Source: Calditrichota bacterium
Lineage (GTDB): Bacteria; Calditrichota; Calditrichia; Calditrichales; J004
Reading direction: 5' to 3'
DNA length: 44,833 bases
Assembly (NCBI GenBank): GCA_003696775.1
Contig: RFFS01000102.1
Span: forward strand, 1 to 44,833
Shown here: positions 1 to 44,833 of the stretch, one piece after another
How the letters are laid out: the number at the start of each line of letters is the position of its first letter
How positions within the stretch are numbered: position 1 is the first letter of the stretch
Notes under the pieces: model-generated
Told to the model about the DNA's origin: nothing
The model's input: only the letters and a program-made list of their open reading frames with translations
The model's database searches: none
Made by a program: the position numbers and the translations under genes

Positions 1-1
1 A

Positions 2-1405
2 TTGGTCAAAATATATTTTTTTAAAAAATATCCCATACCTTTTATCTTTTACAAGATCATATATAAGTGGATCGGCATAAGTAATTAAAATTACGGATGA
101 TTTTAATTTGATGATTCGTTGCAATAATTCGAAGGCATCCTCATATCTTTTCAGACGGGCATAGGCCAAAAACAAATAGGAATGGGCCTGAAAGGCAGTA
201 GGATTTTGCGCTTCCTTTTCCAATTTATTTAACAATGTACGCGCTGTTTTTGTTTGTCCCTTTGAAATATGGGCCAGGCATAATATTCCCAATTGTTCAT
301 GCGGGATGAGCAAACCCTCATCCATCGATTCAATTTTTTCAATAAGGTCATCATATTCTTTCAGCAGTATCATACAATACGCCCGGACAACAATAGCAGG
401 CACATTTTGGGGATTTTTTTGAAGTAAGGAATCTAAAAGTTCCAACGCCTGTCTGATGTCTTTTTTCCGGTAATGATAATACGCTTTATAAAAAAGAGTC
501 TCAGGATTCAGAGGATCAATGCCTAATGCGAATTGAAGATGAGGCAGTGCTTTTTCAAAATCGCCTGATAGCATATATAAAAAAGCCATAAATTGCTGAG
601 CTTCCGGATAACCGGGTTTATTTTGCAATGCTTTTTGAATATGTGTAAACGCATTACGATAGTTGCAATCCGTAAAGAACGCCAGATTGGCCAATTGGTA
701 ATGCACGCCGGGATGATCCTGATTGATCGCAAACGCTTTATGTGTATTTTCCACCGTTTTTTTCCAGGCTTCTTCCGGAGGCATAAATTGTGTTGTCGCC
801 ATGAAACTGTAAGCATCGGCCAGCCCCACATAGGCATCGGCAAATTGATTGTCCAACTCAATCACATGTTCATAAAGCTGTATGGCTGTGGTTACATCTT
901 TCAAATTCCATTTATTAAAATGATACCGGGCCTTCATGTAAAGATCAAAGGCACGGCTGTTTTGAGTTTTATTTTCAATAAGCGGAATATTTACATCAAA
1001 ATGTTCCCCATTTTCCCTGAGCTTATCGGAAATTAACAAACCGATTTCTCTTTGTACTTCAAGAATATTTTCCCAATCCCTGTCCCATGTTTCCGTCCAA
1101 AGATGAATTGCATCGGATACCCGCACAAAATGCGCGCTTATCCTTAGCTGCTTTTTAGTTATGCGCACGCTTCCTTCCAATATCCACGATGCATTTAATT
1201 GAACGCCTATTTGGGTTATGGGAATGTCTTTGTTTTTAAAATAAAATGAAGACCTGCGGGAAATGACCTGAATGAACTCTAGATTGGACAGGGTATTAAT
1301 AATTTCTTCGGTTATGCCGTCACTAAAATACTCATAAGAATTTTGATCACTAAAATTTTTAAAAGGTAAAACGGCAATGGTTGGACGATGGGACGGTGTT
1401 TTCAT
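2..1405 (-). CDS. TolB-like / TPR repeat protein, 3' end outside window
   Basis: The reading frame is open from an ATG at 1405 to the window edge (468 codons, no stop). Residues 8-120 match the TolB/FlgO-like domain often found in signalling proteins: an IAVLPF start, then YFSDGITEEI, and an ILEGSV-type strand. From about residue 150 the protein is a run of TPR-like helical hairpins, with repeated alanine, tyrosine and proline positions at about 34-residue intervals. Family members often carry a DNA-binding domain (CadC, AraC or LytTR type) at one end; none is at this N terminus, and the C terminus is not visible. It is the next minus-strand gene after the microcompartment operon, 166 bp downstream of the aldehyde dehydrogenase stop. 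Its base composition is more AT-rich than the BMC genes. A role in protein-protein interaction or regulation is inferred; no partner can be named. Confidence 0.8.
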   Translation of the reverse strand, partial: MKTPSHRPTIAVLPFKNFSDQNSYEYFSDGITEEIINTLSNLEFIQVISRRSSFYFKNKDIPITQIGVQLNASWILEGSVRITKKQLRISAHFVRVSDAIHLWTETWDRDWENILEVQREIGLLISDKLRENGEHFDVNIPLIENKTQNSRAFDLYMKARYHFNKWNLKDVTTAIQLYEHVIELDNQFADAYVGLADAYSFMATTQFMPPEEAWKKTVENTHKAFAINQDHPGVHYQLANLAFFTDCNYRNAFTHIQKALQNKPGYPEAQQFMAFLYMLSGDFEKALPHLQFALGIDPLNPETLFYKAYYHYRKKDIRQALELLDSLLQKNPQNVPAIVVRAYCMILLKEYDDLIEKIESMDEGLLIPHEQLGILCLAHISKGQTKTARTLLNKLEKEAQNPTAFQAHSYLFLAYARLKRYEDAFELLQRIIKLKSSVILITYADPLIYDLVKDKRYGIFFKKIYFDQ

Positions 1406-1516
1406 TTAATTACCCAAAATATACCGGATGGATAGCGTTAAACCAGATAACGACAATCCGATAGAGAGATCAAACCGATTAAAAATCACTATTTTGTAAG
1501 AAGATATGGTTCATTT

Positions 1517-1544
1517 CCGGGCATTGATTTACAGCCGTGCCCGG
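1517..1544. repeat. Inverted repeat downstream of the BMC operon
   Basis: CCGGGCA (1517-1523) and TGCCCGG (1538-1544) form a perfect 7-bp dyad with a 14-nt loop, in the 166-bp gap between the aldehyde dehydrogenase stop and the TPR gene start. On the minus strand no U-tract follows, so it is not a classic intrinsic terminator. It could be an attenuating or mRNA-end hairpin for the BMC operon, or an operator of the TPR gene. Confidence 0.45.
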
Positions 1545-1571
1545 GATCGTACAACAATTTTTTTAGACTTA

Positions 1572-2984
1572 TCAGACGATACGGAAATTATCGACCAAAA
1601 CGCAGCGGCGCAGGCGAACAAACGAACGCGCGGAAGTGACGCCTTCTCCGGTGGGTGTGGTGATGGTCATGCTGGTGGACCCTTCGCCGCCAAAACCCAG
1701 TCCGGCGTAACACGGGCCGTTTTTCACAAAGATACTACAGTTGATTTCGTTGGCCATCCGGTCAAGATTATCCAGATTACGGCTGTACATTATGGCCGTA
1801 TGCCGATTGCCTTTTTCCAGTTCCACCGCCGTGTCGATGGCGCTGTCGGCATCTGGTACACGGATAAACGGCACCAAAGGCATCATCAGTTCTTTTACGG
1901 CAAAGGGGTGATTTTTATCGGTTTCGACAAATAAAAGACGGGTGCTTTCCGGCAATTTCAAGCCGATTTCCCGGGCTATCAGAGTAGCGTTTTTACCCAC
2001 CCATTTACGATTGACAACTTTTTTACCCTTATCGTTCACGGTCAAAACCACATCGCTTAACTGTTCCGCCTGTGCGGCGGTCAGCTCATACGCACCGTTT
2101 TGGATCATCTGCTCTTTCAGCGCGTCGGCAATGCTTTCCACGGCGATGATCTCTTTTTCGCAGGTACACATAATGTTATTATCAAACGAGGCGCCGTCCA
2201 CTATGCCTTTTCCGGCACGGGCGATATCCGCGGTTTCGTCCACCAGCACAGGCGGGTTACCCGGTCCGGCGGCCATCAAACGCTTATCCGTCACCTTGCG
2301 CGCCGCTTTGACTACCGCCCCGCCTCCGGTGACCACCAACAGATCGATACCCGGCCAGGTAAAAAGTTGTTGCGCGGTTTCGATGGACGGTTCGGCCACG
2401 GTGGTCAGCAGAGCTTCCGGTCCGCCGGCCGACACAATGGCTTCATTTAACAGGGTGATGGCTTTTTGGGATACCTTTTTGGCGGCCGGATGTACGGCAA
2501 AAACAACGGCATTACCGGCGGCAATCATACTGATACCGTTATTAATAACCGTGGCGGCCGGGTTAGTGGAAGGTGTGACCGAAGCGATGACACCCCAGGC
2601 CGCCTGCTCTATCAGGGTCAGGCCATGATCCCCGGAAAGGGCCAGGGGTTGCAGGTCTTCGATGCCCGGTGTTTTTTGCGCCTGGATGATATTCTTTTGC
2701 GTTTTATTTTCCACGCGTCCCATGCCCGTTTCTTCCACGGCCATTTTAGCCAGTTGGGCGGCGTGTTTGATCGCGGCGGCACGCATGGCGGCAATGACTT
2801 TACCACGCAGTTCCAGGGAACGGATCGCTTTTTGCGAGGCCCTGGCCGCCTGGTACGCTTCCTCCAGTGTATGAAAGATACCCAGGGGCAAATCGCGCCT
2901 TTTGGCCGAAGCACCGGCGCCGCTTTGCAAACGGGCAATAACCTGCTGGACCAGATGGTCTATCTGGCTGTCGTTCAGACTCAT
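1572..2984 (-). CDS. eutE: CoA-acylating aldehyde dehydrogenase of BMC type (EutE/PduP family)
   Basis: 470 aa. This family converts a short-chain aldehyde, NAD+ and CoA into acyl-CoA inside the microcompartment lumen. Visible features are an N-terminal amphipathic helix (about residues 4-20, IDHLVQQVIARL) of the kind used as an encapsulation peptide, followed by a Gly/Ala/Lys-rich linker. Next are the cofactor-binding ALDH domain with the SVTPSTNP loop near residue 136, VTGGG at 218-222, and the catalytic region SFDNNIMCTC. The first cysteine there (Cys273) aligns with the family nucleophile; Cys275 is an extra neighbour. Length is normal for EutE/PduP (about 460-470 aa). It is the last gene of the operon, 4 nt after the preceding shell gene, with only a weak Shine-Dalgarno. 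The substrate aldehyde cannot be told from the sequence because no signature enzyme is present. Confidence 0.93.
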   Translation of the reverse strand: MSLNDSQIDHLVQQVIARLQSGAGASAKRRDLPLGIFHTLEEAYQAARASQKAIRSLELRGKVIAAMRAAAIKHAAQLAKMAVEETGMGRVENKTQKNIIQAQKTPGIEDLQPLALSGDHGLTLIEQAAWGVIASVTPSTNPAATVINNGISMIAAGNAVVFAVHPAAKKVSQKAITLLNEAIVSAGGPEALLTTVAEPSIETAQQLFTWPGIDLLVVTGGGAVVKAARKVTDKRLMAAGPGNPPVLVDETADIARAGKGIVDGASFDNNIMCTCEKEIIAVESIADALKEQMIQNGAYELTAAQAEQLSDVVLTVNDKGKKVVNRKWVGKNATLIAREIGLKLPESTRLLFVETDKNHPFAVKELMMPLVPFIRVPDADSAIDTAVELEKGNRHTAIMYSRNLDNLDRMANEINCSIFVKNGPCYAGLGFGGEGSTSMTITTPTGEGVTSARSFVRLRRCVLVDNFRIV

Positions 2985-2988
2985 TTAC

Positions 2989-3276
2989 TTATTTCTTACC
3001 ACTTTTCAGTTTAATGGGGAAAATATTTTCAAGATCGCTGTGCGGACGCGGGATAACATGCACGGCCACCAGTTCACCCACGCGTTCCGCGGCGGCGGCT
3101 CCGGCATCCGTGGCGGCTTTACAGGCGGCCACATCACCGCGTACCATGGCGGTTACATAACCGGCGCCAATTTGGCTGTAACCCACCAACTGAACCCGGG
3201 CGGCCTTCACCATGGCGTCGGAGGCTTCGATTAAGCCGACAAGCCCCTTGGTTTCAATCATTCCTAATGCTTCCAT
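2989..3276 (-). CDS. eutM: BMC-H hexameric shell protein (EutM/PduA type), copy 2
   Basis: 95 aa single-domain BMC protein that forms cyclic hexamers tiling the facets of a microcompartment shell. Diagnostic segments are [10 protein letters not shown] at the N terminus, [10 protein letters not shown], a [24 protein letters not shown] helix region and HVIPRPH near the C terminus. The pore loop reads QIGAG where PduA and EutM usually have KIGSG, which may alter pore charge and selectivity. A good Shine-Dalgarno (AGGAGA) precedes the ATG. It differs from the adjacent shell protein (3313-3600) at only four positions in the first 79 residues, then diverges in the tail (KLKSGKK here), so the pair is a recent tandem duplication. 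It is followed after 4 nt by the aldehyde dehydrogenase. Confidence 0.96.
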
Positions 3277-3312
3277 CTGTTTTCTCCTGAAGTTTGACGT
3301 ACAACAACCCGG

Positions 3313-3600
3313 TTAGTCGAGGCTGCCTTCCATTTTAATAGGATAAAGGTCTTCCAGTTCGCCATGGGGACGCGGAATTACGTGCACGGCCACCAATTCA
3401 CCCACGCGTTCCGCGGCGGCGGCTCCGGCATCCGTGGCGGCTTTACAGGCGGCCACATCGCCGCGTACAATGGCGGTAACATAACCGGCGCCGATCTGTT
3501 TATAGCCCACCAGTTTAACCCGGGCGGCTTTCACCATGGCGTCGGAGGCTTCTATCAGCGCCACCAGACCCTTGGTTTCAATCATGCCTAAAGCTTCCAT
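3313..3600 (-). CDS. eutM: BMC-H hexameric shell protein (EutM/PduA type), copy 1
   Basis: 95 aa BMC-domain protein with the same landmarks as its tandem paralogue: [10 protein letters not shown] start, QIGAG pore loop, HVIPRPH near the end. The C-terminal tail differs (KMEGSLD, acidic, instead of basic KLKSGKK), so the two paralogues may present differently charged edges or faces in mixed shells. A GAGGAG Shine-Dalgarno lies about 10 nt before the ATG. The gene follows the phosphotransacetylase-like gene by 13 nt and precedes the second copy by 36 nt, the longest gap inside the operon, which may allow independent translation of abundant shell proteins. Confidence 0.96.
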
Positions 3601-3613
3601 AGTCGATGTCTCC

Positions 3614-4612
3614 TCATTCGGTGAGATTATTTTTCATGTTTAACGCCAACACAGCCTGACGGACGATCTGACCGGCGTTGGCCTGAGCGGTAATAAAATG
3701 CAGATTTTCGGCGCTTCCGGTGATCATCGGGCCGGTTACCTGCCAGCCACCGAGGTGTTCCGCCATTTTTACCGCGATATTACCGGAATCCAATGTAGGG
3801 AAAATAAACACATTCGCATTACCTTTCAAGCGGCCATGCGGCGCTTTTTTTGCGGCCACCGCGGCATCCAGGGCGGCGTCCACCTGATACGGGCCGTCAC
3901 ACAACACATCATCACTGTTTTTGTGCGCCCACTCAGCGGCGCGCCGTACCGTTTCCACCTTCGGATGATCGGCGCTGTCCATCGTGGCAAAGGAAAGCAG
4001 CGCCACCCGCGCCATCTCTCCCGTCAACTGCTTATACAGCCTGCCAAGCGTCACCGCCCGGTCACCCAGTTGTTCCGGCCCCGACCGTATGTTAAAACTG
4101 CAATCGCCAAATAACATCAGCCGTTTGGTTGCCGGATGACTCAGGGCATAAAAGGAAAAGATATGCCGGTTAACACCACGCGCCTTCCATAACGGCAGCA
4201 GGGTTTTTAAAAATTGATGCATGGTATGGTCGATGCCTGCCAGGCCCGCCCGCGCCCGTCCGGTAAACAGCGCGCCCCAGACGGCTGTCAGCGGATCACT
4301 AAACCTGTTGCGCCAGTACGGTCGGTTTAAATCCTTAAAAAAAAACGTACGTTTAAGCGCGGCATAAACCCCTTCTTCATCCGCCAGGCGAAGAGGTTTT
4401 TCGATGGATAGCCCACGGGTAACCAAACCTTGCTCCGACGCCACGTCACGAATGGTGAACGGCCCGCCCAACAATACGGGCCGGGCCAGCCCGGCATCCT
4501 GCAATATACGGGCGGCGCGTATCACATGGGGCGCTTCACCGGGATATAAAAGTACTTTTTCCGGTCGGGCGCGGCAGGTGTCGTAAAGTTTTGGCGGCAA
4601 TCCGTCCGTCAC
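3614..4612 (-). CDS. Phosphotransacetylase-fold protein (EutD/Pta-like) with altered active site
   Basis: 332 aa, the length of EutD/Pta single-domain phosphate acyltransferases, which interconvert acyl-CoA and acyl phosphate and regenerate CoA in metabolosomes. Family landmarks are FGDCSFNI near 168-175, EQLGD at 180-184, VALLSFAT at 203-210, [11 protein letters not shown] at 238-248, and [15 protein letters not shown] at 266-280. The terminal block is changed: the usual NDLSRG motif after the conserved GP...G segment is replaced here by HFITAQ (305-310), so the serine and arginine known to act in Methanosarcina Pta are Thr308 and Ala309. The segment matching GAVxTTADVLR is also divergent ([11 protein letters not shown]). 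It could be an acyltransferase with a different mechanism or substrate, or a structural paralogue. It overlaps the EutQ-like gene by 4 bp. The fold call is firm; the activity is uncertain. Confidence 0.8.
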
Positions 4613-4881
4613 TTTTCACCAACCACCTGTTTGATCACTTCCTCGATGCGGGCGCGGCTGATATTTTGATGTGGCAATTTGGCGCGTACCCGCTCCACGA
4701 TGGTATGCATATCGGCATGGGTTAAGCGGCTTGAAGCGGAGATATCCACCAGCTCCACATGGCATTCCGCAGCCAGACTGCGCGCCTGTGGCGTAACAAT
4801 ATGGGTGGCGCCGTCGTATTCCAGTCGCCCGCCGGCTTGTTGCGCCTCACGGATATGGTGGGCGGCGATCAGCTTTTTCAT
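4609..4881 (-). CDS. Stand-alone EutQ N-terminal-like domain (possible BMC cargo adapter)
   Basis: 90 aa. The first half (MKKLI...HHIREAQQAG, then HIVTPQARSLAAE) follows the pattern of the N-terminal extension of EutQ and related BMC proteins (ITxxDIRxAxxxG ... ITPxAxxxA). The second half has two short amphipathic helices, 54-69 (IVERVRAKL) and 76-89 (IEEVIKQVV), that resemble encapsulation peptides of lumen enzymes. The cupin domain that follows in EutQ (the acetate-kinase-like part) is absent, and the gene stops cleanly, so this is a domain-sized protein and not a truncated remnant. It overlaps ParA by 4 bp upstream and the Pta-like gene by 4 bp downstream, implying coordinated stoichiometry. 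A role bringing the Pta-like protein or ParA to the shell is inference. Confidence 0.7.
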   Translation of the reverse strand: MKKLIAAHHIREAQQAGGRLEYDGATHIVTPQARSLAAECHVELVDISASSRLTHADMHTIVERVRAKLPHQNISRARIEEVIKQVVGEK

Positions 4882-5654
4882 GTGCGTTTGTCCTTTTTAA
4901 TGCGCGATTGTATTTCCTGTGTCAGGGCGGCATATTCCCGCGCGCCGCGGGCGGCCGGTGTTTTAAACACTATGGGTTTTTGTGCGTTGTAGGCTTCCGT
5001 GAGCTTACTGTTCACACCGATCACCGTTTTCATCATCAGCTTTCCATGCTGTTGCCGCAGATGTTCCAAAACATCGCGGGCCACGCGCGTCCGCCGGTCG
5101 TACTGCGTTCCGAATATCCCCAATATTTTAAGATCAGGGTTTAGATGACGCCGGACTTTATCCACGGTTTTAAGGGTTAATTGCAAACCGTTTAAGGCCA
5201 AAAACTGCGTTTGTACCGGAATCAGCACATAGTCGGCCAGCGCCAGAGCGTTGAACGCCAGGGAACCCATATTGGGCGGACTGTCGAACAAAATATAATC
5301 GTAACGCTCCGGCAAATGCCCGCGCTCGAAAAAAAATCGGTCTTCCTGTTCATGAACCATTTCATCATAAAAATCACTCAGAGCCGGTTCCGAAGGCAGA
5401 CAATGCAGGTGTTTAAAGGCGGTCTCCCTGATAAAAGGATGAACATCGTCGGCACCTTCTAAAATAAAATCGCATAGCGTTTTGAAATCGCCGGTGTTTT
5501 TATCCAGCCCGAGATGCACGGATGCGCTGGCAGCCGGATCGAGATCGACCAACAGCGTCTTTTTGTTTTTTTGGGCCAAAGCCCCGGCAATATTGACCAC
5601 GCTGGTGGTTTTACCGACGCCCCCCTTATTATTGAGTACGACTATGCTGGTCAT
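4878..5654 (-). CDS. ParA/MinD-type positioning ATPase within the BMC operon (McdA-like)
   Basis: 258 aa deviant-Walker ATPase. The P-loop [10 protein letters not shown] starts at residue 8, with signature Lys10 and catalytic Lys15. LVDLDPAAS (35-43) is the second conserved motif, and FDSPPNMG is the Walker-B/switch II segment. The length is that of a small ParA without the N-terminal helix-turn-helix of plasmid ParA proteins, as in chromosomal cargo-positioning ParAs such as carboxysomal McdA. It sits inside the BMC operon, overlapping the EutK-like shell gene and the EutQ-like gene by 4 bp each, with no ParB gene nearby. Known ParA proteins bind DNA nonspecifically in the ATP state and move cargo through a partner that stimulates hydrolysis. 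Here the likely partner is the EutK-like shell protein or the 90-aa protein; that is inference. Confidence 0.9.
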
Positions 5655-6229
5655 GCGTCTATCGGAAAGTAGAGGTTTTTAACTTTTTCTATCCGGTCAC
5701 TATCCAGAAGTTCTTTCAACGCCAAACGTACCTTTTTCTTTTCAAGTCCGCTTTGATTGGTCAATGCTTCCAATGTCAGGCCGTTTTGGCTTTCCCGCAA
5801 CAATTCCAGCACCACCGCGCTGTCATCACGGCCAACCTCAACCGGCGCGGGTTTGGGCGTAGCCTTTTTAGTGCGTGATGAAGCGGTGCTTTTTTTACGA
5901 CTAACCGGACGGAGGGGTGACGGATCGGCAACGGGCACGCGGGGCGGTGTATCATTTTCCGGAGTTGGGAACAGCCAGTTTTCCGTATCCTCAAACGGTC
6001 GGGGAATCACATGGACACTAACCAGTTGTCCCAGACGTTCGGCAGCGGCGGCGCCCGCTTCCACGGCGGCCTGTACGGCGCCCAGCTCGCCCTCCACAAT
6101 AACCGTTACCAATGCGGAACCGATTTCCCGCCGCCGGGCCAGATGCACCCGCGCCGCTTTCAACATGGCATCGGCGGCTTCGATGGAACCGGTCAGTCCC
6201 TTGGTTTCTATGAATCCCAGAGCGTTCAA
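5651..6229 (-). CDS. EutK-like BMC shell protein with C-terminal winged-helix domain
   Basis: 192 aa. Residues 1-85 form a BMC domain ([30 protein letters not shown]). Residues 88-134 are a Pro/Ser/Lys-rich basic linker ([13 protein letters not shown]). Residues 136-192 form a helix-rich domain ending in a beta wing ([25 protein letters not shown] spans two helices), as in EutK, whose C-terminal domain is a winged helix proposed to bind nucleic acid. The start is TTG at 6229: alignment to other BMC proteins puts residue 2 directly after it, no ATG is available, and the Shine-Dalgarno is poor, so it is probably made in small amounts. The pore loop is REIGS. It is the first gene of the operon and overlaps parA by 4 bp. 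A shell-to-nucleoid or shell-to-ParA link is inferred. Confidence 0.88.
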
Positions 6230-6268
6230 TTGTGTACCGCTTTTATTTCGACTTAAAAAGAAACTAAA

Positions 6269-6307
6269 GATACGGGATTTTAGACAAAAGTAAAACCACG
6301 CCGTATC
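6269..6307. promoter_or_regulatory. Inverted repeat in the BMC operon upstream region (candidate operator)
   Basis: GATACGG at 6269-6275 and CCGTATC at 6301-6307 form a perfect 7-bp dyad, with half-site centres 32 bp apart (about three helical turns). It lies 40-78 bp upstream of the TTG start, in the only intergenic space that can hold the BMC promoter. The spacing suits two DNA-bound dimers or a looped arrangement. I could not identify convincing -35/-10 boxes, so the promoter position is open. Confidence 0.4.
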
Positions 6308-6321
6308 GTATAAAACAGCTT

Positions 6322-6342
6322 AAAAGGCGGGTCGGGCCCGCC
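6322..6342 (-). terminator. Intrinsic terminator after the E2 gene
   Basis: On the minus strand GGCGGG, a 5-nt loop and CCCGCC form a strong hairpin followed by UUUU, 10 bp after the E2 stop. It separates the dehydrogenase operon from the BMC operon. The plus strand also shows T residues after the stem (6346-6350), but no plus-strand gene ends here. Confidence 0.65.
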
Positions 6343-6351
6343 TGATTTTTG

Positions 6352-7614
6352 TCAGAGGGACATGTTCGGATCGTAGCTTTCCAGCAGTTGCCCTATGCGC
6401 TGTAGGAACTGCGCGCCCATGGCGCCGTCGATCAACCGGTGATCGATGGTCAGGGAAAGATACATTACGGGCCGGATGGCGATGGCGTCGTTGATGACAA
6501 CGGGACGTTTTTTGATGGCGCCCACGCCCAATATGGCCACCTGCGGCTGGTTGATAATCGGGAAGCCCACACTGGTGCCGTAAACACCGAAATTGGAGAT
6601 GGAAAATGTTCCGCCCGTCACCTCATCCGGCTTCAGCTTTTTGTTGCGCGCCCGGGTTGCCAAGTCGTTGATGGCCCGCGCCAGGCCGGTCAGATTACGT
6701 TCGTCGGCATGGAAAATATTGGGAACGATCAAACCGTAGTCCACCGCCACGGCAATGCCCAGATTCACAAAATGTTTTACCAGAATTTTATCCCCGTCTA
6801 TGGAAGCGTTCAGCATGGGAAATTCTTTTAAAGCCTGTGTGGTGGCCTCGGCGATGAAGGGCATAAAGGTCAGACTAAACCCTTCGCGCGCCTTAAAGGC
6901 GTCCTTATGCCGCGCGCGGATGCGACTGATGTTGTGCATGTCGATTTCGGCATAAAGGCTGACGTGGGCCGAGGTGTGCTTGGATTTGATCATATGCTCG
7001 GCGATGGACTTACGCACATGATCCATTTCGATGACCTCGATGCCGTCCGCGCCACTGAAACCGGCCGGCGCCATGGGCGTGGCCACTTGTACCTGGGGCG
7101 CGGGCGCGCTTTGTCCGCGTCCGGCGATATATTTCAGGATATCTTTTTTGGTTACGCGGCCGTTCAGTCCGCTGCCCGGTATGCGTTCCAGTTCATCAAA
7201 ACCGATTTGATTTTCGTTGGCGATATTCATAACAACAGGCGAATAAAAACGCGCGGAACGGGGACGCGCCGGAGCGGCTGCTGTTTGCGTTGGCGCCGGT
7301 GCGGGCGTGTCGGCAATGGGTTCCTGCCGGGGTGCGGGCGTTTCTTCCACGGTCTGGGTCGCGGCGGCGGACGCTGCTTCGGTCTCGATCAGTGCGATCA
7401 CCTTGCCCACATCGACCGTATCGCCTTCATTGGCCAGCAATTCGCTTAACGTTCCGGATACCGGAGCGGGGATTTCGGAATCCACCTTATCCGTGCTGAT
7501 TTCCAGAATGATTTCATCTTTTTCAACAGGATCACCGGGTTTCTTCATCCATTTCAGGATGGTGCCTTCCATAATCGATTCGCCCATTTTGGGCATCACC
7601 ATTTCAAATTTCAT
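6352..7614 (-). CDS. 2-oxoacid dehydrogenase E2 component (dihydrolipoamide acyltransferase)
   Basis: 420 aa E2 subunit, which accepts the acyl group from E1 on lipoate and passes it to CoA. The domains are one lipoyl domain (1-78) with the lipoylated lysine in EISTDKVDSEI (Lys43), an Ala/Pro/Thr linker (79-120), a peripheral subunit-binding domain (121-165, GSGLNGRVTKKDI), and a catalytic domain (about 190-420) with the HxxxDG active-site motif as HRLIDG (His392, Asp396). One lipoyl domain and the LSLTIDHR-type ending fit branched-chain or acetoin-type complexes as well as pyruvate. It follows the E1 fusion gene by 50 nt. No E3 gene is nearby, so E3 must come from elsewhere. Substrate specificity cannot be fixed from sequence. 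Confidence 0.94.
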   Translation of the reverse strand: MKFEMVMPKMGESIMEGTILKWMKKPGDPVEKDEIILEISTDKVDSEIPAPVSGTLSELLANEGDTVDVGKVIALIETEAASAAATQTVEETPAPRQEPIADTPAPAPTQTAAAPARPRSARFYSPVVMNIANENQIGFDELERIPGSGLNGRVTKKDILKYIAGRGQSAPAPQVQVATPMAPAGFSGADGIEVIEMDHVRKSIAEHMIKSKHTSAHVSLYAEIDMHNISRIRARHKDAFKAREGFSLTFMPFIAEATTQALKEFPMLNASIDGDKILVKHFVNLGIAVAVDYGLIVPNIFHADERNLTGLARAINDLATRARNKKLKPDEVTGGTFSISNFGVYGTSVGFPIINQPQVAILGVGAIKKRPVVINDAIAIRPVMYLSLTIDHRLIDGAMGAQFLQRIGQLLESYDPNMSL

Positions 7615-7664
7615 ACAAGCCTCTTTTCATTATTTACTTTTGATCGGTTTCTTCGGCCCAACGG

Positions 7665-9683
7665 TTAATAGGCGGCCAGTTCGCGTAATTCCCTTAACAA
7701 CCAGGAAGTTTGTGGCAGGGCCACTTCTTCCAGTACGGCGCTGAACGGTATGGGTGTATCGGAACCGCCAATGCGTTTAACCGGCGCGTCGAGGTGCTCA
7801 AAAACCTGCTCGGCAATTTGCGCGCTGATTTCGGCCGCGAACCCGTGATAACGGGTATCTTCCTGGGCGACAAGCACCTTGCTTGTTTTGCGGACGGAAG
7901 CCCGGATGGTCTCCATATCCAACGGGTTAATGGTGCGGATATCGATCACCTCGACACGGATACCTTCCTTCTCCAATTCCCGGGCGGCTTCCAGGGATTT
8001 CTGAACCAGCGCGCCCCAGGTTACCACGGTGATATCGTCCCCTTCACGTACCACACGGGCCTTGCCGAATGGCAGCAAATAATCGGCATCGGGTTCGGGT
8101 GTGGCGGCGTAACTTTGACGGTACAGCCCCTTATGTTCCATGAAAATCACCGGATCGTCCCCGCGGATAGCTGCTTTGAGCAGGCCCTTGGCATCCGCGG
8201 CGTTGCTGGGATAAGCGATTTTGATACCAGGCAAGTGCGCGAAAAATCCTTCGATGTTTTGCGAATGGCACAAACCGCCGTGGATATAGCCCCCCACGGG
8301 AACGCGTATGACCAGCGGCGCCGACCAGTTGCCGTTGGAACGCCAACGCATGGTAGCCATTTCATTACGGATTTGCATCATCGCGGTCCAAATGTAGTCG
8401 CCGAACTGAATTTCCACAACCGGCTTCAGGCCTCGCGTGGCCAGCCCCAGTCCCACACCGACGATGGAAGATTCCGCCAGCGGGCCGTTAAAACAGCGTT
8501 CTTTGCCAAATTGCGCCGTGATACCCTGCGTGGCTGTAAACACGCCGCCTTTGCCGCCGGCCACATCCTGTCCGAAGATATACATCTTGTCGTTGCGCGC
8601 CATCTCCTCCTTCAGGGCGTGATTGATGGCGTCCACCAGAACGATTTTATCCCCCGACGGCGTATTTTTCTCATACTCCAGTGTATCTTCCTTTTCTGAG
8701 AAGAGATGCGTGTAAAGGGAATCGGGATCGGGATGGGGATGGCTTTCGGCCTCGTCGGAGGCGTCATCCACTTCTTTTTTCCATTCCGCCTTCATCGCGT
8801 CCAGCTCTTCCCGGGTAGCCCAACCGGCGGCGATCAGTTCTTTTTCGACACGCCCGATGGGGTCTTTTTTCTTATCCGCTTCCAGTTCCTCGGGCGTGCG
8901 GTATTTTTTGTCGGAATCCGATGAGGAGTGTGGCAGCAAACGCACGGTTTCCGCTTCCACCAGCACGGCGCCCTTCCCGGAACGGGCCGCCTTTACAGCC
9001 TGCTGCATCACATCCATACTCGCGGCCAGATCGGTGCCGTCCACCTTAAAACGTATCAGTCCTTCGTAACCGGCGCCAATTTTGTAAATGGAACCGCCCG
9101 CCAGTTCTTCTTCCACCGGAACGGAAATGGCGTATTTATTATTCTGGATTACAAAGATAACCGGTAATTTTTCCCGCGCGGCCCAGTTCACCGCTTCGTG
9201 AAAATCGCCCTGCGCGGTGGTACCTTCTCCGGATGAGACGTAAACCACTTCATCCGTGCCCAATTTGCGGGATGCCATAGCGCAGCCCACCGCCTGCAAA
9301 AATTGCGTGCCGGTGGGACTGGACTGCGAAACAATATGCAACGGACGATGACCGTAATGATTGGCCATCTGACGACCGCCGCTGCTCGGATCATCGGCGC
9401 GGGAATGGAAAAGCAACATGATCTCAAGAGGGGTGGCGCCATATTGCAGCATAAACGCCAGATCACGGTAATAAGGGTAGGCGTAATCGTGGCCGGGTTT
9501 CATGGATGCGGCAGCCGCGGTTTGGATGGCTTCGTGCCCGGAGGCGCCGATATGAAAAAAACCTTTCCCCTGCTTAAGCAAAGTCAGCATTTTTTGATCC
9601 AGCAAACGCGACAGTACCATGTTTTTGTAATATTTCATCAGCGCCTTTTTATCCAGGACGCCGGATTTCTTTTTAGCGGGCAT
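7665..9683 (-). CDS. 2-oxoacid dehydrogenase E1, alpha and beta subunits fused
   Basis: 672 aa. Residues 1-320 are E1 alpha: GHEAIQ and HRP-type segments and the thiamin diphosphate motif beginning SSGEGTTAQGDF and ending with the QNNKYAIS strand. Residues 340-672 are E1 beta: ALKEEM, the FGQDVAGGKGG segment, and SNAADAKGLLKAAI. The alpha/beta fusion resembles E1 proteins of the branched-chain/pyruvate decarboxylating type in the Bacteroidota-Chlorobiota group, where it is common. The reaction is oxidative decarboxylation of a 2-oxoacid to acyl-lipoyl-E2. A strong AAGGAG Shine-Dalgarno precedes the ATG. It heads a two-gene operon with E2. With ilvE in the same window, branched-chain oxoacids are a plausible substrate, but pyruvate cannot be excluded. 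Confidence 0.92.
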   Translation of the reverse strand: MPAKKKSGVLDKKALMKYYKNMVLSRLLDQKMLTLLKQGKGFFHIGASGHEAIQTAAAASMKPGHDYAYPYYRDLAFMLQYGATPLEIMLLFHSRADDPSSGGRQMANHYGHRPLHIVSQSSPTGTQFLQAVGCAMASRKLGTDEVVYVSSGEGTTAQGDFHEAVNWAAREKLPVIFVIQNNKYAISVPVEEELAGGSIYKIGAGYEGLIRFKVDGTDLAASMDVMQQAVKAARSGKGAVLVEAETVRLLPHSSSDSDKKYRTPEELEADKKKDPIGRVEKELIAAGWATREELDAMKAEWKKEVDDASDEAESHPHPDPDSLYTHLFSEKEDTLEYEKNTPSGDKIVLVDAINHALKEEMARNDKMYIFGQDVAGGKGGVFTATQGITAQFGKERCFNGPLAESSIVGVGLGLATRGLKPVVEIQFGDYIWTAMMQIRNEMATMRWRSNGNWSAPLVIRVPVGGYIHGGLCHSQNIEGFFAHLPGIKIAYPSNAADAKGLLKAAIRGDDPVIFMEHKGLYRQSYAATPEPDADYLLPFGKARVVREGDDITVVTWGALVQKSLEAARELEKEGIRVEVIDIRTINPLDMETIRASVRKTSKVLVAQEDTRYHGFAAEISAQIAEQVFEHLDAPVKRIGGSDTPIPFSAVLEEVALPQTSWLLRELRELAAY

Positions 9684-9930
9684 GTTTCTCTCCTTAACTC
9701 TTTAAATATATCCGTATGCACTCGGTTTGAGGTCTGTTGTCAGCAATATCAAAAATACGAAATGTGGCGGCCTTATTTCAAGAGAAAAGATTTCTTATAA
9801 AAACCCCTACCGAAACACCCGGAACAAACCTTATTCTTTTTGCAAAAAACCTTTGCTTAAGTTAACTTTTTCACGTTTTGAGTCCATCACCAACCAACCG
9901 CATTTTCATCCGTAAATGGGGGAGTTCATC

Positions 9931-11541
9931 ATGTTTAAGATATTGGTTGCCGACAGCCTGCCGGCGGACATTCTCAATAAATACGACCGTACGGAAGGCG
10001 TTTCCGTTGTCAACAAATCGGGTATTTCGAAGGAAGATCTGATCGCTGAGCTGGCCGACTATGACGGCCTGGTGGTGCGCAGCCGCACAAAAGTTAAGGC
10101 GGATGTGCTGGCCGCGGCCAAAAACCTGAAAGTTATCGGACGCGCCGGCGCCGGCGTGGACAACATCGACACCGACGAAGCCACCAAGCGCGGCATTATT
10201 GTCATGAACACCCCGGGCGGCAACACCATTGCCGCGGCGGAACATACCCTGGCCATGATGCTGGCCGGCCTGCGCAACATCGCCCCGGCCAACGCCTCCA
10301 TGCGGCAGAAAAAATGGGACCGCAAATCATTCATCGGTCATGAAATCTATCAAAAAACCGTCGGCGTGGTGGGGCTGGGTAAAATCGGCCGGGAAGTGGC
10401 CAAACGCCTCAACGCCTTCGGCGCCAACGTTTTGGGCTACGATCCCATCCTCACCAGTGAACATGCCGCGCGCCTTGGCATCAAACTTGTAGACCTTGAA
10501 GAACTCTACAGGCGGTCGGACATCATCACCCTGCATGTACCCAAGATGAAAGAAACCCTCAACATGATTAACAAGGAAACGCTGGCGCAATGCAAGGACG
10601 GCGTGATAATCGTCAATTGTGCCCGGGGCGGTATCGTTCATGAAGGTGACCTGACCGAAGCGCTGGACAGCGGCAAGGTGGCCCTGGCGGCTCTGGATGT
10701 ATGGAGCAATGAACCACCTGAGGATTTCAGCCTGGCCTGTCACCCCAAAGTGCTGGCCACACCGCACCTCGGCGCCTCAACGGAAGAAGCGCAGGTGAAA
10801 GTCGCGGATCAGATTCTGGCCCAGATGATCGAATACTTCACCAAAAACGTGGCCCGTAACGCCGTCAACTTTGTTTCCGTGGATGCCGAAATTCAGGATA
10901 TGATTGCCCCCTTCTTTGAATTGGCGCGGCGATTGGGCATGGTGTTCAACCAAATTAAAAACGGCCGCCTGCGAGAAATTTCCGTTCGTTATTACGGCCG
11001 TACCCTGGAAGTGCCCGTGGAGCCCATCACATCGTATCTGTTGATGGGCGCGCTTAAATCCGCCACGGAAAATCCCGATATCGAACTGGTTAACCCCGTC
11101 AACGCCCTCACCATCGCACGGGAGCGTGGCATCAGTATCGAAATCGCCAAAAAAGACACACCCCTTACCGTCCATACCAACGCCATCGCCTGCGATTTCA
11201 TAACCGACAGTGAAACCGTCCACCTCGCGGGCAGCGTGGTGGGACAGAATATTTATCATTTAATCGAATTTGGCCCGTTTAAGCTCTCCGCCGAACTGGG
11301 CGGCCAGATGCTGTTCATCGAAAACGACAACGTACCCGGCATCATCGGCAAAGTGGGCACCCTGCTTGGCGAAGTTAATATCAACATCGCCCACCTCTCT
11401 TCCGGTCGCGACGGCGATCCGAAGGAAGCGTTGAATGTTTTTAACGTGGCCGGCAACCTGCAATCGGATTTACAAAGTCGCCTGGAATCCGTAAGCGGCA
11501 TCAATCGCGTTTTACTGGCTGTTGTGGACAGCGCCCGATGA
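9931..11541 (+). CDS. serA: D-3-phosphoglycerate dehydrogenase
   Basis: 536 aa if started at 9931, where GGGGGAG at 9918-9924 sits 6 nt before the ATG; an ATG at 9916 lies in this Shine-Dalgarno region and is less likely. The enzyme oxidises 3-phosphoglycerate with NAD+ in the first step of serine synthesis. The N-terminal half has the substrate/nucleotide-binding domains: GRAGAGVDNID, the dinucleotide motif VGVVGLGKIGREVA, NCARGG with the catalytic Arg, and PHLGAST with the catalytic His. Residues about 320-460 are an intervening (ASB) domain, and the last 75 residues an ACT domain (IENDNVPGIIGKVG). This is the long type-1 form, which may be regulated by serine. The ldcA start overlaps its stop by 4 bp. 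Confidence 0.95.
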   Translation: MFKILVADSLPADILNKYDRTEGVSVVNKSGISKEDLIAELADYDGLVVRSRTKVKADVLAAAKNLKVIGRAGAGVDNIDTDEATKRGIIVMNTPGGNTIAAAEHTLAMMLAGLRNIAPANASMRQKKWDRKSFIGHEIYQKTVGVVGLGKIGREVAKRLNAFGANVLGYDPILTSEHAARLGIKLVDLEELYRRSDIITLHVPKMKETLNMINKETLAQCKDGVIIVNCARGGIVHEGDLTEALDSGKVALAALDVWSNEPPEDFSLACHPKVLATPHLGASTEEAQVKVADQILAQMIEYFTKNVARNAVNFVSVDAEIQDMIAPFFELARRLGMVFNQIKNGRLREISVRYYGRTLEVPVEPITSYLLMGALKSATENPDIELVNPVNALTIARERGISIEIAKKDTPLTVHTNAIACDFITDSETVHLAGSVVGQNIYHLIEFGPFKLSAELGGQMLFIENDNVPGIIGKVGTLLGEVNINIAHLSSGRDGDPKEALNVFNVAGNLQSDLQSRLESVSGINRVLLAVVDSAR

Positions 11542-12467
11542 GGCTGCGTCCCCTGCGTCCGGGTGGCACCATAGCCGTAACGGCGCCCGCTTTTCCGGCG
11601 GATACGGCCAAAGTAGAAAAAGGGATCGCCTGGCTGGAAGGCGAGGGTTATACCGTTGTGCGCGGCGCCACCCTGAACAGCCGTGAGGGGTATTTAAGCG
11701 GAAGCGACGCGTTGCGCGCCGATGAATTGAACCTTTTTTTTTGCGATCCCGATGTGGATGCCATTATATGCGCCCGGGGCGGCTGGGGCACCCTGCGCCT
11801 GCTGGATCGTCTCGACTACCGGGCCATCGCCCAAAATCCCAAAATGCTATGCGGCTATTCTGATATCACCTCTCTGCAATTGGCGCTGTGGCACAAGTCC
11901 GGCATACCCTCTCTTTCCGGCCCCATGGTGGCGGTGGAGATGGCCTCCGGCATACTTCCTTTTACGGAAACGCATTTTACAGGCTATGTGCATAATACGG
12001 ATGTAACCTATTCGCTTTCTCTGCGGGAGTTGGACGCCCGGGTGCAACATGAAGGAAGCTGCGACGGCCCGCTTGTGGGCGGGTGCCTTTCCCTGATTTC
12101 CCATCTCCTGGGAACTCCTTATATGCCCGATCTCAAAAACGCGGTGCTGTTTATCGAGGATGTGGGCGAGGAGCCGTATAAAATGGATCGCTATCTGGCC
12201 CATTTACGGCAGGCGGGTGTTTTTGATGCAATCGCCGGATTGATCATCGGTCAGTTTCTGGATTGTGAAGACCCGTTACGTCCGGAACGCACCATCGACG
12301 ACGTATTGTACGAGTATATCCGCGACGCCCGCTATCCGGTGGTGTACAATTTCCCCTACGGGCATGGCATGCATAAGGTCTCCATGCCGGTGGGCGCCCA
12401 TGTCATCCTGGACACACAGGCGGGCACGGTTCGTTTTGCCAATATCTTTGCCACGGCGGTGGAATAA
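11538..12467 (+). CDS. ldcA: LD-carboxypeptidase (murein tetrapeptide carboxypeptidase, peptidase S66)
   Basis: 309 aa, the family length. It removes the terminal D-alanine from murein tetrapeptides in the cytoplasm during cell-wall recycling. The serine-protease-like triad of the family is visible: Ser108 in CGYSDIT, Glu207 in FIEDVGEEPYKMDR, and His276 in YGHGMHK. N-terminal IAVTAPAFPADT and ICARGGWGTLRLLD are standard S66 segments, and there is no signal peptide. Its ATG overlaps the serA stop by 4 bp, so it is translated from the serA transcript. The convergent ABC genes right after it encode a peptide-type transporter, which would fit murein peptide uptake; that link is inferred. Confidence 0.93.
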   Translation: MRLRPLRPGGTIAVTAPAFPADTAKVEKGIAWLEGEGYTVVRGATLNSREGYLSGSDALRADELNLFFCDPDVDAIICARGGWGTLRLLDRLDYRAIAQNPKMLCGYSDITSLQLALWHKSGIPSLSGPMVAVEMASGILPFTETHFTGYVHNTDVTYSLSLRELDARVQHEGSCDGPLVGGCLSLISHLLGTPYMPDLKNAVLFIEDVGEEPYKMDRYLAHLRQAGVFDAIAGLIIGQFLDCEDPLRPERTIDDVLYEYIRDARYPVVYNFPYGHGMHKVSMPVGAHVILDTQAGTVRFANIFATAVE

Positions 12468-12480
12468 ACGGACAGCCGGT

Positions 12481-13986
12481 TCAATCCCGCCTGCTCTGCA
12501 AATGATAGGTGTGCCCCGGCGATACGATCGCTTCCATAATCGCTTCATTGTGCGAAATGATCAGAATGGCTTTGCCTTCCCGCTGGCGATCCTGAATTTT
12601 ACGGATAACCAGGGCGGCCGCTTCCAGATCCAGACCATTGAGCGGTTCATCCAGGATGAGGATATCGGTGTTCAGAACAAAGGCACGCAGCAGGTTCAGC
12701 CGTTGCTTTTGCCCTCCGCTGAGATATTTCACTTTTTGATGCATTAAATCGCCGACCCGTTCCCCACCATACCATTCCCCCAGGCGGCGTAGCAGTTTTT
12801 CCTTATGTACCGTGCCCTTTTTCGAAAGCGCGCGAAAGGTCTCTTCCACCGTCAATTCCAGGTCCAGCGCTTCATCCGCGTGCTGAAACACCATCGTGGC
12901 AACCTTGCCCCAAATATGTTCACGGTAAAAGCGTCCACGACCACGTTCGGGGATGTTTTTATTTAAAAGCGTCACGCTTCCTTTATCCGGTGTCAATAAT
13001 CCCATTAAAATTTTGGCCACTGTGGTTTTACCCACGCCGCTCGGGGCTTTTAAGTAGGTCAACGCGCCGCGTGTCAGACGCAACGCCGTCTCTTTTCCCT
13101 GCGCGTCATAAAAACATAGAGCACCTCCCCGTAGGCGCACATCATTTAACACGGCGGCTTCCATGCCGGCATGGTCCAACGTACATTGCACCGGAGAAAG
13201 TCCCTCCAGCCAGCGCGCAAAACGGTACGGCGGAAAAGGGGCCAGACGCCGTTCACAGCTCAGGGCACCACTGCGTTGCAGCTCCAGCCAGTCGATATCG
13301 GCTCCGGCGTATTTTTCTTCCATAAAAGGGATGACCGTATAATCATGGGTGACAATAACGGCGGTAAATGGTTTACGTTGATGATAGGCCATCAGACGCT
13401 CTAAAAAGATATCCCGCGCGGCATTATCCAGATTCCCGGAAGGTTCGTCAAAAATAAACAGCGCGTCCCGTTGCGCATCGTTACGCAGGTAAAGCTCCAG
13501 TTTTTCAAATGCCATGGCCAATAGCAGGCGTTGCTTTTCACCGCCACTGGGACGGTAGGGTTTGGGATAAACGGATAACAGACTTTGCCCATGCCCCTCT
13601 TCATCCGGCCACAGGCTGTGCAGCACCTGTTTACGCTCCGACTCGGTCACACGCTTTAAATCGCCTTCTTTCAATTGGACGCCGACGGTACGCATGGGAT
13701 TGAAATGTCCGGAAGGCTCCTGAAAAACAAAAAATCCGCCACGGAGAGCGCTGTTCCGCCGGGCATGGGAAATATACCGCATGTAAGGCCGATCGTTGAC
13801 ATCAATATTCAGGCCTCCCGGTTGAGGCAACCCGTATAAAATCTTGCATAATAAAGATTTTCCGATTCCGGATTCCCCGAGCAAAAACGTAACCGCCCCC
13901 GAACGGAATCCGAAGTCATCGATCCGTGCGAGGCATCGCCCCGCGCTATGAATGGCCACTTTCAGGCGAGAGGGTATCGGCGACAT
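12481..13986 (-). CDS. Fused two-domain ABC transporter ATPase of the oligopeptide type
   Basis: 501 aa with two nucleotide-binding domains in one chain, like a fusion of DppD and DppF. NBD1 (about 1-245) has Walker A GESGIGKS at 37-44, signature PSGGEKQR and Walker B ALFIFDEPSGNLD. NBD2 (about 270-501) has Walker A APSGVGKTT, signature LSGGQKQR and Walker B ILILDEPLNGLD, with the switch His in IISHNE. It powers import or export through the adjacent permease. Its ATG overlaps the permease stop by one base (TGATG). The C terminus ends 13 bp from the ldcA stop on the other strand. No solute-binding protein or second permease gene is in the window, so the complex is incomplete here. Confidence 0.9.
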   Translation of the reverse strand: MSPIPSRLKVAIHSAGRCLARIDDFGFRSGAVTFLLGESGIGKSLLCKILYGLPQPGGLNIDVNDRPYMRYISHARRNSALRGGFFVFQEPSGHFNPMRTVGVQLKEGDLKRVTESERKQVLHSLWPDEEGHGQSLLSVYPKPYRPSGGEKQRLLLAMAFEKLELYLRNDAQRDALFIFDEPSGNLDNAARDIFLERLMAYHQRKPFTAVIVTHDYTVIPFMEEKYAGADIDWLELQRSGALSCERRLAPFPPYRFARWLEGLSPVQCTLDHAGMEAAVLNDVRLRGGALCFYDAQGKETALRLTRGALTYLKAPSGVGKTTVAKILMGLLTPDKGSVTLLNKNIPERGRGRFYREHIWGKVATMVFQHADEALDLELTVEETFRALSKKGTVHKEKLLRRLGEWYGGERVGDLMHQKVKYLSGGQKQRLNLLRAFVLNTDILILDEPLNGLDLEAAALVIRKIQDRQREGKAILIISHNEAIMEAIVSPGHTYHLQSRRD

Positions 13987-14846
13987 CAGTCGTGCAACCT
14001 TTCCGAAAAATATTGGGAGATTTTAAACAAACAGATCAACGAAAATACAATCAGAAAGGCCGTGGCCAAACCCTGCAAATGGGCAAAGGGCAGTTGGAGC
14101 CAAAGAGACGGCCGACTCAAACTTTGTCCCAAAGCCAGAATATCCTGTTTGCTGTCGATATGCGCCAGCATGTTGCCCAGTGTACGGGGCATGTTCACCA
14201 GATTCACCTGACGGGCAAGCCCTACCGATACAATAAAATCCACACTGATCAACAAAAAAAAGGTCATGGCGAATACAGCTATGCATTTATTCAGGATATG
14301 CACCGGACTGTTTTTATAAAGGATATCATAATTGATGATGCGGCTGTCCGGTATGCCGGCGACGCGCATGGCGTTAAAGAAATCCGATTTACGAAAATAA
14401 TCGATGCGTTCCAGCAGCATATCGCCGATTTCCGGAAAGATGACCAGCGCGGCGATCAGGGCCAGGAGGATCAATACCAGCACGGCCGGCATATCCCCCG
14501 CGCTTTGCCGGTAAGCGATGAACACATAGCCGAATAAAATACCCAGGATTTGCGGCAGACTGCGCCAGGCGCTGAACAGCGTATCGGTTACCTGAGCCCA
14601 CAACGGTGAACGACGGCGGGCGTAATATATCAGCACCGCCTGCCCCCAGGCCAGAGCCAGGGCCAGCAATGTTGACAGGGTGGCGATCAGCAGAGTGTTT
14701 AAAAAGGCGATTTCAATTTTATGGCGCGCCGGCGCGTTCAGAAACGCCAGCAACCAAATCCACAGCGTCATCACGCCACCCCACCAGCGGATCAGCCAGC
14801 GGATGTCCTTTTCATCGGGGATCGAGAAATGTGTCCATGCAACCAT
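13986..14846 (-). CDS. ABC transporter permease, OppC/DppC-like
   Basis: 286 aa, with about six hydrophobic segments: one near residue 22-40, then the core from 60 to 275 (for example TLLIATLSTLLALALAWG and FAMTFFLLISVDFIV). The cytoplasmic EAA-type loop lies near 180-215 (FNAMRVAGIPDSRIINYDIL), which couples to the ATPase and is typical of binding-protein-dependent importers of the peptide/nickel group. The partner permease (OppB-like) is missing in the window, so either it is encoded elsewhere or this permease works as a homodimer. It is the first gene of a two-gene operon read towards ldcA. Substrate unknown; a peptide is the best guess from family and neighbours. Confidence 0.78.
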   Translation of the reverse strand: MVAWTHFSIPDEKDIRWLIRWWGGVMTLWIWLLAFLNAPARHKIEIAFLNTLLIATLSTLLALALAWGQAVLIYYARRRSPLWAQVTDTLFSAWRSLPQILGILFGYVFIAYRQSAGDMPAVLVLILLALIAALVIFPEIGDMLLERIDYFRKSDFFNAMRVAGIPDSRIINYDILYKNSPVHILNKCIAVFAMTFFLLISVDFIVSVGLARQVNLVNMPRTLGNMLAHIDSKQDILALGQSLSRPSLWLQLPFAHLQGLATAFLIVFSLICLFKISQYFSERLHD

Positions 14847-15087
14847 TGTTCGTATCCGTATTTCAGGTGAGTGTTCATCCGTTCATCATATAAGCCGGTG
14901 TGCTACCGGGTATAACATGTTACACGTCGTTCGGCAAAATAATCCGAAACATGCATAGTTCCAACCGCAATTTTCACCCGATTTTAATAGCACTTGCATA
15001 ATTCCTTTTTTTTAACGTAATTGTTGCTTGTCCAGCCCGCCAAGGTTTTTCCGTAAATGTTATCCCTGTCTCACACCGGAGGACCCA

Positions 15088-16334
15088 ATGCAAATAACCG
15101 GCATGAAGTACGGCGCCCCCCTGTTGCGTCTGGCGGATTTTCCCGTACCGCATATCTTATCATCCGACGCCACCCTGGAAGAACTGAATCGCCTGATCGT
15201 CCAACGCGGTAAATGCGTGGTCAAGCCCGTTTTTTACGGCGGTGTCGGCAAAAAGGGTAAAGCGGGGCTGGTTAAAATCGTCTCCACGGCGCTGGAAGCG
15301 ATGGAAGCCAAAAAAAGCTCTACTTTGCCGGACACATCTTTCACAACCGCGTTATTACGGCTAATGGCGTAACCTTTGAGGAATTCATCCCCTCCTCTTA
15401 TGAAATTTATTTCAGTCTTTCCGTTTCCACGGTTACCCGCAAGGTCAATTTCACCTTAACCCATCACGGTGGCGTGGATATCGAAGAACTACCCGCCGAC
15501 CAAATCGTTGAATCCACATTTGACCCGATAACGGGACTTAAGGCCTATCACATTATCGACGCGCTCACCCGTTTGAATGCGCCGGGGGAAATTATCAGCC
15601 CGTTGGCCCGCTATTTACCCAAGCTATGGGAATTGTATAACGACTACGGCTTTATCATGCTGGAAATCAACCCCATCCGCATGGAGAACCGCAATGGGCG
15701 GCTGGTTCCGGTGGCCTGCGATTTTAAGGCGCAGTTTGATCAGGATAATCCGCAATGGAAACGGTTGCATCTGCCGGTGGAAGTTTTCCAGACCGATTTA
15801 ACGCCCTTTGAGGAAGAAATCAACCAGTTGCGCACCTATCAGGGGCAAAGCGATGTGGTGATCATCAATCCGGAAGGCACGGTGACCTCTTTTATGTTTG
15901 GCGGTGGCGCCAATAGCGCCTCCACGGAAATTCTTGGTGATAAAGCCACCATCTCCACCGATTTCGGCGGCAATCCACCCTATGAAAAGATGTATAGCAT
16001 CGCGCGCATTGTCTATCGGTACTGGCTGCAACAAAGCCGTGTTCTGCTGATCATCGGAGGCAAAGCCAACAACACCGATATCTTTGTTACCTTTAAGGGC
16101 ATGTTCGACGCCCTGCGTGACCACGCCGCGCACAACGGACGACCGGATATCTATGTTATTGTGGGCCGGGGCGGGCCTAATCTGATTAAAGGCATGGCCT
16201 ACGCCCGCGATGTGCTGGACCGTCTGGAACTGCCCTATACCTTTTTCGGGTACGATACATCCATCGTGGATGTGGTGCAATACGCCGTGGATATGGATAA
16301 CGCCCTGGCCGGTCAAAAGGAGGGGAGGTCATGA
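15088..16334 (+). CDS. ATP-citrate-lyase-like small subunit (SucC-type ATP-grasp), frameshifted
   Basis: Two frames together encode one protein of about 415 aa, close to AclB. Frame one starts at the ATG at 15088 (GGAGGA 4 nt upstream) and gives an ATP-grasp N terminus: VPHILSSDATLEELN and VVKPVFYGGVGKKGKAG. It runs into a stop at 15370 unless the reading shifts by -1 at the A7 run 15310-15316, after which LYFAGHIF, GVTFEEFIPSSYEIYFSLS and GGVDIEELP continue without a break to 16334. Later segments (LEINPIRM, FGGGANSASTEILGD, NTDIFVTFKG, VGRGGPN) match the ligase part of ATP-citrate lyase/succinyl-CoA synthetase beta chains. The 910-aa partner overlaps its stop by 4 bp. The gene may be sequenced wrongly by one A, mutated, or decoded by slippage. 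Confidence 0.78.
15310..15316 (+). other. A7 homopolymer at the frameshift in the AclB-like gene
   Basis: Zero-frame codons are GCC AAA AAA AGC. A -1 slip on the second AAA lets the next codon be AAG, giving Lys-Leu-Tyr-Phe-Ala in the correct frame. One extra A would give the same protein. The tract is thus either a deletion/assembly error in a homopolymer or a slippery site. No clear downstream pseudoknot or upstream Shine-Dalgarno-like stimulator was identified. Confidence 0.7.
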
Positions 16335-19063
16335 AAACGTTGATGGAACAATACAATCCGCTTACCTGCTGCCATGTGGGTATCCGTTCGCTTGAAGAGG
16401 TGGTCACCCGTGATACCCGCGTCTGCATTATGAACATTCTCGGAAACGAAAGCCGGAAAGTTTCACCCGTTTCGCACGCTTACAGCGGCGGCAACATCGT
16501 AGCCGGCGTGCAGTACGGCCGTTCCGCCGTGTTGCCCACGCCTGCGGGCGATATTCCCGTTTACAGCCGGCTGGCCGATGTGATGGATGTGCACACCTTT
16601 GATACCGGGGTGATTTACCTGCCACCGGAGGCGGTTTACAACGGCGTTACCGAGTTGTGCCATTACAACAAACAGTTAAAGAAAATCATCATCATCACCG
16701 AAAAAGTTTCGGTAAAAGACCAAAGGTTGATCCGCGCCATTTGTCAGGCCAATCACATCGACCTGTTTGGCGCCAACTGTCTCGGTGTGGCCGATGCATG
16801 GCAACATGTTCGGGTGGGTGGCGCGCTGGGGGGTGATCATCCGGAAGAAACCCTAAAAAAAGGCAGCGTGGCCATTCACAGCAACTCCGGCAATTTCAGC
16901 ACCACCATCGCCGAATATCTGAAAACACAGGGGTTTGGCGTCACAACTGTGATCAGCTCCGGCAAGGATGTGATCATCCAGTTCGCCGTGGCGGAATTTT
17001 TATTCGCCGCGCAAAACGATCCGCGCACCAAGGCCGTGGCTCTTTATGTGGAACCGGGCGGCTATTATGAAAAGCAGGCTCTGGATTTGATCGAAAACGG
17101 CGCCCTGCCCTTCGATAAACCCATGGTGGTTTGCGTGACCGGTCGCTGGAAATCCAACCTCAGCCGGGCCTGCGGACATGCCGGGGCCCTGGCCGGTTCC
17201 GGAGACGACGCGGCAAGCAAGGAAGCCTGGTTTGATGCCTATTTCGGCGTTCCGGCCTTCGATCCCGAGCAACCCCGGCGGGTTTCCAAACGCGGCGTCC
17301 GGGTGGCGTCCATTCAGCACATCCCTCTGGCGATGAAAGCCGTTTATGAAGTAACGGGAATGAGCTGCGATTTTGAGCCCAGCGGCTCTCTCGGACTTAA
17401 GCCCTGGTTTATCAACAACTTCGGTCGAACGCTGCCGCTCTCTCTCAGACTGGATGTGCACACCGCTCCGGAACCCTATGCCGCCCGGATTGAAGAGGTT
17501 AACCGCGCCCTGGGCGCCACCTTAATACGCCAAAACATGCGCAACGCTTCCGGTGCCTCGCACATCGATACCTCCACCTACGTGGCCGCCCTGCACAATG
17601 TCCCTGTGGTGGACCTGGCCGATTTCAGTTACGAAGAAAACATCTTTTTTTCTCTCAGCGCCCGTCATCCGGAAAAAGAACTGCTGCCTGTTCTGAACAT
17701 GTGCCTCAATTACCTTTCCATTCCGGGTAATGCCGCACTGCAAACAGCCCGTTCGGCCCGCCGCGCCGGGGCTACTCCCAACCAGGTGCTGGCCGGCGCT
17801 CTGGCCTGCGTGGGCGACAACCGGGAACGGCATGTGGCCCGCCGTTATATGAGCGGTCTTATCGACATCATGGGCGCGCTTGCCCTGCGCGATCTGCATC
17901 ATTACGACAAAGCCGCCGGGCTGAAGAAAGCGCTGCGCGAAACTTTTACATTCACCCAGGCCCCGGCCGCGTCCGATGCTTTTCCCTCATTGTTAATGAA
18001 AGCCATCCGTTCTCTGCCGGAACCGGGCGTTTTACTGAAATGCGTGACCGATGTGCTGGAAGAGGGGTACCCGGAACACGCGGAGTGGTTTTTGATAGCG
18101 GCCGTTGCCCTGCATGCGGTTTATCCTTCCCTGGCCCTTAAACAAATGGCGCGCCAAACCGCGGAAGATTTACCGGGCTATTTAAGCGTTGTGGCACAAA
18201 CCCTTTGGCTGAGTGTACCGCAACCGGAAGAGCGCCCATTGTTCAAGGCGCTGTCCGCCCGGGAAGATACCGCTATTCTGAGCCGTTCGTTCACGGAAAT
18301 TGCCTACGAAGCCTTATTCAATCATGCGCCGGATGCTATCGGCTTAAGGGAATTCAACGCCCTGCTGGCCCTTACCCTGACCAACGGGCCGGGTACGTTA
18401 AGCGCCAAGGGCGCCAAGGAGAGCGTCAGCGCGCGGAATCATATCTCCACGGCATTTATGGGATTTTTAACCAACACCGGCCTGTCACACGGCGGTAGCG
18501 GTTACGAAGCGGTGCAATACCTGCTGGAATCCTTTAAGGGCCGCGAACCGGAAGACCCGGCCGATATCTCCCGTCCCGGCGCCATACGTGAGCTGGCCCG
18601 CGAACGGGCGCTCGCTTTCAAAGAATATAAAGAAGCCGAAAAAGTACGCGGCGCCACCCGCTATAAACGGATTCCCTGTATCAACCATCCCGTGTTCAAA
18701 GGCAAGCGGGTCAACACTGATCCACGCGAGGCCTATATCCGTAAGCATTTACGCGAGGCGGGCGTCACCAATGTATTTTGGGAATTTTACCACGCTCTGG
18801 TGGAAGCCCTGTACGATGTGGGCGCCACATCAAATGTCTATTGCGTCAATATCGATGCGGTGATCGCCGTGATTTCGCTGAAATTGATGTGGAAGCCGTG
18901 GCGGGAAGGCCGGATGAAGGAACAGGATATGCAGGATATCGGTTTCCTCGTTTTTCTGCTGGGACGCACGGCCGGTATCGCCGCGGAAATAGCCGACCAT
19001 CGCAGCCGGGGGCAGGATATGGATTGCCGCACGCCTTTAAAAGAAACCCGCTACGTGGTTTAG
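16331..19063 (+). CDS. ATP-citrate-lyase-like large subunit with extended citrate-synthase region
   Basis: 910 aa, about 300 more than AclA of Chlorobi. Residues 1-330 are the CoA-binding and CoA-ligase parts, with SNSGNFSTT at 184-192 and the phosphohistidine motif GHAGALAGS (His283). Residues 430-515 resemble the start of a citrate-synthase-homology domain (SYEENIFFSLSARHP, then NYLSIPGNAALQTARSARRAGAT). Residues 650-735 resemble the same segment again (SFTEIAYEALFNHAP, LTLTNGPGTL, SHGGSGYEAVQYLL). Residues 780-910 hold the catalytic-type HPVFKG block (His786), VNIDAVIAV, GFLVFLLGRTAG and the ALC-like end. The family cleaves citrate with CoA and ATP to acetyl-CoA and oxaloacetate. Its start overlaps the small-subunit stop by 4 bp. 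Activity on citrate or a homologue is inferred. Confidence 0.82.
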   Translation: MKTLMEQYNPLTCCHVGIRSLEEVVTRDTRVCIMNILGNESRKVSPVSHAYSGGNIVAGVQYGRSAVLPTPAGDIPVYSRLADVMDVHTFDTGVIYLPPEAVYNGVTELCHYNKQLKKIIIITEKVSVKDQRLIRAICQANHIDLFGANCLGVADAWQHVRVGGALGGDHPEETLKKGSVAIHSNSGNFSTTIAEYLKTQGFGVTTVISSGKDVIIQFAVAEFLFAAQNDPRTKAVALYVEPGGYYEKQALDLIENGALPFDKPMVVCVTGRWKSNLSRACGHAGALAGSGDDAASKEAWFDAYFGVPAFDPEQPRRVSKRGVRVASIQHIPLAMKAVYEVTGMSCDFEPSGSLGLKPWFINNFGRTLPLSLRLDVHTAPEPYAARIEEVNRALGATLIRQNMRNASGASHIDTSTYVAALHNVPVVDLADFSYEENIFFSLSARHPEKELLPVLNMCLNYLSIPGNAALQTARSARRAGATPNQVLAGALACVGDNRERHVARRYMSGLIDIMGALALRDLHHYDKAAGLKKALRETFTFTQAPAASDAFPSLLMKAIRSLPEPGVLLKCVTDVLEEGYPEHAEWFLIAAVALHAVYPSLALKQMARQTAEDLPGYLSVVAQTLWLSVPQPEERPLFKALSAREDTAILSRSFTEIAYEALFNHAPDAIGLREFNALLALTLTNGPGTLSAKGAKESVSARNHISTAFMGFLTNTGLSHGGSGYEAVQYLLESFKGREPEDPADISRPGAIRELARERALAFKEYKEAEKVRGATRYKRIPCINHPVFKGKRVNTDPREAYIRKHLREAGVTNVFWEFYHALVEALYDVGATSNVYCVNIDAVIAVISLKLMWKPWREGRMKEQDMQDIGFLVFLLGRTAGIAAEIADHRSRGQDMDCRTPLKETRYVV

Positions 19064-19083
19064 TGTATGTTGTCCGATCGGCG

Positions 19084-20181
19084 CTATGTTTTCCATTTAT
19101 AAATGCCCAGCGTGCCCAACAAGGCAAAAAAGGTCATATAAACGGGATAAAAAACTTCAAAAAAAGGCAACCAGGGGATCAGATCGCGTTCACCAAAAAA
19201 AACAGCCGCCCGGCGCAGGGCTACCCATTCCGTGAGCCACTTTACCCCCCAAAGCATACCGGTCATCCAACGCGTGCTTGCATTCAACAAACCGTAAACA
19301 AGCAAGGCATGAACCGTCAGCAAAAAAAGCGTAAGCACCCATGACGGCGCCGATTTATGCAGCAATTTGCTGTTTTTGCGCACCTGCTGCCAAAATATTT
19401 CCGACAAACGTTCCGGTGGCCGGGTGAGTACATAAGCCGCCTCATCCCGACAAAAGCGGATTCCGCCCAATGCCAGTTTGCGAAACCGTTCCGTCAAAAA
19501 GACATCGTCGCCGCTGCCATGTTTTTTAAGCGCCGGATAACCGCCGCTTTGAAGATACGCCGCGCGGCGGTACGCCATGCTGCGCCCCACGCTGGAAACC
19601 GGCGCCCCCAAAAACGCGGGGATGGCGCTGACCAGCCCGGCAAACAGATTATCAAAACGCAAGAGCCGATTTAAAAAGCCCCGTTCGGGAATGATGCGCC
19701 CATGCCCCAGCACCATGACCGTTTGTGCGTCGAAAGCGGTGTTGAAGGCCTTTAGCCAGCGTCGGGGCACCACGCAATCGGCGTCGGTCACGGCAATGAA
19801 TGCCCCGGTGGCTTCCATGATGGCCCGATGCAGGGCGTTTTTTTTACCCCCGCCGTTTGCCGTGCGCTCTTCCGGAGTGATGTGCATGCAACGCGCGCCG
19901 GGCAGACGGGCTGCGGCTTCTTCCAACAGCCGACCGGTATCATCCGTCGAAGCATCGTTTACAAAAAGGATTTCACGCTTATCAAACGGATAATCCAGCT
20001 TTTCAAGGGAAGCAATCAGCGGCATGACCCGGGCGCCTTCATTACGCGCGGCAACAATCACACTAAACGGGCGAGGCTCCCATTCCTTGCCGTTTTCCCT
20101 TTTATTAAGCAATCCGTGCACACGCAGCACCAGGGCCGTGTAGAGCAGTCCGAAAAGCAGTATCACCGTGGCAGTCATCAT
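19084..20181 (-). CDS. Membrane-associated family 2 glycosyltransferase
   Basis: 365 aa. An N-terminal membrane helix (2-23) is followed by a GT-A domain: FSVIVAARNEG, LFVNDASTDDT, and the metal-binding VTDADC triad near residue 133. A GDDVFLTERFRKL segment corresponds to the acceptor/ED motif, and the QVRKN segment to the QxxR(W) position. Two or more hydrophobic segments follow (about 285-362). The arrangement suits a membrane GT2 that transfers a sugar to a lipid or polysaccharide; donor and acceptor are unknown. It is a single minus-strand gene, converging with the ACL-like operon with only 20 bp between stops. Confidence 0.88.
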   Translation of the reverse strand: MMTATVILLFGLLYTALVLRVHGLLNKRENGKEWEPRPFSVIVAARNEGARVMPLIASLEKLDYPFDKREILFVNDASTDDTGRLLEEAAARLPGARCMHITPEERTANGGGKKNALHRAIMEATGAFIAVTDADCVVPRRWLKAFNTAFDAQTVMVLGHGRIIPERGFLNRLLRFDNLFAGLVSAIPAFLGAPVSSVGRSMAYRRAAYLQSGGYPALKKHGSGDDVFLTERFRKLALGGIRFCRDEAAYVLTRPPERLSEIFWQQVRKNSKLLHKSAPSWVLTLFLLTVHALLVYGLLNASTRWMTGMLWGVKWLTEWVALRRAAVFFGERDLIPWLPFFEVFYPVYMTFFALLGTLGIYKWKT

Positions 20182-20316
20182 GCTTCAGTTTAAAACCCCG
20201 CGGGCAAATTTCCAAGATTTTCAGCTTAAAAAAGTGACCGGCCCGGTTTGCTTGTCCGATGGCCTGTTGATATATTTAGTAATCTATACCGCACGCTAAA
20301 CAGAATGGGAGACGGA

Positions 20317-21222
20317 ATGCGATTTTTAGATAAAATGGTAGTGTGGAGCCTGCCGTTGGTGCCCAAGCCGTTGGTGGGTTTCTTTTCCCGAGATTACATC
20401 GCCGGATCGGAAATGAAAGATGCCCTGGATATTGTAAAAGAACTGAACGGCAAAGGAATTATGGTCACATTGGATTTGCTGGGCGAGGAGGTTACCCATA
20501 AAGAACAATCCACCGCGGCCGCCGATGAATATATACGCATGCTGGAAGAAATCAACCGTCTGAAGCTCGACTCCAATATTTCACTGAAACCCACCCATAT
20601 GGGCCTGTTGCTGGACAACGCCTTTTGCTATGACACCATTGAACGCATTGTTAAAAAAGCCGCCGAGCTGAACAATTTTGTGCGCATCGACATGGAAGAC
20701 CACACCACCACATCCAATACCATCGACTTTTATCTGCGCCTGAAAGAAAAGTATAACGGCCACGTGGGCACGGTGATACAGGCCTATTTACGCCGCACCA
20801 ATGAGGATATCGAGCATCTGATGCGCCACCAGGCCAATTTACGTCTGTGCAAAGGCATTTATGTGGAACCGCGCGAAGTGGCGTTTAAGGATATGGCCAT
20901 CATCAACGAAAGCTATAAATACAACCTGGAACGACTGCTGCGCTGTGAAGGTTGTTATGTCGGGATCGCCACCCACGACGAGAAACTGGTCTGGCACGCA
21001 CAACGCCTGATTCATGACCTTAAAATCCCCAGGGAAAAATACGAATTTCAGATGCTGTTGGGCGTGGACCCGCAATTACGGGACATCATTGTCAAAGCGG
21101 GACACCGCCTGCGGGTATATGTGCCCTACGGCCGTGAATGGTATGCCTATTCCATCCGCCGTCTGAAAGAAAATCCGCGCATGGCGGGCATGGTATTCAA
21201 AAAGGTGTTCGGTCTGGATTAA
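20317..21222 (+). CDS. putA: Proline dehydrogenase
   Basis: 301 aa from the ATG at 20317, chosen because GGGAG lies 5 nt upstream and the conserved sequence begins there; an in-frame upstream ATG at 20248 would add 23 unlike residues. The monofunctional FAD enzyme oxidises L-proline to pyrroline-5-carboxylate and feeds electrons to the quinone pool. TIM-barrel landmarks are LKPTHMGL, RIDMEDHTTTSNTIDFY, VIQAYLRRT, LCKGIYVEP, GIATHDEKL, EFQMLLGV, and YVPYGREWYAYSIRRL near the C terminus (the two Arg contact substrate). No P5C dehydrogenase domain is attached, and none is found in the window. It is monocistronic as far as the window shows. Confidence 0.93.
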   Translation: MRFLDKMVVWSLPLVPKPLVGFFSRDYIAGSEMKDALDIVKELNGKGIMVTLDLLGEEVTHKEQSTAAADEYIRMLEEINRLKLDSNISLKPTHMGLLLDNAFCYDTIERIVKKAAELNNFVRIDMEDHTTTSNTIDFYLRLKEKYNGHVGTVIQAYLRRTNEDIEHLMRHQANLRLCKGIYVEPREVAFKDMAIINESYKYNLERLLRCEGCYVGIATHDEKLVWHAQRLIHDLKIPREKYEFQMLLGVDPQLRDIIVKAGHRLRVYVPYGREWYAYSIRRLKENPRMAGMVFKKVFGLD

Positions 21223-21370
21223 CACTCCGGGCGCGGCATGGCTGTTGGGAATAAGATTCCTTGCCATTCTCAAATAAAATCAGAATGAAAAACCGGCTGC
21301 TTTTATAGTTGACCGGCTTTACGAAATACGCGAAACGGATTGATACTTATTTTTTCGGTAACCCCGAATG

Positions 21371-21835
21371 TTATTTTTTATCCGCTTCCTTCAATACCTC
21401 ATCCAGACGGTCATTATCTTCCACGCCCGCCGCGTTGGTTTTATCGTATGTGGAGCCGTATCCCTTATCCTGACGAATTTGATTGAGACGGTTTTTCTTG
21501 GCGTACAGCCCGGCCAGCTTTTGCGGGTCCAGGCCCACCAATTGACATTTACTCACCCAAAAATGTAACTCGTCAATCAGTTCAATGCGCACGTGGTCCC
21601 AGTCGATATGGTCTTTATCTTTCCACCATTTCCAGGGCAGTTCCTGTTCCAGCTCGATGGATTCATGAATTTGCGCGCGGTTGTAATTCAGCAGCCACTC
21701 CACCCGTTGCTTAATCGATTCCTTGTCCTGATTGTTTTGATCGCATAAGCGGTCATAATCCTGCCCGTGTCGTTCCTTTAGAATGCGTTTATTCAGTTCG
21801 TATTGCCTGGCAAAAATTTCATCAAGCACACTCAT
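21371..21835 (-). CDS. Dimeric dUTPase-like all-alpha NTP pyrophosphatase
   Basis: 154 aa. Alpha-helical protein with the metal-binding glutamate/aspartate clusters of the all-alpha NTP pyrophosphohydrolases: an HESIELEQELPWKWW segment near 57-71 and ELIDELHFW at 85-93. KKNRLNQIRQDKGYG at 113-127 is the KNxxNxxRxxxGY motif of dimeric dUTPases. The predicted reaction is dUTP to dUMP and pyrophosphate; a related nucleotide substrate is possible. The start overlaps the PncB stop by 4 bp, so the two are translationally coupled. Confidence 0.8.
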   Translation of the reverse strand: MSVLDEIFARQYELNKRILKERHGQDYDRLCDQNNQDKESIKQRVEWLLNYNRAQIHESIELEQELPWKWWKDKDHIDWDHVRIELIDELHFWVSKCQLVGLDPQKLAGLYAKKNRLNQIRQDKGYGSTYDKTNAAGVEDNDRLDEVLKEADKK

Positions 21836-23319
21836 TTTTCACCTCCATTGGAATGTTCATTGAATCCGCGGGCCATAAGCACCAAACGGGTTTTTAAATC
21901 GTGCAGGCGCAGTTCCAGTCCCACGGGATATTGATGCGGATTGACAAAGCGTTTAATCCCTTTATGGAAATGCTTCAACTGGCGCCGCGCGTAGGCCCGC
22001 ACATCATGGATATCCGGCAGGACGTACACACACTGTCCCTGACGGAAGACCGGTTTAAGCAGGTCTTCATACTCAAACCCGGCATCAAATTTTTTACGAC
22101 GGGTGATATCAAAGGGATCGACAATGGTTACCCGCTCGCCGATGCCGGTTAATTCGTCATACAGAGCGTCACCGGCATATTCGCCGTTTTTGCTAAACCG
22201 ACGCACCTGCAACATGCCGGGATTGGATATTTTCACACTTTGTTCGGAAAGTTTGATTTTGTATTCCCACTGTCCGTTTTCTTTTTTGAGGGCATTCAGT
22301 TTATATACCCCGCCCAGCGCCGGTTGATCATAAGCCGTGGCCAGCTTGGTGCCCACTCCCCACACGTCAATGCGCGCGCCCTGCGCCTTAAGACTTTGAA
22401 TGATATTTTCGTCCAGATCGTTACTGGCAAAAATCCGGCTTTCCGTGAAGCCCGCTTCGTCCAGCATTTTCCGCGCCTGAATACTCAGATAGGCCAGGTC
22501 TCCGGAATCCAGACGGATGCCATGCAACGGATGACCCTGTTCGCGTAATTTTTCGCCGGTGCGAATGGCGTTTTTTACACCTTCCAGCGTGTTATAGGTA
22601 TCCACCAAAAACACACTGTTATCCGGCAGTACTTCCCCATACACATCAAATGCTTCCTGCTCGTTATCAAATGTCATGATCCAACTGTGGGCGTGCGTGC
22701 CTTTCACGGGGATATCGAACAGTCTGCCGGCCAACACATTGGAAGTGGCCGCGCATCCGCCGATATAGGCGGCGCGACTGGCCGACAAACCGCCGTCTAT
22801 GCCGTGCGCGCGTCGTAAACCGAATTCCAGCACCGGCGCCTCTCCGGCCGCCAGGCACACACGCGCCGCCTTGGTGGCAATCAGGCTTTGAAAATTGATT
22901 AAATTCAGCAGGGATGTTTCGATGAGCTGACATTGAATGATCGGGCCGCGTACACGCAACAGGGGTTCAAACGGAAAAACGATGGTACCCTCGGGCACGG
23001 CTTCCACATCGCACTCAAAACGGATATCGCGCAGGTAGCGCAAAAAATTCTTATCGAAAAAAGGGCGCCCCCGGTCATCTTTCAATGTGGCAAGATAGGC
23101 GAGGTCGTCTTCATAAAAGGTAAAATCCTGCAAATATTCGATAACATACTGCAGGCCGGCGGCTATGGTAAATCCACCTCCAAAAGGGTTATTGCGAAAA
23201 TTCAGACTGAAAACGCTTTCCATATCCTTTTTGCCGGATTTCCAAAAGCCGTAAGCCATGCTCAGCTCGTAAAAATCGGTTAAAAGGGAAAGCGACGATT
23301 TGTAAATATCTTTAAGCAT
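21832..23319 (-). CDS. pncB: Nicotinate phosphoribosyltransferase
   Basis: 495 aa. Salvages nicotinate to nicotinate mononucleotide using PRPP and ATP, in the Preiss-Handler route to NAD. Landmarks are TDFYELSMAYGFWKSG at 14-29, FRNNPFGGGFTIAAG near 41-55, EFGLRRAHG at 165-173 with PRPP/substrate residues, the phosphorylatable His in GTHAHSW (His209 or His211), LVDTYNT, IRLDSGDLA, and a GVGTKL loop. The C-terminal 130 residues form the usual extra domain. It is the first gene of a pair with the dUTPase-like gene. Confidence 0.95.
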   Translation of the reverse strand: MLKDIYKSSLSLLTDFYELSMAYGFWKSGKKDMESVFSLNFRNNPFGGGFTIAAGLQYVIEYLQDFTFYEDDLAYLATLKDDRGRPFFDKNFLRYLRDIRFECDVEAVPEGTIVFPFEPLLRVRGPIIQCQLIETSLLNLINFQSLIATKAARVCLAAGEAPVLEFGLRRAHGIDGGLSASRAAYIGGCAATSNVLAGRLFDIPVKGTHAHSWIMTFDNEQEAFDVYGEVLPDNSVFLVDTYNTLEGVKNAIRTGEKLREQGHPLHGIRLDSGDLAYLSIQARKMLDEAGFTESRIFASNDLDENIIQSLKAQGARIDVWGVGTKLATAYDQPALGGVYKLNALKKENGQWEYKIKLSEQSVKISNPGMLQVRRFSKNGEYAGDALYDELTGIGERVTIVDPFDITRRKKFDAGFEYEDLLKPVFRQGQCVYVLPDIHDVRAYARRQLKHFHKGIKRFVNPHQYPVGLELRLHDLKTRLVLMARGFNEHSNGGEK

Positions 23320-23443
23320 ACGGGACTCGTTGTGATTGCCCCAAAATAAACAATCGGCGATTTTATCCCAAACGAAATGTGATGCTTTTGTGGCGAAACG
23401 GCAAAGCCTTTCCGTTATCTTTTGTCATTATTCGGGAGGCGTC

Positions 23444-24775
23444 ATGCATGTCATCATTTTGGTAATCGGGCTTTTTGGGCAGGTCGGAGCCGCAACGGAA
23501 TTCGATCTTTATCTGAATTTATTGCGGGAAGATGCCGACACACGGCGCAATGCCGTGCAGCGTATCACCGGCGGTACGGATACCTCACGCTGGGCGGCTT
23601 TGTTGGATGTGATGTACTTTAAGGGTCTGCCACAAGAGGCTTACGCCATGATGAACCGGGCCGCGCATGTGGATTACGGCCGGAACTGGCCCCGTTGGAT
23701 GGAATGGCTGGGACAAAAGAATATCCGACCTTCAAAAGCCTACCGCCGCTTTAAGCAAGTGTTGTTCAGTCAAATCGACCCGACCTTTTCCGCCTTTCTT
23801 AACCCGAACATGCCCACGACCATTCGTTGGGATGAAATCGCCTGGGGCGGCGTGAAAAAAGACGGCATACCCAGCCTGGACCAACCTAAAATGATACCCG
23901 CCGATGAAGCCGACTGGCTGGATGATGATGAGCCGGTGTTCGGCCTGGTGATCAACGGCGAGGCGCGTGCCTACCCCCTGCGCATCATGGACTGGCACGA
24001 ATTGGCCAATATTACGTTTAACAACGGCACCCCTGTCGCCTTAAGCTACTGCACGCTGTGCGGGGCGGCCATTGCCTACAACGCGCGGGCGGGCGGGCGT
24101 TATTTTCATTTTGGCACATCGGGCCTGCTTTACCGTAGCAACAAGTTGATGTACGACCGGGAAACCCATTCCCTGTGGTCGGCCATGACCGGACGGCCGG
24201 TAAGCGGGTTGTTGGCCGGGAATGATACGCTTGTCCTGCAACCTTTGCCCGTGGAACGCACGCAATGGGCGGATTGGCGCCGCCGTCACCCGCAAACAAC
24301 GGTGCTTTCCCGCAAAACAGGATTCCGACGCGTTTACAAACGTTACAGCGGCTATTATCGTTACTTTAAAAGCCCCAAAACCATGTTTCCCGTCGCGCGG
24401 AAGGATACGCGCCTGCCACAAAAAGCGATCGTCTTTGGCGCGCATCTTTTGGGGGTTTCCAGAGCCTGGCCACTTTCGGTATTTGCCACGCGCACGACGC
24501 TGAGGGATACTTTGGCCGGTCAGGGCGTGTGGTTAATCGGCGATGAAGAAAGACAAAGCGTCCGACTCTATCGTTCCGGAACGACATTGTTTTTAAAGAG
24601 AAACAACGATCAACTGCTGGATGATAAGGGGCATATCTGGGAAATAAGGGAAAATGCACTGGTGGAACAGAATGGCCCGGGCCGGTATGAACGTTTGCCG
24701 GGGCATCTGGCGTATTGGTTTGCCTGGCAAGCTTTTTTTCCGGGCACCACGCTATACCGCCGCCCTCAACCGTAA
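23444..24775 (+). CDS. Exported DUF3179 domain protein
   Basis: 443 aa from the ATG at 23444, preceded by GGGAGGC at a good distance; this start gives a short signal peptide (VIILVIGLFGQVGA) whereas the upstream in-frame ATG at 23336 gives an unlikely leader. The DUF3179 region is marked by VFGLVINGEARAYPLRI, WHELANITFNNGTPVALSYC, LCGAAIAYN, FHFGTSGLLYRSN and YDRETHSLWSAMTG. Two cysteines, in SYCTLCG, could bind metal or cofactor. The biochemical role of the family is unknown. It is a single gene; its 3' end overlaps the converging era gene by 10 bp, so there is no room for a separate terminator. Confidence 0.88.
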   Translation: MHVIILVIGLFGQVGAATEFDLYLNLLREDADTRRNAVQRITGGTDTSRWAALLDVMYFKGLPQEAYAMMNRAAHVDYGRNWPRWMEWLGQKNIRPSKAYRRFKQVLFSQIDPTFSAFLNPNMPTTIRWDEIAWGGVKKDGIPSLDQPKMIPADEADWLDDDEPVFGLVINGEARAYPLRIMDWHELANITFNNGTPVALSYCTLCGAAIAYNARAGGRYFHFGTSGLLYRSNKLMYDRETHSLWSAMTGRPVSGLLAGNDTLVLQPLPVERTQWADWRRRHPQTTVLSRKTGFRRVYKRYSGYYRYFKSPKTMFPVARKDTRLPQKAIVFGAHLLGVSRAWPLSVFATRTTLRDTLAGQGVWLIGDEERQSVRLYRSGTTLFLKRNNDQLLDDKGHIWEIRENALVEQNGPGRYERLPGHLAYWFAWQAFFPGTTLYRRPQP

Positions 24776-25653
24776 CCAAAACGGTTCAGGGCGTTTTTAT
24801 CCTTGCGCCAGTTATGCTGCACTTTGACCTTTAATTCCAGATACACCGGCCGTTGCAGAAAATATTCCACCGCCTGACGCGCGCGTTGACCGGTCTTCTT
24901 CAGTTTAACGCCCCCCTTGCCGATGAGAATCCCTTTTTGCGATTCCCTTTCCACAAAAATGATGGCCCGGATGTAATCCTTGACGTTTTCGCGTTCCTTA
25001 AAAGTGTCGATCACCACATCGGCGCTGTAAGGGATTTCGTCATGATAGGAATGGAAAATTTGTTCACGAATGATTTCCCCCACAAAAAACCGCTCCGGTT
25101 GGTCGGTGAGGCTGTCCGGCGGATAGAGCGGCGGACCTTCGGGCAACCACTTATGAAGTTCGTTTGTCAAGACCTCCAGACCGTCCCTTTTTTCAGCGGA
25201 TACGGGAATGATGGCGGCCGGGGCCAGTTCTTTTTCATACAGGTCTGTTAAGGGCAGCAGACGGCGTTTATCCATCAAATCGATTTTATTTAATACGACA
25301 ATCACGGGATGTTTTTTCAGAAACTGCAAAGGCCAGCCTAAATCCACGGGATGTTCACGGCTGTGAGCGTCCACCATCAGGACCACCACATCGGCATCCT
25401 TCAGGGCCGCCTCGATTTGTTTGTTCATCCGGTCATGCAGTTCATATTTCGGCTTAACGATGCCGGGTGTATCAAGAAAAATACATTGCATATCTTCCCG
25501 GTTCATGATACCCAACGCGTTCCGGCGGGTGGTTTGCGGCCGGGCGGACACAATGCCGAGATGGATATCCAGCAGGTTATTCATCAGTGTGGATTTGCCG
25601 GCGTTAGGCAATCCGATAATGGCGGCATATCCACATTTAAAGGGTGTTGTCAT
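24766..25653 (-). CDS. era: GTPase Era
   Basis: 295 aa. A Ras-like GTPase that binds 16S rRNA and assists small-subunit maturation. Motifs are G1 GLPNAGKS (14-21), G3 DTPG in FLDTPGIVKP, G4 NKID in VVLNKIDLM and G5 SAEK. The C-terminal KH domain carries ILIGKGGVKLKK and ends LKVKVQHNWRKD. Length and ending are normal. G1 has Ala where many Era proteins have Val (GRPNVGKS), a conservative change. It is the last gene of a minus-strand run beginning at the sensor kinase; only 9 nt separates it from the membrane protein upstream. Confidence 0.97.
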   Translation of the reverse strand: MTTPFKCGYAAIIGLPNAGKSTLMNNLLDIHLGIVSARPQTTRRNALGIMNREDMQCIFLDTPGIVKPKYELHDRMNKQIEAALKDADVVVLMVDAHSREHPVDLGWPLQFLKKHPVIVVLNKIDLMDKRRLLPLTDLYEKELAPAAIIPVSAEKRDGLEVLTNELHKWLPEGPPLYPPDSLTDQPERFFVGEIIREQIFHSYHDEIPYSADVVIDTFKERENVKDYIRAIIFVERESQKGILIGKGGVKLKKTGQRARQAVEYFLQRPVYLELKVKVQHNWRKDKNALNRFGYG

Positions 25654-25662
25654 GATGGTGTT

Positions 25663-26250
25663 TTACCTCAGGGTTTGTAACATGATGAAGATGTTTTGCA
25701 GCCGTGCATCCAGAGTATCGATTTCCGTTTCCTTTTGCAGATTCGTAACGCGGAATTCACAAATGGTGCCGGTTTTTCCCACAAAAAAGTACGCCAGATC
25801 ATTAAAACGGGCCAGCGCGGCATTAAAATCATCCCGGGTGATAATCCGTTCCAGCTTGCGGTTATGGGCGGGCATGATATGGTAGCGGGTCTTCCCCGCC
25901 AGAACCACCGTGTCTGAAGGCGGATTATCCGTTTCCTGACTCCGCAACCAGTCGCTTTCGGCAATGGTTATACTAACCGGACTGCTACGGTCTATGGCGA
26001 TATCGAGATAGGTTTCCCGGCCCCGGCGGCCGCGTTCCGTGCTGAAATTGATGGTGACATCCGCCTGGTGCACCACACCTTTATAAACCGGACGGGATGC
26101 AAAACCGTTGCGGATTACCTTGCCGCCGTATTTATCTTCCAGATCCAGTAAATTACGATGCACACTGTCCCAAAGGGCTTTACGCAGATAAATCAACCCG
26201 GCCCAGATGAGCAAAACAATGCCCAATGCCGTTAAGATATAGAGGATCAT
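25663..26250 (-). CDS. Unknown protein with one N-terminal membrane helix
   Basis: 195 aa. A single hydrophobic helix at residues 2-23 (ILYILTALGIVLLIWAGLIYL) is followed by a soluble, probably mixed alpha/beta domain without cysteines or known catalytic motifs. The sequence contains a beta-rich segment (VTINFSTERGRRGRETYLDIAI) and a helical C terminus ending NIFIMLQTLR. I do not recognise the family. It sits between the M50 protease and era with gaps of 12 and 9 nt, so it is co-transcribed. One possible topology is a short N-anchored protein with the domain on either face; the Arg/Lys residues after the helix favour a cytoplasmic domain. Confidence 0.75.
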   Translation of the reverse strand: MILYILTALGIVLLIWAGLIYLRKALWDSVHRNLLDLEDKYGGKVIRNGFASRPVYKGVVHQADVTINFSTERGRRGRETYLDIAIDRSSPVSITIAESDWLRSQETDNPPSDTVVLAGKTRYHIMPAHNRKLERIITRDDFNAALARFNDLAYFFVGKTGTICEFRVTNLQKETEIDTLDARLQNIFIMLQTLR

Positions 26251-26262
26251 TAAAGTCAGCTC

Positions 26263-27393
26263 CTACGGAATATAGATGGGTAATGGTGTGAATGTAAGAA
26301 TAAATACAAGATAGGAAAAATATCCCAGGGCCCGTCGAAGCGGCGTCAGCCCGCGTTCGTCATTCAGAGTGGGCGGATGTTTAAAACGGATGAACACCAG
26401 TATCAAAAGCGTCCACAAAACATACACCATGGAATCAAAACGGGTTATCAGATAGATATTCAGGAAAACAAGCAATGCGAAAGCGGCCAGAGCCACCCGG
26501 GCGGCGCCTTCCCCAAACAAGGCGTAGGTGATGTGCCCGCCGTCCAACTGACCGATGGGCATAAGGTTGATGGCGGTGACCAGAAAACCGAACCAACCGG
26601 CAAAGATATATGGAAAATGATAAATTTCCGACATGGGCAGCCAGGGCTTGCCGGCCAGCATCTTTAAGGCGTCAAACAACAGGTTCTCGCCAAGAGTTAA
26701 AGGAATGGCGCCGCCACCATCGATGGGATGCAGGGTTTGTATATAGGCCCACATTTCCGATTCGCCGGGTAAGCGGTTTAATCCGATCCATAAAAAAAGG
26801 ATACTGACAACGACCCCGGCCAGAGGCCCGGCCACCCCCACGTCGAATAAGGCCCGGCGATGGGGCACGGGCGATTTCATTTTGATAAAGGCGCCGAATG
26901 TGCCGGGATGAAAAGCTGGAATGTAAAAGGGGATAAAATAGGGCAGAGTGACCCGCATCTTATGATAACGGGCGGCAACGTAATGCCCCATTTCATGCGC
27001 GAGTAAAATCGTAAGCAGGGCAAAGGAATAGTCCATGCCGCTGAAAAAATCCGCCGGCGATTGAAACGGATTACGCATTATAAACTGCGCGCCGGTCATG
27101 GTGGTGGTGATCACCGTTAGCATTAACAGTAAAATATGTAAAAAGTAGTTATCCCTGCCCGGCGAACGATCCGATGCCAAAATACGTATCTGATAACGAT
27201 TCCTTGTTTCCGTAAGACGGGCCGTCAATCCGCGCTCTTCAAGCTGGTTACGCAAGGCCAGCCATGCATCGGCGGACAGGTTTTCCTTTTTTTGATGATA
27301 CACCAGTTGACCGTAAAGGCGCGCCCATGGGTCGCGTTTCATATGGCGACCCAAAACTTCATCCGCGATATGGGCGCGACGTTTTGAATACAT
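26263..27393 (-). CDS. Site-2-protease-type membrane metalloprotease (M50)
   Basis: 376 aa, polytopic. The zinc motif HEMGH (His133, Glu134, His137) lies in a membrane segment, and the third zinc ligand is in NLMPIGQLDGGHI near 264. An N-terminal cytosolic extension of about 80 residues precedes the first membrane helix, and there are about six hydrophobic segments overall. No PDZ domain is visible, unlike RseP. This family cleaves membrane-embedded segments of regulators or signal peptides; the substrate is unknown. It starts 2 nt after the PIMT stop and precedes the unknown membrane protein by 12 nt. Confidence 0.9.
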   Translation of the reverse strand: MYSKRRAHIADEVLGRHMKRDPWARLYGQLVYHQKKENLSADAWLALRNQLEERGLTARLTETRNRYQIRILASDRSPGRDNYFLHILLLMLTVITTTMTGAQFIMRNPFQSPADFFSGMDYSFALLTILLAHEMGHYVAARYHKMRVTLPYFIPFYIPAFHPGTFGAFIKMKSPVPHRRALFDVGVAGPLAGVVVSILFLWIGLNRLPGESEMWAYIQTLHPIDGGGAIPLTLGENLLFDALKMLAGKPWLPMSEIYHFPYIFAGWFGFLVTAINLMPIGQLDGGHITYALFGEGAARVALAAFALLVFLNIYLITRFDSMVYVLWTLLILVFIRFKHPPTLNDERGLTPLRRALGYFSYLVFILTFTPLPIYIP

Positions 27394-27395
27394 GC

Positions 27396-28121
27396 TTAAT
27401 CCTGTTTGTTTTTTTGTTGAATTTTACCGGTCATGGGTACAAATCGCACCGGCAAAACACTTTCCATGTGCAAACCGCTTTCGGTTTTGCGTATAATATT
27501 CAATTCCTGAACGTATTCTCCCACAGGCAGCACCATGCGTCCGCCGGTTTTAAGCTGGGCCAGCAACGGGGGCGGAATACTTGGGGGCGCGGCGGTTACT
27601 ATGATGGCGTCGAAAGGGGCTTTTTCCGGCCAGCCCGCGTAGCCGTCGCCATGACGCACCACCACATTTTTATACCCCAGGTGTTGCAGTGTCCGGGCGG
27701 CGCGCTCCGCCAGTTGGGGAATAATTTCCATAGTGTAAACCGTGTCCACAATCCGGGCCAATACCGCAGCTTGATAACCGGAACCGGTACCGATTTCCAA
27801 AACACGATCGCCCGGCTTAACGCCGAGATGTTCGCTCATAAACGCCACGATGTACGGCTGACTGATGGTTTGACCAAAGCCAATGGGCAAGGCCTGATCG
27901 TTATAGGCATTAGACCGGATATCCCGGGGTACAAATTCATGACGCGGCACGGTTCGCATGGCTTCAATCACAAGCGGGTTTTTAACGCCGCGGGCCATTA
28001 TTTGCTGCTCGATCATTTTTTTGCGCAGTTCCATGGCTTTTTCCCGCGTTAATGGAACGGTGGTGTTTTGTTGGCAGACGGTTAAAGCTAACAACCCAAT
28101 CAAAAGGATCATTTTTCTCAT
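27396..28121 (-). CDS. pcm: Protein-L-isoaspartate O-methyltransferase with export-like N terminus
   Basis: 242 aa from the ATG at 28121, which overlaps the deacetylase stop as ATGA. The enzyme uses S-adenosylmethionine to methylate isoaspartate in damaged proteins. The SAM motif VLEIGTGSGYQAAVL and the preceding ALPIGFGQTISQPYI and GDRVLEIG segments are typical. Unusual here is the start MRKMILLIGLLALTVCQQ, a hydrophobic stretch ending at Cys16 like a lipoprotein or signal peptide, though Val at -1 is not a standard lipobox. PIMT normally acts in the cytoplasm, where SAM is found, so its location needs a test. It sits between the deacetylase and the M50 protease gene. Confidence 0.88.
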   Translation of the reverse strand: MRKMILLIGLLALTVCQQNTTVPLTREKAMELRKKMIEQQIMARGVKNPLVIEAMRTVPRHEFVPRDIRSNAYNDQALPIGFGQTISQPYIVAFMSEHLGVKPGDRVLEIGTGSGYQAAVLARIVDTVYTMEIIPQLAERAARTLQHLGYKNVVVRHGDGYAGWPEKAPFDAIIVTAAPPSIPPPLLAQLKTGGRMVLPVGEYVQELNIIRKTESGLHMESVLPVRFVPMTGKIQQKNKQD

Positions 28122-29047
28122 TGGCTTAAAGCCTCCAAATGCCCGACCACGGAGGCCGCCAGGGCCTGGGGATGGTAGCCGCCTTCCAACGTGGAGACGA
28201 GCCGTCCCGCGCAATGTTCCCGGGCAAACGCGCGGACGCGTTGGGTCATTTTATAAAATCCTTCTTCGCTTACATCCATGCCGCCGAGCGGGTCCATTCG
28301 ATGCGCGTCGAATCCCGCAGAGATAAGCACCAGTTGCGGTGTAAAACGGGCTCCGATGGCATCGAGCGCCTCATCCAGTTTACTCAGCCAAAGCGCATCA
28401 CCCGATCCCGGGGGCAAGGGGATATTCATCGTATAGCCTTTTCCCGCGCCCCGGCCGGTTTCCGTCGCTTGACCGGTGCCGGGATAAAGCGGATGTTGGT
28501 GCAAACTAAGAAAGAACACCTTATCCGTATCGTAAAAAATATCCTGTGTGCCGTTGCCGTGATGCACATCCCAATCCACAATCAATATGGCGTCCAGACC
28601 CGGTTGTTGCCGGGCGTAAGCGGCGGCCACCGCCACATTGTTGAACAGGCAAAACCCCATGGCGCGATCCGGCGTGGCATGATGCCCCGGAGGGCGACAC
28701 AGGTTCATGGCGGTCTCGCCGGGATGTTCCCAAACATATCGGACGGCGGCACAAGCCCCGCCCGCGGCCAGCAAAGCCGCGTCAACACTTTGCGCGGAGG
28801 TATGGGTATCGCCATCCAGGGAAACGGAGCGCCCCCTTATGGACAGTATTTTGTCAACATAGCGCGGCGCATGCACGCGCGTCAGCCATTCCACGCTGGC
28901 CTCCGGCGGTCGGTTATACGTATATGTGTTTTGTTGTAGTTGATTGAGTATCGCTTCCAGGCGGCGCGGGTTATCGGGATGTGCGCCCCCCGGTTTATGC
29001 TCAAGAAAAATCGGATCATAAAAAAGCGCGGGATGCATGTTTTCCAT
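28118..29047 (-). CDS. Histone-deacetylase-superfamily hydrolase (AcuC-like)
   Basis: 309 aa. A zinc amidohydrolase that removes acyl groups from small molecules or proteins; bacterial members include AcuC and acetylpolyamine amidohydrolases. Active-site features are PPGHHA with His122 and His123, zinc ligands in DWDVHHGNG (Asp160, His162), and a later SAGFDAHRMDPLGG with the third ligand and the usual capping residues. Start at 29047 or at the Met four codons in (29038), which has AGGA 8 nt upstream and may be the better start. It overlaps pcm by 4 bp. The true substrate is not evident from the neighbours. Confidence 0.92.
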   Translation of the reverse strand: MENMHPALFYDPIFLEHKPGGAHPDNPRRLEAILNQLQQNTYTYNRPPEASVEWLTRVHAPRYVDKILSIRGRSVSLDGDTHTSAQSVDAALLAAGGACAAVRYVWEHPGETAMNLCRPPGHHATPDRAMGFCLFNNVAVAAAYARQQPGLDAILIVDWDVHHGNGTQDIFYDTDKVFFLSLHQHPLYPGTGQATETGRGAGKGYTMNIPLPPGSGDALWLSKLDEALDAIGARFTPQLVLISAGFDAHRMDPLGGMDVSEEGFYKMTQRVRAFAREHCAGRLVSTLEGGYHPQALAASVVGHLEALSQ

Positions 29048-29073
29048 CCTGAATACGGCCCTTTGGTCGTCGG

Positions 29074-30822
29074 TTAATTCAGTTTAGGGAAATAAATTTT
29101 AAAGGTCGTCCCCACATTTACTTCCGATTCCACCTCGATGCGGCCTTTTTGTTCTTCTATCAGTTTTTTCACTATTGCCAGACCCAGACCGGTGCCGCCT
29201 TTTTTACCGCTGGTTACAAAGGAATCGAACAGCCGATCGCGTATTTCCGGCGGGATACCGCTGCCGGTATCCTTAAGCAGAAAAAGAACATGATCGCCGT
29301 CATCTTCGGCTATCAGGCTAAAAGTACCGCCGGGTTCCATGGCTTCCAGAGCATTTTTCATGATATTCATAAAAATTCGTTGGATTTTTTCAGGGTCCAC
29401 ATAGATCATGCTGGCCACATTGCAGGCGGTTTCAAATGTGTAGCCCTTACGAACCACATCGGCCTTGAAGAAGGTTTCAAAGTCATCCAAAATTTTATTC
29501 ACCGCGGTTTTAACCGGCAGCAGGCTGGATTTACCTTTGGCAAAATCGAGTACATCGGTGGTCATATTGGTTAAAAAGCGGATTTGCTGTATAACAATTT
29601 CCGCGTATTCGTGGCGCGCTTCGGGATCATCTTCTTCCTGCAATAAATCCACAAAACCATAGATATTGTTCATGGGCGTACGCAAATCGTGCACAATGGT
29701 GCTCATCATATTCCCAATGGCCGACAAACGTTCCGCTTTGATGTTTTCTTCCCGCAGGCGGAAAGTTTCTATGGTACGCGAGATTTGGCTGGTGATGGAT
29801 ATGAGCAGACGTTCATCATCCTTGCTGAAATAGTCGTTTTGGGCGGCTTTATTCAGCAATTCCAACACCCCGATCACTTTATCGTCAATCATTAACGGTA
29901 CACAGGCCACCTGGCGTATATTAAGCCCGATTTTATCGCCGAAGGCTTCTTTAAACAAAGGGTCTTCGATGGTGTTATTGGTGATGTAGGGCCGGCCGCT
30001 CTGGATCACTTTGCCCACGATTCCGGATTTACCGGTAAAGCGGATATTTTCCAGGGAAGCGTCATCGATGTTCTTGGCCACCCGCTTGTTAAACTCACCG
30101 CTTTTGGGATCGCGCAGGGTGATTAAACCCGCTTCCACGCCCATGGTGGTCACAATACGGTCGATGGATATTTTCAACAGTTCGTTCAGATCGGCCGCCT
30201 GATTCACTTCCCTTTCCAATTCAAACAGCAGGTCCAGTTCATTAAGTTTTTTTTCCAGACGGGAATAGAGAAAGGAGTTATTAATAGCGATGGCGATTTG
30301 CGAGGCCATGCTGGCCAGCAGTTCTTCGTCTTCTTTTTCAAATACACCGTTTTCCTTGTTCAACACCTGCAACACCCCGATAATCGCCCGGTTATCCTGA
30401 TCACGGGCAGAGGCTTCAAATATAGGCATGCAGAGAATGCTGCGGGTACGGTAACCGGTTTTTTTGTCGATTTCCGGATTAAAGCGATCATCTTTATAGG
30501 CGTCGGGGATGTTAATCACTTCCCCTGTTTTGGCCACATGACCGGCTATGCCCACACCAATTTTCAAACGTATTTCGGTGATTTCGGCATCCTGGGCCAC
30601 TTTGGACCACAGTTCGCCCTTTTCCTGATCAACGATATAAAAAGTGCCCCGTTCGGCATGCATCAGTTTATTCACTTCACGCATCACCACCATCAGCAAC
30701 CGTTCGATGTTCAATTCCGAACTTAACGCACGTCCGATATGTTGAATGGAGGCCATTTCCAGACGTGTACGTTCCAGTGCGCGCCGCAATTGTTCAATTG
30801 ATTCAGCCATATAGTCATCCAT
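29074..30822 (-). CDS. GAF-domain sensor histidine kinase
   Basis: 582 aa, soluble (no membrane helix). Coiled-coil start, GAF domain 1 (about 30-185), GAF domain 2 (about 205-350), then a HisKA domain with His378 in STIVHDLRTP and an ATPase domain with N-box and GGTGLGLAIVKKL near the end. Two GAF domains suggest binding of a small molecule or redox/nucleotide ligand. No response regulator gene is adjacent in the window, so the partner is elsewhere. The ATG at 30822 has no obvious Shine-Dalgarno; Met5 in frame is an alternative start. It precedes the deacetylase gene by 26 nt. Confidence 0.92.
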   Translation of the reverse strand: MDDYMAESIEQLRRALERTRLEMASIQHIGRALSSELNIERLLMVVMREVNKLMHAERGTFYIVDQEKGELWSKVAQDAEITEIRLKIGVGIAGHVAKTGEVINIPDAYKDDRFNPEIDKKTGYRTRSILCMPIFEASARDQDNRAIIGVLQVLNKENGVFEKEDEELLASMASQIAIAINNSFLYSRLEKKLNELDLLFELEREVNQAADLNELLKISIDRIVTTMGVEAGLITLRDPKSGEFNKRVAKNIDDASLENIRFTGKSGIVGKVIQSGRPYITNNTIEDPLFKEAFGDKIGLNIRQVACVPLMIDDKVIGVLELLNKAAQNDYFSKDDERLLISITSQISRTIETFRLREENIKAERLSAIGNMMSTIVHDLRTPMNNIYGFVDLLQEEDDPEARHEYAEIVIQQIRFLTNMTTDVLDFAKGKSSLLPVKTAVNKILDDFETFFKADVVRKGYTFETACNVASMIYVDPEKIQRIFMNIMKNALEAMEPGGTFSLIAEDDGDHVLFLLKDTGSGIPPEIRDRLFDSFVTSGKKGGTGLGLAIVKKLIEEQKGRIEVESEVNVGTTFKIYFPKLN

Positions 30823-30892
30823 GGGTTAGATTGATCGTTGTTTCCCGGATTTTCTCTATCGACAGGAAAGGAAAATAATCAACCGTATATAC

Positions 30893-30923
30893 AAAAAAAG
30901 GGATTGAGTGTATCCCAATCCCT
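30893..30923 (-). terminator. Intrinsic terminator after the STAS gene
   Basis: On the minus strand AGGGATTG, a 9-nt loop and CAATCCCT form an 8-bp stem followed by a run of seven U residues. It lies between the STAS gene stop and the sensor kinase start, so these are separate transcripts. Confidence 0.88.
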
Positions 30924-30944
30924 GTAATGGTAGAAAATGTTTGC

Positions 30945-31286
30945 TTAGTTGTCAAAAGAAGAAATCGCGCGTTCGACCGTTTCGTAGGTTTCGAAGACCT
31001 TTATCAGTTGCGTTATGATCAGCAGACTTTGTACTTTTTCGGTAACACGGGCCAAAACCAGCCGGCCTTCGGCGTTATCCAGGGTGGTTTTGGCGGCCAT
31101 CAGCACGCCCATGCCGGAGCTGTTCATCCATTTGACCTCGCCCAGATCGATGACCACATTTTTGATGCCATCCTGAATCAGGCCTTTTATATGATCATGA
31201 ATACTTGTGGTTTCCGGCCCACCCATCATCTTGCCGGAAAGACTTAACACGGCAATATGATTTTCGATTTTTTCCTTGATCTTCAT
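30945..31286 (-). CDS. STAS-domain anti-sigma-factor antagonist-like protein
   Basis: 113 aa, one STAS domain as in SpoIIAA/RsbV. The conserved phosphorylatable serine is in MNSSGMG (Ser57). A hydrophobic strand VVIDLGEVKWMN precedes it. Such proteins are usually switched by a kinase and phosphatase and bind an anti-sigma factor; no anti-sigma kinase gene is adjacent. It is followed by a strong terminator. Partner switching in this organism is therefore inferred from the family only. Confidence 0.9.
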   Translation of the reverse strand: MKIKEKIENHIAVLSLSGKMMGGPETTSIHDHIKGLIQDGIKNVVIDLGEVKWMNSSGMGVLMAAKTTLDNAEGRLVLARVTEKVQSLLIITQLIKVFETYETVERAISSFDN

Positions 31287-31359
31287 AAGAGTACTCCTTC
31301 ATACCTGCGATATACTATGCATATAAAATAAAGAGCCGTCTTTTTATAAGCAAACGGGT

Positions 31360-31665
31360 TTATTCGTCGGTGGTCATCTCGTCCGGAGATTCATAATACA
31401 CACGGATTTTATTCTCAAAAAATTCCTGTTGGGCGATCACCGTGGGATTTATCTCTTTCTCAAACTTAATATCTTCCATCAATTCACGATCATAAATATC
31501 CGCTTCATCATATAAGTCCATATCCGAAAACATCTCATTGTCTTTTTTCTTTTCGATGCGTTCGGAGTTGATTTGACGGGCCCGTGCGGAAATGAGCAGG
31601 CAGGCTTCGTAAATATTCAGTTTTTTTTCACGTAAACTGGTTAAATCAAGGGTTTGTATGGCCAT
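31360..31665 (-). CDS. rpoZ: RNA polymerase omega subunit (RpoZ-like)
   Basis: 101 aa from Met at 31665, which has AGAGGA 7 nt upstream; an ATG 12 codons earlier (31701) lacks a site. The core omega motif is visible near residue 18 (IYEACLLISARARQIN, compare KYEAVLVAAKRARQL), followed by an acidic C-terminal extension rich in Asp/Glu and Met (about residues 30-100). That extension is longer than in E. coli omega and typical of the Bacteroidota-related lineages. It assists RNA polymerase assembly. The divergent ytxH-type gene starts 188 bp away. Confidence 0.75.
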   Translation of the reverse strand: MAIQTLDLTSLREKKLNIYEACLLISARARQINSERIEKKKDNEMFSDMDLYDEADIYDRELMEDIKFEKEINPTVIAQQEFFENKIRVYYESPDEMTTDE

Positions 31666-31781
31666 TACAGATTCCTCTTGTGGTAACAAATTAGCTGACA
31701 AATTTATGCAGACGTTAAGGGTTTGTCAAAATTATTTCTTAAAAGAAGTTGTGGAACAATTGAAAATGGCCTCTTATTTGG

Positions 31782-31812
31782 TTAGCTTTATAAAGCGCAT
31801 TAGCCTTATAAA
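31782..31812. repeat. Direct repeat in the rpoZ/ytxH divergent spacer
   Basis: TTAGCTTTATAAA (31782-31794) recurs as TTAGCCTTATAAA (31800-31812), 12 of 13 identical, spaced 18 bp start to start. The AT-rich halves could be regulator sites or part of a -10 region for the YtxH gene. No regulator is known. Confidence 0.4.
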
Positions 31813-31853
31813 ACTAAAATGTAATATAAAAATCTAAAAGAACGGAGGATGCC

Positions 31854-32174
31854 ATGTCTTCAGAAAACGGTAGTGGATTTTTCAGCGGACTAATCGTTGG
31901 CGGCGCCATCGGCCTGATTGCAGGCGTATTGTTCGCGCCCAAATCCGGAAGGGATATCCGGGAAGAGTTGTTTAATGACAGTGACGACATCATAAAAAAA
32001 GCCAAGGATGAACTGGATAAAATTTACGAGGAACTGACCGACCTGAAAAACAAAGTGGGCGGCGTGGAACAAAGCATTAAAACCGCGCCGGCGGAAACCG
32101 CGGAAGAACGGGCCTTTGAAGAGAGCCTGAACTCCATGGATGACGTGGATGAGAAACAGGATGAAGAAAAATAA
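31854..32174 (+). CDS. YtxH domain small membrane protein
   Basis: 106 aa. A hydrophobic helix at residues 9-29 (FFSGLIVGGAIGLIAGVLFA) is followed by APKSGRDIREELF, the YtxH signature, and then a charged, probably coiled-coil tail (KAKDELDKIYEELTDLKNK). The sequence ends in an acidic stretch. Members are stress-associated or envelope proteins of unclear role. It has a good Shine-Dalgarno (CGGAGG) and is the first of a pair with the DUF948-like gene, 15 nt apart. Confidence 0.85.
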   Translation: MSSENGSGFFSGLIVGGAIGLIAGVLFAPKSGRDIREELFNDSDDIIKKAKDELDKIYEELTDLKNKVGGVEQSIKTAPAETAEERAFEESLNSMDDVDEKQDEEK

Positions 32175-32189
32175 CCGACGGGACAACGC

Positions 32190-32531
32190 ATGATGTGGGA
32201 AATTGCCTTTGTAATCTTTTTACTGGCGCTGACGGCGCTGGCCATTCTACTGATACCGGTTGTATTACAGTTGAAAGAATCTCTTGTCAAAGTGAACCAA
32301 ACGCTGGATACGGTTAACAAAGACCTGCCGGAAGTGCTGGATAACCTGAAACAGGTTTCTTCCACCCTGACAACCACTTCGGTTAAAGTGGAATCCGCGG
32401 TAAGCAATCTTACCAAAATAGAAGAAACATTTAATGAACAGATCAAATCCCGCCTGACCTCCATCGGCAGCACGCTGGGCACGATCATCAGTCTGCTTAA
32501 CATGTTCAGCGGACGTAAAAAACGTAAATAA
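32190..32531 (+). CDS. DUF948-like membrane-anchored coiled-coil protein
   Basis: 113 aa. N-terminal membrane helix (4-26, EIAFVIFLLALTALAILLIPVV) and an all-helical tail with regular hydrophobic spacing (LKESLVKVNQTLDTVNKDL ...), ending in a basic KKRK. The arrangement matches DUF948 proteins, which often sit beside YtxH proteins. Both genes are likely cotranscribed and may work together at the membrane. Function unknown. Confidence 0.78.
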   Translation: MMWEIAFVIFLLALTALAILLIPVVLQLKESLVKVNQTLDTVNKDLPEVLDNLKQVSSTLTTTSVKVESAVSNLTKIEETFNEQIKSRLTSIGSTLGTIISLLNMFSGRKKRK

Positions 32532-32606
32532 GCGACACCTCCATGCCGACCGGACATTTTACATTGGGACGGCTATGAATCGCTGTGTTGAAAATAAGGA
32601 GTAGTT

Positions 32607-33524
32607 ATGTCGAAAATCGGACAAAAAGTTTGGAAAAACGGAACCTTTATCGATTGGGATGACGCGCAAATCCATGTGATGTCGCATGTGGTGCATTACG
32701 GCACATCGGTCTTTGAAGGCATCCGGATGTACGATACCGCAAACGGCCCCGCTGTATTTCGGTTACGCGAACATATGCAGCGCCTGCTGAATTCCGCGCG
32801 TATTTACCGCATGGAACCGGAATACACCGTGGACGAACTGGTGGAAGCCGTACTGGAAACCATTCGTGTAAATAACATGAAGGAATGTTACATCCGTCCG
32901 GTCATTTTTCGCGGTTTTGGCAAGTTCGGCGTTAATCCGCTGGACAATCCCATCGAAACCTATATTGCCGTTTGGGAATGGGGTAAATATCTGGGACCGG
33001 AAGCTCTTGAGAAAGGTGTTGACGTGATGGTTTCCACCTGGACCCGCATCGCCCCCAACACTCTGCCGGCCATGGCCAAGGCCGGCGCCAACTACATGAA
33101 CAGTCAGTTGATTAAAATGGAAGCCGTGCTGAACGGCTACACGGAAGGCATCGCTCTGGATCACCAGGGATATCTGGCCGAGGGCAGCGGAGAGAATCTG
33201 TTTATGATCAAGGGTAATACGGTGTTCACGCCGGAATTAAGCTCGGCCATCCTACCCGGCATTACCCGTTCCACCGTCATTTATCTCGTGGAACAACTGG
33301 GTATGAATCTGGCACGGGAAGCCCTGCCGCGCGAAAGCCTGTACATCGCCGATGAAATTTTCTTTACCGGCACAGCGGCGGAAATCACCCCTATCCGTTC
33401 CGTGGATAAGATTAAAGTGGGGATCGGAAAACGCGGACCGGTAACCACCAAACTCCAGGAAATGTTCTTCGGCATCTTTAACGGCAACACCAAATGCCCC
33501 GAAGACTGGCTAACCTATTTATAA
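32607..33524 (+). CDS. ilvE: Branched-chain amino acid aminotransferase
   Basis: 305 aa fold-type IV PLP enzyme. It interconverts Val, Leu or Ile and their 2-oxoacids with glutamate/2-oxoglutarate. The PLP-binding Lys158 is in AKAGANYMNS, and other family segments are GTSVFEGIR, EGIALDHQGYLAEGSGENLFMIK, LPGITRS and GTAAEITPIRSVD. Shine-Dalgarno AGGAG precedes the ATG at a normal distance. A strong terminator follows at 33535. Together with the E1/E2 complex elsewhere in the window it could feed branched-chain catabolism, but synthesis is as likely. Confidence 0.95.
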   Translation: MSKIGQKVWKNGTFIDWDDAQIHVMSHVVHYGTSVFEGIRMYDTANGPAVFRLREHMQRLLNSARIYRMEPEYTVDELVEAVLETIRVNNMKECYIRPVIFRGFGKFGVNPLDNPIETYIAVWEWGKYLGPEALEKGVDVMVSTWTRIAPNTLPAMAKAGANYMNSQLIKMEAVLNGYTEGIALDHQGYLAEGSGENLFMIKGNTVFTPELSSAILPGITRSTVIYLVEQLGMNLAREALPRESLYIADEIFFTGTAAEITPIRSVDKIKVGIGKRGPVTTKLQEMFFGIFNGNTKCPEDWLTYL

Positions 33525-33534
33525 CCCAACTCAA

Positions 33535-33563
33535 CCGCTGCCCCTTGGGGTGGCGGTTTTTTT
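33535..33563 (+). terminator. Intrinsic terminator after ilvE
   Basis: CCGCTGCCCC (33535-33544) pairs with GGGGTGGCGG (33547-33556) with two G-U pairs and a tight loop, followed by seven T residues. It begins 10 bp after the ilvE stop, ending that transcript. Confidence 0.92.
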
Positions 33564-33729
33564 GTTTACGCGACGGATCGCCAGGCGGTCTTCCCAGCCG
33601 TGATATACATTCAACGCATGGGATGTGTTCAAATGCACCGTTTCCACGGCATCCTAACACCAGCCTGTTGTCGGAACAGTGAACCTTTTTTTGTTGCGAA
33701 ATGAAAGGTTATGCAGGATATTAAAGACA

Positions 33730-33782
33730 GAAGGAAAGCACCTTCATACCGGTCGCCGGTACAATGAACCATCCGGGGATGG
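33730..33782 (+). other. Three tandem hairpins in the 274-bp gap before rmuC
   Basis: GAAGG/CCTTC (33730-33745), TACCGG/CCGGTA (33747-33761) and CCATCC/GGATGG (33769-33782) are adjacent perfect stems with short loops (the last closes as five pairs with a 4-nt loop). Upstream, AACCTTT (33682-33688) and AAAGGTT (33704-33710) form another dyad. The wider gap 33564-33837 has no recognisable gene, tRNA or coding frame. A structured rmuC leader or small RNA is possible; the known riboswitches and RNAs I can recall do not match. Confidence 0.35.
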
Positions 33783-33837
33783 AAATCCTTAAAAAACGTA
33801 TCCGTACATAGTAAGACTTTTTCATCAGGGAGCGCTC

Positions 33838-35322
33838 ATGGCAGAAATTCTTTTAATCGTTTTAATTATTCTGGTTTTAATCAATAGTGTCATTATTCTG
33901 ACTAAAAAAACAACCATCGATATCAAACCGCAATTAAAGGATGTGGAACATTCCATATTAAAGTTTGACCAAACCCTGGCCCACACGGGAAGTTCGATTA
34001 AAGATGAATTTCAACGGAACAGAAAAGAGACGAATGAAATCGCCCGGACAAACCGCGATGAACTGACCCGTTCCTTAGAGGCCTTCGGGAAAAAATTTGA
34101 AAACAATGTAAAGGAATTAAATCAGTTGCTGGAAGTCAAATTTAACCGGCAAATCAAGCAGCTAAGCGATTTCAACGGACAAAACATACAAATCACCAAA
34201 AGCAACAGAGAAGAATTAACAAAATCCTTAAAATCCTTTGAAGATAAATTAGCCCGGAACATCAAAGAACTCAATGAAATAATCAGGCAAAAATTTAACG
34301 ATTTCAACAAACAGCAAAGCGACACCCATAAACAAACCACGGATCATATCAGGCAAATCGAGCAAACCATCGAGAAACAATTGAAATCGATCCGCGAGGA
34401 TAACAGCAAGCAGCTTGACGAAATGCGGAAAACGGTTGATGAAAAATTGCAAAGCACATTGGAAAAAAGGCTGGGAGAATCTTTTAAACAGGTCAGCGAA
34501 CGACTTGAGCAGGTGCATAAAGGTTTGGGCGAAATGCAAAACCTGGCCACCGGCGTCGGTGATCTGAAAAAAGTATTGACAAATGTCAAAACACGCGGCG
34601 TTTTGGGAGAATATCAACTTGAAAACATCATTGAGCAAATCCTGACACCGAAACAATATGCCAAAAATGTCGCCACTAAAAAAGGCAGCCAGGCGCATGT
34701 GGAATTTGCCATAAAACTACCCGGCAAAGAATCCGGCGAAGAGGTGTGGATGCCCATCGACTCCAAATTCCCGATGGAAGATTACCACGCTTTGTTGGAT
34801 GCTTTTGAAAAGGGAGATAAAAGTGAAATCGAAAAATCTCAAAAATTACTTGTAAGGAAGATTGAACTTTTTGCCAAAACCATCAGTGAAAAATACATCG
34901 ATCCGCCGCATACAACCGATTTTGGCGTCATGTTTTTACCGGTGGAAAGTCTGTACGCCGAAGTATTGCGCCATCCTGGGCTATTTGAAACCCTGCAAAG
35001 AAAGTACCGAATCACCGTAACCGGGCCCACCACCCTTTCGGCATTATTAAACAGTTTGCAAATGGGCTTCAGAACCCTGGCCGTACAAAAAAGAAGCAGT
35101 GAAGTTTGGAATATCTTAAAAGCGGTTAAAACCGAATTCGGGAAATTTTCGGGCGTTTTGGCAAAAGTGCATAAGCAAATCAATACGGCATCGGGAACGC
35201 TGGACGAATTGCGCACAACCCGGACAAACGTTATGGAAAGGAAACTCAAGGATGTGGAAACATTTTCCATATCGGAATCCCAAAAGATTTTGGAATTGCC
35301 TTCCCGTGACACGAATCCGTAA
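33838..35322 (+). CDS. rmuC: RmuC-family protein (DNA recombination protein)
   Basis: 494 aa. A short N-terminal membrane helix (3-21, ILLIVLIILVLINSVIIL) is followed by a long coiled coil to about residue 230 and then the RmuC nuclease-like domain (about 240-440: LKKVLTNVKTRGVLGEYQLENII and PIDSKFPMEDY, with acidic residues of the PD-(D/E)xK fold, and VMFLPVESLYAEVL). The coiled coil contains an internal duplication of about 44 residues: NRDELTRSLEAFGKKFENN and NREELTKSLKSFEDKLARN. RmuC limits inversions at repeats. Base composition is more AT-rich than the neighbouring ilvE. Membrane anchoring would place it at the envelope. Confidence 0.92.
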   Translation: MAEILLIVLIILVLINSVIILTKKTTIDIKPQLKDVEHSILKFDQTLAHTGSSIKDEFQRNRKETNEIARTNRDELTRSLEAFGKKFENNVKELNQLLEVKFNRQIKQLSDFNGQNIQITKSNREELTKSLKSFEDKLARNIKELNEIIRQKFNDFNKQQSDTHKQTTDHIRQIEQTIEKQLKSIREDNSKQLDEMRKTVDEKLQSTLEKRLGESFKQVSERLEQVHKGLGEMQNLATGVGDLKKVLTNVKTRGVLGEYQLENIIEQILTPKQYAKNVATKKGSQAHVEFAIKLPGKESGEEVWMPIDSKFPMEDYHALLDAFEKGDKSEIEKSQKLLVRKIELFAKTISEKYIDPPHTTDFGVMFLPVESLYAEVLRHPGLFETLQRKYRITVTGPTTLSALLNSLQMGFRTLAVQKRSSEVWNILKAVKTEFGKFSGVLAKVHKQINTASGTLDELRTTRTNVMERKLKDVETFSISESQKILELPSRDTNP

Positions 35323-35391
35323 ATTCATATTTTGAGGATACAATCATGACGGACGGACAAACTTGTTAATCTATTTATTAAAGAGTACACC

Positions 35392-36213
35392 ATGTATAAA
35401 ATATTCTTATTGCTTTTGATCGGGATGGCCTTCTTGTCTGCCCAGGACAATGCCAAACGTACCCGCGTGGAGCTGACCGACGGTTCGGCGATTTACGGAC
35501 AGATCATCGAGGAAACGCCAACAACCATTACCCTACAGTTGGAGAATGGCGCCTCCATCAAACTCAATCGTTCTTCCATCCGATCCATCGAGGCCGGGTC
35601 AGCCCAAAGCCATCGGGTAGGGCCGTATCTGATGTATTTGCCCACGGCGGAAACCCTGCCAGCGGGCACGGCATACTTAACCGACAACGAAATCTTTTTC
35701 CCCGGCATCACCTATGCCCCTGTTGACAACTGGCTCCTCCAGGGCGGCTTTTCCATCATTCCGGGTCTCTCACTCAATGAACAGTTAAAATACGTAGCCA
35801 CCAAGGCGGGCATTCGCCTGAGTGAGCGGCATGCCGTAGCCCTGGGTGCTTTTTTTACATTGAATGAATTCAATGCGGGCATGTTTTACGGCGCCTATAC
35901 TTACGGTGATCGGAACGGCCAGATCACGGCAATGGTGGGATGGGGGTTTTCCAATAACGGCAATGATTTTTTTGTATCCGACAATGCCCTGATCGGTTTG
36001 GGCGGCTACAAGCAGGTTTCCGACCACATGGGGTTTATGATCGAGACCTATTTTCCATTGGACAGCCGGTTCGAATTCAACAACCTGCCCGTAACCCCCG
36101 CCCTGCGCTTTGAATACGGCAAATTCACTATCGACGCCGGGGTGATGCTGGTGCTTGAAGCCTTGCAACAAGGATTTCCCATTCCCTTACTCAACCTGCG
36201 TTATGACTTTTGA
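35392..36213 (+). CDS. Putative outer-membrane beta-barrel protein
   Basis: 273 aa. A signal peptide (YKIFLLLLIGMAFLSA then QDN) is followed by a small domain of about 60 residues with RVELTDGSAIYGQIIEET and TITLQLENGASIKLNRSSI, an Sm/SH3-like beta pattern. Then come alternating hydrophobic strands with aromatic belts, ending LLNLRYDF with the C-terminal Phe typical of outer-membrane barrels. No enzyme motif seen. It follows rmuC by 69 bp and the next gene by 65 bp. The family is not recognised; envelope location is inferred. Confidence 0.72.
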   Translation: MYKIFLLLLIGMAFLSAQDNAKRTRVELTDGSAIYGQIIEETPTTITLQLENGASIKLNRSSIRSIEAGSAQSHRVGPYLMYLPTAETLPAGTAYLTDNEIFFPGITYAPVDNWLLQGGFSIIPGLSLNEQLKYVATKAGIRLSERHAVALGAFFTLNEFNAGMFYGAYTYGDRNGQITAMVGWGFSNNGNDFFVSDNALIGLGGYKQVSDHMGFMIETYFPLDSRFEFNNLPVTPALRFEYGKFTIDAGVMLVLEALQQGFPIPLLNLRYDF

Positions 36214-36278
36214 TGATGTAACTTTTTTCGCACAGCGCATCCAATGGATTTACCACGCAAAAAGGAAAGGAACGCACT

Positions 36279-36701
36279 ATGCCAAAAGCCAAAGCTGTAA
36301 ATATCAAAGGGGTTACGTTTTTAGGATTAACCGATAGCAAGCATTGGATTCCCATGGACGGTCCGGAAATGTTCGGTGGTTCCGAAGCGGGTATCCGTCC
36401 CAAAGAATTGTTGTTACTTTCCCTGGCCGGTTGCACAGGCAGTGATGTGGCCTCCATTGTGGATAAAATGCGCATGCCTTACGATCGCTTTGAGGTACAC
36501 ATCGAAGCGGACATGACCGATGAACATCCCAAGGTTTATAAAAACATCACCGTTATCTATAAATTTTGGGGCGATCAACTGGCCGAGGATAAAATCACCC
36601 ACGCCATCGAGCTTTCGGAAGGCAAGTATTGCGGCGTGACCGCCATGCTGCGTCCGGCGGTTAATATCAATTGGAAACTGGAACTGAATCCTGAAGAATA
36701 A
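36279..36701 (+). CDS. OsmC-family protein
   Basis: 140 aa. The OsmC/Ohr fold is suggested by GIRPKELLLLSLAGCTGSDVASIVDKM, with the helix holding the first conserved Cys, and later EGKYCGVTAMLRP with the second Cys. The two cysteines are in the positions of the peroxide-reducing pair of Ohr/OsmC. The predicted role is reduction of organic hydroperoxides or a related thiol function. Strong terminator immediately after. AGGAA Shine-Dalgarno upstream. Confidence 0.9.
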   Translation: MPKAKAVNIKGVTFLGLTDSKHWIPMDGPEMFGGSEAGIRPKELLLLSLAGCTGSDVASIVDKMRMPYDRFEVHIEADMTDEHPKVYKNITVIYKFWGDQLAEDKITHAIELSEGKYCGVTAMLRPAVNINWKLELNPEE

Positions 36702-36720
36702 CTTATTTTTGCTTAACATC

Positions 36721-36746
36721 AGGCCCCGCCCGTCGGGGCTTTTTTT
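36721..36746 (+). terminator. Intrinsic terminator after the OsmC gene
   Basis: AGGCCCCG (36721-36728) pairs with CGGGGCTT (36734-36741) over a 5-nt loop, with a T tract to 36746. It lies 19 bp after the OsmC stop and next to the stop of the converging CoaC-type gene. Confidence 0.92.
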
Positions 36747-36748
36747 GT

Positions 36749-37297
36749 TTAGATGCTTTTCAAATCTTCATATCTGTTAACCGCCGCCAGTATCTGCGCA
36801 TCTTCGGCCAGGGCGCCCATCCCTTCCTCACCGTCGGCCAACACCTTGGACACCGGTGGAATGATTTCCGCCTGATAAATCCGCCGTAAACGATCCAGAT
36901 GTTGCGCCGTAAAGGGATTGTCCCACATGGCCGTGTTCATGGCCGGCGCCAGCAAAAGGGGGCGCTCTTTCAAGGCCCGTACCGCGGATGTAAGCAGGTT
37001 ATCGCACATGCCGGCGGCCAATTTGGCCAATGTGTTGGCGGAAAGCGGCGCAATCAGGAACAGATCGCACCAGCGCGCCAGTTCGATATGTAAAACGCCG
37101 GCCTGATTATGCCATTCATCGGCATCTGTATGGCAGGCATGGTTGCTCATCACCGCCAGCGCCTGCGGGGTAACAAAAGCCCGTGCCGGTTCCGTGAGAA
37201 TGGTTTTGACCTCATGTCCCTGTTTGACCATTTGCGAAATCAGATTCGGCATGCGGTAGGCGGCGATAGAACCGCTGATTCCCAGCGTTATTTTCAT
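36749..37297 (-). CDS. Stand-alone phosphopantothenoylcysteine-decarboxylase-type flavoprotein
   Basis: 182 aa, the length of the CoaC half of Dfp. ITLGISGSIAAYR at the start (FMN-binding), a His in GVLHIELARW near 68-77 and PAMNTAMWDNP at 117-127 (the PxMNxxMW motif) are the HFCD flavoprotein marks. The CoaB synthetase half is missing here, whereas most bacteria fuse the two. The predicted reaction is decarboxylation of 4'-phosphopantothenoylcysteine; another HFCD oxidative decarboxylation is possible. Start and the upstream gene's stop share one base (TAATG), so it is translated with the PLP decarboxylase. Confidence 0.85.
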   Translation of the reverse strand: MKITLGISGSIAAYRMPNLISQMVKQGHEVKTILTEPARAFVTPQALAVMSNHACHTDADEWHNQAGVLHIELARWCDLFLIAPLSANTLAKLAAGMCDNLLTSAVRALKERPLLLAPAMNTAMWDNPFTAQHLDRLRRIYQAEIIPPVSKVLADGEEGMGALAEDAQILAAVNRYEDLKSI

Positions 37298-39606
37298 TAA
37301 AACACCTCGCTTCCCCTCTTGCCATACATTTTATTGACTACCATTCGGGTTGTAAGATGCAGAAATTTAACAAAATCCAACAAATAGTTTTTACCCTCCT
37401 GCTCCGAAAGATAATAGAAGGGATTCATCACCGTGGAACGCAACACGAACAGGCCGTCTCGTTTATAATCGGCTTCGGGAATTCCAAAAGGTTCCAAAAC
37501 GGGTTTAAGCGAGGCAAAGGCGTATTGCTCCTGTTCAAAACGGGTGCGGGAAACAAAATAAGGCTGGCCGTAGGGTGGCTTATAGCCCACATCCACGCCG
37601 CTGATGGTCAAATGGTGATAAATCTGGTTATTCAGCCGGTTCAGTTCGTTAAGGGCAACCGGGTCTATATCCGCTGTGCCGGGCACATCCCTAACCGGCG
37701 CGGCGATGAAGCAAACGATGTTGGTATCCGGCGTGTAGAGCGGAAAAAAAGAAAACGGCCGGGCCACGCCGTCGCTGTACTTCTGAAATTCGTGAATTTC
37801 CGCCTCGATGAGCGTAAACATGCGCCGGTGTTGGCGCAGATAAAAATCGAGCTTACGGGCGTTTAACAGACCGGTACGGATGATTTTACCGTGCCCGTGT
37901 GTTTTAAGCGGGATGGTTTTATGGGAAAGCCAGCAGGCCGCCGCCGCCGCGCCCGGCTTACTGCCTTCCAGAATATACGGCCCGATGGCATGGATGGGGC
38001 CGGACTCATCCATGGATTTGATCCCTTCGTCGATATCGGATATGTATTGGGCCTTATGGGCAATCAGTTCCGTAACCAGACCATTGCGGAATGACACGAT
38101 GCCCGCCGGATAGGGAATATAGCCCATTTTATGCGGATCGATGGTTACCGAATTGGCGCAGGACATGTGCATATAGGCTTTGACCAGTTCGGGTTCTTCC
38201 CAGCGCAGGGTGGCGCTCAGGGTTTCCTTTTGCGGATCGGAAAGGGGGAGTTCAACATCTTCGCGCATTTTCAATACATCAAGAAACGTGCGGATCGCCT
38301 CTTCGCTTCGCGGCAGGGGCGCGCCTTCCAGGGCGTCGTGACCACAAAACAGGCTTTTAACATAGCCGCCCCAGGCCGCGTCGGCGTGCAGCCAAAAAGA
38401 CCGGTTATGCCGCGTTTCCAGTTCCATGCGCAGGTTATGGATTTCATGAATGGCGTCCACGGCGCCTTCCTCGGTGGTACCCATCACCGCTACCACACCG
38501 GCGGTATAAGCGTTATCCGGCTGTTCCGTCAACAGATCGCGCAAAACATCCGTATCCATTCGAAAATACTTGTTGATGGGAACCGGAACGATATGGTCTT
38601 CCCCGTATCCGAGCAAATTAACGGCTTTGGCAATGCTGTAATGGGCGGTGGCGCTGACATAAATACGCGGTGTGCAGCCCACGGCTTCGTAAAGGCGAAA
38701 ATAGCCGCGGCGACCCGGATTAAAGCGGCTGTCATGAATATGACGATTGATGCGGGTTAGCGCTTCATCTTCGGGCCACCCTTTTTCCTTTATCAGATAA
38801 CGGGCCAGGATTTTGACCAGTTTTATGCTGCGGTCGGCGGGCAGATGCAGCAGTGTATGCGTGGCCACATCACGTATATCACGCGCCTCCCTGTTTGCGG
38901 TTTTAATTGTAAAGGCGATGTTTTCCTTTTGGCAAAATTCCCGCACAATTAACGGTACAAACTGCGCCATGCGCGCAATCCACAAGGCCTCGATATTGGC
39001 CACGGTACCGCCGGATGTGATATGCGCCCAGCTTTTTTCCGGCTTATAACCGATCATCCCGGCAATCATCCGGCCGACTTCCAGCTCCAGACGCACGGTG
39101 ACCGGCGCGGCCTCATCGGTTACATTATTGGGGTTGTACAACATGCCGGCAAAATAACCCAACACACCCGGCAGGGTTTGTTCCGAAAGCATATGGGCGA
39201 TGTATCGCGGTGAATAAAACGGGAAGTGCGCTTTCAGATCGTTCAGCACATTATCCAGATTGGAGGTCATATAATCGAACCAGGGTTCATGCCTGCGCCG
39301 ACGCAACCGGTCAATTACAATCGGGTCCTGTGGAAAGTAATTACGCCGCCAATAGACATAATCCTGAAAAATATAACCCAGCAGGTGGGACCAGATTTCG
39401 CTGTGTTCGCCCTTGGGGCCCAAAAACCAGGCCGCCAAAGGATGATCGTCAACCGAAAGTTGTTTTTCCTTGGGTGGTTTCATGCTTCCGCTTTTTACAT
39501 GTTTTCCATAAGATACGATTAATTCCCCATCCGCCGAAACAAAAATTCGTTCGGTGCCCGTAAAAGCAGGGCCTTGCGGACGGGAAACCGGGCAACCGTC
39601 GGACAT
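37297..39606 (-). CDS. Large PLP-dependent group II decarboxylase
   Basis: 769 aa, longer than usual (450-620). Typical group II segments are SGGTVANIEALW, HYSIAKA near 322-328, HADAAWGGY with the PLP-binding Asp409, and DPHKMGYIPYP with the PLP-lysine Lys493. The last resembles bacterial tyrosine decarboxylases. The extra length lies mostly in N- and C-terminal parts. Start uncertain: ATG at 39606 (weak site) or Met42 at 39483. The substrate could be tyrosine, aspartate or glutamate. Coupling to a CoaC-type gene makes aspartate (beta-alanine for CoA) an attractive guess, but this is inference. Confidence 0.88.
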   Translation of the reverse strand: MSDGCPVSRPQGPAFTGTERIFVSADGELIVSYGKHVKSGSMKPPKEKQLSVDDHPLAAWFLGPKGEHSEIWSHLLGYIFQDYVYWRRNYFPQDPIVIDRLRRRRHEPWFDYMTSNLDNVLNDLKAHFPFYSPRYIAHMLSEQTLPGVLGYFAGMLYNPNNVTDEAAPVTVRLELEVGRMIAGMIGYKPEKSWAHITSGGTVANIEALWIARMAQFVPLIVREFCQKENIAFTIKTANREARDIRDVATHTLLHLPADRSIKLVKILARYLIKEKGWPEDEALTRINRHIHDSRFNPGRRGYFRLYEAVGCTPRIYVSATAHYSIAKAVNLLGYGEDHIVPVPINKYFRMDTDVLRDLLTEQPDNAYTAGVVAVMGTTEEGAVDAIHEIHNLRMELETRHNRSFWLHADAAWGGYVKSLFCGHDALEGAPLPRSEEAIRTFLDVLKMREDVELPLSDPQKETLSATLRWEEPELVKAYMHMSCANSVTIDPHKMGYIPYPAGIVSFRNGLVTELIAHKAQYISDIDEGIKSMDESGPIHAIGPYILEGSKPGAAAAACWLSHKTIPLKTHGHGKIIRTGLLNARKLDFYLRQHRRMFTLIEAEIHEFQKYSDGVARPFSFFPLYTPDTNIVCFIAAPVRDVPGTADIDPVALNELNRLNNQIYHHLTISGVDVGYKPPYGQPYFVSRTRFEQEQYAFASLKPVLEPFGIPEADYKRDGLFVLRSTVMNPFYYLSEQEGKNYLLDFVKFLHLTTRMVVNKMYGKRGSEVF

Positions 39607-39734
39607 TTAAAAATCTTTTAAAAGAATAAAAACACGCCTTGACATATGGATAAAAACGGTTTTGATAACACATTCGATTTTTATAGGTTGGGACGGTTAA
39701 ACAAAAGAAAGCCGCGATGCAAGGAAAACAAAAC

Positions 39735-40184
39735 ATGATTTGGGTGGATGCCGACGCCTGTCCCAGACCGATACGGGAGATTTTGTATCGCGCCGCGCGC
39801 CGTACGCATATCCCGATGACACTGGTGGCCAACAGCCCCCTGCGGTTGCCGCATAACACACCGGTGGCGTTTAAGCTGGTTAAAGCCGGGGCCGATGTGG
39901 CGGACTCGGTTATTCTGGAGCATATGGCACCCGGTGACCTGGTTATTACGGCCGACATTCCCCTTGCCGCCGAAGTGATCGCCCACGGCGGGCTGGCGCT
40001 TGACCCCAACGGGGAATTGTACAGTGAAGAAAATGTGCGCACCCGGCTGAGCCTGCGCAATTTTATAAGCCAACTGCGCGAAGGCGGCGTTTATACCGGC
40101 GGGCCTGCCGCCCCCACGGCCAAAAACCGGGAAGCCTTTGCCCGCCAACTGGATATCTGGTTGTCCCGGCACAATACGGATTAA
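39735..40184 (+). CDS. YaiI/YqxD family (UPF0178) protein
   Basis: 149 aa from the ATG at 39735 (AAGGA 9 nt upstream; the family begins with the conserved segment right after this Met). MIWVDADACPRPIREI, LVANSPLRLP, ADSVILEHMAPGDLVITADIPLAAE and LDPNGELYS are the diagnostic blocks. The fold resembles PIN-like nucleases with conserved acidic residues; the function is not established. It begins a plus-strand group, but 65 bp separates it from the next gene. Confidence 0.9.
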   Translation: MIWVDADACPRPIREILYRAARRTHIPMTLVANSPLRLPHNTPVAFKLVKAGADVADSVILEHMAPGDLVITADIPLAAEVIAHGGLALDPNGELYSEENVRTRLSLRNFISQLREGGVYTGGPAAPTAKNREAFARQLDIWLSRHNTD

Positions 40185-40249
40185 CGGCCTTGCCCGAAAT
40201 TGTATTCGGCTCTATATTCCCCCTTCATATCATTTTGACGAAAGACCCC

Positions 40250-40642
40250 ATGAGCAAAAAGCCGTCACAACTTAAGGATTATTCCCCGATTTTCACCTTT
40301 ATCGCCGCCACGTTTCTTTTTGAAATCATGCACATCAACCGGGCAACGGCCACGTTTTGGTCTCTGATCATTTCCTGGCTGACCTATATGGCCGAGGTCA
40401 AAATCCTGCTTAATGATGCGCGGCCCGGACGTAAAATCCGCAAGGAAATACAAAAACGCATGGGACTGCTGACTTTGATCGCCGTTCTGACATTTGTGGT
40501 GGCCCTGAGCGGCTGGCTGCATTGGTTAAGCGGCGTCCCGCTGTTGGTCGCTTTGTTGCTGGCGGCACTCATCTATTTTATCGCCCTGTTCAATGCCATC
40601 CATTTTAACCGATCCGTCAAAGAGAAAGCGGCTTCCCAATGA
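40250..40642 (+). CDS. Small integral membrane protein of unknown function
   Basis: 130 aa from ATG 40250 (Met in an MSKKPSQLKDYS start; the upstream in-frame ATG at 40190 gives a hydrophobic leader of doubtful reality). About four hydrophobic segments: around 11-24, 29-45, 69-87 and 92-113. No catalytic motif. The stop overlaps the HtrA start by 4 bp, so it is cotranslated with the protease pair and may be part of the same envelope function. Confidence 0.7.
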   Translation: MSKKPSQLKDYSPIFTFIAATFLFEIMHINRATATFWSLIISWLTYMAEVKILLNDARPGRKIRKEIQKRMGLLTLIAVLTFVVALSGWLHWLSGVPLLVALLLAALIYFIALFNAIHFNRSVKEKAASQ

Positions 40643-41967
40643 CCCGATTTACATTGTTTTGTTTCCTGATTCTTGCCACGCTCAGAGCCGGCGACATGGA
40701 AGACCGTGTTCGCTACGCGCGCGATCAGGTCTTTCCGGCATTGGTACACATACAACCGGTTAAAGAAATTTTAATCAGCGGTGAAAAACAAAAGATGCAG
40801 GTAACCGGCAGCGGAGTGATTATCAGTCCGGACGGTTATGTGGTCACCAACAATCATGTGGCGGAAAAGGCGCGTTTTGTCCGTTGCACACTTTCTTCCC
40901 GCGAGGAATTAACCGCCCGGGTCATCGGACTGGACCCCTGGACAGACCTGGCCATGCTGAAATTAGACCTGGAAGCCGCCGGTCTGAGGCGGGTGCCTTA
41001 CGCCCGATTCGGCAACAGCAACAAAACCGAAGTGGGTCAGGTGGTGATCGCGCTGGGCTCTCCTCTGGGCTTATCCCGTTCCCTATCCATGGGCGTCATA
41101 AGTTCCGTGGATCGCTATTTTGAGGATATGGGTGACATGGTTTCACCATTCAATTTGTGGTTGCAAACGGACGCGGCCATCAACCCCGGCAACAGCGGCG
41201 GTCCATTGGTCAATTTGGACGGGCGCATCATTGGCATCAATGCCCGGGCCGTTACCTTTGGCGAAAATCTCGGTTTTGCCATCCCGGCGGATATCGTTCA
41301 GTTTGTCATCCGGCAGATCATCGATCACGGGGAAGTGGAACGCAGCTATGTGGGTATTCATTGGCAGGAAATCAAGGATTTCCGCCGATACCGTAAAACA
41401 CCGGACATGCGGGGGGCCTTGGTGGCCGATGTGGAGGCCGACAGTCCGGCGGATTCCGCAGGCATTCGCCCCGGAGACGTGGTCACCGCCATCAATCATA
41501 GTCCCGTTAACGCCGTTTACCGGGAGGAGCTGCCCGCGCTTCGCCTGCGCATCGCCAATGTACCGGTGGGCAGCCGTTTACCGATGCATATCCAACGCGG
41601 CGACAGTGTGTTCAGCGTTCAGCTTGTAACAGGCCGCCACGGTAAATTTCAGGGAACGGAATTCAATGCCAAAACCTGGGGCATGACCGTGGAAGAGATT
41701 ACGCCACGCATAAAACGGCAGTTGCAATTGAAGGATGCCCGGGGGGTGATTGTTTCCGGCGTTAAAATCCCCGGCCCGGCCTTTAAGGGCGACATCCGAC
41801 GGGGCGACATCATCCTACGCATAAACGGCGCTGTCATCTCCGATGTACAGCATTTTCGCAAACGCTATCAAAAAGCGTTAAGGGATTCGGAGCGGGGCGT
41901 GCTGCTTATGGTGCAAACGGAAAATAGTAAACGCTTTGCCCTTATTGAAGGAGTGCCCGCCCAATGA
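40639..41967 (+). CDS. HtrA/Deg-family serine protease, intact catalytic triad
   Basis: 442 aa. A signal peptide (TRFTLFCFLILATLRA) leads into a chymotrypsin-like protease domain with His73 (NNHV), Asp103 (DPWTDLA) and Ser186 (PGNSGGPL), then two PDZ domains (about 225-320 and 350-435, with YVGIHW and RGVIVSG and RGDIILRING segments). It degrades or refolds misfolded envelope proteins. Middle gene of a three-gene unit (4-bp overlaps on both sides). Confidence 0.93.
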   Translation: MTRFTLFCFLILATLRAGDMEDRVRYARDQVFPALVHIQPVKEILISGEKQKMQVTGSGVIISPDGYVVTNNHVAEKARFVRCTLSSREELTARVIGLDPWTDLAMLKLDLEAAGLRRVPYARFGNSNKTEVGQVVIALGSPLGLSRSLSMGVISSVDRYFEDMGDMVSPFNLWLQTDAAINPGNSGGPLVNLDGRIIGINARAVTFGENLGFAIPADIVQFVIRQIIDHGEVERSYVGIHWQEIKDFRRYRKTPDMRGALVADVEADSPADSAGIRPGDVVTAINHSPVNAVYREELPALRLRIANVPVGSRLPMHIQRGDSVFSVQLVTGRHGKFQGTEFNAKTWGMTVEEITPRIKRQLQLKDARGVIVSGVKIPGPAFKGDIRRGDIILRINGAVISDVQHFRKRYQKALRDSERGVLLMVQTENSKRFALIEGVPAQ

Positions 41968-43310
41968 AACACATTTTGTTTGTTATACTGTTTGGCATTT
42001 CCCTTTCTGCGGCGGGTGACTGGAATAAGGCCATACATACTTACCGACCTTATCTGGTGGAGATCGAATATTTTGAATCGATTCGATCGAATAGTTTTAT
42101 AAGGAAGCGAACGATAACCCGCAATTTGACAGGTATATTATATGGCAATGAGGGGATGATTGTTACAACATCAGCCATTTTCCGTACCGGAACAGGTTTC
42201 ACACCCTTAAGAGTGACCGGGCCGAACGAACCACCCGGGGAAATTACCGTGCGTTTTGCGGACGGCGAGGAAACTTCCGCCCGTTTTGTGGGCAAGGATG
42301 ATGATTGGGGGCTGGGGTTTCTGCAACTGGATTCCCTTCATCGCCGAAAAGGATGTACATTTTACACACAAAGTGAGGTACATCTCGGTGACCAACTGCT
42401 GGTGCTGGGCGTATTAAGTGAAGCCTATCAATCCCTGCCTTTTATCGAGGCAATACGTCTTAGCGCCCGGAAGGACGGGTTGCATCCTTATTATCTGGCG
42501 GACGGCAGCTTACTGCAACAACCTTTGGGACTGGTCCTGGATAGCCGCAATCGCCCGATAGGGGTCGCCGCGCATGACGTCCGTTTGTTTAAAATCCAAC
42601 TGGCTTCCAAACTAAAAGAGTTACTGGACAAACCGCCGGTTTATACCCCCCAAATGAGTGAAAATAAAAAATGGCTGGGCATAACCATGCAGCCCTTTAC
42701 CCGTGCCATGGCCCGTTATTTCCATGCCGATTCGCTGCGTGGCATACTGATCAACGATGTGTTGGAGGGTTCGCCCGCCCGTCAGGCCGGCTTGCAAACA
42801 GGCGATGTCCTGTTACAATTGGGCGATTTTCCCTTACTGGCCGAACGTTACAGCGACCTGGAACATTTTCGCGAACGCATACGCGCTTACCCTGAAGACA
42901 GCGCCCGGGTGCGCTATTGGCGGGAAGGCCGCATCACTGACACCCATGTCCATCTGACGGCTCCGCCCATCAACCGTTTTTTGGCGGAAAGCTACGAAGA
43001 TACCCTGTACGGGTTCAGCGCTCAACCGCTGACCCGTGACATTCTGCTATCGGCAAATCTCGATTTTGACACCCGGGGCATGTGGGTTTCCGATGTGACA
43101 AGCGCCGGTTGGGCCGACCTGGCCGGTTTAAAAATCGGGGATATCATCCTGTCAATTAACAATCAACCGGTTCATAATCTGAACGATATAAAAGCCCGTT
43201 TACAGGCGCTGCATAAGCAACGGCCCGCCTATGTCCAGATGTTTATCCTCCGCGGCCCGGAACGCTTGTTCGTATTTATCAAGACCAAATATGATACGCG
43301 TGGCGATTAA
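41964..43310 (+). CDS. HtrA-like pseudoprotease (triad lost), two PDZ domains
   Basis: 448 aa paralogue of the preceding HtrA. It has a signal peptide (KHILFVILFGISLSAAG), a degenerate protease domain and two PDZ domains (about 225-320, KKWLGITMQPF; and 345-440, LKIGDIILSINNQPV). The triad positions read Ala71 (for His), Gly116 (for Asp) and Leu184 (for Ser); the GNSGG oxyanion loop is gone. A PDZ scaffold or regulatory partner for the active protease is inferred from the 4-bp overlap and shared architecture. The reading frame is intact, so it is probably not a decaying gene. Confidence 0.88.
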   Translation: MKHILFVILFGISLSAAGDWNKAIHTYRPYLVEIEYFESIRSNSFIRKRTITRNLTGILYGNEGMIVTTSAIFRTGTGFTPLRVTGPNEPPGEITVRFADGEETSARFVGKDDDWGLGFLQLDSLHRRKGCTFYTQSEVHLGDQLLVLGVLSEAYQSLPFIEAIRLSARKDGLHPYYLADGSLLQQPLGLVLDSRNRPIGVAAHDVRLFKIQLASKLKELLDKPPVYTPQMSENKKWLGITMQPFTRAMARYFHADSLRGILINDVLEGSPARQAGLQTGDVLLQLGDFPLLAERYSDLEHFRERIRAYPEDSARVRYWREGRITDTHVHLTAPPINRFLAESYEDTLYGFSAQPLTRDILLSANLDFDTRGMWVSDVTSAGWADLAGLKIGDIILSINNQPVHNLNDIKARLQALHKQRPAYVQMFILRGPERLFVFIKTKYDTRGD

Positions 43311-43359
43311 GATTACATTATACAGATAAACAGACTCACGTCCTGTTTCATTGCATTAT

Positions 43360-44646
43360 TCACCCTTTTATGGGAATGCGTTTAGCGCGGCCTTCCGACG
43401 GACGGTTGTCAGCGGCGTTGTCCAGTTGCAACACATTGAGTTCATCCCACCAGGCAGCCTGTTCGTCATAAACAGCCAAAAATACCTTGTTGATGTTTTC
43501 GGCATCGCGGGCCTGCAGGAATTTTAAAACAAAATAGCGACTCTCCCCCACGTTCAGCACCCCATCCAGTAATACCTTGCCCGGATCGGCGGACATAACG
43601 GGGCCGCGAACCGTTTTAGCCAGTCCGGATAACCGGGCGGTGGCCTGCCGATAAATGTTCAGGGCCCGGATCAAAGGCACACGGAAATAATTATGCGCGC
43701 CGGTGTCGCGTTCCACAAACATGTAATACGGTATCATCCCCAACTGTACCTGCCGTCGCCATAGGGTCGCCCACACCTCCGGGTCGGAATTGACCGGCCG
43801 CACCAACGGCGCCTGGGTACGCAGGAGCGCCCCGGCATTGACCAGGCGTTGCACCGCCTGAACGGCAAGTGGCGTCTCCAATTCCCGCGGATGTGTATAA
43901 TGGGCCATTATGGCCGGATTTTTTCCCGCCCTGCGGATTTTATCCACCAACCTTAAAAAACCATCTCCGGCCATATCTAAAAATCGTTGTGGATAATAGG
44001 CCGGTGCTTTGGTGCCGATGCGGATGTTCAACACATGGCTCAGCCCCGGTTGCAACAAGGCGTCGATATATACCGCTAAAAGCTCGTTATCCATGAACAA
44101 GGGATCACCGCCGGTTATCAGTACATCCGTCACCTCCGTATGTGCCTTCAGATAAGCAACCAAGTCCCGGATATCCCGCGCTTTAAAGGTATGTTCATCC
44201 ATGCGTACGAATTGCGCCCAGCGGAAGCAATAGGAACAATAACTATGGCAGGTTTGACCCGCCGCAGGGAAAAAGAGCACCGTCTCTCTATATTTATGTT
44301 GCAACCCGCCCAGGGGGCGCCCCTTTAACGTGGGGATGTTTTTCTTTTGCCCACCGGGATGAGGATTAAGTTCCCGGCGGATGGTGTTGATGGCGGCTTG
44401 CTCCGCGGCACGGCCATTCGCCGATTGCAATAAGCGCCAATGGGCTTCCGTTAACATTTCCCGCACGGGAAACACCAGTCGGTAAATGGGATCATTGGGA
44501 TAATCTTCCCAGTTAATCAGATTATCCAGTACATAAGGACTGACTTTAAAAGGAAAAATCCGGGTCAGCCATTTAAAATCCTCCAAATCGCGCCCGGTCA
44601 AACGCTGACTGTATTCGGAGCGCAAAAACGACTTTACATTCAGCAT
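43360..44646 (-). CDS. KamA-family radical SAM protein (lysine 2,3-aminomutase-like)
   Basis: 428 aa from the Met at 44646 with GAGGTG 4 nt upstream; Met at 44658 overlaps that site. The radical SAM motif CHSYCSYC (Cys133, 137, 140) is followed by RWAQFVR, and ITGGDPLFMDNELL is the SAM-binding GGDP block. Family members move the alpha-amino group of lysine or act on other amino acids with PLP. The classical PGGGGK lysine is replaced by a SADPGK segment near 352, so the PLP lysine may be in that place. The substrate is therefore uncertain. It is a single minus-strand gene. Confidence 0.88.
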   Translation of the reverse strand: MLNVKSFLRSEYSQRLTGRDLEDFKWLTRIFPFKVSPYVLDNLINWEDYPNDPIYRLVFPVREMLTEAHWRLLQSANGRAAEQAAINTIRRELNPHPGGQKKNIPTLKGRPLGGLQHKYRETVLFFPAAGQTCHSYCSYCFRWAQFVRMDEHTFKARDIRDLVAYLKAHTEVTDVLITGGDPLFMDNELLAVYIDALLQPGLSHVLNIRIGTKAPAYYPQRFLDMAGDGFLRLVDKIRRAGKNPAIMAHYTHPRELETPLAVQAVQRLVNAGALLRTQAPLVRPVNSDPEVWATLWRRQVQLGMIPYYMFVERDTGAHNYFRVPLIRALNIYRQATARLSGLAKTVRGPVMSADPGKVLLDGVLNVGESRYFVLKFLQARDAENINKVFLAVYDEQAAWWDELNVLQLDNAADNRPSEGRAKRIPIKG

Positions 44647-44677
44647 GTTACACCTCATTTCCGGGATATTGTTTTGT

Positions 44678-44705
44678 AATATATAAAGTCCTTATTCAAT
44701 TTCAA
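44678..44705 (-). promoter_or_regulatory. Sigma-70-like promoter of the KamA gene
   Basis: Reading the minus strand, TTGAAA (44705-44700) and TATATT (44683-44678) are separated by 16 bp, about 32 bp before the start codon. It is a moderate match in an AT-rich gap that otherwise holds no gene up to the window end. Confidence 0.4.
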
Positions 44706-44833
44706 GGTTTCCAATAAAAGCGGCTTTTTTCCAATCGCCGGATGGCCGTATATTGTGTGCGTCATTTAGTTAGTGTTTATGCTAAGAAGGACGATAGAAG
44801 ATAAATAAAAAGAAACTTAATCAAGGATTATAG

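Follow-up and report, generated by a model that had tools for sequence, protein, structure and literature searches.

Two lyase domains in tandem in the large subunit of a probable type II ATP-citrate lyase from a Calditrichota bacterium

The window analysed here, a stretch of 44,833 nucleotides from contig RFFS01000102.1 of a Calditrichota bacterium, contains on its forward strand a gene for 910 amino acids (16331-19063) whose product is very probably the large subunit of the known, little-studied type II ATP-citrate lyase (ACL). The protein carries two citrate synthase homology (CSH) domains in tandem, and catalytic residues of a lyase are conserved in the second of them. We consider it quite probable that this is the alpha subunit of a type II ACL acting together with a beta subunit encoded directly upstream, that the second CSH module cleaves citryl-CoA and that the first module serves as a built-in partner in the lyase core. 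Type II ACL is known chiefly through genome papers and through the physiology of tubeworm symbionts, and we claim no priority for the tandem arrangement of a dead and a live lyase domain.

The first-pass annotation described the protein as an ACL-like large subunit about 300 residues longer than AclA, and both descriptions hold: an SCS-alpha-like N-terminus, CSH domains and an ATP-grasp/citrate-binding partner upstream are all present, and the length of 910 residues compares with 610-621 in type I-like ORFs. The N-terminal approximately 300 residues match the alpha subunit of succinyl-CoA ligase. Within them, an SCS-alpha/CcsB-like CoA-binding and ligase domain (residues 24-300; 16400-17230, forward strand) is recognised by the Pfam models Succ_CoA_lig and CoA_binding, and its best PDB match is the small subunit of citryl-CoA synthetase (6hxq, E 7.3e-31). 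An ACL is generally expected to possess a phosphohistidine in this domain, and a candidate, H283 in the sequence GHAGA, is invariant in 23/23 homologues. The large-subunit gene begins 4 bp before the partner gene ends, its ATG overlapping the latter's stop codon. The other neighbours of the pair in the window, which encode an ABC transporter ATPase, a glycosyltransferase, a proline dehydrogenase and an NAPRTase, are unrelated to it.

The partner gene (15088-16334, forward strand), delineated by tblastn and Pfam, codes for a small or beta subunit with ATP-grasp and citrate-binding domains that is about 414 amino acids long in relatives; Citrate_bind matches with E 1.1e-21 and ATP-grasp models match too. 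Such a partner alongside the large subunit is also general to ACLs, and it is found directly upstream at 22 of the 23 loci, the copy in the window being frameshifted. When the intact subunit of the closest relative (L003) is used as a tblastn query, its residues 1-76 align at 15088-15315 (88% identity) and its residues 74-413 align in another frame at 15306-16325 (88.5% identity), i.e., relative to intact relatives the frame is broken once, by a one-base shift at a run of seven A (15310-15316). Since identity is about 88% on either side of this run, the shift is most simply explained by an error in sequencing or assembly; a real break is also conceivable, and unless the shift is a sequencing error the window's own copy of the enzyme may be inactive. 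An alignment of the partner with human ACLY matches the ANxT loop and the arginine of RGGPN, positions that bind citrate in the human enzyme, and citrate is therefore likely the substrate.

The duplication noticed in the first-pass annotation is real, the two segments being homologous, but its extent was underestimated: whole domains (approximately 430-635 and 650-893) are repeated rather than segments of 85 residues. From an alignment of the 23 homologues, the part covering residues 383-650 (A4) was compared, profile against profile, with the part covering 640-910 (A5). The comparison gave a probability of 97.4% and E 1.3e-11 over 205 columns, with residues 430-635 of the window's protein pairing with 650-893. 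The score is 80.3; reversing the alignment lowers it to 13.2 and none of 40 column shuffles exceeds 22.5, which rules out a chance similarity of the two segments. The SCS-alpha part gave no match to module 1. The first CSH module, a degenerate pseudo-lyase delimited by the match to module 2, by fold and by Foldseek, spans residues ~425-640 (17603-18250, forward strand). Pfam Citrate_synt detects it in the closest relative, L003 (E 1.1e-5), and gives no match to the window's own module 1; NCBIfam citryl-CoA lyase models hit it in two members (best E 1.8e-4), the best stretch of one such model in L047 being 452-510, i.e., in module 1. A PDB search with a HMMER profile restricted to module 1 returned no relative. 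Because sequence-only tools thus miss module 1, profile-profile and fold comparisons are needed to recognise it.

Residues 383-650 in isolation, folded with 21 sequences, yielded a model with pLDDT 86.7 and pTM 0.83, for which the first 36 PDB matches returned by Foldseek are all citryl-CoA lyases or ATP-citrate lyases/ACLY, citrate synthases coming after them. The match to the citryl-CoA lyase 6hxp has E 2.5e-4, probability 1.00 and a TM-score of ~0.5, and the TM-scores to known lyases are modest throughout (~0.45-0.56). The relatedness of residues 430-640 to citrate synthase, on which the duplication claim had been made to depend, is thereby borne out by structure prediction. The full-length model (pLDDT 65, pTM 0.52, 5 sequences) is too weak for domain placement. 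An equivalence of module 1 with the N-terminal half of citrate synthase found no support: this match is weak, and both module 2 and citryl-CoA lyase are closer to module 1. A tree of the two modules together resolves each as a single clade (99); the two clades are sisters (96) and their sub-clades match, which suggests a single duplication before the family radiated. The sister placement is tentative given the long branches, but the comparison points to module 1 being an ancient tandem duplicate that arose within this lineage.

The second CSH module, a predicted active citryl-CoA lyase, occupies residues ~648-905 (18272-19045, forward strand). It is matched by Pfam Citrate_synt (E 1.3e-4 in the window; matched in 22 of the 23 members), by 6hxp (E 5.6e-7) and, over residues 653-901, by a citryl-CoA lyase model (E 1.1e-7). 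The first lyase histidine is H720 of HGGSGYEA (18488-18490), the second is H786 of NHPVFKG...DPRE (18686-18688) and the lyase aspartate is D842 of NIDAVIA (18854-18856), all on the forward strand. H720 with the following GG, H786, D797-P798-R799 and D842 are, like H283, identical in every one of the 23 members, so that module 2 supplies throughout the family the His, His and Asp generally expected of the CSH domain of an ACL. HGG and NHP, sought in module 1, are absent from all 23 members, in agreement with the earlier observation that only the second copy contains the His/Asp block. The window's module 1 has HAEWF at the position of NIDAV in module 2. An aspartate at the D842 position is kept in module 1 of some members (L009 and L042, for instance), L009 having TDALFGAVWTTLGW there and IDAVIAVILLKVVW in its module 2. 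Identity to the window's copy is 22-48% for module 1 and 42-76% for module 2, which means that module 1 changes faster.

A profile of residues 305-910 run across 385 sampled genomes found homologues in 13 of them, with complete frames all ~900 amino acids long; class-level searches added further members, and the 23 complete frames in total measure 902-946 amino acids. Within the window's own family, the gene is present in G000, G001, G003 and G005 and absent from G002 and G004. A copy in a Flavobacteriaceae MAG is 54% identical, and horizontal spread is therefore likely. Nineteen plasmids carry the family (42-45% identical among the matches listed), and plasmids of Microvirga, Sinorhizobium and Paraburkholderia are among the carriers; the gene is annotated there as 'CoA-binding protein' beside 'ATP citrate lyase citrate-binding domain-containing protein'. 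The proteobacterial pairs adjoin tricarboxylate/dicarboxylate transporters. In Microvirga the neighbours are TctAB and a two-component system; in Paraburkholderia they are DctA, an MFS transporter and LysR. The search for the architecture in other phyla that had been suggested at the outset thus located it over several phyla and on plasmids.

Type II ACL has been described from tubeworm symbionts, Thioflavicoccus and magnetotactic cocci (PMC3522073, PMC6315080, PMC6783814, PMC5459899), and the type II primers acl2F1 and acl2R1 encode the peptides VAKEEWF and NGFEAIA (PMC3522073). In the window, the counterpart of the acl2F1 peptide is KEAWF (residues 297-301; 17219-17233, forward strand). The motifs KE.WF and HGG.G[FY]E occur together in 23/23 members, the window included, and in 0/69 comparators (30 CCL, 31 CS, 5 type I and 3 CS-fused). 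The primer sites lie in register ~1.29 kb apart (spacings 1285-1297) in L043, L050 and L009, with DNA-level mismatches of 5+2, 4+4 and 3+6, respectively. Because the published primers match in register, the family, judged by primers and motifs, can very probably be equated with the known type II ACL. It forms one clade apart from type I sequences with support of 100 in both domain trees, although these are quick trees with long branches; filing the protein as a type I AclA was rejected, given two CSH domains at 910 amino acids and the separate clade. A local oddity of one genome is ruled out by the homologues elsewhere, and an established family of the same length, which the first-pass annotation had named as evidence against its reading, does exist: the length range shared by 23/23 members and the type II primer match make the two-CSH architecture a fixed family trait. 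In the passages of the type II ACL literature covered here, two lyase domains are not mentioned.

By homology with ATP-citrate lyase, H283 of the alpha subunit would be phosphorylated by the beta subunit at the expense of ATP; transfer of the phosphate to citrate would give citryl-phosphate, and its displacement by CoA would give citryl-CoA, which module 2, through H720, H786 and D842, would cleave to acetyl-CoA and oxaloacetate. Module 1, having lost both catalytic histidines and kept the fold, most probably stands in for one protomer within the lyase core as a built-in partner. The lyase core of type I ACL consists of four modules; since each chain here carries two, a pair of chains in place of four could build such a core. 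A role of module 1 as an interface piece or structural partner of the active copy is plausible. A further step, in which the internal pseudo-lyase replaces half of the core so that the enzyme comprises two alpha and two beta subunits and has half as many active sites as type I, is offered tentatively, and we judge it somewhat less probable than its negation. If true, it would represent an independent route, by fusion, that leads from one lyase module in the direction of the larger citrate synthase architecture.

Other roles of module 1 were considered. It may be a functionless relic heading for loss, the first-pass annotation having named a relic as one possibility, and both the disappearance of the two histidines and the faster divergence agree with this; we nevertheless regard it as improbable because the module is kept in every member examined, at full length in 23/23 over several phyla, a few of its residues are invariant and its predicted fold is coherent. 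A role in regulation or ligand binding, in which for example citrate, acetyl-CoA or CoA is bound without catalysis, seems unlikely: the aspartate retained in members such as L009 and L042 means that part of the pocket may remain, but pocket residues are not conserved family-wide.

The reaction itself could also differ from citrate cleavage. Homology alone cannot give the substrate of a protein whose sequence is far from characterised ACLs, and the adjoining transporters are of generic tricarboxylate/dicarboxylate types, so a lyase or synthetase for another tricarboxylate such as methylcitrate, isocitrate or homocitrate was weighed. This suggestion of the first-pass annotation now appears very improbable in view of the citrate-binding domain of the partner and the retained ANxT and R-GGPN positions of human ACLY; moreover, the primer-matched tubeworm-symbiont enzymes are tied to citrate cleavage in the literature (PMC3522073) and citrate cleavage activity is reported for Magnetococcus MC-1, whose only ACL genes are of type II (PMC6783814). 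It is similarly doubtful that the enzyme runs mainly in reverse, as an ATP-yielding alternative citrate former. The reaction is reversible in principle and one complete genome (G209, 100%) has the gene without a Pfam citrate synthase, but an ordinary citrate synthase is present in the window's genome and in 12 of 13 carriers, and the transporter neighbourhoods in proteobacteria suggest citrate use.

The type II ACL might serve to supply acetyl-CoA, to use citrate or to run a reductive branch. The window's genome contains 2-oxoacid:ferredoxin oxidoreductases beside its citrate synthase; as a sign of the reductive TCA cycle these proved uninformative, being found in 16/16 genomes tested, lyase-free ones included. 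Among ~370 genomes, those with type II ACL (13) and those with standalone citryl-CoA lyase (40) show no overlap, numbers that are too few for significance. ATP-citrate lyase is the marker from which carbon fixation by the reductive TCA cycle is inferred, and the human enzyme, ACLY, is a drug target. Since plasmids of heterotrophic rhizobia and Paraburkholderia carry the family beside citrate-type transporters, aclA should not be taken as proof of autotrophy. The recognition of the extra length as a conserved dead second lyase domain provides a structural hypothesis and a sequence signature for type II ACL, and adds a further architecture to the question of how the lyase module and citrate synthase are related.

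Compared with known systems, the family shares the two-gene aclBA layout with the type II ACLs of the Riftia and Tevnia symbionts, Thioflavicoccus and Magnetococcus (Mmc1_3638/3639), and counterparts of VAKEEWF and NGFEAIA stand at the same places, ~1.29 kb apart, in every member; its hosts here are instead Calditrichia, a Flavobacteriaceae MAG and plasmid-bearing rhizobia and Paraburkholderia. With type I ACL (Chlorobium AclAB 6hxj, Methanothrix 6hxi, human ACLY) it has in common an SCS-alpha-like part followed by a CSH lyase and an ATP-grasp/citrate-binding partner, but the type I large subunit (617-631 amino acids in PDB entries, 610-621 in the genomes compared) has one CSH domain, whereas this family has two, the first degenerate. 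The closest solved relatives come from the citryl-CoA synthetase/citryl-CoA lyase system, 6hxq_A (CCS small subunit) for the N-terminal domain and 6hxp for both lyase modules; there, the genes are separate and the lyase is a single protein of ~260-275 amino acids, while here a single gene joins the parts and contains the lyase twice. The CSH fold is shared distantly with citrate synthase, module 2 matching Pfam Citrate_synt and module 1 matching citrate synthase weakly, but citrate synthase is devoid of an ATP/CoA ligase part.

Among the Calditrichia genomes (G000-G039), type II ATP-citrate lyase (ACL) is carried by genomes of the window's family, whereas many genomes outside that family have a standalone citryl-CoA lyase, and no genome of this set was found to contain both. 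The window's partner (small subunit) gene, 15088-16334, differs from intact relatives by a one-base frameshift in an A7 run (15310-15316); in the relatives L003, L004 and L007 the corresponding gene is unbroken. This frameshift is probably a sequencing error, while a real break of the gene is possible.

The 100% complete genome G209 has type II ACL and no Pfam citrate synthase match; its citrate step may be reversible or lyase-only. In loci L050, L076 and L077, which lie on plasmids of rhizobia and Paraburkholderia, the aclBA pair adjoins tricarboxylate, MFS or dicarboxylate transporters, which suggests a role of these plasmid-borne pairs in citrate catabolism in heterotrophs.

Two other arrangements were observed. 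In locus L146 of genome G162, two citryl-CoA-lyase-like ORFs (4217-5050 and 5032-5916) lie side by side and overlap; both lack the HGG motif, and an acetolactate-synthase-like gene adjoins the pair. Another large-subunit architecture, 718-731 aa long, fuses SCS-alpha to a citrate-synthase-like region and is found in L147 (2738-4930, genome G284), L148 (2317-4485, G257) and L149 (1952-4105, G183), with an ORF of ATP-grasp size upstream of the fusion gene in L147 and L149. In the L149 fusion, a stretch of about 90 residues ahead of the lyase matches the beginning of a citryl-CoA lyase, and the L147 fusion matches the TIGR01800 model over positions 13-362 of its 368.
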